In this document: positions 1-59,040 of the stretch, piece by piece | Position numbering within the stretch: position 1 is the first letter of the stretch | Layout: the number at the start of each line of letters is the position of its first letter | From: Oscillospiraceae bacterium | GTDB taxonomy: Bacteria > Bacillota > Clostridia > Oscillospirales > Oscillospiraceae | Length of the DNA stretch: 59,040 nucleotides | Direction: 5' to 3' | Assembly: GCA_009781515.1 (NCBI GenBank) | Contig: WQXY01000013.1 | Span: 1-59,040, forward strand | Made by a program: the position numbers and the translations under genes | The notes under the pieces: generated by a model | Told to the model about the DNA's origin: nothing | What the model saw: only the letters and a program-made list of their open reading frames with translations | Databases searched by the model: none

Positions 1-184
1 AGAGTTTGAAATAACCCCATTTTCCACCTGTATCAATTAAATGAAAATCAATGTCGCTATTTTCTGTGGCTTCGCCTCTGGAGTATGAACCAAAAATAGA
101 CATGCGTTTAATACCGTATTCACGTCCTATCGGATTGATTGCGGTTCGTATATCATCTATAGTGTAAATTGTGTTTTCTGCCAT
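1..184 (-). CDS. MNT-type nucleotidyltransferase, N-terminal part only (cut by window edge)
   Basis: Translating the minus strand from an ATG at 184 gives 61 residues before the window ends. They begin MAENTIYTIDDIRTAI and contain GSYSRGEATENSDIDF, the GSx10DxD signature of minimal nucleotidyltransferases (PF01909 family): Gly-Ser binds the nucleotide and the two Asp bind metal. An AAAGGAG ribosome binding site lies about 12 bases upstream, and a promoter (TTGACA, 18 bases, TATATT) lies at 213-242. Members of this family often pair with a HEPN-domain gene as a toxin-antitoxin or nucleotide-modifying unit; any partner would lie left of the window. The third metal carboxylate is not in the visible part, so activity cannot be judged. 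A second, different MNT gene is at 54688. Confidence 0.85.
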   Translation of the reverse strand, partial: MAENTIYTIDDIRTAINPIGREYGIKRMSIFGSYSRGEATENSDIDFHLIDTGGKWGYFKL

Positions 185-212
185 TTCGTTTTACAACTCC
201 TTTGTATCAAAA

Positions 213-242
213 AATATAACACAAAATATTACGTTTTGTCAA
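213..242 (-). promoter_or_regulatory. Promoter of the MNT nucleotidyltransferase
   Basis: On the minus strand, TTGACA (237-242) and TATATT (213-218) are 18 bases apart. They lie just upstream of the AAAGGAG site and ATG at 184, and immediately downstream of the tRNA operon terminator. The MNT gene is therefore probably transcribed separately from the tRNAs. Confidence 0.7.
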
Positions 243-245
243 ATT

Positions 246-290
246 GTGAAAAAATGAAATTAACCTTGTATTTAGCATAAATACAAGGTT
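246..290 (-). terminator. Intrinsic terminator of the tRNA operon
   Basis: A perfect 13-bp stem (262-274 with 278-290) closes a 3-base loop. On the minus strand it is followed by a T-rich run. It lies 7 bases past the encoded CCA end of tRNA-Cys, where the operon should stop. Confidence 0.85.
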
Positions 291-297
291 TTCCTTT

Positions 298-372
298 TGG
301 AGGCGACACCCAGATTCGAACTGGGGAGTGATGGTTTTGCAAACCACTGCCTTACCACTTGGCTATGTCGCC
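298..372 (-). tRNA. tRNA-Cys (GCA)
   Basis: The minus strand folds as a cloverleaf. The acceptor GGCGACA pairs with TGTCGCC, the anticodon stem GTGGT/ACCAT holds loop TTGCAAA (anticodon GCA), and the TTCGAAT T-loop is present. The discriminator base is U73, as expected for Cys. CCA is encoded at 298-300. It is the last gene of the five-tRNA operon and is separated from tRNA-Gly by a hairpin with its own T-run (378-400), so it may be made at a lower level than the others. Confidence 0.95.
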
Positions 373-377
373 GTATT

Positions 378-420
378 AAAAAACGCCTGTGGCGTTTTTT
401 GCCGCCTTTCGTGAGGCGGC
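378..420. terminator. Back-to-back hairpins between tRNA-Gly and tRNA-Cys
   Basis: Hairpin A (378-387 with 391-400) has a 10-bp palindromic stem starting with six A and ending with six T, so it has terminator form in both directions. Hairpin B (401-407 with 414-420) has a GCCGCCT/AGGCGGC stem, followed on the plus strand by five T. On the minus strand, hairpin A would act as an intrinsic terminator inside the tRNA operon. Hairpin B looks like a plus-strand terminator that would block antisense transcription. Confidence 0.6.
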
Positions 421-424
421 TTTT

Positions 425-500
425 TGGAGCGGGTGACGAGGCTCGAACTCGCTACCTCCACCTTGGCAAGGTGGCGCTCTACCAGATGAGCTACACCCGC
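425..500 (-). tRNA. tRNA-Gly (GCC)
   Basis: The acceptor GCGGGTG pairs with CACCCGC. The anticodon stem CCACC/GGTGG closes loop TTGCCAA, giving anticodon GCC. The discriminator is U and CCA is encoded at 425-427. It is the fourth gene in the minus-strand operon. Confidence 0.95.
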
Positions 501-517
501 AAATCTTGCGGTTTTTT
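497..517 (+). terminator. Plus-strand terminator-like hairpin overlapping the tRNA-Gly 5' end
   Basis: CCGCAA (497-502) pairs with TTGCGG (506-511) and is followed by six T on the plus strand, antisense to the tRNA operon. The left arm lies inside the 5' end of tRNA-Gly. It may stop antisense transcription or may be coincidental; the stem is short. Confidence 0.4.
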
Positions 518-526
518 GGAAACCTA

Positions 527-602
<76 letters not shown>

Positions 603-613
603 ATTAATTTTAT

Positions 614-690
614 TGGCGACCCAGAACGGACTCGAACCGTCGGCCTCCAGCGTGACAGGCTGGCGTTCTAACCAACTGAACTACTGGGCC
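614..690 (-). tRNA. tRNA-Asp (GTC)
   Basis: The acceptor GGCCCAG pairs with CTGGGTC. The anticodon stem CCAGC/GCTGG closes loop CTGTCAC, giving anticodon GTC. The discriminator is G73, the Asp identity base, and CCA is encoded at 614-616. Confidence 0.95.
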
Positions 691-715
691 ATATAGTGGT
701 GCAACAGTGCACCTT

Positions 716-791
716 TGGTGGGAACTACTGGGCTTGAACCAGTGACCCCATGCTTGTAAGGCATGTGCTCTCCCAGCTGAGCTAAGCTCCC
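716..791 (-). tRNA. tRNA-Val (TAC)
   Basis: The acceptor GGGAGCT pairs with AGTTCCC. The anticodon stem CATGC/GCATG closes loop CTTACAA, giving anticodon TAC. The discriminator is A73 and CCA is encoded at 716-718. It is the first gene of the operon, about 17 bases after the -10 box. Confidence 0.95.
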
Positions 792-807
792 ATATGAGGC
801 ACGAGAC

Positions 808-836
808 ATTATACAAACTAAAATCAGATTTGTCAA
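808..836 (-). promoter_or_regulatory. Consensus sigma-A promoter of the tRNA operon
   Basis: On the minus strand TTGACA (831-836) and TATAAT (808-813) are exactly 17 bases apart, a perfect match to the housekeeping consensus and typical of strong stable-RNA promoters. The -35 box ends 2 bases before the stop codon of the upstream yerC gene. Confidence 0.93.
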
Positions 837-838
837 CA

Positions 839-1144
839 CTACTTTTTATTATTATCCAAACGCTCGAAAAGTGTCTTGTAACTGTCTTTTCCGTAGTGCA
901 AACTCCGATTGACGCGACTGATTGTTGCGCTTGACGCTCCGGTTTTTTCAGAAATTGTGCTGTAAATATGTCCCTCACTTAACATTCTTGCTACCTGATA
1001 CCTTTGTTCTATAGAACGAAGCTCGGTTACTGAGCATAAGTCATCAAAAAATCCGATACATTCGTCAAGAGTTTCCAAAGATAAAATCGCCTCGTACATT
1101 TCAATATGCGGCTTTTTCTTTCCTGCCTTTATGCCCTTGTCCAT
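839..1144 (-). CDS. yerC: TrpR-like protein of the YerC/YecD family
   Basis: This 101-residue protein resembles the TrpR-related YerC family of Firmicutes (TIGR02531). These are small helical helix-turn-helix proteins of unknown regulatory target; despite the name, a role in tryptophan control is not shown. The core segment ELRSIEQRYQVARML and the recognition-helix region GASSATISRVNRSL match the TrpR superfamily pattern. The ATG has GGAGTG 8 bases upstream. It is the last gene of the punA-to-yerC operon, 20 bases after pfkA. The promoter of the tRNA operon starts at its stop codon. Confidence 0.85.
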   Translation of the reverse strand: MDKGIKAGKKKPHIEMYEAILSLETLDECIGFFDDLCSVTELRSIEQRYQVARMLSEGHIYSTISEKTGASSATISRVNRSLHYGKDSYKTLFERLDNNKK

Positions 1145-1164
1145 TAAATCACACTCCTATACGG

Positions 1165-2184
1165 TTATGCGTCTTTAAATGACTGCATCAGAGTATTTTT
1201 GTCAAGGAACGTAAGTGCGGAAAAAGACTTGTACAGTTCATAATCAAATTCTTTTGTTAAGCTCAGTGCTTCGTGAATGTCTAAATCAATATACTTGTCA
1301 CCGCGCATTGCAACTATCCGCGACTTTCGCCCTGCTGCGAGAAGTGAGACTGCTTTGAAGCCCATTGAAGTGGCAACAACACGGTCACGCACATGAGGTG
1401 AGCCGCCGCGTTGAATATGACCAAGTGAAGTGAAACGGGTGTCAATCCCTGTTGCTTTGGCGATTTTATCCGCAACATCACTGCCGCGCTCTGCACCCTC
1501 GGCAACTATTACGGTAAAATTACTGCGCCCTGCAAGACGTGCTGCACGAATTCGCTCAATCACATCTACTTCAAAATCATATTTAACCTCAGGCACCATT
1601 ATGATTGTTGCCCCCGTTGCAAGCCCGACGCCGAGTGCAAGATGTCCTGCTCTTCGTCCCATGACCTCAACGACAGAACAGCGCTCATGAGACTGCATGG
1701 TGTCGTTAAGCTTGTCGACAGCGTCAACGGCTGTGTTACATGCCGTGTCAAAGCCTATTGTGTATGATGTGCAGGCGATATCGTTATCTATGGTGCACGG
1801 TATTCCAACCACGCTGATGTCGTGGTGTGCAAGGTCCATTGCTCCGCGAAATGTACCGTCGCCGCCGATTACGACCAAGCCGTCAATACCCATATTATTG
1901 CATGTATCAGCTGCTTTTTTGCAGCCCTCTTTTGTATTAAACTCGGGAGACCTTGCCGTATAAAGCATTGTGCCGCCGCGACCTGTTATGCCTTTAACGG
2001 AGGCTTGATCCATTTTAATAAAATCACCGTTTATTAAGCCTGCATATCCGTGCCTGATGCCAATGCACTCAATTTCGAGGCAAGCTGCTGTTCTGACAGC
2101 ACCGCGTATTGCAGCATTCATTCCAGGTGCATCTCCGCCTGATGTGAGAACTCCAATTCTACTTACCGCAGTTTCATTTGACAT
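1165..2184 (-). CDS. pfkA: 6-phosphofructokinase
   Basis: It phosphorylates fructose 6-phosphate to fructose 1,6-bisphosphate, the committed glycolytic step, in the cytoplasm. Visible family motifs are the nucleotide loop GGDAPGMNAAIRG near the N-terminus, GGDGTFRGA, a TIDND catalytic segment with the base Asp, and HIQRGGSPHVRDR. The start at 2184 (MSNETAV, GGAGTG 10 bases upstream) gives 339 residues, a typical bacterial length; an upstream in-frame extension lacks homology. GGDG (Gly at the E. coli 104 position) points to ATP as phosphoryl donor. However, the next diagnostic site reads PCTIDND, with Cys where ATP enzymes have Gly and PPi enzymes usually have Lys. Donor specificity is therefore likely ATP but not certain. 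Confidence 0.93.
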   Translation of the reverse strand: MSNETAVSRIGVLTSGGDAPGMNAAIRGAVRTAACLEIECIGIRHGYAGLINGDFIKMDQASVKGITGRGGTMLYTARSPEFNTKEGCKKAADTCNNMGIDGLVVIGGDGTFRGAMDLAHHDISVVGIPCTIDNDIACTSYTIGFDTACNTAVDAVDKLNDTMQSHERCSVVEVMGRRAGHLALGVGLATGATIIMVPEVKYDFEVDVIERIRAARLAGRSNFTVIVAEGAERGSDVADKIAKATGIDTRFTSLGHIQRGGSPHVRDRVVATSMGFKAVSLLAAGRKSRIVAMRGDKYIDLDIHEALSLTKEFDYELYKSFSALTFLDKNTLMQSFKDA

Positions 2185-2230
2185 AATAATTACACTCCAT
2201 TTCGTGTGTTGTATTTCCGTACATAGTTCA

Positions 2231-2878
2231 TTACTTAAATAATACCATATCTTTGTCGAATATTTCAATGCGTTTCACATTTAATTGAGATGGTTTTGGT
2301 ATTTCTGCGTTAAAGCAGGCAATACTCAGTATGTCATTATTGCTGACAGTAGGCTGCGATGCCGATATATTTACGCTCACTTCAACCGTATTATTGCCCG
2401 ACAAACTCACTTTTGCATTTTTAATAAACTCGGCTATATCAATATCTGATACACCTCTTTTGGTCTTTTTTGATATAACAAGTGTGTCTGCGGAAAACTG
2501 CGATTTTAAGATGTCAAGGGTTTTATCTGATACGGCATCATCATAAAAAAGCCGGCAGCAGACATTTACCCATTTTATGGCGTTAAACTTACGAAGCGGC
2601 TTATACAGGCCTAATATTTCCAAGCCGTCGGGCAGATAATCGTTTACATTGTCGGGGAAACCGCCGTGTATTTCAACATCTGCAAGCTCGCACAGGCTCT
2701 CGGCTCCGACGGACATCGGCAGTGCAACGGAGATATACGGGTGAGGGTTAAACCCCTCGGAATATTTGAGCTTTACTCCTGCGCGCAAGAGAGCACGCTG
2801 CAAGGTTGTCACTAAATCCAAATGTGAAATATACTTAGCCCTGCCGAGCTTTGAGTATTTCATTCTGATTTTATCCAT
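2231..2878 (-). CDS. DUF2344 / TIGR03936 family protein
   Basis: This 215-residue protein begins MDKIRMKYSKLGRAKYISHL, which with LKYSEGFNPHPYISVALP is the signature of the DUF2344 family. In Firmicutes this family is encoded beside, or fused to, a TIGR03960 radical SAM protein, and its function is unknown. Its start overlaps the end of the upstream radical SAM gene by 8 bases, so the two are translationally coupled. The C-terminal third is weakly conserved. A role as substrate- or RNA-binding partner of the radical SAM enzyme is inferred from the constant pairing only. Confidence 0.85.
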   Translation of the reverse strand: MDKIRMKYSKLGRAKYISHLDLVTTLQRALLRAGVKLKYSEGFNPHPYISVALPMSVGAESLCELADVEIHGGFPDNVNDYLPDGLEILGLYKPLRKFNAIKWVNVCCRLFYDDAVSDKTLDILKSQFSADTLVISKKTKRGVSDIDIAEFIKNAKVSLSGNNTVEVSVNISASQPTVSNNDILSIACFNAEIPKPSQLNVKRIEIFDKDMVLFK

Positions 2879-4532
2879 GGTTCACCTCACGTACATTTAC
2901 GAAGCTCCACGGTAAAATTTCATCATCGGGTCGCTTTCTCAGTGAGTAGTCATCGGGGTTTAGCGAGTTTTCACAAAATGCAGCCAGCCAGCCCTCGAGC
3001 GAAAAATGCTCACTCCAAGAGTCAAACCTTGCTCCGTTTTGCCATGCGGTTTCAATAACCCTGCCGAGCTTTCTGTCACCGCGTGAGAGTGCCGCCTCAA
3101 CAAAGCCCTGCTCGGGTGAGTGCCAGTTATATGTAATTTGTTTTGAACGGATACTCTCTTTGAGAAGCCGTGCGCGTCTTGAGTATTCGTCGATTGGGAT
3201 TTGTTCTTCCCGCTGAAAAGGTGTATGCGGTTTTGGTATAAAGCAAGATGTCGAAACAGTGATACGGACGCCGCGCTTTATGCTGTTTGTATGCTCTTTC
3301 CATGTCTCGAGCACCTTATGTGCAACATCGGCGATTGCGATGATATCTTCGTCAGTTTCACTTGGAAGTCCGAGCATAAAATACAGCTTTACAGTATTCC
3401 AACCACCGAAAAATGCCGCACGGCACGCACTGAGAAGTTCTTCTTCAGTTATGTTTTTATTTATATGGTCGCGAAGTCTTTGTGTTCCTGCTTCCGGTGC
3501 AAATGTGAGACCCGATTTTCGCACCTTTTGCACACGTTCCATAAGCTCCACACTAAAGCTGTCAGCCCGCAAAGAGGGAAGCGACAGGTTGACCTTTTTA
3601 GGCTCGCACCATTCGAGCAGGCTGACGCACAGCTCGTCTAAATGCTTATAGTCACTTGTGCTAAGTGAAAGCAGGGCAATTTCGTCATATCCGGAGTTTA
3701 TTATTGCGTTTTTTCCCTGCTCAAGCAGTACCTCGGGTGAGCGCATTCGCACGGGATATCCCGTATGTCCCGCCTGACAGAATTTGCAGCCTCGCACGCA
3801 GCCGCGAAAGAGCTCCAAAACAGCCCTGTCATGGACTATACCCATAGAGGGTATTATCGGGTTTGCAGGGAAATATGATGTGTTTAAGTCTTTAATTATT
3901 CTTTTTGATACGGTATGTGAGCAGGTGCTATGCAGTGCGGGTACATATACACCCGACAGCTTGGAGGCTTTGTCGAGAAACTCCTGCTTATTGCGGTTAG
4001 CTCTATAGATATCAATAAGCTCGCAAGCTATTTCTTCGCCCTCGCCGACTACAAATAAATCTATAAAGTCCGCCATTGGTTCGGGGTTATAGCAGCATGA
4101 ACCGCCCGCAATCACAAGCGGAGCATCGCTGTCCCTATCGGCGCGGCGGTGCGCTATGCCCGCCATATCAAGCATGTTTAACACATTAGTGTATGAAAGC
4201 TCATATCCGAGAGAAAAAGCGATAATATCAAAGCCTTTTATCGCATCAAAGCTCTCAAGCCCATATAAAGGAATATTATTTTCACGCATCAAAACTTCCA
4301 TATCCGTCCATGGTTCAAAAACCCGCTCGCACCATACATCGGTGATGTCATTGAAAACACCGTACAAAATTCTCATACCGAGATTGGACATACCTATCTC
4401 GTATGTATCGGGAAAACACAAGGCGACACGTATATCAACCTTGTCTTTATCCTTGATTATTTGGTTATATTCACCGCCCGTATATTGGGCAGGCTTTAAT
4501 ACCTTGGAGAGTATTTGCTCAAGCTTTTCCAA
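2871..4532 (-). CDS. Radical SAM protein, TIGR03960 type
   Basis: This 553-residue protein carries a radical SAM cluster motif CVRGCKFC (Cx3Cx2C), which binds the 4Fe-4S centre that cleaves S-adenosylmethionine. The N-terminal part (PDTYEIGMSNLGMRILYG, then GGSCCYNPEPMADFID) is that of the TIGR03960 subgroup. The later segment LPSLRADSFS and TFAPEAGTQRLRDHINKN are also typical. The substrate is unknown. It lies between punA (14-base overlap) and its DUF2344 partner (8-base overlap), so all three are co-translated. It is somewhat short for the family; in some genomes the DUF2344 part is fused at the C-terminus. Confidence 0.9.
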   Translation of the reverse strand: MEKLEQILSKVLKPAQYTGGEYNQIIKDKDKVDIRVALCFPDTYEIGMSNLGMRILYGVFNDITDVWCERVFEPWTDMEVLMRENNIPLYGLESFDAIKGFDIIAFSLGYELSYTNVLNMLDMAGIAHRRADRDSDAPLVIAGGSCCYNPEPMADFIDLFVVGEGEEIACELIDIYRANRNKQEFLDKASKLSGVYVPALHSTCSHTVSKRIIKDLNTSYFPANPIIPSMGIVHDRAVLELFRGCVRGCKFCQAGHTGYPVRMRSPEVLLEQGKNAIINSGYDEIALLSLSTSDYKHLDELCVSLLEWCEPKKVNLSLPSLRADSFSVELMERVQKVRKSGLTFAPEAGTQRLRDHINKNITEEELLSACRAAFFGGWNTVKLYFMLGLPSETDEDIIAIADVAHKVLETWKEHTNSIKRGVRITVSTSCFIPKPHTPFQREEQIPIDEYSRRARLLKESIRSKQITYNWHSPEQGFVEAALSRGDRKLGRVIETAWQNGARFDSWSEHFSLEGWLAAFCENSLNPDDYSLRKRPDDEILPWSFVNVREVNHG

Positions 4533-5349
4533 ATCTCTTAATCGACTCCGTAACTAATGCCTTAAACTTAGGTGCGGCTTTATCTGCTTCTTCCTGAACC
4601 TCCTCGTGGGTGAGAGGTGTCTTGGACAGTCCTGCCGCCAAGTTTGCAACACATGATATTCCACAGACATTTAAGCCCATGTGGTTTGCCGCAATCGCCT
4701 CGCATGCCGTGCTCATTCCGACAACATCAGCACCAAGCGCCGCACATGCGCGGATTTCCGCAGGTGTTTCAAAGCTTGGACCTGTAAACTGTATATAAAC
4801 ACCCTCTTGGAGTTTAATATCCAAAGAAGATGCAGCAGCTCTAATCTTTTCGTTCAAGCTCTTTTTATATATTTCGCTCATGTCGGGAAATCTCGTGCCG
4901 AGCTGTTCGATATTTTCACCGATAAGAGGTGAGGGGACATTATAAAGAATATGGTCGTTTATGAGCATAAAATCGCCCGCACGGTAGCTTTGATTTACAC
5001 CGCCAACGGCATTTGTAAGAAAGAGCGTCTTTGCTCCGAGCAGACCCATAAGCCGCATCGGAAGCACAACATCACTCATGGAGTAACCCTCATAATAATG
5101 AACACGTCCTTGCATTACTACAACGGGAACATCACCGACATGTCCGAACACAAAGCGTCCTTGATGACCCGGCACTGTGCTGACAGGGAAACCCTCGATT
5201 TCGCTATAGCTGACTGTTGCGACGGCATCAATTTCATCGGCATATCCGCCAAGACCCGAGCCGAGCACAAGAGCGACCTGTGGCACGAGGTTTACTTTTT
5301 TTTGCACTATATCACGGCATTTGATAAGCTTTTCATAAACTTGGTTCAT
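4519..5349 (-). CDS. punA: Purine nucleoside phosphorylase
   Basis: It splits purine nucleosides with phosphate into the free base and (deoxy)ribose 1-phosphate for purine salvage. The 276 residues match the trimeric PNP class: LGSGLGGYAD near the N-terminus (phosphate binding), MQGRVHYYEGYSM, the LTNAVGGVN segment, and GPSFETPAEIRA plus VGMST, which line the base pocket. The ATG at 5349 has AAGGAG 9 bases upstream. It heads the minus-strand operon and overlaps the radical SAM gene by 14 bases. Its promoter shares a palindromic -35 box with the divergent tRNA-Pro. Confidence 0.95.
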   Translation of the reverse strand: MNQVYEKLIKCRDIVQKKVNLVPQVALVLGSGLGGYADEIDAVATVSYSEIEGFPVSTVPGHQGRFVFGHVGDVPVVVMQGRVHYYEGYSMSDVVLPMRLMGLLGAKTLFLTNAVGGVNQSYRAGDFMLINDHILYNVPSPLIGENIEQLGTRFPDMSEIYKKSLNEKIRAAASSLDIKLQEGVYIQFTGPSFETPAEIRACAALGADVVGMSTACEAIAANHMGLNVCGISCVANLAAGLSKTPLTHEEVQEEADKAAPKFKALVTESIKRFGKA

Positions 5350-5376
5350 AGATGTAGTCTCCTTGTTTTTTTATAC

Positions 5377-5405
5377 ATTATAACCTAATAAAAATGTGCT
5401 TGCAA
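5377..5405 (-). promoter_or_regulatory. Promoter of the punA operon
   Basis: On the minus strand TTGCAA (5400-5405) and TATAAT (5377-5382) are 17 bases apart, followed by AAGGAG and the punA ATG. The -35 hexamer is a palindrome and is also the -35 box of the promoter facing tRNA-Pro. Confidence 0.8.
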
Positions 5406-5428
5406 TAAGCACTGAATTATTCTATACT
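5400..5428 (+). promoter_or_regulatory. Promoter of tRNA-Pro, sharing its -35 box with punA
   Basis: TTGCAA (5400-5405), a 17-base spacer and TATACT (5423-5428) precede tRNA-Pro, which begins 18 bases after the -10 box. The same TTGCAA, read on the other strand, serves the punA promoter. RNA polymerase could occupy only one direction at a time. Confidence 0.75.
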
Positions 5429-5445
5429 GATTTTCGCAATAACAA

Positions 5446-5519
5446 CGGGGTGTGGCGAAGTTTGGTATCGCGCACGGTTCGGGACCGTGAGGCCGTGGGT
5501 TCAAGTCCCACCACTCCGA
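5446..5519 (+). tRNA. tRNA-Pro (CGG)
   Basis: The acceptor CGGGGTG pairs with CACTCCG. The anticodon stem CACGG/CCGTG closes loop TTCGGGA, giving anticodon CGG. The discriminator is A73. Unlike the five tRNAs at the left end, CCA is not encoded (the next bases are CAG), so the end must be added by nucleotidyltransferase. It is a single-gene unit with its own promoter and terminator. Confidence 0.93.
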
Positions 5520-5520
5520 C

Positions 5521-5556
5521 AGAGAAACGTACATTTATGTGCGTTTCTCTGCTTTT
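5521..5556 (+). terminator. Terminator of tRNA-Pro
   Basis: A 13-bp stem (5521-5533 with 5538-5550, one G-U pair) and a 4-base loop are followed by GCTTTTA. It starts 2 bases after the tRNA. Confidence 0.8.
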
Positions 5557-5571
5557 ATCAATATTATGCAG

Positions 5572-5600
5572 TTGACATAGCCAAATGCAGGGGCTACAAT
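5572..5600 (+). promoter_or_regulatory. Promoter of the hybrid histidine kinase
   Basis: TTGACA (5572-5577), a 17-base spacer and TACAAT (5595-5600) lie about 68 bases upstream of the kinase start. The untranslated leader of roughly 60 bases shows no structure I recognise. Confidence 0.8.
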
Positions 5601-5668
5601 GAAGCGGAACATATACACGTTTTCGCAGTGTATTTATGCACTTAAAATGATAAGGTGGATTAGAGGGT

Positions 5669-8600
5669 ATGCCCGACGGTACTAATTATGGTGTCTATAT
5701 TGCATTGCTCTTTTTTCTTTGCTGCGGGGGATATGTATTTATCTCGGCGAGAACCATAGTTTCTGATTTAAGAAGCAAGCTGCACAGGGAGCACTTTCTT
5801 GCTGTTTCTTGTGTTATTTTGTCATGCCTGTTTTACGGGCTTATGACAATTGCTCGCGATGACTTTACTATACGGCTTTTCTGGGCTGCGGGATATATAT
5901 CCTACTCAATGTTTCTTCCTTTTTGGTTACGATTTACATCAAATATGTACGAAATAAAAAACAAAATAGTTAAGTATATGGCGGAGTCCGGTCTTGCGGT
6001 TATATCACTCATATTGGCGTTCATAGCGGTCATATCGTCAGACGTTAAGTTTGTAAGCACCAAATACGGCAATCAGTTTTCGTACAGCGACAGCGTTCTG
6101 TTTACAATTATTGCCATTTACGTGTTTTTTCTCAGTATGTGCGTCTTTACCTCACATATCATGTGGTGGCAGGAGTCAAAGGTGCAGCGTCAACGGGTTC
6201 AGCAGCAAGTATTTCTTATCCTTTCTCTGATTTTTGCACCGCTCGGATATATTACAGACTTTGTCATACCGACCTTTACGCCATATCCATTTGTACCGCT
6301 TGTATCCGTTTTGCTATTTCCGCCGGGTCTGCAGCTATATATATCAATGCATAAAAACAGAACGCTCAGTATTACCGTGCGAAATGTTTCCGGATATATA
6401 TTCGAGTCTGTCACAATGCCGGTTTTGGTTGTCAACCATGAAAACCATGTCAGTTTAGAAAACAAAGCGGCGCTCGACTTTTTTGACGAAAGTCTAATAG
6501 GGAAAAATATAGCGGAAATAATCAGTTTTGAGGGCATACCTCCCGAGCAGTCATTGTTTAACAAAGATATTATCAGCAACTGCGTGTTGGTGGAAACGCC
6601 TTTGGGAAGCAGAATTTGTGACATGCTTTTGTCCGTTGAAAATGACAAATACGGTCACGCACTTTGTAAGGTAATAATACTGAGGGATATTACTGACAGT
6701 AACCGCAAGGATAATTTGTTGATTGCCGTGAACAAAGCGGCGTCCATACTTCTTACAACAAGAGAAGATGAGGATATAGAAATACCCCTTATGGAAAGCA
6801 TGAAGCTTGTGGGGCAATCTATGGAAGCCGACCGCGTCCACCTTTGGCAGGTTAAAACGGTTGACGGCGAGCTGCAATTTATGCATGCATGTCTGTGGCT
6901 CAGTGATGCGGAAAGAGCGAAGCCCGGTGTCTTAAAGGGTGATATTTCTTCATATGCGAATATAAACAAATGGATTGAGAAGTTCAAACGTAATGAGCCT
7001 ATAGTCGGGCCGACCTCAAAGCTTGAAAAAAGCGAAGCGGAGTTTTTCTTAAACTTGGGTCTGAAAACTGTCGCACTAATTCCGCTGCATTTGGATGAGG
7101 AGTTTTGGGGAGTAATCGGAATTGGTGATTGCAAGCGTGAGCGTAACTTTACCGAAGATGAAGTTGCCATTATGCGCTCTGTAAGTTTGATGATGGCAAG
7201 TGCGGTAAATCAACAGGCACGGATAGATAAACGTACATACGAGCTTGCAGTGACACGTGACGAAGCGCGTGCCGCAAATCAAGCAAAGTCTGAGTTTCTT
7301 GCAAATATGAGCCATGAAATAAGAACTCCGATGAATGTTATAGTCGGGCTGACAGGTCTTCTTATGGAAGAGGAAAACTACAGCATTGAAGTAAAAGAGA
7401 GCATCGAAAAAATTAACACCGCAGGCACAACCTTAATGCGGCTGATTAACGATGTTTTGGATATTTCAAAAATTGAGTCCGGCAAGTTTACATTAGTACC
7501 CACTGAATACGAGCTTGCCAGTATGCTCCACGATGTCATTATATTAAATGTTGACCGCATAGGCGACAAGCCGATAACCTTTAACCTTGATATTGCCGAT
7601 GATGTGCTCTTTAAGCTCTACGGCGACGATGTGCGCGTCAAGCAGGTGCTTGTAAACCTGCTCTCAAACGCTTTTAAGTACACACGCAAGGGGACTGTTA
7701 CGCTTGGTGTTAATACGGAGCGTACAATGGATAATGATGTAAATGTCACCTTTACGATTGCGGACACGGGAATTGGCATAAAACCCGAGGATTTGGAAAA
7801 GCTCTTTACCGATTACAATCAAGTTGACACACGTGCAAACCGTATTATAGAGGGCACGGGTTTGGGTCTATCTATTGCAAAGGGTCTGTCCGAGCTTATG
7901 GGCGGGGATATTAAGGTTGAAAGTCAATATGGTGTGGGTACCGTATTTCATTTTACAATACCGCAGGGCTTTATCAGTGATGAACAAATTAACGACAGTA
8001 CAATCAATAATCTCAAAGCGTACCAATACAGAGAAGCAAAGAGCACCGTTGGCAGCAATAAAATAGAAAGACCAAATCTCAGTTGGGCAACGGTTCTTGT
8101 TGTTGATGATAATCCCACCAACCTTGATGTGGCAAGGTGGATGCTCAAAAAATATCAAATCAAAGTGGACTGTGTATTAAACGGGCATGATGCAATCGAC
8201 CGTATCAAACGCGGCGAACCGAAGTATGATGCGGTATTTATGGACCATATGATGCCGGGTATGGACGGTATTGAAACCGCAAAGTGGATTAGAGGCGTGA
8301 ATACGGATTATGTAAAAGAGCTGCCTATCATTGCGCTTACTGCAAATGCGCTTGCCGGCAGTGAACGTTTGTTCTTGGACGAGGGGTTTCAAGCGTTTAT
8401 TTCAAAGCCGATAAACATAGAAAAGCTTGATACCGTTCTTCGCAAATGGATTATCAAGGACCGTGATATGAGCATACCGAAAGAAACAGAAAGCGGCGGT
8501 TTGGATATCAACATGGATATGGCGCTGACGATTTACAGAAACGATGAAAAAATACTGCGAAATGTTTTGCAGTCGTTTACGGTTTACGTTCCTGCAGACC

Positions 8601-8833
8601 TCGATAAGATGCGTAGTGTAACTGCGGATAATTTAGCAAAGTATGCAGCGTATGCACGTGCTTTGGTCGGCACATGTAACGGTGTTGCCGCAAGTAATCT
8701 GTCTCAAAAAGCAAGGCGTTTGGAAAAGCTTGCCGAGAGCGGCGACCTAAGCGCAGTGCTCGAAGAAAATCCGGCGTTTATAAAAGACGCCGAAGTTTTG
8801 ATAAAAAATATTAAAGAGTGGTTAATTAAGTAG
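5669..8833 (+). CDS. Seven-helix hybrid sensor histidine kinase with receiver and degenerate HPt-like tail
   Basis: This 1054-residue membrane sensor kinase has about seven hydrophobic segments (residues 8-226), the arrangement of the 7TM histidine-kinase sensor module. After these come a PAS-like stretch (about 240-345), a GAF domain (about 350-520), a HisKA dimerisation domain with the phospho-accepting His549 in SHEIRTPMN, and a HATPase with N box [10 protein letters not shown]1 DTGIGI and G2 [10 protein letters not shown] receiver domain follows with Asp859 in [10 protein letters not shown] and the conserved SKP lysine. The last 110 residues resemble an HPt bundle, but the expected His is Arg997 (ARALVG where AHALKG is usual). 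Phosphate may thus stop at the receiver. No response regulator gene is nearby, so the output is unknown. Confidence 0.92.
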
Positions 8834-9007
8834 CTCAGTTATATTATCAAGCTCTTGTTTTAATTCTTCAATTTCTATAGTTTCGCCGTAGATATCTTCA
8901 ACGTGCTCAAGCACATTTGACAGGTTATTTACGGCGCTTTTGTAGTCACCGTCGTCGGTTGCTTTTGATACATTATCAATTAACTTATCAACCTGTGAAA
9001 CTTCCAT
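8822..9007 (-). CDS. Small acidic helical protein, unknown
   Basis: Sixty-one residues starting [20 protein letters not shown], acidic and probably all helical, with a heptad-like pattern ([24 protein letters not shown]). I do not recognise the family. The ATG at 9007 has AAGGA 8 bases upstream, which favours it over a longer version beginning at 9076. The gene lies tail to tail with the histidine kinase, and the two stop codons overlap by 12 bases. An inverted repeat (9051-9079) sits upstream. It could be a real small gene or a conserved-looking accident; the good ribosome binding site supports it. Confidence 0.6.
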
Positions 9008-9050
9008 AAAAAAATCCTTGACAACAAAAGTGGGTATGTTATAATAGGAA

Positions 9051-9079
9051 GTTGTGTGCAAAAATCTGATACACACAAC
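9051..9079. repeat. Inverted repeat upstream of the small acidic gene and rpoB
   Basis: GTTGTGTG (9051-9058) and CACACAAC (9072-9079) form a perfect 8-bp inverted repeat around a 13-base centre. There is no T-run, so it is more like an operator or a stable hairpin than a terminator. It lies 44 bases upstream of the small gene start and about 135 bases upstream of rpoB. Confidence 0.5.
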
Positions 9080-9115
9080 ATCCCTACCTAAAATACTCTA
9101 TCATTTTGTCGTTTA

Positions 9116-9143
9116 TTTGTCAATATAGACCAAAAAGATATCT
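9116..9143 (+). promoter_or_regulatory. Candidate promoter of rpoB
   Basis: TTGTCA (9116-9121), a 16-base spacer and TATCTA (9138-9143) are the best match I find upstream of rpoB. The -10 box is poor, so the call is tentative. Downstream, a near-perfect 13-base direct repeat (9158-9170 and 9179-9191) sits in the leader. Confidence 0.35.
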
Positions 9144-9214
9144 AACAACGCTGCCGTGAGTGTCGCAAATTAACCGCAGAGTCTCGCAAATCTTTATTAT
9201 TAGAGGTGGAGCAG

Positions 9215-12200
9215 ATGCCAAAAGATGTTGTTTACGGGAAAACGCTGCGAAAAAGTTATGCAAAGACAGAAGAAATCCAAGAGATGCCAAATCTTTTGGA
9301 AATTCAGAAGAATTCGTATAACTGGTTTCTCGAAACGGGGCTTCGTGAGGTCTTTCGCGATGTTGACGCGATAGTTGACCACACAGGAAGCCTTGAATTA
9401 TCATTCATTGACTATAATATGAATGATACACCCAAGTACACTATTGAGGAGTGCAAAGCAAGGGATGCAACCTATGCAGCTCCGATTAAGGTCAGTGTGC
9501 GGCTCAGAAACAAGGAAACCGAGGAGATTAAAGAACAGGAAATCTTCATGGGCGATTTTCCTGTTATGACCAATGCCGGTACTTTCATAATCAACGGAGC
9601 AGAGCGTGTTGTTGTTTCTCAAATAATCCGCTCACCGAGTGTTTATTATGAAAAGAAAACCGACATCAAAACAGCGATTACAATTTTTGCAGCCACATTA
9701 ATACCATATCGTGGCGCATGGCTTGAGTACGAAACAGACGCGTCCGACGGATTTTTTGTCCGTGTCGACAAAAACAGAAAGCTCCCCGTAACATGGTTGC
9801 TTCGTGCAATCGGCAGACGCAGCGACAACCCGACATCTCATGTGTCGGCGCTTGGCGCTGAAAACGGTGCGGAAACAACAGAGCAGCTAAAGGCTATTTT
9901 CGGAAACGACCCAAGGATACTTGCCACACTCGAAAAAGACACATGCGTTTCTTCCGAAGATGCACTTATTGAGCTTTACAGAAGACTTCGCCCGGGCGAC
10001 CCGCCGACAGTTGAAAGTGCTCAAACACTTCTGAACAATCTGTTCTTCGACTCCCGCAGATATGATATTTCTACAGTAGGACGCTATAAGTTTAATAAAA
10101 AACTGTCAATATGGTCGAGACTTGAAAACCAAACTCTTGCACAGCCCGTTTCCGACCCGATGACAGGTGAGATTATCGCCGAAGCAGGTGAGAAACTTAC
10201 ACGCAAGCGTGCAATTGAAATTGATGACCGTGGTGTCAACGATGCTTATGTCCTAAATGACGGGCAGGAAATCAAAGTATTTTCAAACGGAATGGTCAGA
10301 CTTGACGGATTTGTCGATTTTGACCCGATAGAAGAACTCGGCATAAAGGAAAGAGTTCGTTTTGTCATACTGAAAAAACTCTTGGAAGAACATAAAGGTA
10401 AAGACAAAGCATCACGCGAAGCACTTAAAGATGCAATCCGTGACAATGTTGACCTGCTTATTCCAAAGCATCTTATTGCTGATGATATTTTCGCATCGGT
10501 CAACTACCTCAATTGCATTTCTTATGACATCGGCGAGCCTGATGACATTGACCACCTTGGAAACCGCCGCCTGAGAAGTGTCGGCGAGCTTCTGCAAAAC
10601 CAGTTCCGCGTTGGTTTTTCTCGCATGGAGCGTGTTATCAGAGAGAGAATGACACTGCAAGACCTCGACATAATCACACCGCAATCACTTATCAACATCA
10701 GACCTGTTACAGCGTCTGTTAAAGAATTTTTCGGTTCGTCGCCGCTTTCGCAGTTCATGGACCAGACAAACCCGCTTGCCGAACTTACACACAAGCGCCG
10801 TCTTTCAGCCCTCGGACCGGGCGGTCTGTCGAGAGAGCGTGCAAGCTTTGACGTGCGTGACGTTCACTACAGTCACTACGGACGTATGTGTCCGATTGAA
10901 ACTCCGGAGGGTCCAAACATCGGACTTATTTCATACCTTGCATCTTATGCGAGAGTTAATGAATACGGATTTATGATTGCGCCGTTCCGTAAGGTTGACA
11001 AAGAAACCATGCGTGTTACGGAAGAAGTCGTCTACCTCACGGCAGATATGGAAGACCAGTACATTATCGCTCAAGCAACAGAACCCGTCGATAAAAACGG
11101 GGTTCTACAAAACGAGCGTATCACATGCCGTCACAGAGACGAAATAATGGAAGTCAACCGCAATATGATTGACTTTATTGACGTTTCACCGAGTATGATG
11201 GTTTCTATCGCAACAGCAATGATACCGTTTCTTGAAAACGACGACGCAAACCGTGCACTCATGGGTGCAAACATGCAGCGTCAGGCAGTGCCGCTTCTGA
11301 TACCGGAAGCTCCGATTGTTGCAACGGGTATTGAGCATAAATGCGCTGTTGACTCTACGGTTGTGCTCTCGGCACTTGGTGACGGTGTTGTTACATATGT
11401 TTCGTCAACTCACATAAAGATAAAATACGATGACTCAAAAATCGGCACTGTCGACCATGAGCTTACAAAGTTTGCCCGAAGCAATCAGGGCACATGTACA
11501 ACACAGCGTCCGATCGTATCTGTCGGCGACCGTGTACATTTAGACGAGATTATAGCCGACGGACCGTCAACATGTGAGGGTGAAATATCTCTCGGTAAAA
11601 ATATTTTGGTTGGCTTTATGACATGGGAGGGCTACAACTATGAGGACGCAATCCTCATAAATGAACGCCTTGCAATGGATGACGTGTTTACCTCAATTCA
11701 TATTGAAGAGCATGAAATCGATGCCCGTGACACAAAGCTCGGACCCGAAGAAATCACACGTGATATTCCCGGTGTCGGTGAGGACGCACTGCGTTATCTC
11801 GACGAGCGCGGAATTATCAGCGTCGGTGCAGAGGTTACTGCAGGTGACATTCTTGTCGGTAAGGTTACACCAAAGGGTGAAACAGACCTCACACCGGAAG
11901 AGCGTCTGCTTCGTGCGATATTCGGCGAAAAAGCGCGCGAGGTTCGTGACACATCTCTTAAAGTACCGCACGGTGAGAGCGGAATTGTCGTTGACGTTAA
12001 GGTTTTCACACGTAAAAACGGCGATGAACTCAACCCGGGAGTTAATATGGTAGTACGTTGCTACATCGCACATAAACGTAAAATTTCTGTCGGCGACAAA
12101 ATGGCGGGACGCCACGGTAACAAGGGTGTTGTTTCGCGTATTCTTCCAAAAGAAGACATGCCATACATGCCCGACGGTACATCACTTGACATTATTCTCA

Positions 12201-13042
12201 ATCCGCTCGGTGTTCCCTCACGTATGAATATCGGTCAGGTTCTTGAAGTTCACCTTGGTTACGCGGCAAAAACTTTGGGTTGGAAAGTTGCAACCCCGAT
12301 ATTTAACGGAGCGCATGAGCAGGATATTTGGGATACGCTCAAACATGCGGGACTAAGTGAAGACGGAAAGAGTATTCTTTATGACGGAAGAACAGGTGAG
12401 CCGTTTGACAATCCTGTCACAGTCGGTTACGTTTACTTCTTAAAGCTTCACCACCTTGTTGATGACAAAATCCACGCCCGCTCGACAGGACCGTACAGCC
12501 TTGTTACGCAGCAGCCGCTCGGCGGTAAGGCGCAGTTTGGCGGTCAGCGTTTCGGTGAAATGGAAGTGTGGGCACTTGAAGCATACGGTGCGGCATACAC
12601 GCTGCAAGAGATACTGACAGTTAAGTCTGACGACGTTACAGGAAGAGTCAGAACATATGAAGCAATCGTTAAGGGGCATAACATTCCCAAGCCGGGTGTG
12701 CCGGAGTCCTTTAAGGTTCTTGTTAAAGAGCTGCAGTCACTTTGTCTCGATGTCCGCGTTCTTGATGAAAACGGAATGAAAATCGACCTCAAGGGTGACG
12801 ACGGCGACGACAGAGACGACAACTTCCGTGACAACAGTCAGTACAAGAGCACAGATGAAAGCTTCGTTTCTCACGGCTACTCAGTGCAAGATATTGACGA
12901 GATGGTCGAGGGCGAGTTTGAGGAAGAAGATGACAGCGGCGGCTATGAAGAAGATGATGAAAGTTTATTAGAGGATTTGGAAAACGAGGATTTTCTCGAG
13001 TTTGAAGTATCCGAAGAAAACACAGAGGAGGAGAGCGAGTAA
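9215..13042 (+). CDS. rpoB: RNA polymerase beta subunit
   Basis: The beta subunit forms the catalytic cleft of RNA polymerase and part of the rifampicin pocket. The 1275 residues align along the family: [29 protein letters not shown] and [14 protein letters not shown] mark the rifampicin region; [13 protein letters not shown] and [21 protein letters not shown] are in the C-terminal half. It ends in a long acidic tail, as in other Firmicutes. The ATG at 9215 follows GAGGTGG by 5 bases and is preferred to a GTG at 9206. The stop overlaps the rpoC start (TAATG). No rplJ/rplL lies upstream, unlike most genomes. Pro510 stands where E. coli and B. subtilis have Gln in SSQLSQF. Confidence 0.98.
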
Positions 13043-16000
13043 TGGGATTTCTGCCATTTGATGCAATGCAAATAGGGCTTGCCTCACCTGATATGATACG
13101 CAGTTGGTCAAGCGGTGAAGTAAAAAAGCCGGAAACAATTAACTACAGAACATTAAAACCCGAACGTGACGGTCTGTTTTGTGAGCGGATTTTCGGTCCG
13201 TCAAAGGACTGGGAATGTCACTGCGGAAAATTCAAGAAAATCAGATACAAGGGCAAGATTTGCGACCGTTGCGGTGTTGAGATTACAAAATCCAACGTTC
13301 GCCGTGAACGAATGGGGCATATTGACCTTGCAGCGCCCGTTTCACATATCTGGTATTTTAAGGGTATCCCGTCAAGAATGGGACTACTGCTCGATTTGAC
13401 CCCGCGTATTCTTGAAAAGGTACTATATTTTGCAACCTACATAGTCATTGATGAAGGTGACACCCCGCTTAAGAAAAACCAAATTCTCACGGAAAAAGAA
13501 TATCGCGAAATGCGTGAGAAATATGAAGATGATTTCAGAGCAGGAATGGGTGCAGAAGCTATCCGCGACTTACTTGCCGATATTGACATCGAAAAGTTTT
13601 CGGAAAGGCTTAAAGCGGAAGCAAAAGACGCAACAGGTCAAAAGAAAGCAAAGCTTGTCAAAAGACTTGAAGTAGTTGAAGCATTCCGTTTGTCAGGCAA
13701 CGACCCGACATGGATGATTATTGATGTGCTTCCTGTCATTCCTCCCGAAATCAGACCTATGGTTCAGCTTGACGGCGGACGTTTTGCCACATCAGACTTA
13801 AACGACCTGTACAGGCGTGTTATAAACCGCAACAATCGCCTTAAAAGGCTCATTCAGCTTCAAGCTCCCGACATTATTGTCAGAAATGAAAAAAGAATGT
13901 TGCAGGAAGCTGTTGATGCTCTTATCGATAACGGCAGACGCGGCAGAGCGGTTACGGGAGCCAACTCCAGAGCGCTCAAATCACTCTCTGACATGCTCAA
14001 GGGTAAGCAGGGACGTTTCAGACAAAACCTGCTCGGTAAGCGTGTTGACTATTCGGGACGTAGTGTTATCGTTGTAGGACCTGAGCTTAAGCTCTATCAG
14101 TGCGGTGTTCCCAAAGAAATGGCAATTGAGCTTTTCAGACCGTTTGTTATGAAAAAGCTTGTTGAAGACGGCATTTCAAACAATATCAAATCAGCTAAGA
14201 AAATGGTAGACAAAGGTCTTACCGAGGTTTGGGATGCACTTGAAGTTGTCATTAAAGAACACCCGGTACTTCTCAACAGAGCACCTACCTTGCACAGATT
14301 AGGCATACAGGCATTTGAACCAATTCTTGTTGAGGGTCGTGCACTTATGCTTCACCCGCTTGTCTGTACCGCATATAACGCAGACTTTGACGGCGACCAA
14401 ATGGCAATACACGTTCCTCTTTCGGCAGAGGCACAGGCGGAAGCACGTATTCTCATGCTCTCTGCAAATAATCTGCTCCACCCGAAAGACGGCCACCCCG
14501 TCACAGTCCCAACCCACGACATGATACTCGGCTCATACTATCTGACACTCCAAAAAGATGATGAGAAAGGCACAGGTAAGTTCTTTGTTTCACCAAACGA
14601 AGCACTCATGGCTTACCAATGTGACGATGTTGGCATTCATGCCCCGATAAATGTACGTATTACGAAAGAAATCGACGGAGTCGAGCACTATAAAACAATT
14701 CAGACAACCGTCGGCAGAATTATCTTCAACGAGCCGCTTCCGCAGGACTTGGGCTTTGTTGACAGAACAGACCCCGAGCAGTTCTTTAATTACGAGATTG
14801 ATTTCAGAACAGGAAAAGACGAGCTTGGTAAAATCATCGAGCGTTGTATTTCAAAGCACGGCTTTACAAGGTCGGCGTCGGTTCTTGATAAAATCAAAAC
14901 TCTCGGCTTCAAATACTCAACTCAAGGTGCAATCACAATTTCAATATCAGACATGACCGTTCCCGATGCAAAGTGGACTCTCATCCGACAAACCGAAAAG
15001 AAAGTTGTTACGATTGAAGACCAGTACAAACGCGGCTTTATCACAGACGACGAGAGATACCGCCTTGTTGTTAAAGAATGGGAAAAAACAACCAAGGATA
15101 TTGAAAACACGCTGCTGCAAGACACACTGAGCGAATACAACCCCGTGTATATGATGGCAAACTCCGGTGCGCGCGGAAGTAAGACGCAGATTAAGCAGCT
15201 TGCAGGTATGCGCGGTCTTGTGCAGAACACAATCGGACGCACAATCGAAATCCCGATTAAAGCTAACTTCCGTGAGGGTCTTACGGTTCTTGAATACTTT
15301 GTTTCCTCACGAGGAGCGAGGAAAGGACTTGCTGACACCGCTCTTCGTACAGCAGACTCCGGATATCTTACACGCCGTCTTGTCGACGTCTCGCAAGATG
15401 TCATCGTCCGTGAAAAGGACTGCGGCACAAGCGACGGTATCATGGCAGCGGAAATTGTAAGAAGCGGAAGCATTATAAGCAGCTTTGGCGAGGTTATACA
15501 CGGTAGGTTCCCGGCTGTCGACATTATAAATCCCAAAACAAAAGAAGTTCTTTTCACAAAGGACCACATGCTTATAAACAGTGACTCAATAAAACTTGCC
15601 GAGCATGGCATTACAACCGTAAAAGTACGCACTGCCATGGACTGTGAGTCACGAAGCGGTATATGTGCAATGTGCTACGGTATCAACCTTGCAACAGGAA
15701 CTGTCGTTTCAATCGGTGAGGCTGTCGGCGTTATTGCCGCACAATCAATCGGTGAGCCCGGTACGCAGCTTACAATGAGAACTTTCCACACGGGTGGTGT
15801 TGTCGGTGACGATATTACTCAAGGTCTGCCGCGTGTTGAGGAACTCTTTGAAGCGCGCAAACCGAAGAAAATGGCAATTCTCTCAGATATCGACGGTATT
15901 GTAGAAATTGAAGAAACAAGAAGAGATGCAATAAAATCAATAGCTGTCACAAACGCCGAAAGCGGTGATACAAGAGCATATCAAACACCGTATTTCTCGG

Positions 16001-16659
16001 GAATAAGAGTCAAATCCGGCGATATTGTCAAAGCGGGCGATAAACTGACCGAGGGAGCTCTTAATCCTCACGATATTATGCGCATACTCGGAAAAGACGC
16101 AACACAGGCATATATAATATCCGAGGTTCAAGTTGTTTACCGTCAGCAGGGCGTTGACATTAACGACAAGCATATTGAAGTTATTGTGCGTCAAATGATG
16201 AGAAAAGTCAGAGTTGAAGACGGCGGCGATACAGAACTTCTTGCCGGAACAACTATAGACGCCAACGACATTAAGTCCGCAAACGCTGCAATTACAAAGA
16301 GAATTGAAGCAGGGGAAGCAGAGCTGCGCTTTGCAGAGTCCTCACCGCTTCTAATGGGAATAACCAAAGCTTCTCTTGCAACAGAGTCATTCTTGTCGGC
16401 TGCTTCTTTCCAAGAAACAACAAAAGTCTTGACCGAAGCTGCCATAAAGGGTAAAGTAGACAGACTTATCGGTCTTAAAGAGAACGTCATTATCGGTAAA
16501 CTCGTTCCTGCGGGAAGCGGATTGTCAATATATCGCAGATTTGACAGTGACATTGAACGCGGCGACAGATACTATTCAATGAGCGACTATGACCGCTTTG
16601 ACAAGGAAGACGAAGATGTTGATTTATCGGTACTTATCGGTTCCGGTAACGCACTATAA
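13042..16659 (+). CDS. rpoC: RNA polymerase beta' subunit
   Basis: The beta' subunit holds the active-site magnesium, shown by [14 protein letters not shown]. The N-terminal zinc site (CHCGKFK...CDRCGVE), the clamp helices, the [14 protein letters not shown]-type segment ([14 protein letters not shown]) and the trigger-loop region [16 protein letters not shown] are all present. The 1205 residues are normal for Firmicutes. It is translationally coupled to rpoB through TAATG, and rpsL follows after 23 bases. Confidence 0.98.
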
Positions 16660-16682
16660 CACTATAGGAAAGGAGGAGGAAA

Positions 16683-17102
16683 ATGCCTACATTTAATCAG
16701 CTTGTTAGAAAAGGTAGAAAAAAACTGACTTATAAATCCAACTCGCCTGCGATGCAAAAGGGACTTAATACACTTCAAAACGCAGAAACCGACGTGTCTT
16801 CATCCCAAAAACGCGGTGTATGTACAGCGGTCAGAACTGCCACACCGAAAAAACCAAATTCGGCACTTCGTAAGATTGCACGTGTCAGATTAACAAACGG
16901 ACATGAGGTTACAGCCTACATTCCGGGCGTCGGACACAATCTGCAAGAGCACTCAGTCGTTATGATACGCGGCGGTCGTGTAAAAGACCTTCCCGGTGTT
17001 CGTTATCATATCGTCCGCGGTTCTCTTGATACACAGGGTGTAGAAGGTCGTCAGCAGTCGAGGTCAAAATATGGCTCAAAGAAGCCAAAAGGCACTAAGT
17101 AA
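16683..17102 (+). CDS. rpsL: Ribosomal protein S12
   Basis: The 139-residue S12 of the 30S decoding centre. [11 protein letters not shown] and [10 protein letters not shown] contain the two lysines that set streptomycin sensitivity, both unchanged. A strong AGGAGG lies upstream of the ATG. In B. subtilis an L7Ae-like gene (ybxF) sits between rpoC and rpsL; here there is none. It starts the rpsL-rpsG-fusA segment. Confidence 0.98.
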
Positions 17103-17114
17103 GGAGGAAGTATA

Positions 17115-17585
17115 ATGCCAAGAAGAGGCAGTGTACCAAAAAGGGAAGTCCTGCCGGACCCCATATATAACTCAATTATCGTTACAAGACTGGTAAACAG
17201 TATCATGCTTGACGGTAAAAAAGGCGTTGCTCAAAAGGTCGTATACGGAGCATTTGACATAGTAAAAGAGAAATCCGGAAAGGACCCTCTCGATGTCTTT
17301 ATTGCGGCTTTAGAGAACATAATGCCTACACTTGAAGTTAAGGCACGCCGTGTCGGTGGTGCAACATATCAAGTGCCAATCGAAGTAAGAGCGGAAAGAC
17401 GTCAGGCTCTCGGACTTCGTTGGCTTACAAGCTATGCAAGAGGACGCAACGAAAAAACAATGAAAGAACGTCTTGCAGGCGAAGTTCTTGATGCATCAAA
17501 CAACACGGGAGCAGCAGTTAAAAAACGCGAAGATACGCATAAAATGGCTGACTCTAACAAAGCCTTTGCGCACTACCGTTGGTAA
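17115..17585 (+). CDS. rpsG: Ribosomal protein S7
   Basis: The 156-residue S7 nucleates assembly of the 30S head. It begins [20 protein letters not shown], with the usual [12 protein letters not shown] and [14 protein letters not shown] segments and the end FAHYRW. GGAGG precedes the ATG. It lies 12 bases after rpsL and 16 bases before fusA. Confidence 0.98.
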
Positions 17586-17601
17586 TAAGGATGTGAGCCG
17601 T

Positions 17602-19677
17602 ATGTCAAGAGAGTATGCTCTTGAGAAAACGCGGAATATTGGCATTATGGCTCATATTGACGCGGGAAAAACAACTACAACAGAGAGAATTTTGTTCTTT
17701 ACGGGACGCACTTACAAAATGGGTGAGGTCCATGAGGGCACTGCTATCATGGACTGGAGAGAACAGGAGCAAAAACGCGGAATTACAATCACCTCCGCAG
17801 CGACTACATGCTATTGGAATGACCACCGTATCAATGTAATCGACACACCCGGACATGTCGATTTTACGGTTGAGGTGGAAAGGTCGCTTCGGGTGCTCGA
17901 CGGCAGTGTTGCCGTTATGTGTGCAAAGGGTGGAGTGGAGCCGCAGTCTGAAACCGTATGGAGGCAGGCAAATCATTATGATGTGCCTCGCCTTATCTAT
18001 GTTAATAAAATGGATATCACAGGTGCTGATTTTCACAATGTTATCAGTATGGTTCATGACAGACTCAAGGCAAATGCAGTTCCAATTCAGCTGCCTATAG
18101 GAGCAGAAGCGGGTTTTAAGGGTATAATCGACCTTGTTGAAATGAGGGCGGACATTTATTACGATGACCTCGGTACGGATATGCGTGTCGAGGAAATTCC
18201 TGCTGACATGCTTGAGACTGCAAATGATTACAGGCAAAAACTTATTGAAGCGGTTTCCGACTTTGATGAGGACATCATGGAAAAATACATCGAGGGCACA
18301 GATGTTTCTGCAGGCGACTTAAAAACCGCAATCCGCAAGGCTACGCTTTCACTTGAAATGATACCTGTTGTATGCGGTACTTCCTACAGAAACAAAGGCA
18401 TACAAAAACTGCTTGATGCGATTGTAGACTATCTGCCGTCCCCAACCGACGTTGCCGATATTGTCGGTATTCATCGTCACACAGGCAAGGAAGAAAGCCG
18501 TCCTCCGTCAGATGACGCACCGTTTTCAGCTCTTGCTTTTAAGATTGAAACAGACCCGTTTGTGGGCAGACTTTCGTTTTTCAGAGTATACTCAGGCAGT
18601 GCCGCTTCCGGCTCAATGGTCTATAATTCAACAAAGGGTCATAGGGAGCGTCTCGGGCGTATTTTGCAAATGCACTCAAATCACCGTGAAGACATTGAAA
18701 CTGTCTATGCAGGCGACATAGCAGCGGCGGTGGGATTAAAAGACACAACAACGGGAGACACGCTTTGCGACGAAAAGAAGCAGATTATTTTAGAGTCAAT
18801 GGAATTTCCCGAGCCTGTCATTCAAATTGCAATAGAACCAAAGACCAAGGCAGGTCAGGAAAAAATGGCAAACGCATTATCCAAGCTTACAGATGAAGAC
18901 CCGACATTTAGAACATATACAGACGAAGAAACAGGTCAGACAATAATCGCAGGAATGGGCGAGCTTCATTTGGAAATAATTGTTGACAGATTACTTCGCG
19001 AATTCAAAGTGGAAGCTAATGTCGGCAAGCCGCAGGTTTCGTATAAGGAAACAATACGCATTGCAGCTGACGCCGATGTTTCAAATATCCGCCAGACAGG
19101 CGGAAAAGGTCAATATGCTCGAGTTAAAATCCGCATCGAACCCAATGAGTCGGGTGCGGGATATGAGTTTATCAGCAAGGTTGTCGGCGGCGCGATACCC
19201 AAGGAATTAATACCGTCAATAGACGAGGGTATACAAGGCGCTATGATGGCGGGTGTTGTGGCAGGATATCAAGTCGTTGATGTTAGAGTCACACTGCTTG
19301 ACGGCTCGTTTCACGAGGTTGACAGCTCCGAGCTTGCTTTCCGCATTGCAGGCAGCATGGCATATAAAGAAGCAATGATGAAAGCAGACCCTGTACTCCT
19401 TGAGCCGATTATGAAAGTTGCTGTAACTGTACCGGAAGAATATCTCGGTGATGTTATGGGTGATCTAAACTCACGCCGCGGGCAAATTACGGGAATGGAC
19501 TCAAAAAGCGGAGCATCTCAAATCAACTCACTTGTGCCGCTTTCCGAGATGTTCGGATATGCGACAATTCTTCGCTCAAACACTCAAGGCAGAGGGAATT
19601 TCACAATGGAACCGAGCCATTATATCGAGCTTCCTAAGTCACTTCAAGACGAGATTACGGGCGGTTGGCGTTTTTAG
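17602..19677 (+). CDS. fusA: Elongation factor G
   Basis: The ribosomal translocase GTPase. G1 is [10 protein letters not shown]3 DTPGHVDF and G4 NKMD. Domains II to V follow ([33 protein letters not shown] near the end). The ATG at 17602 gives 691 residues, the normal length; the frame is open upstream into rpsG but that part is not homologous. AAGGATGTGA is upstream. It lacks its own visible terminator before the tuf promoter. Confidence 0.98.
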
Positions 19678-19688
19678 AAAAATAAGTG

Positions 19689-19717
19689 TTGCAAATTCTT
19701 AATCTATATTGTACAAT
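19689..19717 (+). promoter_or_regulatory. Separate promoter of tuf
   Basis: TTGCAA (19689-19694), 17 bases, and TACAAT (19712-19717) lie between fusA and tuf, with a leader of about 75 bases before GAGGAGG and the tuf ATG. EF-Tu can thus be made in excess of EF-G. Confidence 0.75.
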
Positions 19718-19799
19718 GTCGGTTGCATGGAATTTCGGCAGTGACCGATATTACTAAGTAAATGATACTTTTTTCACATTGAGGAGGATAATAAGTATA

Positions 19800-20999
19800 A
19801 TGGGTAAGCAAAAGTTTGAAAGAACGAAACCACACGTAAACATTGGCACAATCGGTCACGTTGACCACGGAAAAACAACTCTAACCGCTGCTATCACAAA
19901 GTTTTTGAGCTTGACAGGCGGAGCAAAGTTCGAGTCTTATGACGCAATCGACAAAGCTCCCGAAGAGCGTGAACGTGGTATTACAATCAATACCGCACAC
20001 GTTGAGTATGAGACAGACGCACGTCACTACGCACATGTTGACTGTCCCGGACACGCCGACTACATCAAAAACATGATTACGGGTGCCGCACAAATGGACG
20101 GCTCAATACTCGTTATTTCAGCAGCAGACGGTCCAATGGCACAAACACGCGAGCATATTCTGCTTGCACGTCAAGTTGGTGTTCCTGCAATCGTTGTATT
20201 CCTCAACAAAGCAGACCAAGTCGACGACCCCGAGCTTCTTGAAATCGTTGAAATGGAAGTCCGCGAGCTTCTCTCGAAGTATGAATTCCCGGGCGACGAC
20301 ATTCCGATTATCACAGGAAGCGGACGTAACGCACTCGAGTCAGCATCAACAGACCCGACATCCGCCGAATATGAGTGCATCAAAGCTCTCATGGACGCAG
20401 TTGACTCCTACATTCCGACTCCCGAGCGTAAAGCAGACCTCCCGTTCCTTATGCCTGTTGAAGACACAATGACAATCACAGGTCGCGGAACAGTTGCAAC
20501 AGGTCGTGTTGAGCGTGGTAAGATAAACAAGAACGACAAAGTTGAAATCGTCGGTCTTATGGACGAACCCCGCGAAACAACAATCACAGACATCGAAATG
20601 TTCCGTAAACTTCTTGACTATGCAGAAGCCGGCGACAACATCGGTGCACTGCTTCGTGGTGTTTCAAGAGATGAAATCCAAAGAGGACAAGTTCTTGCGA
20701 AGCCCGGAAGCATTAAGCCGCTCACAAAGTTTAAGGGTCAAGTTTACGTTCTCTCGAAGGACGAAGGCGGACGCCACACACCGTTCTTTAACAACTACCG
20801 CCCGCAGTTCTACTTCCGTACAACAGACGTCACAGGCGTTATCACACTTCCGGCAGGTGTCGAGATGTGTATGCCCGGCGACAACGTTGAGATTGATGTT
20901 GAACTCATCACCCCAATCGCAATAGAAAACGGACTTCGTTTTGCTATCCGCGAGGGTGGACGCACAGTTGGTTCAGGTGTTGTAATCGCCTGTTCATAA
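19800..20999 (+). CDS. tuf: Elongation factor Tu
   Basis: It delivers aminoacyl-tRNA to the ribosome as a GTP complex. G1 is [10 protein letters not shown]3 DCPGHADY and the NKADQ guanine motif is at G4. The start at 19800 ([12 protein letters not shown]) gives 399 residues, the usual size, with GAGGAGG 12 bases upstream; an earlier in-frame ATG at 19779 lacks homology. Its own promoter and a strong terminator make it a largely independent unit. The C-terminus ends VVIACS. Confidence 0.97.
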
Positions 21000-21011
21000 C
21001 AAAATTAAGTA

Positions 21012-21047
21012 AAATATCCTCTCTTTTTCAGAGAGGATATTTTTTTT
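21012..21047 (+). terminator. Terminator of tuf
   Basis: A stem of at least 10 bp (21014-21023 with 31-40) is followed by seven T. It lies 13 bases after the tuf stop. Confidence 0.93.
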
Positions 21048-21053
21048 GTTATT

Positions 21054-21156
21054 TATAGACCATAAGTAGATTGTTTTTTTTGATTTTTCGCGTACCAAGG
21101 GCGACAAGACCCGTGTTAGCGAAAAATTCTAAAAAAATTGTCTACTTATGGTTATA
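21054..21156 (+). repeat. Conserved hairpin element, copy 1
   Basis: A long imperfect inverted repeat. A perfect 12-bp foot (21059-21070 with 21141-21152) extends by TATA/TATA beyond a bulged G at 21058. A T/A-rich middle stem follows (21074-21080 with 21131-21137), then an inner stem TTTTTCGC/GCGAAAAA (21084-21091 with 21119-21126), and a 27-base top (21092-21118) in which GGG can pair with CCC. The centre, 21082-21129, is identical over 48 bases to copy 2 at 38203-38302, which lies in reverse orientation. The arms differ between copies but stay complementary. It sits between the tuf terminator and the cdaR promoter. I recognise no family. Confidence 0.85.
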
Positions 21157-21224
21157 CAAGCAATCTACATTTGGATATACTATTATTTAGTTTCAAATGT
21201 TTACAAAAAGTTACGATAATTATA

Positions 21225-21253
21225 TTGTATTTTGATTAATTTTAGTGTATAAT
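21225..21253 (+). promoter_or_regulatory. Promoter of the cdaR-ftsEX operon
   Basis: TTGTAT (21225-21230), 17 bases, and TATAAT (21248-21253), followed by a leader of about 75 bases to the TTG start at 21333. Confidence 0.75.
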
Positions 21254-21332
21254 GAACACAGAGGAAACAAAATTTATAGTTAATTTGACAAATTTTAAGT
21301 AAAAATCGTAACCTATTGTGGAGGAACTATCG

Positions 21333-22424
21333 TTGTCGAGCAGAATATTCCAAAGCGTAATCGTTCAAATGAAAGACGCAACAGACCGTATAGTTGGCGT
21401 TATCGACCCTGACGGAATTGTAATTGCAAGCTCTGATTTGTCACAAATCGGAACAAATATCGGCAGTGTTGCACAGCTCCTTGAGGAAACCGACACGCTT
21501 ACCGTTTCAAGTGCAGGCAAGACATACAAGGCTCTCAGTCAAGAGTCCACCGACGGTTATACCGTTTTTACGGCAGGCGAGGACGAACTGGCTAAAACGA
21601 TTTGCATTATGGCATCCATTGCAATCAGCGAAGCCGGAATATATTTTGAAGAAAACCACGACAAACGCTCATTTGTTAAGACAATAATATCAGAGAATAT
21701 ACTACCCGGCGACATATTCGTCAGAGCCAAAGAACTCGGCTTTTCACAAGATGTTGCAAGAGGAGTGCTTGTAATCAGACTCGCTAATGCATCAAACACT
21801 TCGGCGATTGACACGGTTTCCGACGTTTTTCCCGACAAGCAAAATGACTTTGTTATTAGTGTAAATGACACGGATATAGTCGTCATCAAAGAACTTCCCG
21901 CAAAAAATGAAACCAAATATCTCGTCGGTCTCGCGGAGACCATACATGAAAAACTAAAGACTGAGCTTAGCTTTACTTCGGTAATCGGCGTCGGAACACC
22001 TGCGCGTCATTTGCGCGAGCTTGCCGAGCGCTATAAAGAAGCTCTCATTGCGATAGACATCGGCAGAGTATTTGAAACAGGCAAGTCTGTTATCTGCTAT
22101 GAAAACCTCGGCATCAGCAGACTTATATATCAGCTTCCGACAACACTTTGTGAGATATTTCTCGCAGAGGTTTTTAAGCGAAACCCAATTGAGTCTCTCG
22201 ACGCAGAAACACTCTTTACTATCTATAAGTTTTTTGAAAACAATCTTAATGTATCTGAAACATCGAGGAAGCTCTTTGTTCACAGAAATACACTCGTATA
22301 CAGGCTTGAGAAAATAAGAAAAATAACAGGGCTTGATTTGCGTGTGTTTGACCATGCTATCATTTTTAAGGTAGCGCTTATGGTCAGAATGTACTTAGTA
22401 TCACAGGAGTCTAAGTCTTTATGA
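21333..22424 (+). CDS. CdaR/PucR-family transcriptional regulator
   Basis: A 363-residue regulator. The N-terminus (IVGVIDPDGIVIASSDLSQIG) resembles the sugar-diacid recognition domain. A middle GGDEF-like region follows, and the C-terminus is the PucR-type helix-turn-helix NLNVSETSRKLFVHRNTLVYRLEKI. I chose the TTG at 21333, which has GGAGG 8 bases upstream; a GTG at 21318 would place that site inside the gene. The stop overlaps ftsE as ATGA. This pairing with ftsE recurs in Clostridia; a link to division is inferred from that, and the ligand is unknown. Confidence 0.88.
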   Translation: MSSRIFQSVIVQMKDATDRIVGVIDPDGIVIASSDLSQIGTNIGSVAQLLEETDTLTVSSAGKTYKALSQESTDGYTVFTAGEDELAKTICIMASIAISEAGIYFEENHDKRSFVKTIISENILPGDIFVRAKELGFSQDVARGVLVIRLANASNTSAIDTVSDVFPDKQNDFVISVNDTDIVVIKELPAKNETKYLVGLAETIHEKLKTELSFTSVIGVGTPARHLRELAERYKEALIAIDIGRVFETGKSVICYENLGISRLIYQLPTTLCEIFLAEVFKRNPIESLDAETLFTIYKFFENNLNVSETSRKLFVHRNTLVYRLEKIRKITGLDLRVFDHAIIFKVALMVRMYLVSQESKSL

Positions 22425-23110
22425 TACGAATGAACGAAGTATTTAAGGAATATGCAAACGGCACCAAAGCTCTAAAGGGCGTCACCTTTGAGCTTAATGC
22501 CGGAGAGTTTGCTTTCTTAGTCGGACCGTCAGGCTCCGGTAAGTCTACAATTATTAAGCTTCTTGTCGGTGAAATTGCCCCCTCTGACGGCGAGGTTGTT
22601 GTCAACGGTCAGGATATGGACAACATCAAAATGCGGAAAATGCCGTATTTAAGGCGTACAATAGGCTGCATATTCCAAGATTTTCGTCTTATTGAATATA
22701 AGTCGGTATATGAAAATGTTGCATTTGCAATGCGTGTTATCGGAGCATCAAACAAAGATATACGTCAGCGTGTTCCATATGTGCTTGAACTTGTAGGTTT
22801 GGAATATAAAGCAAAAGCAAGGCCCGACGAGCTGTCCGGCGGTGAGCAGCAAAGAGTTGCAGTGGCAAGAGCACTTGTCAACAACCCCAAGCTTATTATT
22901 GCCGACGAGCCGACAGGGAACCTTGACCCTGCAAGAAGCCTTGAGATATTATTGCTGCTCAAGAAAATTAATGAGCTTGGAACAACCGTTCTTGTTGTAA
23001 CACATGAAAAACCATTAGTCGACCAATTCTCGCAGCGTGTTATCGCTATTGACGGCGGCAGAATTGTCAGCGATGCATTAGACAGGTATTATAACTATGA
23101 AAGTCAATAG
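22421..23110 (+). CDS. ftsE: Cell division ATP-binding protein FtsE
   Basis: The 229-residue cytoplasmic ATPase of the FtsEX complex, which controls peptidoglycan hydrolases across the membrane. Walker A GPSGSGKST, Q-loop IFQDFRLIEY, signature LSGGEQQRV and Walker B LIIADEPTGNLD are intact. The ATG overlaps the previous stop (ATGA), and the end overlaps ftsX by 14 bases, so all three are coupled. The M23 hydrolase downstream is the probable target. Confidence 0.97.
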   Translation: MIRMNEVFKEYANGTKALKGVTFELNAGEFAFLVGPSGSGKSTIIKLLVGEIAPSDGEVVVNGQDMDNIKMRKMPYLRRTIGCIFQDFRLIEYKSVYENVAFAMRVIGASNKDIRQRVPYVLELVGLEYKAKARPDELSGGEQQRVAVARALVNNPKLIIADEPTGNLDPARSLEILLLLKKINELGTTVLVVTHEKPLVDQFSQRVIAIDGGRIVSDALDRYYNYESQ

Positions 23111-23987
23111 AAACAGAACATTTTATTACCTGAAAGAAGGCATCTCCAGCATTTTTGCACACAGCTTGATGTCCTTTGCTTCGATATGCATAATTGTGGC
23201 ATTTCTCGTAATTATGGGTACGTTTATACTGCTTGCCGTTAATATTAACTCTCTTATCGGAGATTTGGAAAGCGAAAACATTGTTCTTGCTTATGTTCAT
23301 GAAAATTTATCCGAAAATGACGCAAGAGCCCTTGAGCCTGTAATACTCGCCATACCAAATGTCACAAGTGCGGTATTTATATCCCGCGAAGAAGCATTAC
23401 AAAGCTTTATCGGCAGATATGACGATACCGACAGATATGACGACGTTGATGCCACATGGTTCAGACACAGATTTGCCGTATATGTATCTGATGTAGCACA
23501 AATTGCTGAAACACAAAATTCACTGCGCTACATTCGCGAAATAGCAACGGTCAACGCCAATCTTGCAATCGCCAACGGGCTTGTGACATTTCGGACGGTT
23601 GTCAGTTGGGTATCGGTAATTATGGTAGCTGTGCTCCTTGCAATATCGCTGTTTATAATGCAAAATACAATTAAGCTTGCCACATTTGAAAGACGCGAAG
23701 AAATATCAATAATGAAAATGGTAGGCGCAACGAACTCATTTATACGCTGGCCCTTTATAGTTGAAGGCTTTATATTGGGGCTTATCGGAGCGCTTATAGC
23801 ATACGGTGCAACATGGAGCCTTTACGGGCTTGCATCACGAAGTGTAATAGAATTTGCAGGCTTTTTCCAACTTATGCCACTGAGCTCTAACGTATCGGTA
23901 CCAATATTCCTGTTATACACAGGCATCGGGTTTGGTGTCGGAGTCGGCGGCAGCGGAATTGCGCTCAACAGGTACTTAAAGGTTTAG
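23097..23987 (+). CDS. ftsX: Cell division protein FtsX
   Basis: The 296-residue membrane partner of FtsE. One N-terminal helix (about residues 20-47) is followed by an extracellular loop of about 120 residues ([17 protein letters not shown] onward), then three C-terminal helices. The cytoplasmic segment [26 protein letters not shown] is the typical FtsX coupling helix. It overlaps ftsE and precedes the hydrolase by 19 bases. Confidence 0.97.
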
Positions 23988-24006
23988 GTTACAAGGGAGG
24001 TTTATT

Positions 24007-25257
24007 ATGAATAACAAAAAATTTGTAAGAATAGTTGCAGTTGTGCTGGCAATACTTATGCTGCTGTCAGTTGCAATGATTGCAATTTCTGCCTTAGCTG
24101 ATGTAAGCAGCTCGGCGTCTTCGCGTGCAACGCAAGCACAAATTGACAAGCTCAAAGCAGAAAAGCGTGATTTTGAGCGTGAAAAACGCGAAATCACTTC
24201 AAAGATTAACTCAATAGAATTTGAAAGACTTAAAGAAATTGAGAAAAAAGAAGTGCTCGACGAGCGTATTATGCTCACAGGACTTGAAATTGACAATATA
24301 AATGAAACGATAAGTCAATATAACACTCTTATCAGAGAAAAAGAATACGACATAATCGTTGCACAAAATCGTGAAGAAGCACAGCTTCAAAGGTACAAAA
24401 CTCGTGTGCGTGACATGGAAGAAAACGGTATTATTTCATATTTGGAAATACTGTTCGGCTCCACAAGCTTTTCCGACCTGCTTGCGAGAATTGACTTTGT
24501 CTCCGATATAATGCGTGCCGATGAAAATTCATATAATGCTCTGCAAAAAGCAAGACGCGACACACTGACAGCCAAAGACGAGCTTGAAGTAACAAAAGTA
24601 GAGCTTGAAGAAGAACTTTCTTATGTCGAAGAACTAAAAACAGAGCTTGAGGAACAGCTTGAAGAAGCACATGCTCTGATTAAAAAAATGGAAGAAGACA
24701 TCAATACCGAGCGTGCGCTACATCAGCAGGTTGTTGCCGAAGAAGACCGTGTTCAAAAGGAAATTAATGCAGCTGTAGCAGAGCTTGCAAGACTACAGGA
24801 AGCTGAGAGACAAGCACGTCTCAGAGCAATAAGAAACAATCAACCTTCAACCGGAACAACATGGGTCAGCGGAACGGGTGAGCTTATGTGGCCTGTCAGC
24901 GGAACTGTGTCAAGCGAATTTGGTATCAGAACGCACCCCGTCTTTGGTGACAGAAGAATGCACAACGGCATTGATATCGGTGCAAGGCATGGAACAAATG
25001 TTGTTGCCGCAGACTCCGGAACCGTTATTACATCCACATATAACTCAAGCTATGGCAACTATATCGTTATAAGTCACGGAAGCGGAGTGACAACACTTTA
25101 CGCACACTTAAGTTCAAGAAGTGTATCCGTGAATGCATCCGTCACAAAAGGTCAAGTAATCGGACTTGTCGGCTCAACCGGAATATCAACAGGACCGCAT
25201 CTGCATTTTGAAGTATCCGTCAACGGCTCAAGAGTTAATCCGAGGACCAAACTATAA
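24007..25257 (+). CDS. Murein hydrolase with coiled coil and active M23 domain (EnvC-like)
   Basis: A secreted or membrane-anchored 416-residue protein. It has a signal segment (residues 7-30), a long coiled coil (about 38-280, rich in Glu/Lys/Leu) and a C-terminal LytM/M23 endopeptidase domain. Zinc ligands His319 and Asp323 (HNGID) and the HLHFE motif with His400 are intact, so unlike E. coli EnvC it should cut peptidoglycan itself. The coiled coil is the part that docks on FtsX in EnvC and PcsB. Position directly after ftsEX supports control by that complex. GGGAGG is upstream of the ATG. Confidence 0.94.
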
Positions 25258-25289
25258 TAAATTATATTAATCACAGGTAAAAGGCAGTT

Positions 25290-26477
25290 ATGGAAAAAAA
25301 ATACTCACTTAAATTTGTGTTGACGCTGATGTTTTCCACATTGGCGTTGACTTCTCTGGTGCTCGGACTGTTATTTTATTTTTATTTTCAAACACCTGAT
25401 AAAGACAGGGTTAATACTGATGAGCTTGATGAGCTTCTCGATGTTATATCCACACGCTTTATCGGTCAATATGATGTCGATGAGCTACTTGAGTTTGCCA
25501 AACGTGCGATTGTAGACGCTTTGGACGATGACTGGACATTTTACATGAACCCCGAGGAATATTCGGATTTTCTGCAAAATTCCGATAACAGATATCACGG
25601 AATAGGAGTTGAGGTTACACTCGACGACGAGTTTGGCGGTATCCGTGTTAGAAATGTTTACAGAAATTCGGGTGCTTTTAATGCGGGAGTGCTTGCAGGT
25701 GATGTTATTGTCGCAATAGACGGTGAGAGTATTCGCGGGCTTGATTTGACCGAAATACGAACTCTTCTCAGACGTGAGCTTGACTCCATAGCGCTTATAA
25801 CAGTTCTCAGAGACGATATCGACCTACATGATTTAACCGTCCTGTACAGTATTGTTTTTACCGACCCTGTTGAGTTTCAAATGTTAGATGGCAACATCGG
25901 ATACATATCACTGAGAAACTTTGAATACGGTGCAGCAAGCAGCTTTATAGATGCTGTTGAAGCACTTGTCAAAGAGGGAGCTGTAGCATTTATTTATGAT
26001 GTCCGCTCAAATAACGGCGGCAAAGTAAATGAAATGACGGATATTTTGGATTTTCTGCTGCCCGAGGGTGAGATATTTATTGCAGTGTCCCGTGAGGGTT
26101 ATGAGCGCATTACAATGTCTGACGCAAACTTTATTGACAAACCGGCTGTTGTGCTTGTAAATACGTTCTCATTTAGCGGTGCCGAGTATTTTGCCGCAAT
26201 GCTCAGTGAATATGAATATGCACATACAGTTGGCGAGCAGACAACAGGTAAAAACCGTATGCAAACAACACTGAGAATGACAAACGGCTCTGCTGTTCAT
26301 ATTTCAACAGGTGAGTATCTTACGAAAAACCGCGTTAGCCTTTATGATATCGGCGGCTTTACTCCCGATTTTATTATTCCTCTGACAGATGATGAGTTTC
26401 GTCTTTTCATAATGGGCGAGCTTGATTTCGGTGATGACCCGCAGCTCCAAAAAGCACTGTCCTTGTTGAAAGATTAG
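25290..26477 (+). CDS. C-terminal processing protease (S41)
   Basis: A 395-residue CtpA/CtpB-type serine protease. It has an N-terminal membrane anchor (residues 9-31), a helical segment, a PDZ domain (about 100-185, GIGVEVTLDDEFGGIRVRNV onward) and the S41 catalytic core. The dyad is Ser296 (FSFSGAEYF) and Lys321 (GEQTTGKNRMQT), with the 25-residue spacing usual in the family. It acts outside the membrane. Following ftsEX and the M23 hydrolase, it probably trims or degrades that hydrolase or a related wall protein; this is inferred from context. It is the last gene before the greA promoter. Confidence 0.94.
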   Translation: MEKKYSLKFVLTLMFSTLALTSLVLGLLFYFYFQTPDKDRVNTDELDELLDVISTRFIGQYDVDELLEFAKRAIVDALDDDWTFYMNPEEYSDFLQNSDNRYHGIGVEVTLDDEFGGIRVRNVYRNSGAFNAGVLAGDVIVAIDGESIRGLDLTEIRTLLRRELDSIALITVLRDDIDLHDLTVLYSIVFTDPVEFQMLDGNIGYISLRNFEYGAASSFIDAVEALVKEGAVAFIYDVRSNNGGKVNEMTDILDFLLPEGEIFIAVSREGYERITMSDANFIDKPAVVLVNTFSFSGAEYFAAMLSEYEYAHTVGEQTTGKNRMQTTLRMTNGSAVHISTGEYLTKNRVSLYDIGGFTPDFIIPLTDDEFRLFIMGELDFGDDPQLQKALSLLKD

Positions 26478-26479
26478 TA

Positions 26480-26508
26480 TTGACAAATACGCTTTGCATG
26501 AATATAAT
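26480..26508 (+). promoter_or_regulatory. Consensus promoter of greA-lysS
   Basis: TTGACA (26480-26485) and TATAAT (26503-26508) are exactly 17 bases apart, starting 2 bases after the S41 protease stop. Downstream, before greA, the palindrome 26518-26531 (AGCAATGCATTGCT) is followed by TTATTTTTTT, a weak terminator-like hairpin within the new leader. Confidence 0.9.
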
Positions 26509-26517
26509 CAGTCTTAC

Positions 26518-26541
26518 AGCAATGCATTGCTTTATTTTTTT
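26518..26541 (+). terminator. Weak terminator-like palindrome in the greA leader
   Basis: A perfect 14-base palindrome (5-bp stem if a 4-base loop is allowed) is followed by a T-rich run. Because it lies after the greA promoter, it would act on both read-through from the protease gene and the greA transcript. The stem is short, so efficiency is doubtful. Confidence 0.4.
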
Positions 26542-26561
26542 ATTAGAGAGGGTGTTTTGTT

Positions 26562-27035
26562 TTGTTTAAAGAGGCAAAATACAAAATGAGTGAGGAGCGC
26601 TTAGACGAGCTTAAAGAGGAGCTCGTATATCTGCAAACAGTACGTGAAAAGGAAGTCGCTCAGCAGATTAAAGAGGCGCGATCATTTGGCGACCTCACAG
26701 AAAACAGCGAATATGATGAAGCCAAAACGGAGCAGGCAAAGCTCTATACGAAGATTGCAGAAATTAAAAACCTTGTTGAAAATGCCGAGATAGTCGTAGC
26801 ATCGGACAAAACCGATGTTGTAGGCATGGGCAGCAAGGTCACAGTCCGCGACCTTGAACGTAAGGAAGACATCACATATGAAATTGTCGGCTCACAGGAA
26901 GCAGACCCCGCTATTTCCCGTATATCCGATGACTCTCCTTTCGGCAGGGGACTTATGGACAAGAAAAAAGGCGATACCATAGAGATTGAAGCCCCTGTAG
27001 GAACTCTGAAATTCAAAATACTAAGCATTGAGTAA
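26562..27035 (+). CDS. greA: Transcription elongation factor GreA
   Basis: It stimulates transcript cleavage by backtracked RNA polymerase. The 157 residues have the N-terminal coiled coil with the acidic tip region ARSFGDLTENSEYDEAK and the C-terminal FKBP-like domain (SPFGRGLMDKKKGDTIEI). The TTG start at 26562 keeps the whole first helix (EAKYKMSEERLDELKEEL); GAGAGGG lies upstream. An ATG at 26586 would cut into that helix. lysS follows after 4 bases. Confidence 0.95.
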   Translation: MFKEAKYKMSEERLDELKEELVYLQTVREKEVAQQIKEARSFGDLTENSEYDEAKTEQAKLYTKIAEIKNLVENAEIVVASDKTDVVGMGSKVTVRDLERKEDITYEIVGSQEADPAISRISDDSPFGRGLMDKKKGDTIEIEAPVGTLKFKILSIE

Positions 27036-27039
27036 AAAT

Positions 27040-28545
27040 ATGGAAAATAACACTACAATCGACGAGCAAGACGAAGAGCAGGAATTATCGGAAATACTGC
27101 AAATCCGCAGAGACAAGCTCGCAAAACTGCAATCTGAAAACCGTGACCCGTTTCATATAACAAAGTTTAACCGCACTGCGTTTTCCGCACAGGTGCTCGA
27201 TAATTTCGAGCAGATGGAGGGCAGTGAGGTTTCGCTTGCAGGCAGAGTTATGGCAAAAAGAGAAATGGGCAAGGCAACATTTGTTGATATCCTTGATGAT
27301 AAAGGCAGAATTCAGATTTACATCAAACAAAATGATGTTGGCGAAGAATGCTTTGAAGACATAAAAAAAGGCGACATTGGTGACTTTATCGGCGTCGGCG
27401 GAACAGTTTTCAAAACACGAATGGGTGAAATATCCATTCACGCTTCATCAATAACACTTCTTGCGAAGTCTCTTCGCCCGCTTCCTGAAAAATACCACGG
27501 ACTTACAAATCAAGAGCTTAAGTACCGTCAGCGTTATGTTGATTTAATAATGAACCGCGATACAAGAAAAGCCTTTGAAATCCGCAGTGCGTTTATAAAA
27601 CATGCACGTGAATTTTTGGACAACAGAGGATATGTTGAGGTGGAAACACCTGTGCTTAATATCATTTCGGGCGGTGCGACGGCAAGGCCGTTTATTACGC
27701 ATCACAATACATTAGACCTTGAAATGTATATGCGAATTGCCACAGAGCTGCACCTCAAAAGGCTTATAGTCGGTGGTATCGAACGTGTGTATGAGGTTGG
27801 GCGTGTATTTAGAAACGAGGGAATGAGTACCCGTCATAATCCCGAGTTTACTATGCTTGAACTATATGAAGCATATGCCGATTATAATGATATGATGGAT
27901 TTATTTGAAGATTTGCTCTCATCTGCCGCAATGAAGCTGCTTGGTACACACAAGCTGACTTGGCATGGCAAGGAGCTTGACCTGTCGCCCGGTTGGCAGC
28001 GGCTGACAATGGCGCAGGCAGTCAAGATACACACAGGTATCGACTTTATGTCAATAAACAGCGATAGTGAGGCAGCAAAAGCCGCGGCGGGTATTGGCGT
28101 AAAAATGCCGGAGGGTGCTGAGGTTACATGGGGCGGCTTGCTATATGAGTGCTTTGACAGAAAAGTTGAAGATAAGCTTACAGGTCCTGTGTTTATCATA
28201 GACCACCCCGTTGAAATATCACCGCTTGCGAAGAAAAAGCCGACGGACTCACGCCTTACTGAAAGATATGAACTGTTTATCTGTAATAATGAAATGGGTA
28301 ATGCTTTCAGTGAGCTAAATGACCCGATAGACCAAAAGGAACGCTTTATGAGGCAGGTAAAGCTTCGTGAGGCAGGCGACCTTGAGGCTGCCATGATGGA
28401 CGATGACTATATTAACGCTCTTGAATACGGTATGCCGCCGACAGGTGGTCTTGGCATAGGTATTGACAGATGTGTTATGATGTTAACAAACAGTTCTTCC
28501 ATTCGCGATGTAATACTGTTCCCGACAATGAAGCCTATTGAATGA
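27040..28545 (+). CDS. lysS: Lysyl-tRNA synthetase, class II
   Basis: It charges tRNA-Lys. The OB-fold anticodon domain is followed by the class II core: motif 2 FRNEGMSTRHNPEFTMLELYEAYADYNDM and motif 3 GLGIGIDRCVMMLTNS. The ATG at 27040 gives 501 residues, as usual. A TTG at 27028, overlapping the greA stop, is also possible; neither has a clear ribosome binding site, so translation may rely on coupling to greA. Confidence 0.96.
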   Translation: MENNTTIDEQDEEQELSEILQIRRDKLAKLQSENRDPFHITKFNRTAFSAQVLDNFEQMEGSEVSLAGRVMAKREMGKATFVDILDDKGRIQIYIKQNDVGEECFEDIKKGDIGDFIGVGGTVFKTRMGEISIHASSITLLAKSLRPLPEKYHGLTNQELKYRQRYVDLIMNRDTRKAFEIRSAFIKHAREFLDNRGYVEVETPVLNIISGGATARPFITHHNTLDLEMYMRIATELHLKRLIVGGIERVYEVGRVFRNEGMSTRHNPEFTMLELYEAYADYNDMMDLFEDLLSSAAMKLLGTHKLTWHGKELDLSPGWQRLTMAQAVKIHTGIDFMSINSDSEAAKAAAGIGVKMPEGAEVTWGGLLYECFDRKVEDKLTGPVFIIDHPVEISPLAKKKPTDSRLTERYELFICNNEMGNAFSELNDPIDQKERFMRQVKLREAGDLEAAMMDDDYINALEYGMPPTGGLGIGIDRCVMMLTNSSSIRDVILFPTMKPIE

Positions 28546-28569
28546 CAAAAAGATAATTAAACAAAAATT

Positions 28570-28593
28570 TTGAAGCCACATTTGTGGCTTCAA
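28570..28593. other. Hairpin after lysS
   Basis: A perfect 10- to 11-bp stem with a 2- to 4-base loop, 25 bases after the lysS stop. There is no T-run downstream on the plus strand, but a T-rich run follows on the minus strand (28560-28569 side). It may be a processing or stability hairpin rather than a terminator. Confidence 0.5.
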
Positions 28594-28644
28594 GCGATAT
28601 ATAAGCAAAATGTAGAAAAAAAGTTGTAAAAGGGGGAGGAAAGT

Positions 28645-29385
28645 GTGAAAAATATAACAAGTAGAAAAAATCCTATATGTGTGCATGTAAGAAATCTCGG
28701 CAAAAGTAAGGAATACCGAACCAATCACGGGGAGTTTTTATGTGACGGGATAAAACTATTTGAGGAAGCAGTTAAAAGTAAGGCAAGTATAACCAGTGCT
28801 TTTATGACATCAAAGCTTGACTTGGTCATTCCAAAAGAAACTGAGTTATACATGATTGACGAGAGCATCATGGACTTTATTTCTCCTCTTAAAAATCCGC
28901 AGGAAATCATGTTTGTATGCAAAATCCCCGAAACTGCTAATGTTAATCTTAGCAGCGGAACACATATACTCCTTGACGCGGTCCAAGACCCCGGAAATGT
29001 AGGGACAATAATCCGAAGTGCCGATGCCTTTGGGATAGAGAGCCTGCTGCTCGCGGAAAACTGCGCCGACCCTTATAATCCAAAGACAATCAGAGCGTCA
29101 ATGGGGGCAATATTCAGGCAGAAAATATCATATATCAGCCTTGAAGAGTTAAAAGAAAGTAAAGCAAGGATTATTGGTACACACTGCAGCGATTGTAAGG
29201 ATATACGCCTTGTTGATTTGAAAGATGCAATCATTGTACTCGGAAATGAAGGGCAGGGAATATCCGAAAATTTGCGTTTGTTATGTGATGAAATGGTAAA
29301 AATTCCGCTTTGTGCGGATAGTGAGTCACTAAACGTCGCTATTGCAGCGTCAATTATCATGTGGGAAGCACAAAGGGGTCATTAA
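28645..29385 (+). CDS. TrmH/SpoU-family RNA 2'-O-methyltransferase
   Basis: A 246-residue SPOUT methyltransferase with the three family motifs: DAVQDPGNVGTIIRSADAFG, IIVLGNEGQGIS and LNVAIAASIIMWE. These form the trefoil knot that binds S-adenosylmethionine. The N-terminal SpoU substrate-binding domain is present. The target is probably 23S rRNA (as for RlmB and relatives), but the site cannot be read from sequence. GTG start with AGGGGGAGG upstream. dprA follows after 1 base. Confidence 0.92.
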   Translation: MKNITSRKNPICVHVRNLGKSKEYRTNHGEFLCDGIKLFEEAVKSKASITSAFMTSKLDLVIPKETELYMIDESIMDFISPLKNPQEIMFVCKIPETANVNLSSGTHILLDAVQDPGNVGTIIRSADAFGIESLLLAENCADPYNPKTIRASMGAIFRQKISYISLEELKESKARIIGTHCSDCKDIRLVDLKDAIIVLGNEGQGISENLRLLCDEMVKIPLCADSESLNVAIAASIIMWEAQRGH

Positions 29386-29386
29386 T

Positions 29387-30508
29387 ATGTGTGATGCAAT
29401 ATATTCAATATGGCTTTCCAATTGTAATAAAATAGGAACGGCTCGTGCAAAAGCACTTATAGAGTATTTCGGCTCGGCTCAAAATGTTTATAACGCGAGT
29501 GAAAGTCAACTTCGTGATATTGACGGATTGAGACAAAACATATCTTCACAATTAATAAATAAAGACCTTGCTGCTTCCGAGAAGATAATGGAAGCTTGCA
29601 ATAAAATAGGCTGCACAGTTATCGGACTGTCTGATAGCGAATATCCCGAGCGGCTTCGTAATATCTTTGACCCGCCGACAGTTCTCTATATAAGAGGTAT
29701 TCTACCGAAAATCGACGACAATCCGGTTGTTGGTGTTGTTGGTACAAGACATTGTACTCCTTATGGTATAAAACATGCCGAAAGTACAGGTCAAAAGCTA
29801 TCCGCCTCAGGTGTTACAGTGGTGACGGGACTTGCCAGAGGAATAGACGCTGCAGCAGCAAGGGGAGCACTTCAAGGTGATACGCCAATGATAGGTGTCA
29901 TTGGAACAGGTGTGGATATTGCATATCCGGCACAAAACAAAGCACTCTATAAAGAGGTACTGAAATCGGGAGCGATTGTCAGCGAATATCCGCCGGGAAC
30001 TCCCGTACTTCCGGGACATTTCCCTGCACGAAACAGAATTATCAGCGGATTATCAAACGGTGTTGCCGTAATTGAAGCGCCTGTCAAAAGCGGAGCATTA
30101 ATAACAGCCGAAAGAGCACTCGAGCAAGGACGCGATGTATTTTCACTTCCGGGAAATGTTGATGCGCTTGCTTGTATAGGCTCAAATAAGCTGCTTCGTG
30201 ACGGTGCAATACCGTTTTTAAGTGCCGATGATATAATTGATGAATACAAGGATTTATTTGACGGGATAAAAAAACCATTTGACAATACCGTAGCGGTAGA
30301 CTATATTGACTTAGACAAGCTGTCGGATAAGCTCGACGGAAACTCAAAAATAATTGCAATGTCAATAGGTTTTAATTTGGTTGATACTGCAGATATTATC
30401 GCAAATACCGGGCTTGATGCACAAAGTGTCTTGTCATCGCTTACATTAATGGAGCTTGACGGATATTTGAGGCGTGACCTTATCGGAAGATGGGAGATTG
30501 TTAGATAA
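29387..30508 (+). CDS. dprA: DNA processing protein DprA
   Basis: It binds single-stranded DNA and loads RecA in natural transformation. The Rossmann-fold core has VVGVVGTRHCTPYGI, VTGLARGIDAAAARGAL, GTGVDIAYPAQN and FPARNRIISGLSNGVAVIEA. The C-terminal part (SIGFNLVDTADIIANTGLDAQSVLSSLTLMELDGYLRR) is the winged-helix domain. Start 29387 gives 373 residues, with AAGGGG upstream. Its stop abuts the topA start. The gene occurs in many bacteria not known to be competent. Confidence 0.95.
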   Translation: MCDAIYSIWLSNCNKIGTARAKALIEYFGSAQNVYNASESQLRDIDGLRQNISSQLINKDLAASEKIMEACNKIGCTVIGLSDSEYPERLRNIFDPPTVLYIRGILPKIDDNPVVGVVGTRHCTPYGIKHAESTGQKLSASGVTVVTGLARGIDAAAARGALQGDTPMIGVIGTGVDIAYPAQNKALYKEVLKSGAIVSEYPPGTPVLPGHFPARNRIISGLSNGVAVIEAPVKSGALITAERALEQGRDVFSLPGNVDALACIGSNKLLRDGAIPFLSADDIIDEYKDLFDGIKKPFDNTVAVDYIDLDKLSDKLDGNSKIIAMSIGFNLVDTADIIANTGLDAQSVLSSLTLMELDGYLRRDLIGRWEIVR

Positions 30509-32749
30509 ATGGCAAAAGATACAAATCTTGTAATTGTAGAGTCACCCGCAAAGGCAAAAACCATAGGTAAATATCTCGGTCCCACATTTAAGATTACCGC
30601 ATCCATGGGGCATCTTCGCGATTTGCCGAAAAGCAAAATCGGTGTTGATTTTGACAACGGCTTTAAGCCGGATTATCAGCCCGTCAAGGCACGGGAAGAT
30701 GTCATCAAACAGCTTAAAACAGCGGTTAAAGGAAGCAGTAACATTTATCTTGCAACCGACCCCGACCGTGAGGGTGAGGCTATATCATGGCATTTGAAAG
30801 AGCTGCTTAATCTGCCCGATGACAGAACCTTTCGTGTCAGTTTTAACGAAATAACTCAAAAGGTTGTACGCGCCGCTATTGAAAACCCGCGTGCTATTGA
30901 TATTGATTTGGTAAATGCACAGCAGGCAAGACGCATTTTGGACCGTATAGTCGGTTATAAGCTCAGTCCGCTGCTTTGGAAGAAAATCCGCCGCGGTCTT
31001 TCGGCAGGCAGGGTTCAATCTGTTGCCTCGCGGATGGTTGTTGACAGGGAAAACGATATCAGAGGTTTTACTCCCGAGGAATACTGGCTGCTCTCAGTAG
31101 AGCTTGAAACGCTGAAAAAAGCAGGTAAATTCACAGCCTCATATATTGGCATAGACGGTAAAAAAACCGAGCTTCGCAGTGAAGACGAGGTTAATAAGGT
31201 TGTCAGTGCAGTATCGGGCTCCGATTTTACTGTTACCTCAATAAAAAGAACAAATAAAAAACGCTCGGCATCGCCGCCGTTTATTACATCAACGCTTCAA
31301 CAGGAAGCCTCACGCCGCCTTGGTATGACTCCCCGCCAAACAATGGCAATAGCTCAGCAGCTTTATGAAGGTGTAGACATCACAGGAAAAGGAACAGTCG
31401 GACTTATTACATATATGAGAACGGACTCACTTCGTATCTCTGATGATGCCATGGGCGAAGCCAAAGGGTTTATAACAAACACCTACGGTAAGGATTTTTA
31501 TCCCGAAACCCCGAATGTATATAAATCAAAAGGCAGTGCGCAGGATGCACACGAAGCAATACGTCCGAGCAGTGTGCTGCTCACACCCGAGAGTATAAAA
31601 AGTAGCCTCAGGGGCGACCAGTACCGTTTATACCGCCTGATTTGGAGCCGTTTTGTCGCAAGTCAAATGGCAGCCGCTGTTTATGACAGCGTTAGTGTTG
31701 ATGTGACCTCTGCAGGGCATGTATTTCGTGCAAACAACTCTGTCATAATCTTTGCAGGGTTTACTGCCGTTTATGAAGAGCAAACTGATGACGAAAAAGA
31801 AAAGAAGCAATCGAAGCTTCCCGAACTGAATGAAAATGACGCTCTTAAGCTTGGTTCGATAGATAAAGAACAAAAATTTACACAGCCTGCTTCGCGCTAT
31901 ACCGAAGCAACACTTATAAGAGCAATGGAAGAAACGGGAGTCGGCAGACCGAGTACATACGCCCCTACAATATCAACTATCTTGGACAGAGAGTATGTTG
32001 TCAAGGAGGGTAAATTTTTGCGCCCCACACCTCTTGGTGAGGTGGTTGTAGGGTTGATGATGGAAAGATTTTCCGATATTGTCGATCTTCATTTTACCGC
32101 GCGTATGGAAGAACATCTTGACGATATAGAAAAAGGCAAGGATGACTGGCAACATGTGCTTGAAACCTTTTATGAGGGCTTTAGTAAGACTCTCGAAAAT
32201 GCCGAGGCTGCTCTTGAGGGTGAGAGGATAAAGGTTCCCGACGAGCTGTCTGATGAGTTGTGCGATTTGTGCGGTAAACAAATGGTTGTAAAATCAGGCA
32301 GATTTGGCAGATTTTTGGCATGTCCCGGTTTTCCCGATTGTACATTTACAAAACCGATTGTTGTCGAAATGCCGGGTAAATGCCCGAAATGCGGACTTCG
32401 TATCTTAAAGAGAACATCAAAAAAAGGTTATCCGTATTACGCATGTGAAATAAAAGACTGCGGGTTTATGACATGGGATGTGCCTGTAGCCGATAATTGT
32501 ACACAGTGCGGACAGACAATGTTTAAGCTCTCGGGCAGAGGGGCAAAAAAGCCGTTTTGTGTCAACGAAAAATGTTCACTGTTTTTGCCCGAAGATAAAC
32601 GCGGATATAAAATCAGACAGAAAAAAGAAGACGATAAAGAAAGCAAGGAAACTACAACAGGCAAGAAAGCCGCAGCCCCTGCAAAAAAGAAAGCAACTGC
32701 AAAAAAGAAGACTACGGCAACCAAAAAGAAAACCGGTAAGGCAAAATGA
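30509..32749 (+). CDS. topA: DNA topoisomerase I
   Basis: It relaxes negative supercoils. The N-terminal Toprim domain (VIVESPAKAKTIGKYLG, ATDPDREGEAISWHL) and the catalytic Tyr302 in TYMRTDSLR are present. The C-terminus has three zinc ribbons (CDLCGKQM, CPKCGLRI, CTQCGQTM, each closed by further Cys) and a Lys/Ala/Thr tail that binds DNA without sequence preference. It has 746 residues. ATG immediately follows dprA, and its end overlaps trmFO by 4 bases. Confidence 0.97.
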   Translation: MAKDTNLVIVESPAKAKTIGKYLGPTFKITASMGHLRDLPKSKIGVDFDNGFKPDYQPVKAREDVIKQLKTAVKGSSNIYLATDPDREGEAISWHLKELLNLPDDRTFRVSFNEITQKVVRAAIENPRAIDIDLVNAQQARRILDRIVGYKLSPLLWKKIRRGLSAGRVQSVASRMVVDRENDIRGFTPEEYWLLSVELETLKKAGKFTASYIGIDGKKTELRSEDEVNKVVSAVSGSDFTVTSIKRTNKKRSASPPFITSTLQQEASRRLGMTPRQTMAIAQQLYEGVDITGKGTVGLITYMRTDSLRISDDAMGEAKGFITNTYGKDFYPETPNVYKSKGSAQDAHEAIRPSSVLLTPESIKSSLRGDQYRLYRLIWSRFVASQMAAAVYDSVSVDVTSAGHVFRANNSVIIFAGFTAVYEEQTDDEKEKKQSKLPELNENDALKLGSIDKEQKFTQPASRYTEATLIRAMEETGVGRPSTYAPTISTILDREYVVKEGKFLRPTPLGEVVVGLMMERFSDIVDLHFTARMEEHLDDIEKGKDDWQHVLETFYEGFSKTLENAEAALEGERIKVPDELSDELCDLCGKQMVVKSGRFGRFLACPGFPDCTFTKPIVVEMPGKCPKCGLRILKRTSKKGYPYYACEIKDCGFMTWDVPVADNCTQCGQTMFKLSGRGAKKPFCVNEKCSLFLPEDKRGYKIRQKKEDDKESKETTTGKKAAAPAKKKATAKKKTTATKKKTGKAK

Positions 32750-34059
32750 GTCAGACCGTTAAGGTTATCGGTGCGGGTCTTGCAGGCTGCGAGGCTGCAT
32801 GGCAGCTTGCGGGCAGGGGTATTCATACAGAGCTTTACGAGATGAAACCGCATAATAAAACACCCGCTCACAGCTCGGATAATTTTGCAGAGCTTGTCTG
32901 CTCAAACTCGCTTCGGGCTTGCGATATCTCAAATGCAGTAGGGCTATTAAAAGAGGAAATGCGAAAGCTCGGCAGCCTGATAATTGAAAGTGCTTATAAA
33001 ACAAGAATACCTGCAGGCGGAGCACTCGCGGTTGACCGTGAAAAGTTTGCGGCTCTCATAACAGACAAAATAATAAACCATCCGAAAATCGAGATTAAAA
33101 CGCAGGAAATTACCGATATCCCGGATGGTTTTGTCATAATAGCAACAGGTCCCTTAACGAGTGATGCTTTAGCTGTGAAAATAAAGGCTCTTATGCCCGA
33201 CAAGAAAATGCTCAGCTTCTTTGACGCGGCAGCACCAATAGTGACCTATGAGAGCATAGACCTTGAAAATGCATATTTTGCCTCACGCTATGACAAGGGC
33301 GATGCAGATTATATTAACTGCCCGATGAATGAAGATGAGTATAAGGCTTTTTATTCGGAGCTTATAAATGCACAGATTGCACCACTACACGGCTTTGAGG
33401 ACAAAACGGTTTTTGAGGGCTGTATGCCCATAGAGGTAATGGCGCGCCGAGGTGAAGATACAATGCGTTTTGGTCCGCTCAAGCCTGTCGGACTGCGAGA
33501 CCCGAAAACAGGCAAGACGCCTTATGCCGTTGTGCAGCTGCGGCGGGACAATATTGAAGGTACGCTTTATAATCTTGTGGGATTTCAGACAAACTTAAAA
33601 TTTCCGGAGCAAAAACGTGTGTTTGCAATGGTACCCGCACTTAAAAACTCAAATTTTGTACGATATGGTGTAATGCACAGAAACACATATATTGACGCAC
33701 CAAATCTGCTTGACAGATATAACCGCCTGAGGGCAAATCCGAAAATCAGGTTTGCAGGGCAGATAACCGGAGTGGAGGGTTATGTAGAGTCTGCATCAAG
33801 CGGACTTTTAACGGGACTTGAAACTGTGCGGGAGCTGCTTGGACTGCCTCAGATAGATTTTCCGAAAACCACAGCCATTGGTGCTCTTTCATTATATATA
33901 TCGCAGCAGTGCACTTCGCATTTTCAGCCGATGAATATAAATTTTGGACTGATAGAACCTCTTGATGTAAGAGTTAAGGGTAAAAAAGATAAAAACAAAG
34001 CGATAGCCGAAAGGTCTCTCAAGCAAATTGACGAGATAATCGAAAGGATTAATGAATGA
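32746..34059 (+). CDS. trmFO: Folate-dependent tRNA (uracil-54) C5-methyltransferase
   Basis: It makes ribothymidine 54 in the tRNA T-loop, using methylenetetrahydrofolate and FAD. The dinucleotide site VIGAGLAGCEAAWQLAGRG is followed by YEMKPHNKTPAHSSDNFAELVCSNSLR, the TrmFO signature; the C-terminal PMNINFGL segment is also typical. The 437 residues match the family. It overlaps topA and plsX by ATGA at both ends, so the three are translationally coupled. Confidence 0.97.
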   Translation: MSQTVKVIGAGLAGCEAAWQLAGRGIHTELYEMKPHNKTPAHSSDNFAELVCSNSLRACDISNAVGLLKEEMRKLGSLIIESAYKTRIPAGGALAVDREKFAALITDKIINHPKIEIKTQEITDIPDGFVIIATGPLTSDALAVKIKALMPDKKMLSFFDAAAPIVTYESIDLENAYFASRYDKGDADYINCPMNEDEYKAFYSELINAQIAPLHGFEDKTVFEGCMPIEVMARRGEDTMRFGPLKPVGLRDPKTGKTPYAVVQLRRDNIEGTLYNLVGFQTNLKFPEQKRVFAMVPALKNSNFVRYGVMHRNTYIDAPNLLDRYNRLRANPKIRFAGQITGVEGYVESASSGLLTGLETVRELLGLPQIDFPKTTAIGALSLYISQQCTSHFQPMNINFGLIEPLDVRVKGKKDKNKAIAERSLKQIDEIIERINE

Positions 34060-35084
34060 AAATAATTGTTGACGCAATGGGCGGGGATAATGCCCCTGAT
34101 GAAATTGTTCTCGGTGCTGTTAATGCTGCCGTTAAAATGGATATTGAAGTTACACTTGTAGGCAAAGGTGAGGATATTTTACGCTGCATTGAACGAATGG
34201 GTTTTGGCGAGTTGCCAAAGGGCATAAAAATTGTCAATGCCACACAGGTTATAGAAATCGAAGATGACCCTTCCACGGCAATCAGGGTAAAAAAAGACTC
34301 CTCACTTACCGTCGGCTTTAATCTGCTTCGCGACGGAAAAGGTGACGCGCTCGTATCGGCAGGGAGCACGGGAGCGCTTCTTTCGGGAGCTACTCTCATT
34401 GTAAAGAGAATACGAGGACTGCGGCGTGCGGCACTTGCTCCTGTTATACCGAGTGCTTCGGGAGGTTTTGTCCTCATTGACTGCGGCGCAAATGCCGAGT
34501 GTACTCCCGAATACCTCTTGCAGTTTGCATACATGGGTTCTTTTTATGCCGAGGACGTACTATCCGTAAAGTCCGCCCGTATCGGACTTCTAAATAACGG
34601 AGCAGAGGAAACCAAAGGAACAACGCTGCAACAGGAAACATATAAACTGCTCAAACAATCAAACTTAAACTTTATCGGCAATGTCGAAGCCAAAGATGCC
34701 TTTAAGGGAGCTTGCGATGTGCTTGTTTGTGACGGTTTTACGGGTAATATTATGCTCAAAACAATTGAGGGCACGGCGAAGCTCGTTATGTCCGAGTTAA
34801 AGTCGGTTTATATGAGCAGCTTAAAAACAAAAATTTCGGCTATGATGATAAAGAAAAATATGTCAGGGCTTAAAAAGAAGCTTAATCCTGATGAAACAGG
34901 CGGAACGGCACTGCTTGGTATTTCAAAACCTGTCATAAAAGCTCACGGTTCATCGGGTGAAATTGCCATTGAAAACGCGATTGCTCAAGCTGTGCTTGAG
35001 GTTAAATCGGATATTGCTTCAAAAATTAAAGATAACATCGAAAGTATGAAGATTGCTATTGACATAACCGCTGATGAGACTTAG
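34056..35084 (+). CDS. plsX: Phosphate acyltransferase PlsX
   Basis: It makes acyl-phosphate from acyl-ACP for phospholipid synthesis at the membrane surface. The 342 residues begin MKIIVDAMGGDNAPDEIVLGAVNA and carry VSAGSTGALL and GFTGNIMLK. Many Firmicutes place fabD/fabG/acpP between plsX and rnc; here rnc follows directly after 31 bases, so acyl carrier protein must be encoded elsewhere. Confidence 0.96.
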   Translation: MKIIVDAMGGDNAPDEIVLGAVNAAVKMDIEVTLVGKGEDILRCIERMGFGELPKGIKIVNATQVIEIEDDPSTAIRVKKDSSLTVGFNLLRDGKGDALVSAGSTGALLSGATLIVKRIRGLRRAALAPVIPSASGGFVLIDCGANAECTPEYLLQFAYMGSFYAEDVLSVKSARIGLLNNGAEETKGTTLQQETYKLLKQSNLNFIGNVEAKDAFKGACDVLVCDGFTGNIMLKTIEGTAKLVMSELKSVYMSSLKTKISAMMIKKNMSGLKKKLNPDETGGTALLGISKPVIKAHGSSGEIAIENAIAQAVLEVKSDIASKIKDNIESMKIAIDITADET

Positions 35085-35115
35085 AATTTATAACAATAAA
35101 TAAGAGGACTTCTCA

Positions 35116-35811
35116 ATGGGTGATAATAACATTAAGCAGCTTCAAGAAAAGCTGAATTACAAGTTCAAAAAGACAAAACTGCTTGAATTGGCACTGACTC
35201 ACAGTTCATATGCAAATGACAATAAAATGAGCACTCATGTCAGCAATCAGCGTCTTGAATTTCTCGGGGACTCCGTGCTCGGAATGATAGTGGCTCAGCT
35301 TATATACAAAAACAAACCGGAGCTGACAGAGGGCAAAATGTCGAAGCTTCGCGCAGACCTTGTTTGCGAGAAAACACTTGCCGGATTTGCCCGCGGGTTT
35401 GACCTTGGTTCGTACTTACTGCTATCATTCGGGGAGTCAAAAAACGGCGGCAGGGAGCGTCCGTCAATATTAGCTGACGCATTTGAGGCAGTTATTGCAG
35501 CGATTTATTTAGATGGCGGCTTAAAGCCGGCAATGAAGTTTGTTAAGGGTATATTTTTACCGTATATAAAAAACCCCATAATTCATGACTCCGACTATAA
35601 GACCGTTTTTCAAGAGTTTATACAGCCCAAAACAGAGCTATCATATACATATGAAACCGTAGCAGAGGAAGGTCCAAATCACAACAAGCTCTTTACGGTT
35701 GAGCTGAGAGTAAACGGCGAAACAAAAGGTACAGGAACAGGAAAAAGTAAAAAAATAGCTGAGCAGGCCGCTGCAAAAGAAGCTTTATTGAATTTGAAGG
35801 GAGACACATAA
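35116..35811 (+). CDS. rnc: Ribonuclease III
   Basis: It cuts double-stranded RNA, including rRNA precursors. The 231 residues have the catalytic signature QRLEFLGDSVLGM, the second acidic cluster LADAFEAVIAAIYLD, and a C-terminal double-stranded RNA binding domain (PKTELSYTYETVAEEGPNHNK onward). AAGAGGA lies upstream. In most Firmicutes smc follows; here a GH94 gene starts on the rnc stop codon (TAATG). Confidence 0.97.
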   Translation: MGDNNIKQLQEKLNYKFKKTKLLELALTHSSYANDNKMSTHVSNQRLEFLGDSVLGMIVAQLIYKNKPELTEGKMSKLRADLVCEKTLAGFARGFDLGSYLLLSFGESKNGGRERPSILADAFEAVIAAIYLDGGLKPAMKFVKGIFLPYIKNPIIHDSDYKTVFQEFIQPKTELSYTYETVAEEGPNHNKLFTVELRVNGETKGTGTGKSKKIAEQAAAKEALLNLKGDT

Positions 35812-38198
35812 TGCAATACGGATACTTTGACGAAAAAAACAGGGAGTATGTTATTACAAATCCCGCAACCCCGTCCGCTTGGGCAAACTATCTCGGTTCC
35901 CCCGAATACGGCGCAATCATCTCAAACAACGCAGGCGGTTACAGTTTTGTAAAATCAGGTGCAAAAGGAAGACTCACACGTTACCGCTTTAATTCTGTCA
36001 CGGCAGATCAACCCGGCAGATATATTTATATTCGCGACTTAAACGACGGCGATTTCTGGTCGGCATCATGGATGCCCGTCGGCAAGCCTCTTGATGTATA
36101 CGACTCCGAATGCCGCCATGGTACTGCATATACAACAATTACATCGGGATATAAAAACATAAAGACTGAAACACTCTTTTATGTGCCTCACAACGCTACA
36201 TATGAGGTTTGGCGTTTTAAGGTCACAAACAATGACTCAAAGCCCCGCAAGCTTGCTGTTACGGGGTTTGTTGAGTTTACAAATGACCCGCACTACGAGC
36301 AGGACCAAGTAAATCTTCAATACACACTGCTCATCAGCCGTACATATTTTAATAATGACAATCATATTCTTCAACGTTATAACGAAAACCACAAGGACCC
36401 GAGAAAAGACCGTTTCTTCGGTGTTTCGGGTGCCAAGGTCAGTGCATATTGCGGCGACAGAGACAAGTTTGTCGGAAATTACCGCAGCTATGCAAATCCG
36501 GCAGGTATTTCAGACGGTCTGAAAAACGACTTAAACTATTGCGGCAACTCATGTGGTGCTTTGCAAAGTGATATAGAGCTTGCTCCCGGTGAAACAAAAG
36601 AGCTTATTTATCTTATGGGTAATAAGGCAAGCGACGAAGCCGACAAGCTGATTAATGAGTATAAAAATGCAAGTAAGGTTGAAGCCGACCTTAAGGAGCT
36701 TAAGGCATACTGGCATGGTATGCTCGATAACCTGCAGGTAAAAACACCCGACGATAAGTTTAATAATATGCTTAATGTCTGGAATGCTTACCAGTGCTTT
36801 ATTACATTCATTTGGTCACGTGCCGCATCGTTCCAATATTGCGGACTTCGTAACGGATTTGGCTATCGTGACACGGTTCAGGATATTCAAGGCATAATCC
36901 ACTTATCACCCCAAATGGCTCGCAGTCAAATCGAATTTATGCTCTCGGCGCAGGTTTCAAACGGTGCGGGCTTGCCGCTTGTTAAGTATGACCACAACGC
37001 AGGCTTTGAGGACACGCCCGATGATGACTCATATGTCAAAGAAACAGACCACCCGAGCTATCGTGCAGACGACGCACTGTGGCTATTCCCGACAATTAAA
37101 AAGTACATTGACGAAACAGGTGAGCTTGATTTCCTCGACTTCGAAATTGTATTTGCAGATGTCAACGAGAAAGCTTCCGTCTATGAGCATCTCAAGCGTG
37201 CGATTAAATTCTCAATGGATAACCTCGGACCGCACAAAATACCCGCAGGCTTACATGCCGACTGGAATGACTGCCTGCGTCTTGGCAAAATGGGTGAGTC
37301 CACATTTGTTTTGTTCCAGTTTATCTATGCAATGCGTGTCTTGAGGGATTACGCTGTGCTTAAAAATGATGCCGAATATATTTCATGGCTTGATAAAACT
37401 CTCGCCGAAATAACTAAAATAACAGACGATATCTGTTGGAATGAAGACCGCTGGATACGCGGCTTTAAGGAAACAGGCGAAGTCATCGGCAGAAAAGGCG
37501 ACCCCGAGGCTTCAATGTGGCTCAATCCGCAGTCATGGGGTGTCATTTCGGGTCACTCCGGTGCTGAGCGCGGTAAGCTGACAATGGACAGTGTATACCG
37601 TGAGCTTAATACACCTTACGGCACAATGCTTATGTATCCCGCATATAAGGACCACGCATTTGACGGTGCTCTTGCACTTGTCTTTAACAGAGGCGTTAAA
37701 GAAAATGCAGGCATATTCTGTCACTCTCAAGGTTGGGCAATTCTTGCCGAAGCACTTCTCGGACGTGGTGAGAGAGCTTATGAATATCTTCGCGAAATGT
37801 GCCCTGCATACATGAATGAAGATGCAGACCGCAGGGTTTTAGAACCCTATGCGCACGCACAGTCTATCGAAGCCAAGGACAGCCCGTTCCAAGGGCGTGC
37901 CCATATTCATTGGCTTACAGGTGCCGCCACAACCGTTATGGTTGCAATGGTTGAGGGTATACTCGGTCTCAAGCCCGCTCCCGATGGCATAGAGATTAAC
38001 CCGTCAATTTCATCGGATTGGAAAAACTGGAGCATGGTTAAGAAATTCCGCGGCAAAACGCTGAATATAACCATAAATAATCCCTCCGGTAGCCAAAACG
38101 GAGTAAAGTCGGTCACAGTCAACGGACAAAAGCTTGACGGAACATTTATCCCCGTATCTGTACTGTCGCAGGAAAATGATATAACAATAGAAATGTAG
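35811..38198 (+). CDS. GH94 phosphorylase, cellobionate/chitobiose phosphorylase-like branch
   Basis: A 795-residue inverting disaccharide phosphorylase that would split a beta-linked disaccharide with phosphate to give a sugar 1-phosphate. GH94 domains run full length; the catalytic acid is Asp487 in HADWNDCLRLG. Segments such as GRYIYIRDLNDGDFWSASW, SECRHGTAYTTI and WLTGAATTVMVA look closer to the cellobionic-acid and chitobiose phosphorylase branch than to classical cellobiose phosphorylase, which the next gene represents. The acceptor is therefore uncertain. AAGGGAG lies in the end of rnc and the start overlaps the rnc stop, tying its expression to the housekeeping operon. The hairpin element copy 2 follows it. 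Confidence 0.88.
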   Translation: MQYGYFDEKNREYVITNPATPSAWANYLGSPEYGAIISNNAGGYSFVKSGAKGRLTRYRFNSVTADQPGRYIYIRDLNDGDFWSASWMPVGKPLDVYDSECRHGTAYTTITSGYKNIKTETLFYVPHNATYEVWRFKVTNNDSKPRKLAVTGFVEFTNDPHYEQDQVNLQYTLLISRTYFNNDNHILQRYNENHKDPRKDRFFGVSGAKVSAYCGDRDKFVGNYRSYANPAGISDGLKNDLNYCGNSCGALQSDIELAPGETKELIYLMGNKASDEADKLINEYKNASKVEADLKELKAYWHGMLDNLQVKTPDDKFNNMLNVWNAYQCFITFIWSRAASFQYCGLRNGFGYRDTVQDIQGIIHLSPQMARSQIEFMLSAQVSNGAGLPLVKYDHNAGFEDTPDDDSYVKETDHPSYRADDALWLFPTIKKYIDETGELDFLDFEIVFADVNEKASVYEHLKRAIKFSMDNLGPHKIPAGLHADWNDCLRLGKMGESTFVLFQFIYAMRVLRDYAVLKNDAEYISWLDKTLAEITKITDDICWNEDRWIRGFKETGEVIGRKGDPEASMWLNPQSWGVISGHSGAERGKLTMDSVYRELNTPYGTMLMYPAYKDHAFDGALALVFNRGVKENAGIFCHSQGWAILAEALLGRGERAYEYLREMCPAYMNEDADRRVLEPYAHAQSIEAKDSPFQGRAHIHWLTGAATTVMVAMVEGILGLKPAPDGIEINPSISSDWKNWSMVKKFRGKTLNITINNPSGSQNGVKSVTVNGQKLDGTFIPVSVLSQENDITIEM

Positions 38199-38202
38199 AA
38201 AT

Positions 38203-38302
38203 TTACATTAAGTAGGCAATTTTCTACGAATTTTTCGCTAACACGGGTCTTGTCGCCCTTGGTACGCGAAAAATCCGTAGCAAACAACCTACTTAATGCT
38301 AA
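38203..38302 (-). repeat. Conserved hairpin element, copy 2
   Basis: It begins 5 bases after the first GH94 stop. An 11-bp perfect foot (38206-38216 with 38288-38298) extends by TTA/TAA past a bulge at 38299. A middle and inner stem (38224-38238 with 38266-38280, 15 bp with one G-U) leads to the top. Positions 38228-38275 are the exact reverse complement of 21082-21129 in copy 1. In the foot, three base pairs differ from copy 1 and all are compensated. Read on the minus strand, it matches copy 1 in the plus sense. Confidence 0.85.
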
Positions 38303-38335
38303 CAAAAAATTAGAATGAAAGGATTATTTTCAATT

Positions 38336-40759
38336 ATGAAATTCGGGTTCTTTGATGATAAAAAACGTGAATATGTTATAGAAACACCTTATACACCGCT
38401 GCCCTGGATTAACTACCTCGGCTCACAGGAGTTTTTCGGTCTTGTTTCCAACACCGGCGGAGGCTACTGCTTTTTTCGTGATGCAAAGCTTCGCCGCCTG
38501 ACCCGCTACAGATATAACAACGTACCGCGTGATAACGGCGGCAGAATGTTTTATATCAATGACGGCGGGGTCATTTGGAGTCCGACCTATCTTCCGGTAA
38601 AAACCAAGCTTGACTCTTACCGCTGCCGACACGGCATGGGTTATACAATCTTTGAGGCCGAGCTGAATAAACTGTCTGCAGAGCTTACATTCTTTGTTCC
38701 GCTAAACGAAAATCTTGAAATACACCGTCTTGTTTTGACAAATAACTCCGATACAACAAAGAATATCAGCACAACCTCTGCGATTGAGTTTTGCCTTTGG
38801 AATGCGGTTGATGACAACACCAACTTCCAACGAAACTACAGCATTGGGGAAGTGGAAGTTGAAGACAAGGTCATTTACCATAAAACCGAGTACCGTGAGC
38901 GTCGTAATCATTATGCGTATTATTCCGTAAATACGAAAACCGACGGATTTGACACAGACCTTGACAGCTTCCTCGGTAAGTTCAACAGCTATGATACTCC
39001 GCGTGCTGTCCTTGAAAACAAAAGCGGAAATACAATCGCACACGGCTGGTCGCCAATGGGAAGTCACCGCCTTGCAGCGCAGCTTGAACCCGGTGAGTCT
39101 GTGGAATACATCTTCCTGCTCGGATATACAGAACTTCCTGATGCAGAAAAATGGGACGGACCTGCCGCAAACGGCATAATAAACAAAAAACCTGCGAAGG
39201 AAAAAATTGCAAAGTTCAGCTGCTCTAAAACAGTTGCAGATGAGCTATCTAAGCTGTCTGTGTACTGGACAGATTTGCTCGGCAAGTATCAGGTAGCGTC
39301 GGGTGATGAAAAGCTCGACCGTATGGTCAACATTTGGAACCAGTATCAGTGCATGACAACCTTTAACATGAGCCGCAGTGCAAGCTACTACGAAAGCGGC
39401 ACAGGCAGGGGAATGGGCTTTCGTGACTCCTGTCAAGACCTGCTCGGATTTGTGCACATGGTTCCCGAACGTGCACGTGAGCGTATTCTTGACATTGCTG
39501 CCATTCAGTTTGAAGACGGCGCTGCATATCACCAGTATCAGCCGCTTACAAAACGCGGTAATGCCGAGATAGGCATGGGCTTTAATGATGACCCGCTATG
39601 GCTGATTGCCTGTGTTTATGCGTATATATCGGAAACAGGCGATTTCTCCATACTTGATGAGCCTGTGCAGTTTGATAACAAAGAGGGTTCTGAAAAGCCA
39701 CTCTTTGAGCATATCCGCGCAAGCTTTAACTATACCTTAAATAACCTCGGCCCGCACAATCTGCCGCTTATAGGCAGAGCTGACTGGAACGACTGCCTTA
39801 ACCTCAACTGCTTCTCAAGAGAACCGGGCGAGAGCTTCCAAACCTGTGCAAACATTGAAAGCGATGCCGAAAGTGTGTTTATAGGCGGTATGTTTGTGCT
39901 CTACGGCAATCAGTTTGCAGAGCTTTGCGAAAAGACAGGCAAAAGTGACGAAGCGGCAAAAGCGCGTCAATCGGTAAAAACCATGTCTGACGCCGTCTTA
40001 AAACACGGTTGGGACGGTGAGTGGTTTGTCCGTGCTTACGACTCAAACGGCGACAGAGTTGGAAGCAAGCAGTGCAACGACGGCAAAATCTTCATTGAAC
40101 CGCAAGGTATGTGCGTAATGGCAGGTATTGGTGTTGAAACAGGTGAAGCAGCAAAGGCTCTTAAAAGCACGAAAGAGCATCTTACATTTGAGTATGGTAC
40201 ATGCCTGCTTTATCCGACATACAAGGAGTACCACTTAAACCTCGGCGAGGTCAGCAGTTATCCTCCCGGATATAAAGAAAACGGTGCCGTATTCTGCCAC
40301 AACAACCCGTGGGTCAGCATTGCGGAAACCGTTCTCGGCAATGCAGATGAAGCCTTTGAAGTCTACAGACGTATTTGCCCTGCATATCTTGAAGATATAA
40401 GCGACATACACCGCACGGAGCCGTATGTCTACAGTCAAATGATAGCAGGTCAGGAAGCTCCGACACCGGGCGAAGCTAAAAACAGCTGGCTTACAGGCAC
40501 TGCTGCATGGACCTATGCAAATATCAGTCAGTATTTGCTTGGTATACGCCCTGTACTCGGCGGGCTGAGTGTTGCGCCATGTCTGCCCGAGCAGTTTAGT
40601 AATGTTAAAATTAAACGCATTTTCAGAGGGGCACAGTATGATATAACTATCACACGAGCAGCCGAAAAGGGTCTGTGGGTAGACGGTAAAAAAATTGACG
40701 GTAACATTATTCCGATTGCGTCCGCAAATTCTACGGTTACTGTTGAATGTAAAATTTAA
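38336..40759 (+). CDS. Cellobiose phosphorylase (GH94)
   Basis: It should convert cellobiose and phosphate to glucose 1-phosphate and glucose in the cytoplasm, saving ATP. The 807 residues follow classical cellobiose phosphorylases closely: start [15 protein letters not shown], then [57 protein letters not shown], the catalytic Asp486 in [13 protein letters not shown], and [10 protein letters not shown] near the end. I chose 38336 by homology; AAAGGA lies 13 bases upstream. A second ATG at 38315 lacks a site. It follows the hairpin element, and xylulokinase follows after 17 bases. Confidence 0.95.
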
Positions 40760-40776
40760 GAAACAAGGGAGCAGCT

Positions 40777-42297
40777 ATGAAGTATCTGATTGGTATTGAT
40801 GTAGGAACATCGGGAACAAAAACCGTTTTATTTGATGAAAACGGTATAGCAAAAACCTCCGCTACGGTAGAATACCCTCTATATCAGCCGCAAAACGGCT
40901 GGGCAGAGCAAGAGCCGGAAGATTGGTGGAATGCCTGCATACAGTCATTAAAAACAGTTATCTCAAGCTCCGGTATTAAAGCCGATGATATAGCAGGCAT
41001 AGGATTTTCCGGTCAAATGCACGGACTTGTTATGCTTGATGAAAACGGTGAGGTGCTTCGACGGAGCATAATCTGGTGTGACGGGCGTACTGTAGATGAA
41101 TGCGACTATATCACTAAAACAATCGGTGCCGAAAGACTTATTGAAATCACTGCAAATCCGGCGCTTACAAGCTTTACGGCAGGCAATATTCTCTGGGTAA
41201 AAAATAATGAGCCCGATATTTACAAGCGCTGCCGCGTTGTTCTGCTGCCTAAGGACTATATCCGCTATAAGCTGACGGGTAAATACGGAGCAGAAGCAAG
41301 TGACGCATCGGGTATGAACATGCTTGATATTAAAACACGAAACTGGTCAAAGGAAGTAGTTTCCGAGCTTGGCATAGACATTTCGCTTCTTCCCGAGGTT
41401 AAAGAGTCATGTGATGTTGCAGGGCATATAACAGCCGAAGCTGCCGCTCTTACAGGACTTAAAGAGGGAACTGTCGTAGTTTACGGCGGCGGCGACAATA
41501 TGGCAGCAGCAATCGGCACAGGTGTTGTTGATGAGGGGAAAGCATTTATCACAATCGGCACATCGGGCGTGCTCTTTGCACATGCAAGCAGTGTTGCAGT
41601 AGACTTAAAAGGCAGGGTCAATTCATTTTGTTCATCAGCAGGAGCATGGGCGGTGTTTGGCTGCTCACTGTCTGCAGGCATGTCACTTCAATGGCTTCGC
41701 AACAACTTCTTCTTAGCTGAAATGAAAGTTGCCGAGGGACTTGGCGAAGACACGTACAATCTTATGACAAAGCAGGCAGAGCGTGTGCCAATCGGAGCAA
41801 ACCGTCTGTTGTTTTTGCCGTATCTTATGGGTGAGCGCAGTCCTATACTTGACCCGAATGCCCGCGGTGTATTTTTCGGATTATCTGCAATACACAATAA
41901 GTATGACATGCTCAGAGCTGTCATGGAGGGTGTTGTATATGCACTTCGGCAGTCTCTTGATGTTCTTCGTGATATGGGCATCAGCTTTAGTCAAATCTAC
42001 GCAACAGGCGGCGGAGGAACAAGCCCGCTGTGGCGTCAGATGATAGCTGACATTTTCGAGCTTCCTGTCACAACCATTCAAAACAGAGAGGGACCCGCAC
42101 TTGGAGCTGCTATCATGGCAGGAGTTGGGGCAGGACTATACCCGAGTGTGACAAGTGCCTGTGAAAAAATCATAAAAGTAAATCCCTCACAAAACCCGAT
42201 ACCTGAAAACTCAAAGAAATACGCAGATTACTACAAACTGTTTACCGACATTTATCCCGGCATGAAAGAGGGTTTCCAAACCTTGGCAAAGCTGTAG
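40777..42297 (+). CDS. xylB: Xylulokinase (FGGY family)
   Basis: It phosphorylates D-xylulose to xylulose 5-phosphate for the pentose phosphate pathway. The 506 residues show the FGGY kinase fold: IGIDVGTSGTKTVLFD (phosphate loop), GWAEQEPEDWW, the xylulokinase-type SGQMHGLVMLD, catalytic Asp240 in GGGDNMAAAIGTG, and the C-terminal ATGGGGTSPLWRQM. AAGGGAG precedes the ATG. There is no xylose isomerase nearby, so the source of xylulose is not visible. A strong terminator follows, ending the sugar-gene insert. Confidence 0.92.
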   Translation: MKYLIGIDVGTSGTKTVLFDENGIAKTSATVEYPLYQPQNGWAEQEPEDWWNACIQSLKTVISSSGIKADDIAGIGFSGQMHGLVMLDENGEVLRRSIIWCDGRTVDECDYITKTIGAERLIEITANPALTSFTAGNILWVKNNEPDIYKRCRVVLLPKDYIRYKLTGKYGAEASDASGMNMLDIKTRNWSKEVVSELGIDISLLPEVKESCDVAGHITAEAAALTGLKEGTVVVYGGGDNMAAAIGTGVVDEGKAFITIGTSGVLFAHASSVAVDLKGRVNSFCSSAGAWAVFGCSLSAGMSLQWLRNNFFLAEMKVAEGLGEDTYNLMTKQAERVPIGANRLLFLPYLMGERSPILDPNARGVFFGLSAIHNKYDMLRAVMEGVVYALRQSLDVLRDMGISFSQIYATGGGGTSPLWRQMIADIFELPVTTIQNREGPALGAAIMAGVGAGLYPSVTSACEKIIKVNPSQNPIPENSKKYADYYKLFTDIYPGMKEGFQTLAKL

Positions 42298-42317
42298 AGC
42301 ACACCGTATATTGTATT

Positions 42318-42364
42318 TGCACAGAAATACTACCACATTATTTTGTATTTCTGTGCATTTTTCT
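42318..42364 (+). terminator. Terminator after xylulokinase
   Basis: A perfect 13-bp stem (42318-42330 with 42345-42357), a 14-base loop and a run of T. It separates the sugar genes from the smc promoter immediately downstream. Confidence 0.92.
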
Positions 42365-42365
42365 A

Positions 42366-42394
42366 TTGAAAAACAAAACCAAAGCATATATAAT
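42366..42394 (+). promoter_or_regulatory. Promoter of the smc operon
   Basis: TTGAAA (42366-42371), 17 bases, TATAAT (42389-42394), directly after the xylulokinase terminator. The smc-ftsY genes are thus expressed apart from rnc, unlike the common rnc-smc-ftsY operon. Confidence 0.88.
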
Positions 42395-42425
42395 AGCCGT
42401 TGGTATTTAACATACAGAAAGGCCG

Positions 42426-45400
42426 GTGTTTACCCTGTACCTCAAATCACTTGAAATACAAGGATTTAAGTCCTTCCCGACACAAACAAGACTCACTTTC
42501 GACAAACCTATCACAGGAATTGTCGGACCTAACGGCAGCGGAAAGTCTAATATTTCCGATGCAATTCTTTGGGTTATGGGTGAGCAATCCACAAAAACGC
42601 TCAGAGGCGGGAAGATGGAAGACGTCATCTTTGGAGGTACCCTGCGGCGTCCGCAGCAAAACTTCGCCGAGGTATCACTGATACTCGATAATGCCGACGG
42701 TCATATGGGTATTGATACATCTGAAATTATGCTCACAAGACGTTATTATCGCAGCGGCGAAAGTGAGTATTACATCAATCAGTCACTTGTCCGCCTTAAG
42801 GAAGTGACAGAGCTGCTTATGGATACAGGACTTGGGCGTGAGGGCTATTCGGTCATCGGGCAAGGCAGGATTTCAGAAATACTGTCAACTAAGAGTAAAG
42901 ACCGACGCGAGATATTTGAAGAAGCTGCGGGTATTTCACGCTACAGGCACAGAAAAGACGAGTCGGAGCGAAAGCTGCAACAGACCGAAGAAAACCTTGT
43001 CCGTATTGGCGACCGTATATCCGAACTTGAGTATCAAGTTGAGCCGCTCCGTGAGCAGGCTGAGGTTGCAAAAAAATATAATCTTCTCAGCGGTGAAATG
43101 CGTGGTGTCGAAATATCCCTATGGCTGCGTGAGCTTGAAACTATCGGAGCAAGAACCGAAAAAGCCGAAAGCGACTATCTTGCGGCAACACGTCAGCTTG
43201 ATGCAACACAAATCAAGCTTGATGAAATATTTGCACAGTCGGACTCACTCTCGGAGCTTACAGCCGAAAGCGACATTGACGCACAGTCTATCCGCGACCT
43301 TATATCGGACTTTGAGGGCAAAGGCAGTGATGTACAAAGCGCTATCGCCGTTTTGAAATCGCAGCTTGAAAGTAATACAGAGCAGATTGAAAACCTCTCT
43401 GATGAGCTTAAAAGCCGTGACGAACAGCATGACGGTGTTGGTGCTCAAATAACTGACCGCGAAAACAGGCTTACCGAAATAGCAAAGAAAAGAGAAACCA
43501 AGGATAAAAAGATAAACTCACTTGTAAATGAGCTTGAAGAAATATCAGGTACATCGGGTGCTTCTGCAAAAGCTCATAGTGACCTAATCAGAAAAGAACA
43601 AGAGTTGCAGGCAAACCACAGCGACCAAAAGTCCGCATTTTCGGCACTTGCAGCCGGAGCACAAGAACTCTACGACATGGACGCTTCGGTAAAAAAGGAA
43701 CTTGCAGCAGCAAAAGAAGACTTAAAAACACGTGAAGCAGAGCATAAAGCAGGCAGCAAAGAGCTTGAAAAAGCACAGGAAGAAGTTGCGTCACTTGAAA
43801 ACATAATAAAAGGGCTTACCATAAAAGCGGAAAACCGCATAAAAAAAGCCGAGAGCTCTGCCGAGAGCCTTGAGCGTCTGTCGTTTGAGCTTAAAACAAT
43901 AGAGTCAAGAAAATCCTTACTTTCAGAAATGGAAAAGGAATATCAAGGTTACTCCAAATCTGTCAAAATGATTATGCAAGAGTTTAGCCGCGGAGCTTTG
44001 AAGAACATCCACGGCACTGTCGGCAGCTTGGTCAAAACCGATGACAGCTACACAATAGCCATTGAAACTGCATTTGGCGGTGCAATATCAAATATCGTTG
44101 TCGACACCGAAGAAGACGGAAAGTCCGCAATTAATCTTCTAAAACGCCGTGACGGCGGGCGCGCAACATTTCTGCCGATATCAACCATTAAAGGCAATGC
44201 AATTAGTGCTTCCGAATTTAAGGGTGAAAACGGCTTTATCGGAATAGCCTTGGACCTTGTTAAGTTTAACTCCAAGTATAACAACATCTATGCTAATCTG
44301 CTCGGCAGGGTAGTCGTTTCAGAGGATTTGACATCTGCTATAACCATTGCAAAAAAGCATGGTCATAAATATAAGATTGTTACACTTGACGGTCAGGTCA
44401 TAAATGCAGGCGGCTCAATGACAGGCGGCTCTGCAGCAAGTAATGTTGGTGTGCTCTCAAGGGCAAACGAGCTTAATTCGCTTGATGAGCGTATTAAAAC
44501 TCTCGGTGATGAATTTGCCGCAGCAGAGAAAAAACATGCCGAGTATATCCGCGAGAAAACAGCAGCCGAGTATGAGCTGAGCACTGCTAATGCCGAGTTT
44601 AGGACTGTCGGCGAAGATGTAATGAAAAAAGAGCTTGAAAAAACTCATCGTGAGCAAAACCTGCAGGCTCTCACTGATACTCTTGAGGCATTAAACAATG
44701 AAATTGACACAATCGAAAAAAGAATTGATCAAAACTCAAAAGATAGTGAAGCTTTGAAAAAGTCCATTACCAAGCTTGAAAAGGAAATCGAGGCACTTAA
44801 GGAAAGTATAGACGAAGCAATCCGCGGGCATGAGAAGCTTTCCGCAGAGCGTGAGCGTGTTAATGCCGAGCTTGCAGAGCTTCGCTCTGAGATTGCGGCA
44901 CTCGAGGCTGAAAGTGACACCTTAAAGCGTGCAGTCACCGAGCTTAACGACCTGCGTGATGAGATGTCCGGCAGCCGTGAAAGGCAGCTTGAAACAATAT
45001 CCTCTCTAAAAGATAGAAATAAGCTTATATGCACCGAAATATCCGAAAAAGAAAAAGAGGCACTGACAATAAACACGGACATAACCTCGCATAAGGAACG
45101 TTTGTCCAAGATTAATGATAAAAGACTTGAAATTGAAGCAAAAAGAAGCAGCATAGGTAAGTCCACGAAAGATATAACCGAGGAGCTTAACGACAAGCAG
45201 CGTAAGGTATCAACGCTTGAACTTAAAAAGCAGAGCATTAAAAATGAAGAAGAGCTCATAATTGATAAGCTGTGGAGAACATATGAATTATCAAGAAGTG
45301 CGGCTGTCAGTCACGCAACTCCTATAGAAAGCCCCGTTGCAGCAAAAAAGCGTTTGAACACAATAAAACGGGAGCTTGACGCACTCGGTACTCCAAATCT

Positions 45401-46013
45401 CGGAGCAATCAAAGAATATGAGCGTGTCAGTGAACGCTATGAGTTCTACACCACACAGCGTGATGATGTAGATAAAGCCAAAAACGAACTGCTTGGTATC
45501 ATTGAAGAAATTACATCTCATATGCGTGATATATTTACCCGTGAGTTTGGAATTATTAACGAAAGCTTTGAGAGAACATTTAAGGAGCTATTTGGCGGTG
45601 GTAAGGCATCCCTTATTTTGGAAGACCCCGAAGATGTCTTAAACTGCGGCATTGAAATCGAAGTCCAGCCGCCGGGCAAGTCCGTAAAAACTATTACACT
45701 TCTTTCGGGTGGCGAGAAAGCATTTGTGGCAATCGCAATCTACTTTGCAATACTGTCCGTCAGACCGCCTCCGTTTGTTGTTATGGACGAGATTGACGCC
45801 GCTCTCGATGATGCCAATGTTGTCCGCTTTTCCGATTACATGCGCTTTATGTCAAACCGTACCCAAATGATTGTAATATCACATAAACGCGGCACTATGG
45901 AAGAAGCAGATGTACTCTACGGTATCACAATGCAAGAGCTTGGTGTGTCCAACATTCTTTGCATTGACCTGCATGAGGCGGAAAAACACATGAACAGCAA
46001 GGTAAAAGCCTAA
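42426..46013 (+). CDS. smc: Chromosome segregation protein SMC
   Basis: The 1195-residue condensin ATPase that compacts and segregates the chromosome. Walker A is GPNGSGKSN (34-42). Long coiled coils flank a hinge (about 505-640, with GTVGSLVKTDDSYTIAIETAFGGA). The signature LLSGGEKAF (Ser1094) and Walker B VVMDEIDAALDD (Asp1121) end the protein. The start is unusual: a GTG at 42426 has AAAGG only 4 bases upstream, while a CTG at 42435 would give the family-like start MYLKSLEIQGFKSF. Its stop overlaps the ftsY start (TAATG). Confidence 0.97.
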   Translation: MFTLYLKSLEIQGFKSFPTQTRLTFDKPITGIVGPNGSGKSNISDAILWVMGEQSTKTLRGGKMEDVIFGGTLRRPQQNFAEVSLILDNADGHMGIDTSEIMLTRRYYRSGESEYYINQSLVRLKEVTELLMDTGLGREGYSVIGQGRISEILSTKSKDRREIFEEAAGISRYRHRKDESERKLQQTEENLVRIGDRISELEYQVEPLREQAEVAKKYNLLSGEMRGVEISLWLRELETIGARTEKAESDYLAATRQLDATQIKLDEIFAQSDSLSELTAESDIDAQSIRDLISDFEGKGSDVQSAIAVLKSQLESNTEQIENLSDELKSRDEQHDGVGAQITDRENRLTEIAKKRETKDKKINSLVNELEEISGTSGASAKAHSDLIRKEQELQANHSDQKSAFSALAAGAQELYDMDASVKKELAAAKEDLKTREAEHKAGSKELEKAQEEVASLENIIKGLTIKAENRIKKAESSAESLERLSFELKTIESRKSLLSEMEKEYQGYSKSVKMIMQEFSRGALKNIHGTVGSLVKTDDSYTIAIETAFGGAISNIVVDTEEDGKSAINLLKRRDGGRATFLPISTIKGNAISASEFKGENGFIGIALDLVKFNSKYNNIYANLLGRVVVSEDLTSAITIAKKHGHKYKIVTLDGQVINAGGSMTGGSAASNVGVLSRANELNSLDERIKTLGDEFAAAEKKHAEYIREKTAAEYELSTANAEFRTVGEDVMKKELEKTHREQNLQALTDTLEALNNEIDTIEKRIDQNSKDSEALKKSITKLEKEIEALKESIDEAIRGHEKLSAERERVNAELAELRSEIAALEAESDTLKRAVTELNDLRDEMSGSRERQLETISSLKDRNKLICTEISEKEKEALTINTDITSHKERLSKINDKRLEIEAKRSSIGKSTKDITEELNDKQRKVSTLELKKQSIKNEEELIIDKLWRTYELSRSAAVSHATPIESPVAAKKRLNTIKRELDALGTPNLGAIKEYERVSERYEFYTTQRDDVDKAKNELLGIIEEITSHMRDIFTREFGIINESFERTFKELFGGGKASLILEDPEDVLNCGIEIEVQPPGKSVKTITLLSGGEKAFVAIAIYFAILSVRPPPFVVMDEIDAALDDANVVRFSDYMRFMSNRTQMIVISHKRGTMEEADVLYGITMQELGVSNILCIDLHEAEKHMNSKVKA

Positions 46014-46909
46014 TGGAGTTATTTAATAAGCTAAAACAAAGCCTTACAAAGACATCACGGCAAATAACGGCTGTGCTGTCTTCGTTTACCGGGGCAAATG
46101 ACGCGTTTTATGACTCTCTTGAGGAAACATTAATTTTAGCTGACCTCGGTACACAAAGAGCTGTAGAAATTGTAGACGAGCTTCGCCAAATAGTCATACG
46201 TGACGGACTTAGAGGACCCGACGAAATAAAGACAGCCCTGACCGAGATACTCACAGGGCTTATTTCGCGCGAAAGTTCAACGCTTAAACTTGATACAAAG
46301 CCCTCTGTAATTCTTGTTATTGGTGTAAATGGAGTAGGGAAGACAACCACAATAGGCAAGCTTGCAGCAAAGCTTGTCTCTGAAGGAAAAAGTGTACTGC
46401 TGTGTGCAGGCGATACCTTTCGTGCTGCGGCAGGTGAGCAGCTTAGCTTATGGGCGCAGCGTGCCGGAGCTGATATTGTCCGCCGTCAAGAGGGAGCAGA
46501 CCCTGCCTCTGTGGTATTTGATGCAATCAGTGCGGCAAAAGCACGTGGCAGTGATGTAATTATATGCGACACAGCCGGACGCCTGCATAATAAATCCAAC
46601 CTGATGAATGAATTGTCCAAAATACACAGGATTATAGACCGTGAGCTTCCCGAGGCAGACAAGGAAACACTGCTTGTTCTCGACGCCACCACCGGTCAAA
46701 ACGGACTTACTCAAGCACGTTCATTTAAGGAAACGGCGGATATCACGGGGATTGTGCTGACAAAGCTTGACGGAACCGCTAAGGGCGGAATTGTCTATTC
46801 AATCACAGATGAGCTTTCTGTGCCCGTTAAACTCATTGGTATCGGTGAAAAACAAGATGACCTGCTCGATTTTAGCCCGCAAGAGTTTTCAAGTGCAATT
46901 ATCTCTTAG
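46013..46909 (+). CDS. ftsY: Signal recognition particle receptor FtsY
   Basis: The SRP receptor GTPase that docks ribosome-nascent chain complexes at the membrane. The 298 residues are the NG domain with almost no acidic A domain. G1 is GVNGVGKTTTIGKLA, then CAGDTFRAAA, DTAGRLHNKSNLMNEL and TKLDGTAKGG. It is coupled to smc by TAATG overlap, the usual Firmicutes order. Confidence 0.97.
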   Translation: MELFNKLKQSLTKTSRQITAVLSSFTGANDAFYDSLEETLILADLGTQRAVEIVDELRQIVIRDGLRGPDEIKTALTEILTGLISRESSTLKLDTKPSVILVIGVNGVGKTTTIGKLAAKLVSEGKSVLLCAGDTFRAAAGEQLSLWAQRAGADIVRRQEGADPASVVFDAISAAKARGSDVIICDTAGRLHNKSNLMNELSKIHRIIDRELPEADKETLLVLDATTGQNGLTQARSFKETADITGIVLTKLDGTAKGGIVYSITDELSVPVKLIGIGEKQDDLLDFSPQEFSSAIIS

Positions 46910-46931
46910 CAGTAAACGGATTTAACAGATT

Positions 46932-47540
46932 ATGAATGAATTTATATTAGCAACTGCAAATCCCGGTAAGGTAGCGGAAATGCAAAAAATACTCGGTGAT
47001 TTGAGCATAAGCTTCGTTACCCGTGATGATTTCGGTATTACTATAGATGTCGAAGAAACAGGCACTACATTTTTGGAAAATGCCACACTAAAAGCCAAAG
47101 CGATTTGTAAGGCCTCGGGTCTGCCTGCCATAGCAGATGACTCCGGGCTTATTGTTGATGCACTAAGCGGTGAGCCCGGTCTTTATTCAAGCTCATACGG
47201 CGGTGAGCAGCTGACAAATGAAGAAAGATATAATTTTTTGCTGAAAAAAATGAAAAATATGGAACATCGTGCGGCAAAATTCGTCTGTACTATTGTATGT
47301 GCTTTTCCGTCAGGGGAATTACTTACAGCGACAGGCGAGTGCCTTGGCACTATTTTAGAAAAGCCGAGAGGCTCGGGCGGCTTCGGATACGACCCTGTGT
47401 TTTTACCTGACGGATTTGAAAAATCAATGGCAGAGCTGACAGCTGACGAAAAAAACAAAATATCACACAGAGCTGTTGCACTATTTAATTTTGCGGAGCT
47501 TCTTAAAAGCCACACTACATTGAAAGGCACATTACAATGA
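46932..47540 (+). CDS. rdgB: Non-canonical purine NTP pyrophosphatase (RdgB/HAM1)
   Basis: It hydrolyses ITP, dITP and XTP to monophosphates, keeping deaminated bases out of nucleic acids. The 202 residues have the start ATANPGKVAEMQKIL, the ADDSGLIVDALSGEPGLYSSSYGGE segment and GSGGFGYDPVFLPDG, followed by KNKISHRAVAL. It overlaps the next gene as ATGA. Confidence 0.95.
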   Translation: MNEFILATANPGKVAEMQKILGDLSISFVTRDDFGITIDVEETGTTFLENATLKAKAICKASGLPAIADDSGLIVDALSGEPGLYSSSYGGEQLTNEERYNFLLKKMKNMEHRAAKFVCTIVCAFPSGELLTATGECLGTILEKPRGSGGFGYDPVFLPDGFEKSMAELTADEKNKISHRAVALFNFAELLKSHTTLKGTLQ

Positions 47541-48613
47541 GGATAGGAATATTTGGCGGAGCATTTAACCCACCCCACAAAGGTCATGTTTTGGCGGCAA
47601 AAACAGCCGCTTTAAGCGAAAATCTTGATTTATTAATTGTAATACCGACAGGAACTCCTCCGCACAAGCAAATGCCTGCTATGACCCCGCCACCCGATAT
47701 CCGTCTTCTTATGACGGAAAACGCATTTTCAGGCACCAAAGACACGGTTATTTCAGATATGGAAGTTTTCAGCGGGGACAGTAACTACACAATCGACACA
47801 GTGGCTGTGCTGCAAAAAAAATATCCCGATGCAACCTTTTTTCTGCTTGTCGGAAATGATATGTATGATACGCTCGATACATGGAAAGATAGCGAAAAGC
47901 TGCTCAAAGCTGTGACACCCGTGCTTCTCCCGCGTGATGTAACACCTGTATCTTCGTCGCAAATCAGAGGGCTTTTGCCCGGGCGTGACGGGTTGCAGTA
48001 TCTGTCGGAAGAAAATTACTCACTGATAATCAGACACAGATATTATGATGCCAAGCCTGATTGGCAGTGGCTGCAAAGCAAGGCATATGCCATGCTCGAT
48101 GAGCGAAGAATACCGCATGTCAAAGCGTGTGAGGTTTCTGCAATAGAGCTTTCTGAGCACTGGGGTGCAGACGTTGACGCAGCACGTGAAGCCGCTATAC
48201 TGCACGATATAACAAAGAAACTTGATTTTAATGAGAATATGTGTATAATAGCTGAGCACGGACATGTTACAAATAATTACAATATTTATGAAGCCAAGCT
48301 GCTTCACAGCGTAACCGCAGCGCTTTTAGCGAAGTCCGTGTTTGGCGTTTCAGACACTGTAGCTCACGCCATTAAAGTACACACAACCGGCTGTGCAAAC
48401 ATGTCGCTTTTAGATAAGATAATATACTTGGCGGACTATATCGAAGCTACAAGAGATTTTCCGACAGTTCCGAAACTAAGGCAACTTGCCTTTGAAAACA
48501 TAGACAAGGCAATGATTATGGGACTTGAAATGGTTGTCGGCGATCTTCTTTCAAGAGGTATAACACCGAACAATTCTACATATGAAGCACTACGCGATTT
48601 AGGAGCAAAATAA
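47537..48613 (+). CDS. Fusion of NadD adenylyltransferase and YqeK HD hydrolase
   Basis: One 358-residue protein joins two enzymes that are usually adjacent genes. Residues 1-170 are nicotinate-nucleotide adenylyltransferase (NAD synthesis): GGAFNPPHKGH (7-17), PTGTPPHK, LVGNDMYDTLDTW and VSSSQIR (138-144). This part lacks about 20 residues usual before the SSxxIR motif. Residues 180-358 are the YqeK HD phosphohydrolase (symmetrical Ap4A hydrolase type): His194, the HD pair 223-224 in AAILHDITK, LLHSVTAALLAK, and ADYIEATRDFP. The fusion may link NAD supply to dinucleotide breakdown. It overlaps rdgB (ATGA) and abuts the LCP gene. Confidence 0.92.
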   Translation: MRIGIFGGAFNPPHKGHVLAAKTAALSENLDLLIVIPTGTPPHKQMPAMTPPPDIRLLMTENAFSGTKDTVISDMEVFSGDSNYTIDTVAVLQKKYPDATFFLLVGNDMYDTLDTWKDSEKLLKAVTPVLLPRDVTPVSSSQIRGLLPGRDGLQYLSEENYSLIIRHRYYDAKPDWQWLQSKAYAMLDERRIPHVKACEVSAIELSEHWGADVDAAREAAILHDITKKLDFNENMCIIAEHGHVTNNYNIYEAKLLHSVTAALLAKSVFGVSDTVAHAIKVHTTGCANMSLLDKIIYLADYIEATRDFPTVPKLRQLAFENIDKAMIMGLEMVVGDLLSRGITPNNSTYEALRDLGAK

Positions 48614-49921
48614 ATGAAACTCATCGGAAACAGCAAAAAAAGTCAACATACAAGAAGCGGTCAAAGCGCTGCTCCAAGAAGCAGTGGAAACTATGACAGC
48701 TACAACAACCGAAGCAAAAGCAAGAGTTCTTCAAAGAAAAAGAAAGTAATTACCATAACAGTAATTGCTATTATCACAATGGTCGTTTTGATTGGCGGCT
48801 TGTTTGCGATCATTCGCTGGGAAATTCAGCCGCTTTATGATTTATTATTCCCGCTTCCCGGTGAGCATCAGCTTGGCGGTATCCGCACACCGCGTCCATA
48901 TAACCCTGATGACCCCGATAACCCCAATAACCCGGGTACTCCCGACCCGAGATTTCATGATGACGACGGACAGCCGTTACCGATTGATAAAGTCAGAAGT
49001 CTGAACATTTATACGTTTATGATTTTTGGTATTGATAATGACGGCAATACCGACGTAATAATGGTAGGTGCGTTTGATACGGAAAATTATACTGTAAATA
49101 TAGTCAGTATTTTTCGTGACACACTTATGAATTCCCCGTGGGACTCCCCATATTATGCGAAAAAAGCCAACTTCGTACAACCGAGAATGAGGCGTGATCA
49201 TCCGTCAGACTCTGCGGGCTATGCTTTAGCCATGGAGGATACTGTAGACCGCTTTGAAGATTTACTCGGCTTTAACGTTGACTTTTGGTTTACGGTAAAT
49301 ATGAGGGCATTTGTGTCTTTGGTTGATAATATCGGAGGCGTTTGGTTTGATGTTCCCCGTGCAATGCCCGAGTGGTCAGATCCCAATTATCCGGAAATGG
49401 GTTCTGTCAGTCTTCCTGCAGGCAATCAGCAGCTAAACGGCAGACAGGCATTGGCATATCTGCGTTTTAGAAAGATTGAGCATGCTGACGGTACTGTCAC
49501 ACATCTCGGTGACGAGTTTAGAACAAGAAACCAACAAAATTTCCTTAAAGCGGCGGCAACACAGATTTTATCAAGCAATAATGTTAATGTAACAAGTCTT
49601 GCGGGAATATTTCTAAATAACGTCCGAACGGACATTGCGCTTGATAATCTTATAAGGCTCGGCAGGGAATTTATTAAGGTTAAGCCTGCGGATATAGAGT
49701 TTAATTCTTTTCCGGGTGAGTTCATTTTCAGATATGAGTATTTTGCCGTTAACGTTGACGAGTGGCTTGAAATTGTAAACAGCAAGCTTAATCCGTTTAA
49801 TTTTGACATTGAAGCAAATGATGTCAGCATACTGACCATTGATGCAAACAGAAACTTATATGTTACCGACAATCGCTGGCAAGGAAGCCGTGATTGGCTT
49901 CCAAACGGTTGGCAGCCATAA
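48614..49921 (+). CDS. LytR-CpsA-Psr cell-wall ligase
   Basis: A 435-residue membrane protein that would attach anionic polymers to peptidoglycan. It has a basic, Ser-rich cytoplasmic N-terminus (1-44), one transmembrane helix (about 45-68), an extracellular Asp/Pro/Asn linker (PDDPDNPNNPGTPDP), then the LCP domain: FGIDNDGNTDVIMVGAFD, SIFRDTL, the NIGGVWFDVP strand and LPAGNQQLNGRQALAYLRFRK. The conserved Asp and Arg of the catalytic site are present. AGGAG lies in the end of the previous gene. rsfS follows after 24 bases. Confidence 0.93.
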   Translation: MKLIGNSKKSQHTRSGQSAAPRSSGNYDSYNNRSKSKSSSKKKKVITITVIAIITMVVLIGGLFAIIRWEIQPLYDLLFPLPGEHQLGGIRTPRPYNPDDPDNPNNPGTPDPRFHDDDGQPLPIDKVRSLNIYTFMIFGIDNDGNTDVIMVGAFDTENYTVNIVSIFRDTLMNSPWDSPYYAKKANFVQPRMRRDHPSDSAGYALAMEDTVDRFEDLLGFNVDFWFTVNMRAFVSLVDNIGGVWFDVPRAMPEWSDPNYPEMGSVSLPAGNQQLNGRQALAYLRFRKIEHADGTVTHLGDEFRTRNQQNFLKAAATQILSSNNVNVTSLAGIFLNNVRTDIALDNLIRLGREFIKVKPADIEFNSFPGEFIFRYEYFAVNVDEWLEIVNSKLNPFNFDIEANDVSILTIDANRNLYVTDNRWQGSRDWLPNGWQP

Positions 49922-49945
49922 TAACGAAAGGACAGTGTATTATTA

Positions 49946-50302
49946 ATGCTAAATCCAATTGATATTGCAAAACTCGCGGTTAAAGCACTCGACGATAAAA
50001 AAGCGCAGGATATTAAGCTGCTCAAAACAACAGATGTTACTGTTTTAGCCGATTATTTTATTATATGCACCGCAGGCTCGGTAACTCATGTGAAAACTCT
50101 CTCTGATGAGCTTGAGGTGGTGTTGAAAAAATCCGGAGAAGCTCCGCTTCGTCGTGAGGGCGGCAGAACAGGCGATTGGATACTCATTGATTATGCGTGT
50201 GTTGTTGTTCATATATTTATGCAGGAAGCCCGCGAATTTTATACATTGGAACGACTTTGGAGCGATGCCGAAGATGTTAATATTGAGGACATGATAAAAT
50301 GA
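49946..50302 (+). CDS. rsfS: Ribosome silencing factor RsfS
   Basis: The 118-residue factor binds L14 and blocks subunit joining when nutrients are short. ADYFIICTAGSVTHVKTLSDEL and GDWILIDYACVVVHIFMQEAREFYTLERLW are the family signature. AAAGGA is upstream. It overlaps leuS as ATGA; the yqeK-rsfS-leuS neighbourhood is common in Firmicutes. Confidence 0.96.
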   Translation: MLNPIDIAKLAVKALDDKKAQDIKLLKTTDVTVLADYFIICTAGSVTHVKTLSDELEVVLKKSGEAPLRREGGRTGDWILIDYACVVVHIFMQEAREFYTLERLWSDAEDVNIEDMIK

Positions 50303-52710
50303 AATATGATTTTAAGAGCATTGAAACTAAATGGCAGGGTAGGTGGGAGGCTGAGAAGCCTTTTGCTGCTATAAACGGCGATACAAGACCAAAGTATTAT
50401 ATCTTGGTCGAGTTTCCCTATCCGTCGGGTGATGGTCTCCATATGGGACATCCCCGTCCGTACACTGCAATGGACATAGTGGCTCGCAAGAAACGTATGC
50501 AAGGATATAACGTGCTATTTCCGATTGGCTTTGACGCATTTGGTCTGCCAACGGAAAATTATGCAATTCAAAACAAAATACATCCCGCTGTTGTCACAAA
50601 AAATAACACCGCAAAGTTTACCGAGCAGCTAAAGATGCTTGGTTACAGCTTTGACTGGGACAGATGTGTTGATACAACCGACCCTAACTATTATAAATGG
50701 ACACAGTGGATATTTCTCAAGCTCTTTGAGCATGACTTGGCATATAAAGCACTGATACCTGTCAACTGGTGTACTTCCTGCAAGTGTGTGCTTGCAAATG
50801 AAGAAGTGGTTGACGGCGTTTGTGAGCGCTGCGGAGCTGATGTTGTCCGCCGTGAAAAAAGCCAGTGGCTGCTTCGTATCACAAAATATGCCGAGGCGCT
50901 TAACGATGATTTGGACACTGTTGATTTTGTCGAAAGAGTTAAGGTGCAGCAGCGAAACTGGATAGGTCGCTCTGTTGGTGCCGAGGTTGACTTTAAGACT
51001 ACAACAGGTGATGTTATCCGCGTGTTTACCACACGTCAGGACACACTTTACGGTGCAACATACATGGTCATTTCACCCGAGCATTCATTGCTCAATAAAT
51101 GGACTATTGAAAATGAGCAGGAAGTTAAAGATTATCAAGCAGCTGCAGCAAAAAAGTCTGATTTTGAGAGAACAGAGCTTGTTAAGGAAAAAACAGGCGT
51201 TGAAGTCAAAGGTATAAGGGCGATAAATCCTGTTACAAACAGTGAAATACCAATATATATATCCGACTATGTACTTGCCACATACGGAACGGGTGCAATT
51301 ATGGCAGTTCCCGGACATGATACACGCGACTGGGAATTTGCAAAAAAATACAACCTGCCTATCATAGAGGTTGTTTCGGGCGGCGATGTTGCCAAGGAGG
51401 CATATGTTGACTGCGACACAGGCACAATGGTCAACTCGGGTATGATAGACGGACTTAACGTCGATGATGCTAAGGTTAAAATTACGAAGTGGTTGACAGA
51501 GCAGGGCTTAGGTGAAGAAAAAGTCAACTTCAAGCTTCGCGACTGGGTGTTTTCGCGTCAAAAATATTGGGGTGAGCCAATACCGATTGTTATTTGTGGA
51601 AAATGCGGATATGTGCCGCTTCCCGAAAGTCAGCTTCCGCTTGTGTTGCCCGAGGTTGAAAAATACGAAACAACAGAAACAGGGGAGAGTCCGCTTGCTG
51701 CCATGACGCAGTGGACAACCACTACTTGCCCCAAGTGCGGCGGTGAGGCACAAAGAGAAACAGATACCATGCCAAACTGGGCAGGCTCAAGTTGGTATTT
51801 TCTTAGATATGCCGACCCCCATAATGATACGGCACTTGCATCTCGCGACGCCTTGAACTACTGGACACCTGTTGATTGGTATAACGGCGGCATGGAGCAT
51901 ACCACGCTTCATCTGCTGTACTCACGCTTTTGGCATAAGTTTTTATACAACATCGGGATAGTTCCGACATCAGAGCCTTATATGAAACGTACAAGTCACG
52001 GCTTTATACTTGGCGAAGACGGTCAGAAAATGAGTAAGTCCCGAGGTAATGTAATTAATCCCGATAATACTGTTAGAGAATATGGAGCAGATACGGCACG
52101 CTTGTATATTATGTTTATTGGTGATTTTGAGAAGACAGCACCATGGTCTCAAAGTGCTGTAAAGGGATGTAAGAAATTCCTTGACAGGGTTTGGAACCTT
52201 GCGGAGATCAAAGTTGACGGTCGGTCGACCTCAATAAGTGATGTATCAGCTGAACATGAAACAGTTATACACAGAGCAGTTAAAAAGGTCGGCAGTGATA
52301 TTGAAAGCCTAAAATACAACACTGCCATAGCAACTTTAATGTCCTTGGTAAATGACTTTTACGTTGCGGCACCTAACAGGGCAGAGTTAAAAGTTCTTTT
52401 GACCATGCTCTCGCCTTTTGCCCCGCATATCGCAGAGGAGCTGTGGGAGCTTCAAGGTTTTGAAGGTTATGTCTCGCAGCAGCCATGGCCCGAATATGAC
52501 GAGGCAAAAACGCATGATGAAAATGTAACTATTGCTGTGCAAATAATGGGCAAGCTTCGCGGAACGATAGAAGCTCCGCTTGACTGCGATGATGAAACTT
52601 TGATAGACATGGTGAAAAAAGATAGTAAAATCAAGGCAAATATAGAAAGTAAGGAAATCATACGCACCATTATAGTTAAGAATAAGTTAGTAAATTTGAT
52701 TGTGAAATAG
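50299..52710 (+). CDS. leuS: Leucyl-tRNA synthetase
   Basis: It charges tRNA-Leu and edits mischarged products. Class I motifs are HMGHPRPYTAMD (the HIGH motif read as HMGH) and KMSKSRGNV. The editing CP1 domain holds TRQDTLYGATYMVISPEH and GTGAIMAVPGHDTRD. The 803 residues are normal. No T-box leader is present, as it is coupled to rsfS. A sugar hydrolase gene begins 2 bases after its stop. Confidence 0.97.
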   Translation: MKYDFKSIETKWQGRWEAEKPFAAINGDTRPKYYILVEFPYPSGDGLHMGHPRPYTAMDIVARKKRMQGYNVLFPIGFDAFGLPTENYAIQNKIHPAVVTKNNTAKFTEQLKMLGYSFDWDRCVDTTDPNYYKWTQWIFLKLFEHDLAYKALIPVNWCTSCKCVLANEEVVDGVCERCGADVVRREKSQWLLRITKYAEALNDDLDTVDFVERVKVQQRNWIGRSVGAEVDFKTTTGDVIRVFTTRQDTLYGATYMVISPEHSLLNKWTIENEQEVKDYQAAAAKKSDFERTELVKEKTGVEVKGIRAINPVTNSEIPIYISDYVLATYGTGAIMAVPGHDTRDWEFAKKYNLPIIEVVSGGDVAKEAYVDCDTGTMVNSGMIDGLNVDDAKVKITKWLTEQGLGEEKVNFKLRDWVFSRQKYWGEPIPIVICGKCGYVPLPESQLPLVLPEVEKYETTETGESPLAAMTQWTTTTCPKCGGEAQRETDTMPNWAGSSWYFLRYADPHNDTALASRDALNYWTPVDWYNGGMEHTTLHLLYSRFWHKFLYNIGIVPTSEPYMKRTSHGFILGEDGQKMSKSRGNVINPDNTVREYGADTARLYIMFIGDFEKTAPWSQSAVKGCKKFLDRVWNLAEIKVDGRSTSISDVSAEHETVIHRAVKKVGSDIESLKYNTAIATLMSLVNDFYVAAPNRAELKVLLTMLSPFAPHIAEELWELQGFEGYVSQQPWPEYDEAKTHDENVTIAVQIMGKLRGTIEAPLDCDDETLIDMVKKDSKIKANIESKEIIRTIIVKNKLVNLIVK

Positions 52711-52711
52711 T

Positions 52712-54625
52712 ATGAAAACACAAAAATGTTTGCCGCTTAAAAGTGTTAGTGTTTATGGTGACTTCTGGTCTGATATACAAAGGCTGATAAGGGAGGTTGT
52801 TCTTCCTTATCAGCTTGATGTTATGGAGGATAAGGTTCCCGATGCACCTGAAAGTCATGCTGTCAGAAATTTTCGCATTGCAGCAGGTGAAGAAAAAGGG
52901 GAGTTTTACGGTCTTATTTTTCAAGACAGTGATATAGCCAAATGGCTTGAAGCTGTGTCATACTCTTTATCGGCAGTTTCCGAAAAAAAGCTTGAAGAAA
53001 AAGCAGATGAACTTATAGATTTAATAGGCAGGGCTCAGGAGGCAGACGGATACTTAAACACATACTTTACAATTATGCATCCGGAGCGTAAATGGCAGAG
53101 CCTGCATGATTGTCATGAGTTATACTGCAGCGGACATATGATAGAAGCTGCCATTGCTTATTATAAGGCAACCGGAAAAGATAAATTCTTAGATATCGTG
53201 CGTCGTAATGCAGACCTAATTTGTAGCCGTTTTGGCGTTGATAAAACCCGCGGCATACCCGGACATCAGGAAATCGAGCTTGCACTGCTCGATTTATATG
53301 AGACAACAGGTGAGAGAGTTTATCTTGAAACAGCTCAGTATTTCATTGACGAACGCGGCAGTGAGCCAAGCTACTTTGATGAGGAAATTAAAAATAGAGA
53401 CTGGTATTATTGGAGCAAAAGCGAAGACAGGCAGTATGCTCAAAATCATAAACCTGTCAGAGAGCAGGATATAGCAGTCGGTCATAGTGTCCGTGCTGTT
53501 TATATGTATACTGCAATGGCGGAGCTTGCCGTGCAATTTAACGATGAAAGCTTGCTTAGTGCATGTTATAAGCTCTGGGATAATATAACACAAAAACAGA
53601 TGTACATTACAGGCGGTATTGGCTCAACCGTACATGGCGAGGCGTTTAGCGTTGATTATGATCTGCCGAATGATACGACATACTCAGAGACCTGCGCATC
53701 CATTGCAATGTGCTTTTTTGCGCGGAGAATGCTTGAGATAAAACCTTGCGGACACTTTAGCGATGTTATGGAGCGTATGCTCTATAACACAGTTCTTGCA
53801 AGTATGCAGCTTGACGGTAAAGAGTTTTTCTATGTTAATCCTCTTGAAATAATAAACGGAGTATCCGGTGTTGTACAAACGCATAAGCATGTATTGCCGA
53901 AAAGACCGCAGTGGTATGCCTGTGCATGTTGTCCGCCCAATTTATCAAGATTATTATTGTCTATCGGAAGATATGCGTGGGGCGAAGGTAATAATACAAT
54001 ATACTCACATATGTATCTCGGCGGCTCGGCAAACTTTGAAGTATCTGGCGGTGTGAAAATCGAGTGCATCAGCAAATATCCGTATGAAGGTTATGTCAGC
54101 TACAAGGTAAATCCGACAAGTGACGGCAGTGAGTTCAAATTTGCCGTGCACATTCCGCAGTGGTGTAAGAATGTTGTTTGTAAAATCAACAGCGAAGAAA
54201 TCACTGCAGATATCAAAGACGGTTATATGTATATAACACGCAGCTGGAAAAGCGGCGATAAACTCGAGCTTTTCTTTGACCTGCCGATAATGAGGATTTA
54301 CTCAAATCTGTCAGTCAGCGGCAATGCAGGCAAGGTTTGTCTGCAGCGCGGTCCGATAGTTTATTGTTTTGAAGAAGCTGACAACAAAGCACCGCTCGCT
54401 GCACTGCGACTGCCGATAAACTCGAAGATTAGCACACAGCTTGAAACAAACGGTAAACTAAAGGGTGTGGTTACGCTTACTATGGACGGCTTGATTGAAA
54501 CAGATGACGGTATGCTGTACTGCGACAATAAACCAAAAGCCAAGCCTGCAACTCTGAAAGCAATACCGTACTACACATGGGGCAACCGCACCACCGGCGA
54601 AATGCGCGTATGGATACGGGAGTAG
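52712..54625 (+). CDS. GH127 beta-L-arabinofuranosidase
   Basis: A 637-residue cytoplasmic hydrolase of the HypBA1 type, which releases arabinose from beta-linked arabino-oligosaccharides of plant glycoproteins. The zinc and catalytic residues keep the HypBA1 spacing: Glu326 and Cys328 (SETC), and Cys404, Cys406, Cys407 in YACACCPP, with Cys406 as nucleophile. Glu310 in HGEAF corresponds to the acid/base. No signal peptide is visible. The ATG lies 2 bases after leuS with only a weak ribosome binding site, so expression probably depends on coupling to the leuS message. No arabinose pathway genes are nearby. Confidence 0.92.
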   Translation: MKTQKCLPLKSVSVYGDFWSDIQRLIREVVLPYQLDVMEDKVPDAPESHAVRNFRIAAGEEKGEFYGLIFQDSDIAKWLEAVSYSLSAVSEKKLEEKADELIDLIGRAQEADGYLNTYFTIMHPERKWQSLHDCHELYCSGHMIEAAIAYYKATGKDKFLDIVRRNADLICSRFGVDKTRGIPGHQEIELALLDLYETTGERVYLETAQYFIDERGSEPSYFDEEIKNRDWYYWSKSEDRQYAQNHKPVREQDIAVGHSVRAVYMYTAMAELAVQFNDESLLSACYKLWDNITQKQMYITGGIGSTVHGEAFSVDYDLPNDTTYSETCASIAMCFFARRMLEIKPCGHFSDVMERMLYNTVLASMQLDGKEFFYVNPLEIINGVSGVVQTHKHVLPKRPQWYACACCPPNLSRLLLSIGRYAWGEGNNTIYSHMYLGGSANFEVSGGVKIECISKYPYEGYVSYKVNPTSDGSEFKFAVHIPQWCKNVVCKINSEEITADIKDGYMYITRSWKSGDKLELFFDLPIMRIYSNLSVSGNAGKVCLQRGPIVYCFEEADNKAPLAALRLPINSKISTQLETNGKLKGVVTLTMDGLIETDDGMLYCDNKPKAKPATLKAIPYYTWGNRTTGEMRVWIRE

Positions 54626-54635
54626 GGTATCGCTC

Positions 54636-54665
54636 TTGAAAAATCAGTTCATTTTATGGTATAAT
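54636..54665 (+). promoter_or_regulatory. Promoter of the MNT/HEPN pair
   Basis: TTGAAA (54636-54641), 18 bases, TATAAT (54660-54665), with an extended -10 TGG just before. The 14 bases TTTTATGGTATAAT (54652-54665) recur exactly at 56752-56765 before the recombinase gene. Confidence 0.8.
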
Positions 54666-54687
54666 GCACTCGTTAAGGAGTTTGCTT

Positions 54688-55038
54688 ATGAATAATGCCA
54701 TTATTACTAATCCCGATATATTAGCGTACAGGGATATAATTATTAACCTCATTGACCCTGATAAGATTATTCTCTTCGGCTCCTATGCGTATGGTGAGCC
54801 TAACGATAATAGCGATGTTGATTTGTGTGTAGTAAAAAACGGTAAAGAACACACGCACCATGACGGTGGTGAACTGAGGGCGAAAGTTGGAAGAGAGGGC
54901 GATAAGTTAAACATCTCTACTCTTTTTGATGTTTTGTTAGAAACTGACGATAGCCTACAAAGAGGCTTGACGGCTCGAGGTTCAGCTGTTGATATTTTGC
55001 AGAAAGGTATTACAATCTATGAAAGAAGTGCTGGATAG
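54688..55038 (+). CDS. MNT-domain nucleotidyltransferase
   Basis: A 116-residue minimal nucleotidyltransferase with GSYAYGEPNDNSDVDL, the GSx10DxD site. I chose the ATG at 54688, which has AAGGAG 8 bases upstream; an earlier ATG at 54664 lies inside the -10 box. It overlaps the HEPN gene by 20 bases. Such pairs act as toxin-antitoxin systems when the MNT protein adds AMP to the HEPN toxin; others (HI0073/HI0074 type) have no proven toxicity. The central region (HTHHDGGELRAKVGREGDK) is unusually polar. Confidence 0.88.
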   Translation: MNNAIITNPDILAYRDIIINLIDPDKIILFGSYAYGEPNDNSDVDLCVVKNGKEHTHHDGGELRAKVGREGDKLNISTLFDVLLETDDSLQRGLTARGSAVDILQKGITIYERSAG

Positions 55039-55516
55039 AAAGATTGTGCTGTTTTACCGTGCTTTTGAAGATATAGAGAGTGCATCAGTCATTGTTGCAA
55101 GTAGCCCTAATGGTTCTGTATACCATAGCTGCCAAGCTGTAGAAAAAGTTATGAAAGGTTATTTGCGTTGTCTTGATGATGACGGCACAGATGAATATGA
55201 CCATAACTTAGACGGACTTCTTGCTAAAATAAAAAAGAATTGCGGACTGTCAGAAGATACAGTGTATAACATTAGATACTTAAACGAGTATACTCAAGCG
55301 TTAAGATACAAAAGCATGAAATCTGACCCGACAGTTGAAGATGCCGCCCTTGCTCTAAAAAGAGCAAGAGAAATTGTTTTAGAGTTCTCGGAAAATAAGG
55401 TGTGTGCTTGGGACATGCAGGTTGCAAGAGACATTCACGAGAAGTATCTAAAATGGGTGGCTTCTGAATACGGCGACAAAGATCTTGATATATTGTCATT
55501 AAATAAGGAAACATAG
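55019..55516 (+). CDS. HEPN-domain protein, partner of the MNT protein
   Basis: A 165-residue helical protein. SVYHSCQAVEKVMKGYLRCL, EYDHNLDGLLAKI and NEYTQALRYKSM follow the PF05168 HEPN pattern. The RX4-6H ribonuclease motif of HepT-type toxins, and the Tyr that MNT partners modify, are not visible, so RNase activity is doubtful. About 35 extra residues (CAWDMQVARDIHEKYLKW onward) extend the C-terminus. The ATG at 55019 has AAAGG upstream and overlaps the MNT gene. The most likely role is a nucleotidyltransferase partner of unknown target. Confidence 0.85.
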   Translation: MKEVLDRKIVLFYRAFEDIESASVIVASSPNGSVYHSCQAVEKVMKGYLRCLDDDGTDEYDHNLDGLLAKIKKNCGLSEDTVYNIRYLNEYTQALRYKSMKSDPTVEDAALALKRAREIVLEFSENKVCAWDMQVARDIHEKYLKWVASEYGDKDLDILSLNKET

Positions 55517-55523
55517 AGTACAT

Positions 55524-56324
55524 ATGGAAAAAATAATAGACATTTTTGATTTTATATTAAAAAACTATGGCGCTATGCTCACAATACTATCGGCTGTAGC
55601 AATAATGTTTGCTTACGCTATCTTGCTTAGTCGGGCAAGCTTATTAGGTGTACCTTTTCGATTTGCCCGTGCAAGTATAAATGAAAGTCTTGAATTACTT
55701 CTTGTAATTATTTTCGGTGTTGGCTTCGGTATTATTACTCAAATATATATAGTAAATACAGAGATGAATAAATTAACTGCTTTCATTGCATCATTTTTCT
55801 CTGTTTCGTTTGGATATTTTATTGTGTCAATGCCATATATTGCAAAGTTTATTAAGTATTCCATAAGACGCGAAAGAAAAAAGGTTGGAACTGTTCTTAG
55901 TTTTTCGCTAATTTTAATCTTTATTGCATTTGTATCATGGAACGTTTCTAATATCAATGGAACTATGCAAGAAATATCTATAGCTTTATTTTTTTTAATT
56001 CTTCATTTTCTTTTCATGGTTATTCTTTATATTGTATGGCTTTCTCACCGTCTTGTCGGAGAGTTCTTAACAGAGTTAGTTGTTAATATTGACGGAAATA
56101 CATATCTTGTTGGGGTGCGGCATTCCGGAGGCGTATGGGCATTATTTCCATGTGAAATTAGTAATGAAGAAGTAGATGCTAATGGCTACAGAAAAAAAGA
56201 TGCAATATATTTTGAAAGGAAGACATATATCTTAAGGAAGCTGCAGGATTTAAGAGAGCCGTTTGCAACATATGAGGGATATAAGCTTATTAAGAAGAAT
56301 GAGAGTCTTCAAAAGGGTAAATAA
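55524..56324 (+). CDS. Five-helix membrane protein, unknown
   Basis: A 266-residue protein with about five hydrophobic helices (near 15-35, 53-75, 84-106, 121-140, 150-172) and a C-terminal soluble tail of about 90 residues (VVNIDGNTYLVGVRHSGGVWALFPCE onward) that may be a small beta domain. I do not recognise the family. It starts 7 bases after the HEPN stop and may share the MNT/HEPN promoter. It is more A/T-rich than the housekeeping genes, which suggests acquisition. It meets the RHH gene tail to tail with a 12-base gap. Confidence 0.7.
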   Translation: MEKIIDIFDFILKNYGAMLTILSAVAIMFAYAILLSRASLLGVPFRFARASINESLELLLVIIFGVGFGIITQIYIVNTEMNKLTAFIASFFSVSFGYFIVSMPYIAKFIKYSIRRERKKVGTVLSFSLILIFIAFVSWNVSNINGTMQEISIALFFLILHFLFMVILYIVWLSHRLVGEFLTELVVNIDGNTYLVGVRHSGGVWALFPCEISNEEVDANGYRKKDAIYFERKTYILRKLQDLREPFATYEGYKLIKKNESLQKGK

Positions 56325-56336
56325 CGTAAAGTCACC

Positions 56337-56606
56337 TCAATAACGATGTGTAATATTAAAATATGTGTTTAATACAGTTTCAATTCTTTTTTTAGGAGTT
56401 TCGTTTAATTGGTTAGCTTTTCTTTCAAATTGTTTGTAAATATAATCAGACAATTCTATAGTTAATTTTTTGCCTTTACGAAGCTTAACAAGAATAAATC
56501 TGATAAGAAATATGAGCAATACTACAGGAAGAACAAATATAATCACGAACCATAGAAGCTCCTCGATGTGCTCAGAATAGAAAGTAAATAAATAACCAAA
56601 GTTCAT
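56337..56606 (-). CDS. Membrane-anchored ribbon-helix-helix protein
   Basis: An 89-residue protein with one N-terminal transmembrane helix (about 17-41), a basic segment KLRKGKK, and a C-terminal stretch that reads as a ribbon-helix-helix fold: strand KLTIELSDYI, helix YKQFERKANQLNE, turn TP, helix KKRIETVLNTYF. RHH proteins bind operators as dimers, so this would be a DNA-binding domain tethered to the membrane. The ATG has a strong GAGGTGA 7 bases upstream. A palindrome (56663-56682) lies upstream and could be its operator. It is convergent with the five-helix protein. The fold assignment is by pattern only. Confidence 0.72.
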   Translation of the reverse strand: MNFGYLFTFYSEHIEELLWFVIIFVLPVVLLIFLIRFILVKLRKGKKLTIELSDYIYKQFERKANQLNETPKKRIETVLNTYFNITHRY

Positions 56607-56662
56607 AGCAAATCACCTCAAGTATTATATTATCACAAAATGATTTACTTGTCTACACATTG

Positions 56663-56682
56663 AACAAAATTTATATTTTGTT
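56663..56682. promoter_or_regulatory. Palindrome, possible operator of the RHH protein
   Basis: A perfect 8-bp inverted repeat with a 4-base centre, 57 bases upstream of the RHH start codon. RHH repressors often bind such sites near their own promoter. There is no T-run fit for a terminator. Function is inferred from position. Confidence 0.4.
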
Positions 56683-56751
56683 GAATTGTACAAATGGGCA
56701 GATGTAGAAGTATCAATGTTTGGCTACTATGATTATAGACCTGCCCTGCTG

Positions 56752-56765
56752 TTTTATGGTATAAT
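56752..56765 (+). promoter_or_regulatory. Extended -10 promoter of the recombinase
   Basis: TTTTATGGTATAAT contains TGGTATAAT, an extended -10 box; no good -35 box is present. The same 14 bases precede the MNT gene at 54652-54665. Confidence 0.55.
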
Positions 56766-56861
56766 CAAGCATACTAATTACAAAGAAAACAATTACAGTT
56801 AATTTATCGGTAAACAACTTCATAATGACAATTACAAACATCATGTTAGAGGATAAAGCTT

Positions 56862-57863
56862 ATGGATTACAGAACTGACTCGCCGGAAATACTTCGCGAG
56901 TTTCTATTTTATCACGAAACAATTAAAGGACACTCCAAGAAAACCATTGACGAATACTACTTGGATATCCGTATGTTCTTCCGCTTTATAAAAATACATA
57001 AAAACCTCGTTCCACATGACACTGCATTTAACGACATTTCCATTAAAGATGTGGACATCAAGTTTGTGCAGTCTGTTACCATATCCGATGTTTATGAATA
57101 CCTCGCCTTTTTATCGCGTGACAGAGCGAAGCATCACAACAGCCGCAGAACCTCATATGGCTTGAGCACATCAACAAGAGCGCGCAAAGCAGCGGTAATC
57201 CGCTCGTACTATAAGTACCTCACGCTCAAATCAACCAATAACAGACTCAAAGAAAACCCCGTAGCAGACCTTGACGCTCCAAAAATACGAAAATCACTTC
57301 CCCGTTTTCTCAGTCTCGACGAAAGCGTCAAGTTGCTCGATAATGTGGACGGAATGTATCGGGAGCGTGATTTTTGTATACTCACTATATTTCTAAACTG
57401 CGGACTTCGGATATCGGAGCTTGCAGGGCTTAATATAACTGACATTCGTGAGGACTCCTTAGTTGTGCTCGGTAAAGGCAACAAAGAACGGATTGTATTT
57501 CTAAACGACGCGTGTGCCTCTGCCATAAACGAGTATTTGAAGATAAGAAAAGATATAACCGCCGTGGACAGGTACGCATTTTTTCTCTCAAGCCGCCGTA
57601 CGCGTATCAGCACCTCAACCATACATAGTCTTGTTAAAAAACACCTGCTTGTTGCAGGGCTTGACAGCACAAAATACTCATCTCACAAGCTTCGCCATAC
57701 CGCCGCTACCCTAATGCTAAAAAGCGGTGTTGACGTCAGAACTTTGCAGGAAATATTAGGACATGAGCACCTAAACACAACACAGATTTATACACATATA
57801 GAAAATAGCAGCCTGCGTGATGCTGCCATGAGGTCTCCTTTATCCAAATACAAAAAGAAATAA
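56862..57863 (+). CDS. Tyrosine recombinase of the XerC/XerD type
   Basis: A 333-residue site-specific recombinase. The N-terminal SAM-like core-binding domain (about 1-130) is followed by the catalytic domain with all active residues: Arg183 (CGLRISELAGL), Lys205 (GKGNKER), His275 and Arg278 (HKLRH), His301 (LGHEHL) and Tyr310 (IYTH). It is slightly longer than E. coli XerC or XerD. It may be the chromosome-dimer resolvase or an integrase of the neighbouring accessory patch; length and sequence favour a Xer protein. GAGGA precedes the ATG. It is convergent with rsgA, 12 bases apart. Confidence 0.92.
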   Translation: MDYRTDSPEILREFLFYHETIKGHSKKTIDEYYLDIRMFFRFIKIHKNLVPHDTAFNDISIKDVDIKFVQSVTISDVYEYLAFLSRDRAKHHNSRRTSYGLSTSTRARKAAVIRSYYKYLTLKSTNNRLKENPVADLDAPKIRKSLPRFLSLDESVKLLDNVDGMYRERDFCILTIFLNCGLRISELAGLNITDIREDSLVVLGKGNKERIVFLNDACASAINEYLKIRKDITAVDRYAFFLSSRRTRISTSTIHSLVKKHLLVAGLDSTKYSSHKLRHTAATLMLKSGVDVRTLQEILGHEHLNTTQIYTHIENSSLRDAAMRSPLSKYKKK

Positions 57864-57875
57864 GCGACTATGCCT

Positions 57876-58757
57876 CTATTTATGCTCCCACTCTTTATAT
57901 TCGCTTGCTTTTTCATAAAGCTTTTTATAACTGTCATGCCGGGATACTTGCAGCTTGCCCTCTTTCAGAGCCTGCAAGACACTGCAGCCCGGTTCATTTA
58001 TATGCATACAATCATCAAAACGGCAACTTCCGATATACGGCTCAAACTCAATAAAAAGGTGCTGAACATCTTCCTTGGGAGCAATATGCCCCGTATCAAA
58101 CGCAGAAAACCCGGGTGTGTCTGCAATCATTGCCCCGCATGATAAATCATAAAGTTCAACATGACGTGTGGTATGACGTCCCCGTCCGAGCTTTTTGCTG
58201 ACATCACCAATAGGAATACTGAAATTCGGGTCAATGCTGTTTAGAATACTCGATTTGCCAACCCCCGAGTTGCCTGTAAAAGCACACACAGCACCTTTAA
58301 TGACGGATATAAGCTCCTCTATCCCCTCACCTGTTACGGTACTTGTTCTAAGGACAGTTAAACCCGTATCCTTATAAATGTTATATAAATCATCTGCTGC
58401 GTCAATATCAGTCTTGTTTATGCACACAACAGGCTTACAGCTGCAGCTTGTTGCTATTGCGATCATTTTGTCTATAAGAAACGGGTCGGTAATAGGAATT
58501 GCCGCAGAAGCAATGATTATCATCATTTCAATATTAGCAAGCGGCGGTCTTACAAATGAATTAATGCGCGGCATTATTTCGGTAATAATTCCCTTACTTT
58601 CCTCTGCGACATCAATATTAATTTTTACTCTGTCGCCAACAAGCGGAGTGCTTTTGTCAAGACGAAAACGGCCTCTTGCCCTGCATGAAACCGTTTCTCC
58701 TGCGGCTTTTACATAGTAGAAGCCGCTCATTGCACTATAAATAATTCCCTCAATCAC
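57876..58757 (-). CDS. rsgA: Ribosome small subunit-dependent GTPase RsgA
   Basis: A 293-residue assembly GTPase that checks late 30S maturation. It has an OB-fold N-terminus, a circularly permuted GTPase (G4 NKTD comes before G1 GNSGVGKSS, then G3 DTPGFS), and a C-terminal zinc site CRFDDCMHINEPGC. Its start overlaps the prkC stop (ATGA on the minus strand), the usual prpC-prkC-rsgA order of Firmicutes. Confidence 0.97.
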   Translation of the reverse strand: MIEGIIYSAMSGFYYVKAAGETVSCRARGRFRLDKSTPLVGDRVKINIDVAEESKGIITEIMPRINSFVRPPLANIEMMIIIASAAIPITDPFLIDKMIAIATSCSCKPVVCINKTDIDAADDLYNIYKDTGLTVLRTSTVTGEGIEELISVIKGAVCAFTGNSGVGKSSILNSIDPNFSIPIGDVSKKLGRGRHTTRHVELYDLSCGAMIADTPGFSAFDTGHIAPKEDVQHLFIEFEPYIGSCRFDDCMHINEPGCSVLQALKEGKLQVSRHDSYKKLYEKASEYKEWEHK

Positions 58758-59040
58758 GGCTCAACCGGCGGCGGAGGCGGATCTGTCGGTGTTACTGTCG
58801 GCGGAGGTGGCGGCGGGTCAGTCGGCGGAGGCGGTGTGTCCGGCGGCAGTGTCGGAGTTGGTGTCGGCACAGGTCCTTTTGAAACAATAATCTGAATGAT
58901 TGAACCTGCCTGTACCCTCTCACCTGCCCTTTGCACAAACGCTATACTTCCCGCAGCTATAACCTCGTCATAGTCCTCAGACCAGTCTACTATAATATCC
59001 AAGTCCCTAATCGACTGCTCAACAACACTTCGCGTACGTC
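58754..59040 (-). CDS. PASTA-domain Ser/Thr kinase, C-terminal part only (prkC type)
   Basis: The gene enters from the right edge; about 95 residues are visible. They are the end of a PASTA repeat (SVVEQSIRDLDIIVDW ... AGERVQAGSIIQIIVSKG), which binds muropeptides outside the cell, followed by a tail of about 40 residues made mostly of Pro and Thr. The kinase domain is outside the window. Coupling to rsgA supports the PrkC identity. The Pro/Thr tail would be extracellular and may span or bind the wall. Confidence 0.88.
   Translation of the reverse strand, partial: RTRSVVEQSIRDLDIIVDWSEDYDEVIAAGSIAFVQRAGERVQAGSIIQIIVSKGPVPTPTPTLPPDTPPPPTDPPPPPPTVTPTDPPPPPVEP

What the first reader, a model, noticed from the sequence alone, without database searches (positions are those of the whole stretch)
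21054..21156. Hairpin element with an invariant 48-base centre and covarying arms
Two copies (here and, reversed, at 38203-38302) share an identical 48-base centre, while the arms differ but remain complementary. In the 11-bp foot, three pairs change together (C-G to A-T, A-T to T-A, A-T to G-C). The middle stem is T/A-only here and CTAC/GTAG in copy 2. A bulged G near the foot is kept on the same side. Such compensated change is the mark of selection on the folded form. It matches no family I can name. Options: a structured RNA, a protein-bound DNA hairpin such as a REP-like or RAYT-moved repeat, or a miniature mobile element.
Basis: partly seen in the sequence, partly recalled or inferred. 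Interest (0 to 1): 0.88.

Follow-up and report, generated by a model that had tools for sequence, protein, structure and literature searches.

The report
Mobile DNA hairpin with co-varying arms
The two hairpins belong to a family of small jumping DNA elements found in one group of termite-gut bacteria; their stem sequences differ between copies yet mostly stay matched, which suggests that the folded shape of one strand matters to the element, though what the fold does is not known.

Summary
In detail: two ~100-nt hairpins (w1 21054-21156 +; w2 38203-38302 -) share an identical 48-base centre and differ in complementary arms. They are not alone: 8 places in the own genome and 11 of 19 genomes of the genus (termite-gut Oscillospiraceae MAGs) match; 0 of 294 other sampled genomes of the order and 3 of 300 of the family, all own genus. 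Young copies elsewhere in the genus have GT(T/A)AC inverted ends and 8-bp target duplications, and one genome holds an IS66/ISBst12-type insertion sequence with similar ends and an 8-bp duplication. So the family is a MITE, probably moved in trans by such a transposase; this step is untested. The window copies lack recognisable ends and are presumably old members. The cargo is unusual: in 26 copies of one genome with near-identical tips the outer arms differ but pair in 97.5% of cells; G.T mismatches outnumber A.C 237:35, so one strand is the folded one, whatever the direction of neighbouring genes. Template switching between arms can produce co-changes and inversion (one inverted orthologous pair seen), but not the strand bias. 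What the fold does is unknown.

The parts
21054..21156 (+). hairpin copy w1, whole
   Evidence: R1 match G000:C13:21058-21154 +
21082..21129 (+). invariant 48-base centre of w1: upper stem GATTTTTCGC/GCGAAAAATTC and apical part
   Evidence: letter-identical to w2; 43 of these bases recur unchanged in three further copies of the own genome
21058..21081 (+). 5' arm of w1, variable and complementary to 21130-21153
   Evidence: fold
21130..21153 (+). 3' arm of w1
   Evidence: fold
38203..38302 (-). hairpin copy w2, whole; fills most of the 116-nt spacer between two GH94 ORFs
   Evidence: R1 match G000:C13:38203-38300 -
38228..38275 (-). invariant 48-base centre of w2
19779..20999 (+). upstream neighbour of w1: elongation factor Tu
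   Evidence: neighbour only, not part of the element
21318..22424 (+). downstream neighbour of w1: CdaR/PucR-like regulator (HTH_30, GGDEF_2)
   Evidence: neighbour only
35811..38198 (+). upstream neighbour of w2: glycoside hydrolase 94 family protein
   Evidence: neighbour only
38315..40759 (+). downstream neighbour of w2: second glycoside hydrolase 94 family protein (mechanical ORF start; a later ATG at 38336 is possible)
   Evidence: neighbour only

Best explanation
w1 and w2 are old, end-decayed copies of a genus-specific MITE, a non-autonomous DNA transposon of about 133-145 bp in its young form. The young form has GT(T/A)AC inverted ends and makes 8-bp target duplications, and an IS66-family (ISBst12-group) transposase probably acts on these ends in trans. 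Between the ends it carries a long hairpin whose tip is nearly constant within most genomes and differs between genomes, while the outer arms are free to change as long as they pair. Shown here: ends, duplications, empty orthologous sites, a partner IS with similar ends, covariation, and strand-specific tolerance of G.T. Inferred: the transposase acts in trans; the strand-specific fold is selected while the element propagates (as RNA, or as a single DNA strand) and its tip is read by a genome-specific factor; template switching between the arms helps to keep them matched and sometimes flips the hairpin. What the folded strand does is not shown. RNA made by the element seems somewhat likelier to me than single-stranded DNA, because G.U pairs are well tolerated and one genome has a multi-branched long form.
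For: Exact 8-bp duplications next to GT(T/A)AC-like ends in 8 of 156 pattern hits with enough flank (one of them, L088, at an atypical distance), against 2 of 3100 mixed-flank controls; the end pattern was chosen after seeing the ends. Five clear empty sites in G017 at loci filled in G018, direction of change not polarised. L309 in G010: 1895-bp element, 8-bp duplication CTTTTTCA, ends GTAACTATTCAGTTAG and GTAACTGTTCAGTTAC, 514-aa IS66 transposase. IS66-type loci L318 and L319 of G013 have one visible end each, GTTACTAGTCACAC and GTTACAAGTCACAC; a G013 hairpin copy, L140, starts GTTACAAGTCACAG. Published ISBst12-group ISDge4: ends GTGACTACTCAGCA and GTAACTGCTCAGCA with an 8-base repeat (PMC12898284 passages). 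4 of 132 pattern hits lie inside a predicted ORF. Covariation. G.T against A.C 237:35 in 75 of 86 hairpins; by distinct columns 61:30, p 0.0015, with C>T and A>G both raised. The stated strand folds more stably in 157 of 164 pattern hits (6 the reverse, 1 tie, 12 too near an end), although 47 copies lie opposite to and 32 along the flanking genes.
Against: IS66 Pfam matches occur in only 7 of 19 genomes, not in the carriers G000, G006, G009, G014, G016, G017 and G018, and they do occur in G001, G004 and G008, which have no hairpin match. The similarity of ends is partial: 10 of 14 between L309 and a G010 hairpin copy. The hairpin model finds nothing in the 13 IS66 loci, so the hairpin is not part of the IS. 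The window genome's copies show no inverted ends or duplication (0 of 7 pattern hits, one of them spurious), yet the tips in its 6-copy cluster differ by 0.4% against 23.6% in the arms, odd for dead relics. No published case known to me needs a hairpin for IS66-type movement. Private single changes show no clear wobble bias (18 G.T, 13 A.C, 41 other). No transcript data exist here.
Confidence: 0.62

Rival explanations
1. An ordinary MITE whose arms are kept matched only by mutation: template switching copies one arm onto the other, so co-changes arise in one step and the centre can flip. No selection on the fold.
For: Orthologous pair L252/L261 carries the whole hairpin inverted with one co-changed G-C/A-T arm pair; L210 has its core inverted relative to its foot. 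Arm homogenisation and spacer inversion are published outcomes of template switching (PMC8604942 passages; PMC8794818 abstract). Private changes show no clear wobble bias.
Against: It predicts no strand preference, but G.T exceeds A.C 237:35 and the same strand is the more stable in 157 of 164 hits. C>T exceeds G>A and A>G exceeds T>C in paired columns; at unpaired positions C>T does not exceed G>A (63 against 125), though A>G does exceed T>C (206 against 54).
Confidence: 0.2
2. A structured RNA or DNA element with a host function at each site, spread by transposition but kept by selection on every copy.
For: Tips nearly identical while arms differ in the own genome; the orthologous pair L047/L048 shows one aligned difference within the hairpin; G000 and G010 both carry a copy in the pgk-tpiA spacer, and G013 and G018 share one other site.
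Against: Only 2 sites with both flanks shared between distant species in a comparison of 176 pattern hits from 11 genomes (36 more pairs share one flank); 5 clear empty sites between close relatives; 8 of 19 genus members have no match; orientation to genes is not significantly biased (47:32, p 0.11).
Confidence: 0.12
3. A REP/REPIN-type hairpin moved by a RAYT (Y1 HUH transposase).
For: High-copy intergenic hairpins with one preferred strand, like REPs; PMC8266576 passages describe strand-specific recognition of folded single strands. Y1_Tnp matches exist in 8 of 19 genomes, strong in the carrier G010 and weak in G006 and G007.
Against: No Y1_Tnp match in the carriers G000, G009, G013, G014, G015, G016, G017 and G018; the young copies make 8-bp duplications, which Y1 elements do not make (recalled).
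Confidence: 0.02
4. A retro-element copied through RNA by a reverse transcriptase.
For: One strand is the folded one; RVT_1 matches in 7 of 19 genomes, the own genome included.
Against: No RVT_1 match in the carriers G006, G009, G010, G013, G015 and G018; clean 8-bp duplications and inverted ends.
Confidence: 0.02

Closest known systems
MITEs related to IS66-family (ISBst12-group) insertion sequences
   Same: Short, no ORF, inverted ends GT(T/A)AC..TCA, 8-bp duplications, intergenic, many copies; an IS with similar ends lies in the same genus.
   Different: The interior is not a deletion product of the IS copies that I found (no hairpin-model match in 13 IS66 loci) but a strand-specific hairpin with co-varying arms and a constant tip.
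REP / REPIN elements with RAYT
   Same: Sequence populations of strand-specific hairpins, near-uniform within a genome, different between genomes (REP side partly recalled; PMC8266576 passages).
   Different: No Y1 match in several carrier genomes; stem about 40 bp; direct duplications; the constant part is the tip, not a GTAG tag.
Integron attC sites (recalled)
   Same: Folded single strand with variable but complementary arms.
   Different: attC keeps its outer boxes and varies the tip; here the tip is kept and the outer arms vary. Integrase not searched.
ISDge4 (ISBst12 group, PMC12898284 passages)
   Same: End sequences and 8-base duplication resemble those of the L309 insertion sequence.
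   Different: It is an autonomous IS; no hairpin MITE is described in the passages seen.

Membership tests
MITE (non-autonomous DDE transposon) | terminal inverted repeats | tested here: met
   seen by eye in copies of G010, G013, G015, G016 and two of G007 (part of the output was cut); not visible in G000 or G018 copies
MITE (non-autonomous DDE transposon) | target-site duplication of fixed length | tested here: met
   8 bp in 8 of 156 hits (5 G010, 2 G016, 1 G015), control 2 of 3100; none in the window genome (0 of 7)
MITE (non-autonomous DDE transposon) | insertion polymorphism at orthologous sites | tested here: met
   5 clear empty sites among 9 G018 loci queried in G017; gain or loss not polarised
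MITE (non-autonomous DDE transposon) | autonomous partner with the same ends | tested here: inconclusive
   similar, not identical: L309 ends match 10 of 14 to a G010 hairpin copy and 11 of 13 to a G015 copy; 13 of 14 between a G013 copy and the one visible end of G013 locus L319; no match in several carriers
MITE (non-autonomous DDE transposon) | mobilised in trans by that transposase | not testable with these tools
   needs a transposition assay
IS66 family, ISBst12 group (for L309) | IS66 transposase, single ORF, 8-bp duplication, GTAAC ends | tested here: met
   PF03050 142.6 bits, NF033517 259.9 bits over its cut-off of 180; duplication CTTTTTCA
REP/RAYT | Y1 HUH transposase in the genome | tested here: not met
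   no match in G000, G013, G015, G016, G018 among others; present in G010
Rfam RNA family | match at gathering score | tested here: not met
   only tRNAs in the window; in 14 other loci the only match over its gathering score is a tRNA
structured RNA | transcription of the folded strand | not testable with these tools
   no RNA-seq here
structured RNA | covariation beyond shuffles and wobble tolerance on one strand | tested here: met
   also expected of folded single-stranded DNA

The most novel reading that the evidence does not exclude
A bacterial DNA transposon that depends on a structured nucleic acid of its own, most likely an RNA with a genome-specific tip: the tip is read by a co-evolving factor, the arms are an address-free stem that is re-matched by template switching, and the fold is selected in the propagating lineage whatever the direction of neighbouring genes.
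Probability: 0.3. Interest if true: 0.82.

Novelty: new variant of a known kind. Interest (0 to 1): 0.6.

Why it matters
MITEs are usually treated as ends with filler. Here the filler shows strand-specific covariation, a tip that is near-constant within most genomes and a multi-branched long form, so a small transposon seems to need a fold. The family also gives a natural data set, dozens of copies in some genomes, for separating two sources of compensatory change in stems: selection on RNA or single-stranded DNA, and template switching between inverted arms.

Tried and rejected
RAYT/Y1 transposase as mover: no match in eight carrier genomes, though G010 has it. Reverse transcriptase: no match in six carrier genomes. 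Known RNA family: none. Viral origin: three exact-pattern scans of viral contigs found nothing. A transposase between neighbouring copies: the ORFs in the 17 stretches fetched to look between them were read by eye, from their first 60 residues, as ordinary genes; no family search. The exact pattern GTAACTRTTCANC in 8 genomes: 16 hits, 10 of them in G015, where 7 are hairpin copies; the six elsewhere look like chance. The hairpin inside the IS66 loci: none in 13. Gene-orientation effect (cis mRNA hairpin): no significant bias. Cytosine deamination of one strand as the cause of the G.T excess: A>G is raised as well and unpaired C>T is not above G>A. Arms as captured target palindromes: arms are not seen in the empty sites (by eye). 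Private-mutation test: inconclusive. The pair L255/L275 was not resolved and was dropped from the empty-site count. The strand-stability count (153 of 158) had kept only hits whose stated strand folds below -30; one search repeats it without that filter (157 of 164), and that number is used.

The 176 pattern hits contain at least two spurious ones (L039 at 220 and L226 at 2240) and miss the C11 copy of the own genome; the counts rest on them. Searches used earlier, similar pattern sets.

Full report
Observation. The shared centre is 48 identical bases and the arms differ while pairing; the three co-changed foot pairs and the different middle stems are real. Both copies are more stable in the stated strand than in the complement.

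Extent. A search of the own genome gave six places and one match of w1 to its own other strand. A covariance model built from 18 copies gave eight distinct places there, two of them weaker. In the genus 11 of 19 genomes match, with match counts from 1 to 124 that include reverse-strand duplicates. A sample of 295 genomes of the order gave only the own genome, and a broader model (R2) gave 3 of 300 of the family, all of the own genus. Both searches used strict filters and scored 13 or 14 candidates a genome, so weak relatives could be missed.

Anatomy. From 5' to 3': an end GT(T/A)AC..TCA, a short spacer, a foot (T/A)AGC, an outer arm of about 20 bp, an upper stem with a T run facing an A run, a tip, the return arms, the foot GCGG, a spacer, and the end TGA..GTAAC. 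The tip is nearly uniform within most genomes and differs between many: GGGCGACAAGACCC in G000 and G016, mostly GGGCGATGAGACCC in G010, GCGGTGTAGATCCCG in G015, several forms in G013, GTGCTTAGCATTGAGCGAAC in G018. Nine of the 30 G010 pattern hits are a long form with about 80 more bases; in the five that I folded they form up to four further hairpins at the tip. In eight clusters of like tips (four or more copies each, long forms left out) the arms differ 6 to 35% from the consensus and the tip region 0.4 to 7%; in one G013 cluster of 5 copies the two are about equal, in the other seven the arms vary more.

Mobility. 4 of 132 pattern hits lie inside predicted ORFs (a simple ORF caller of mine; 15 more lie at locus edges with one neighbour unseen). 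Between the close relatives G018 and G017 I queried 9 filled G018 loci: 5 sites are clearly empty in G017, one keeps only half of a hairpin, one has a different hairpin-like sequence beside the old 3' arm, one was not resolved and one matched only in pieces. Gain and loss were not told apart. Two further loci are filled in both. Eight hits (5 in G010, 2 in G016, 1 in G015) show exact 8-bp duplications next to GT(T/A)AC-like ends, 8 of 156 against 2 of 3100 in a control that mixes flanks; one, L088, has its 3' end at an atypical distance, and the end pattern was set after looking. This is the signature of a DDE-type transposon.

Partner. IS66-type transposases (PF03050) occur in 7 of 19 genomes. 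L309 in G010 is a complete-looking 1895-bp IS with the ends GTAACTATTCAGTTAG and GTAACTGTTCAGTTAC, an 8-bp duplication and one 514-aa ORF that passes the NCBIfam IS66 cut-off. L312 (G001) has ends GTTACTGTTCACTCCC and GTTACAGTTCACTCCC, without a matching duplication; L318 and L319 (G013) have one visible end each. The hairpin model finds nothing in 13 IS66 loci, so the hairpin is cargo of its own. The published ISBst12-group element ISDge4 has ends GTGACTACTCAGCA and GTAACTGCTCAGCA and an 8-base direct repeat (PMC12898284, passages). The co-occurrence is loose: seven carriers, G000 and G016 among them, lack a match and the non-carriers G001, G004 and G008 have one. MAGs are incomplete and a MITE can outlive its partner, but this is a real weakness.

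Covariation. In 26 copies of the single genome G015, 98.4% of cells pair (shuffled 87.4%; outer helix 97.5%), 17 of 37 pairs have changes on both sides and 101 cells are double changes (shuffled 27.7 +/- 5.2, 0 of 500 reach it); sliding the partner destroys it. These copies were chosen from model matches that share one tip, so badly broken copies are under-represented. In 75 of 86 hairpins (11 dropped for a low arm-alignment score) G.T mismatches number 237 and A.C 35; related copies are counted many times. Counting distinct columns in clusters, changes that leave a wobble (C>T 30, A>G 31) exceed those that break it (G>A 14, T>C 16), 61:30, p 0.0015. The stated strand is the more stable in 157 of 164 hits. 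Since copies lie in both directions relative to genes (47 opposite, 32 along; p 0.11), the preferred strand is a property of the element, not of the host transcript. That argues for selection during propagation, as RNA or single-stranded DNA. Private changes (18 G.T, 13 A.C, 41 other) show no clear bias, as expected if inserted copies drift, but the numbers are small.

Template switching. L252 and L261 are orthologous, and the whole hairpin is inverted between them with one co-changed arm pair; L210 carries its core inverted relative to its foot, the only one among 74 hits that could classify either way. Template switching between inverted repeats is published to homogenise arms and invert the spacer (PMC8604942 passages) and to create and maintain RNA hairpins (PMC8794818 abstract). 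It can explain co-changes without selection; it does not explain the strand bias. I think both act.

Window copies. w1 lies between tuf and a CdaR/PucR-like gene; w2 takes up most of the 116-nt spacer between two GH94 genes. Neither shows inverted ends or a duplication, nor do the other own-genome copies examined. Yet the tips of a six-copy cluster of the own genome are almost identical. Gene conversion, late selection or a faster loss of ends could each explain this; I cannot decide.

Novelty. Searches of the held papers listed REPIN, RAYT and MITE papers but none whose title or abstract start described this family or an IS66-type MITE with co-varying arms; only a few of the listed papers were opened, in passages. 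I file it as a new variant of a known kind.

Noticed in passing
window 21011-21047: A terminator-like inverted repeat with a T run lies just after tuf and directly upstream of w1 (by eye).
   Followed up: no
window 301-791 (-) and 5446-5519 (+): Five tRNA genes in a cluster on the minus strand and one more on the plus strand.
   Followed up: no
L030 and L105 (pgk-tpiA spacer of G000 and G010): Both species carry a hairpin copy in the same orientation in this spacer, short form in one and long form in the other (gene names by eye); shared descent or chance is open.
   Followed up: partly
L069, L081, L092, L093, L094, L103, L104, L105, L111 (G010): Long form of the element: about 80 extra bases at the tip that fold into up to four further hairpins.
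   Followed up: partly
L224 (G015) and L233, L235, L240 (G013): A related arm type (AAGCC..GTGGATGA) occurs in two species with different tips, as if tips had been exchanged between arm lineages.
   Followed up: no
G015 copies, inner stem (for example L211 and L212): A 3 x 3 internal loop reads GGA or GTA, often the same on both sides, which could form sheared G.A pairs around a G.G or U.U pair (motif recalled).
   Followed up: no
L163 (G015): An element with both inverted ends and foot but without the tip, as if the upper hairpin had been deleted.
   Followed up: no
L258 (G018:C65): Tandem repeats of a hairpin-like unit with TTTTTTTGCGTATG motifs.
   Followed up: no
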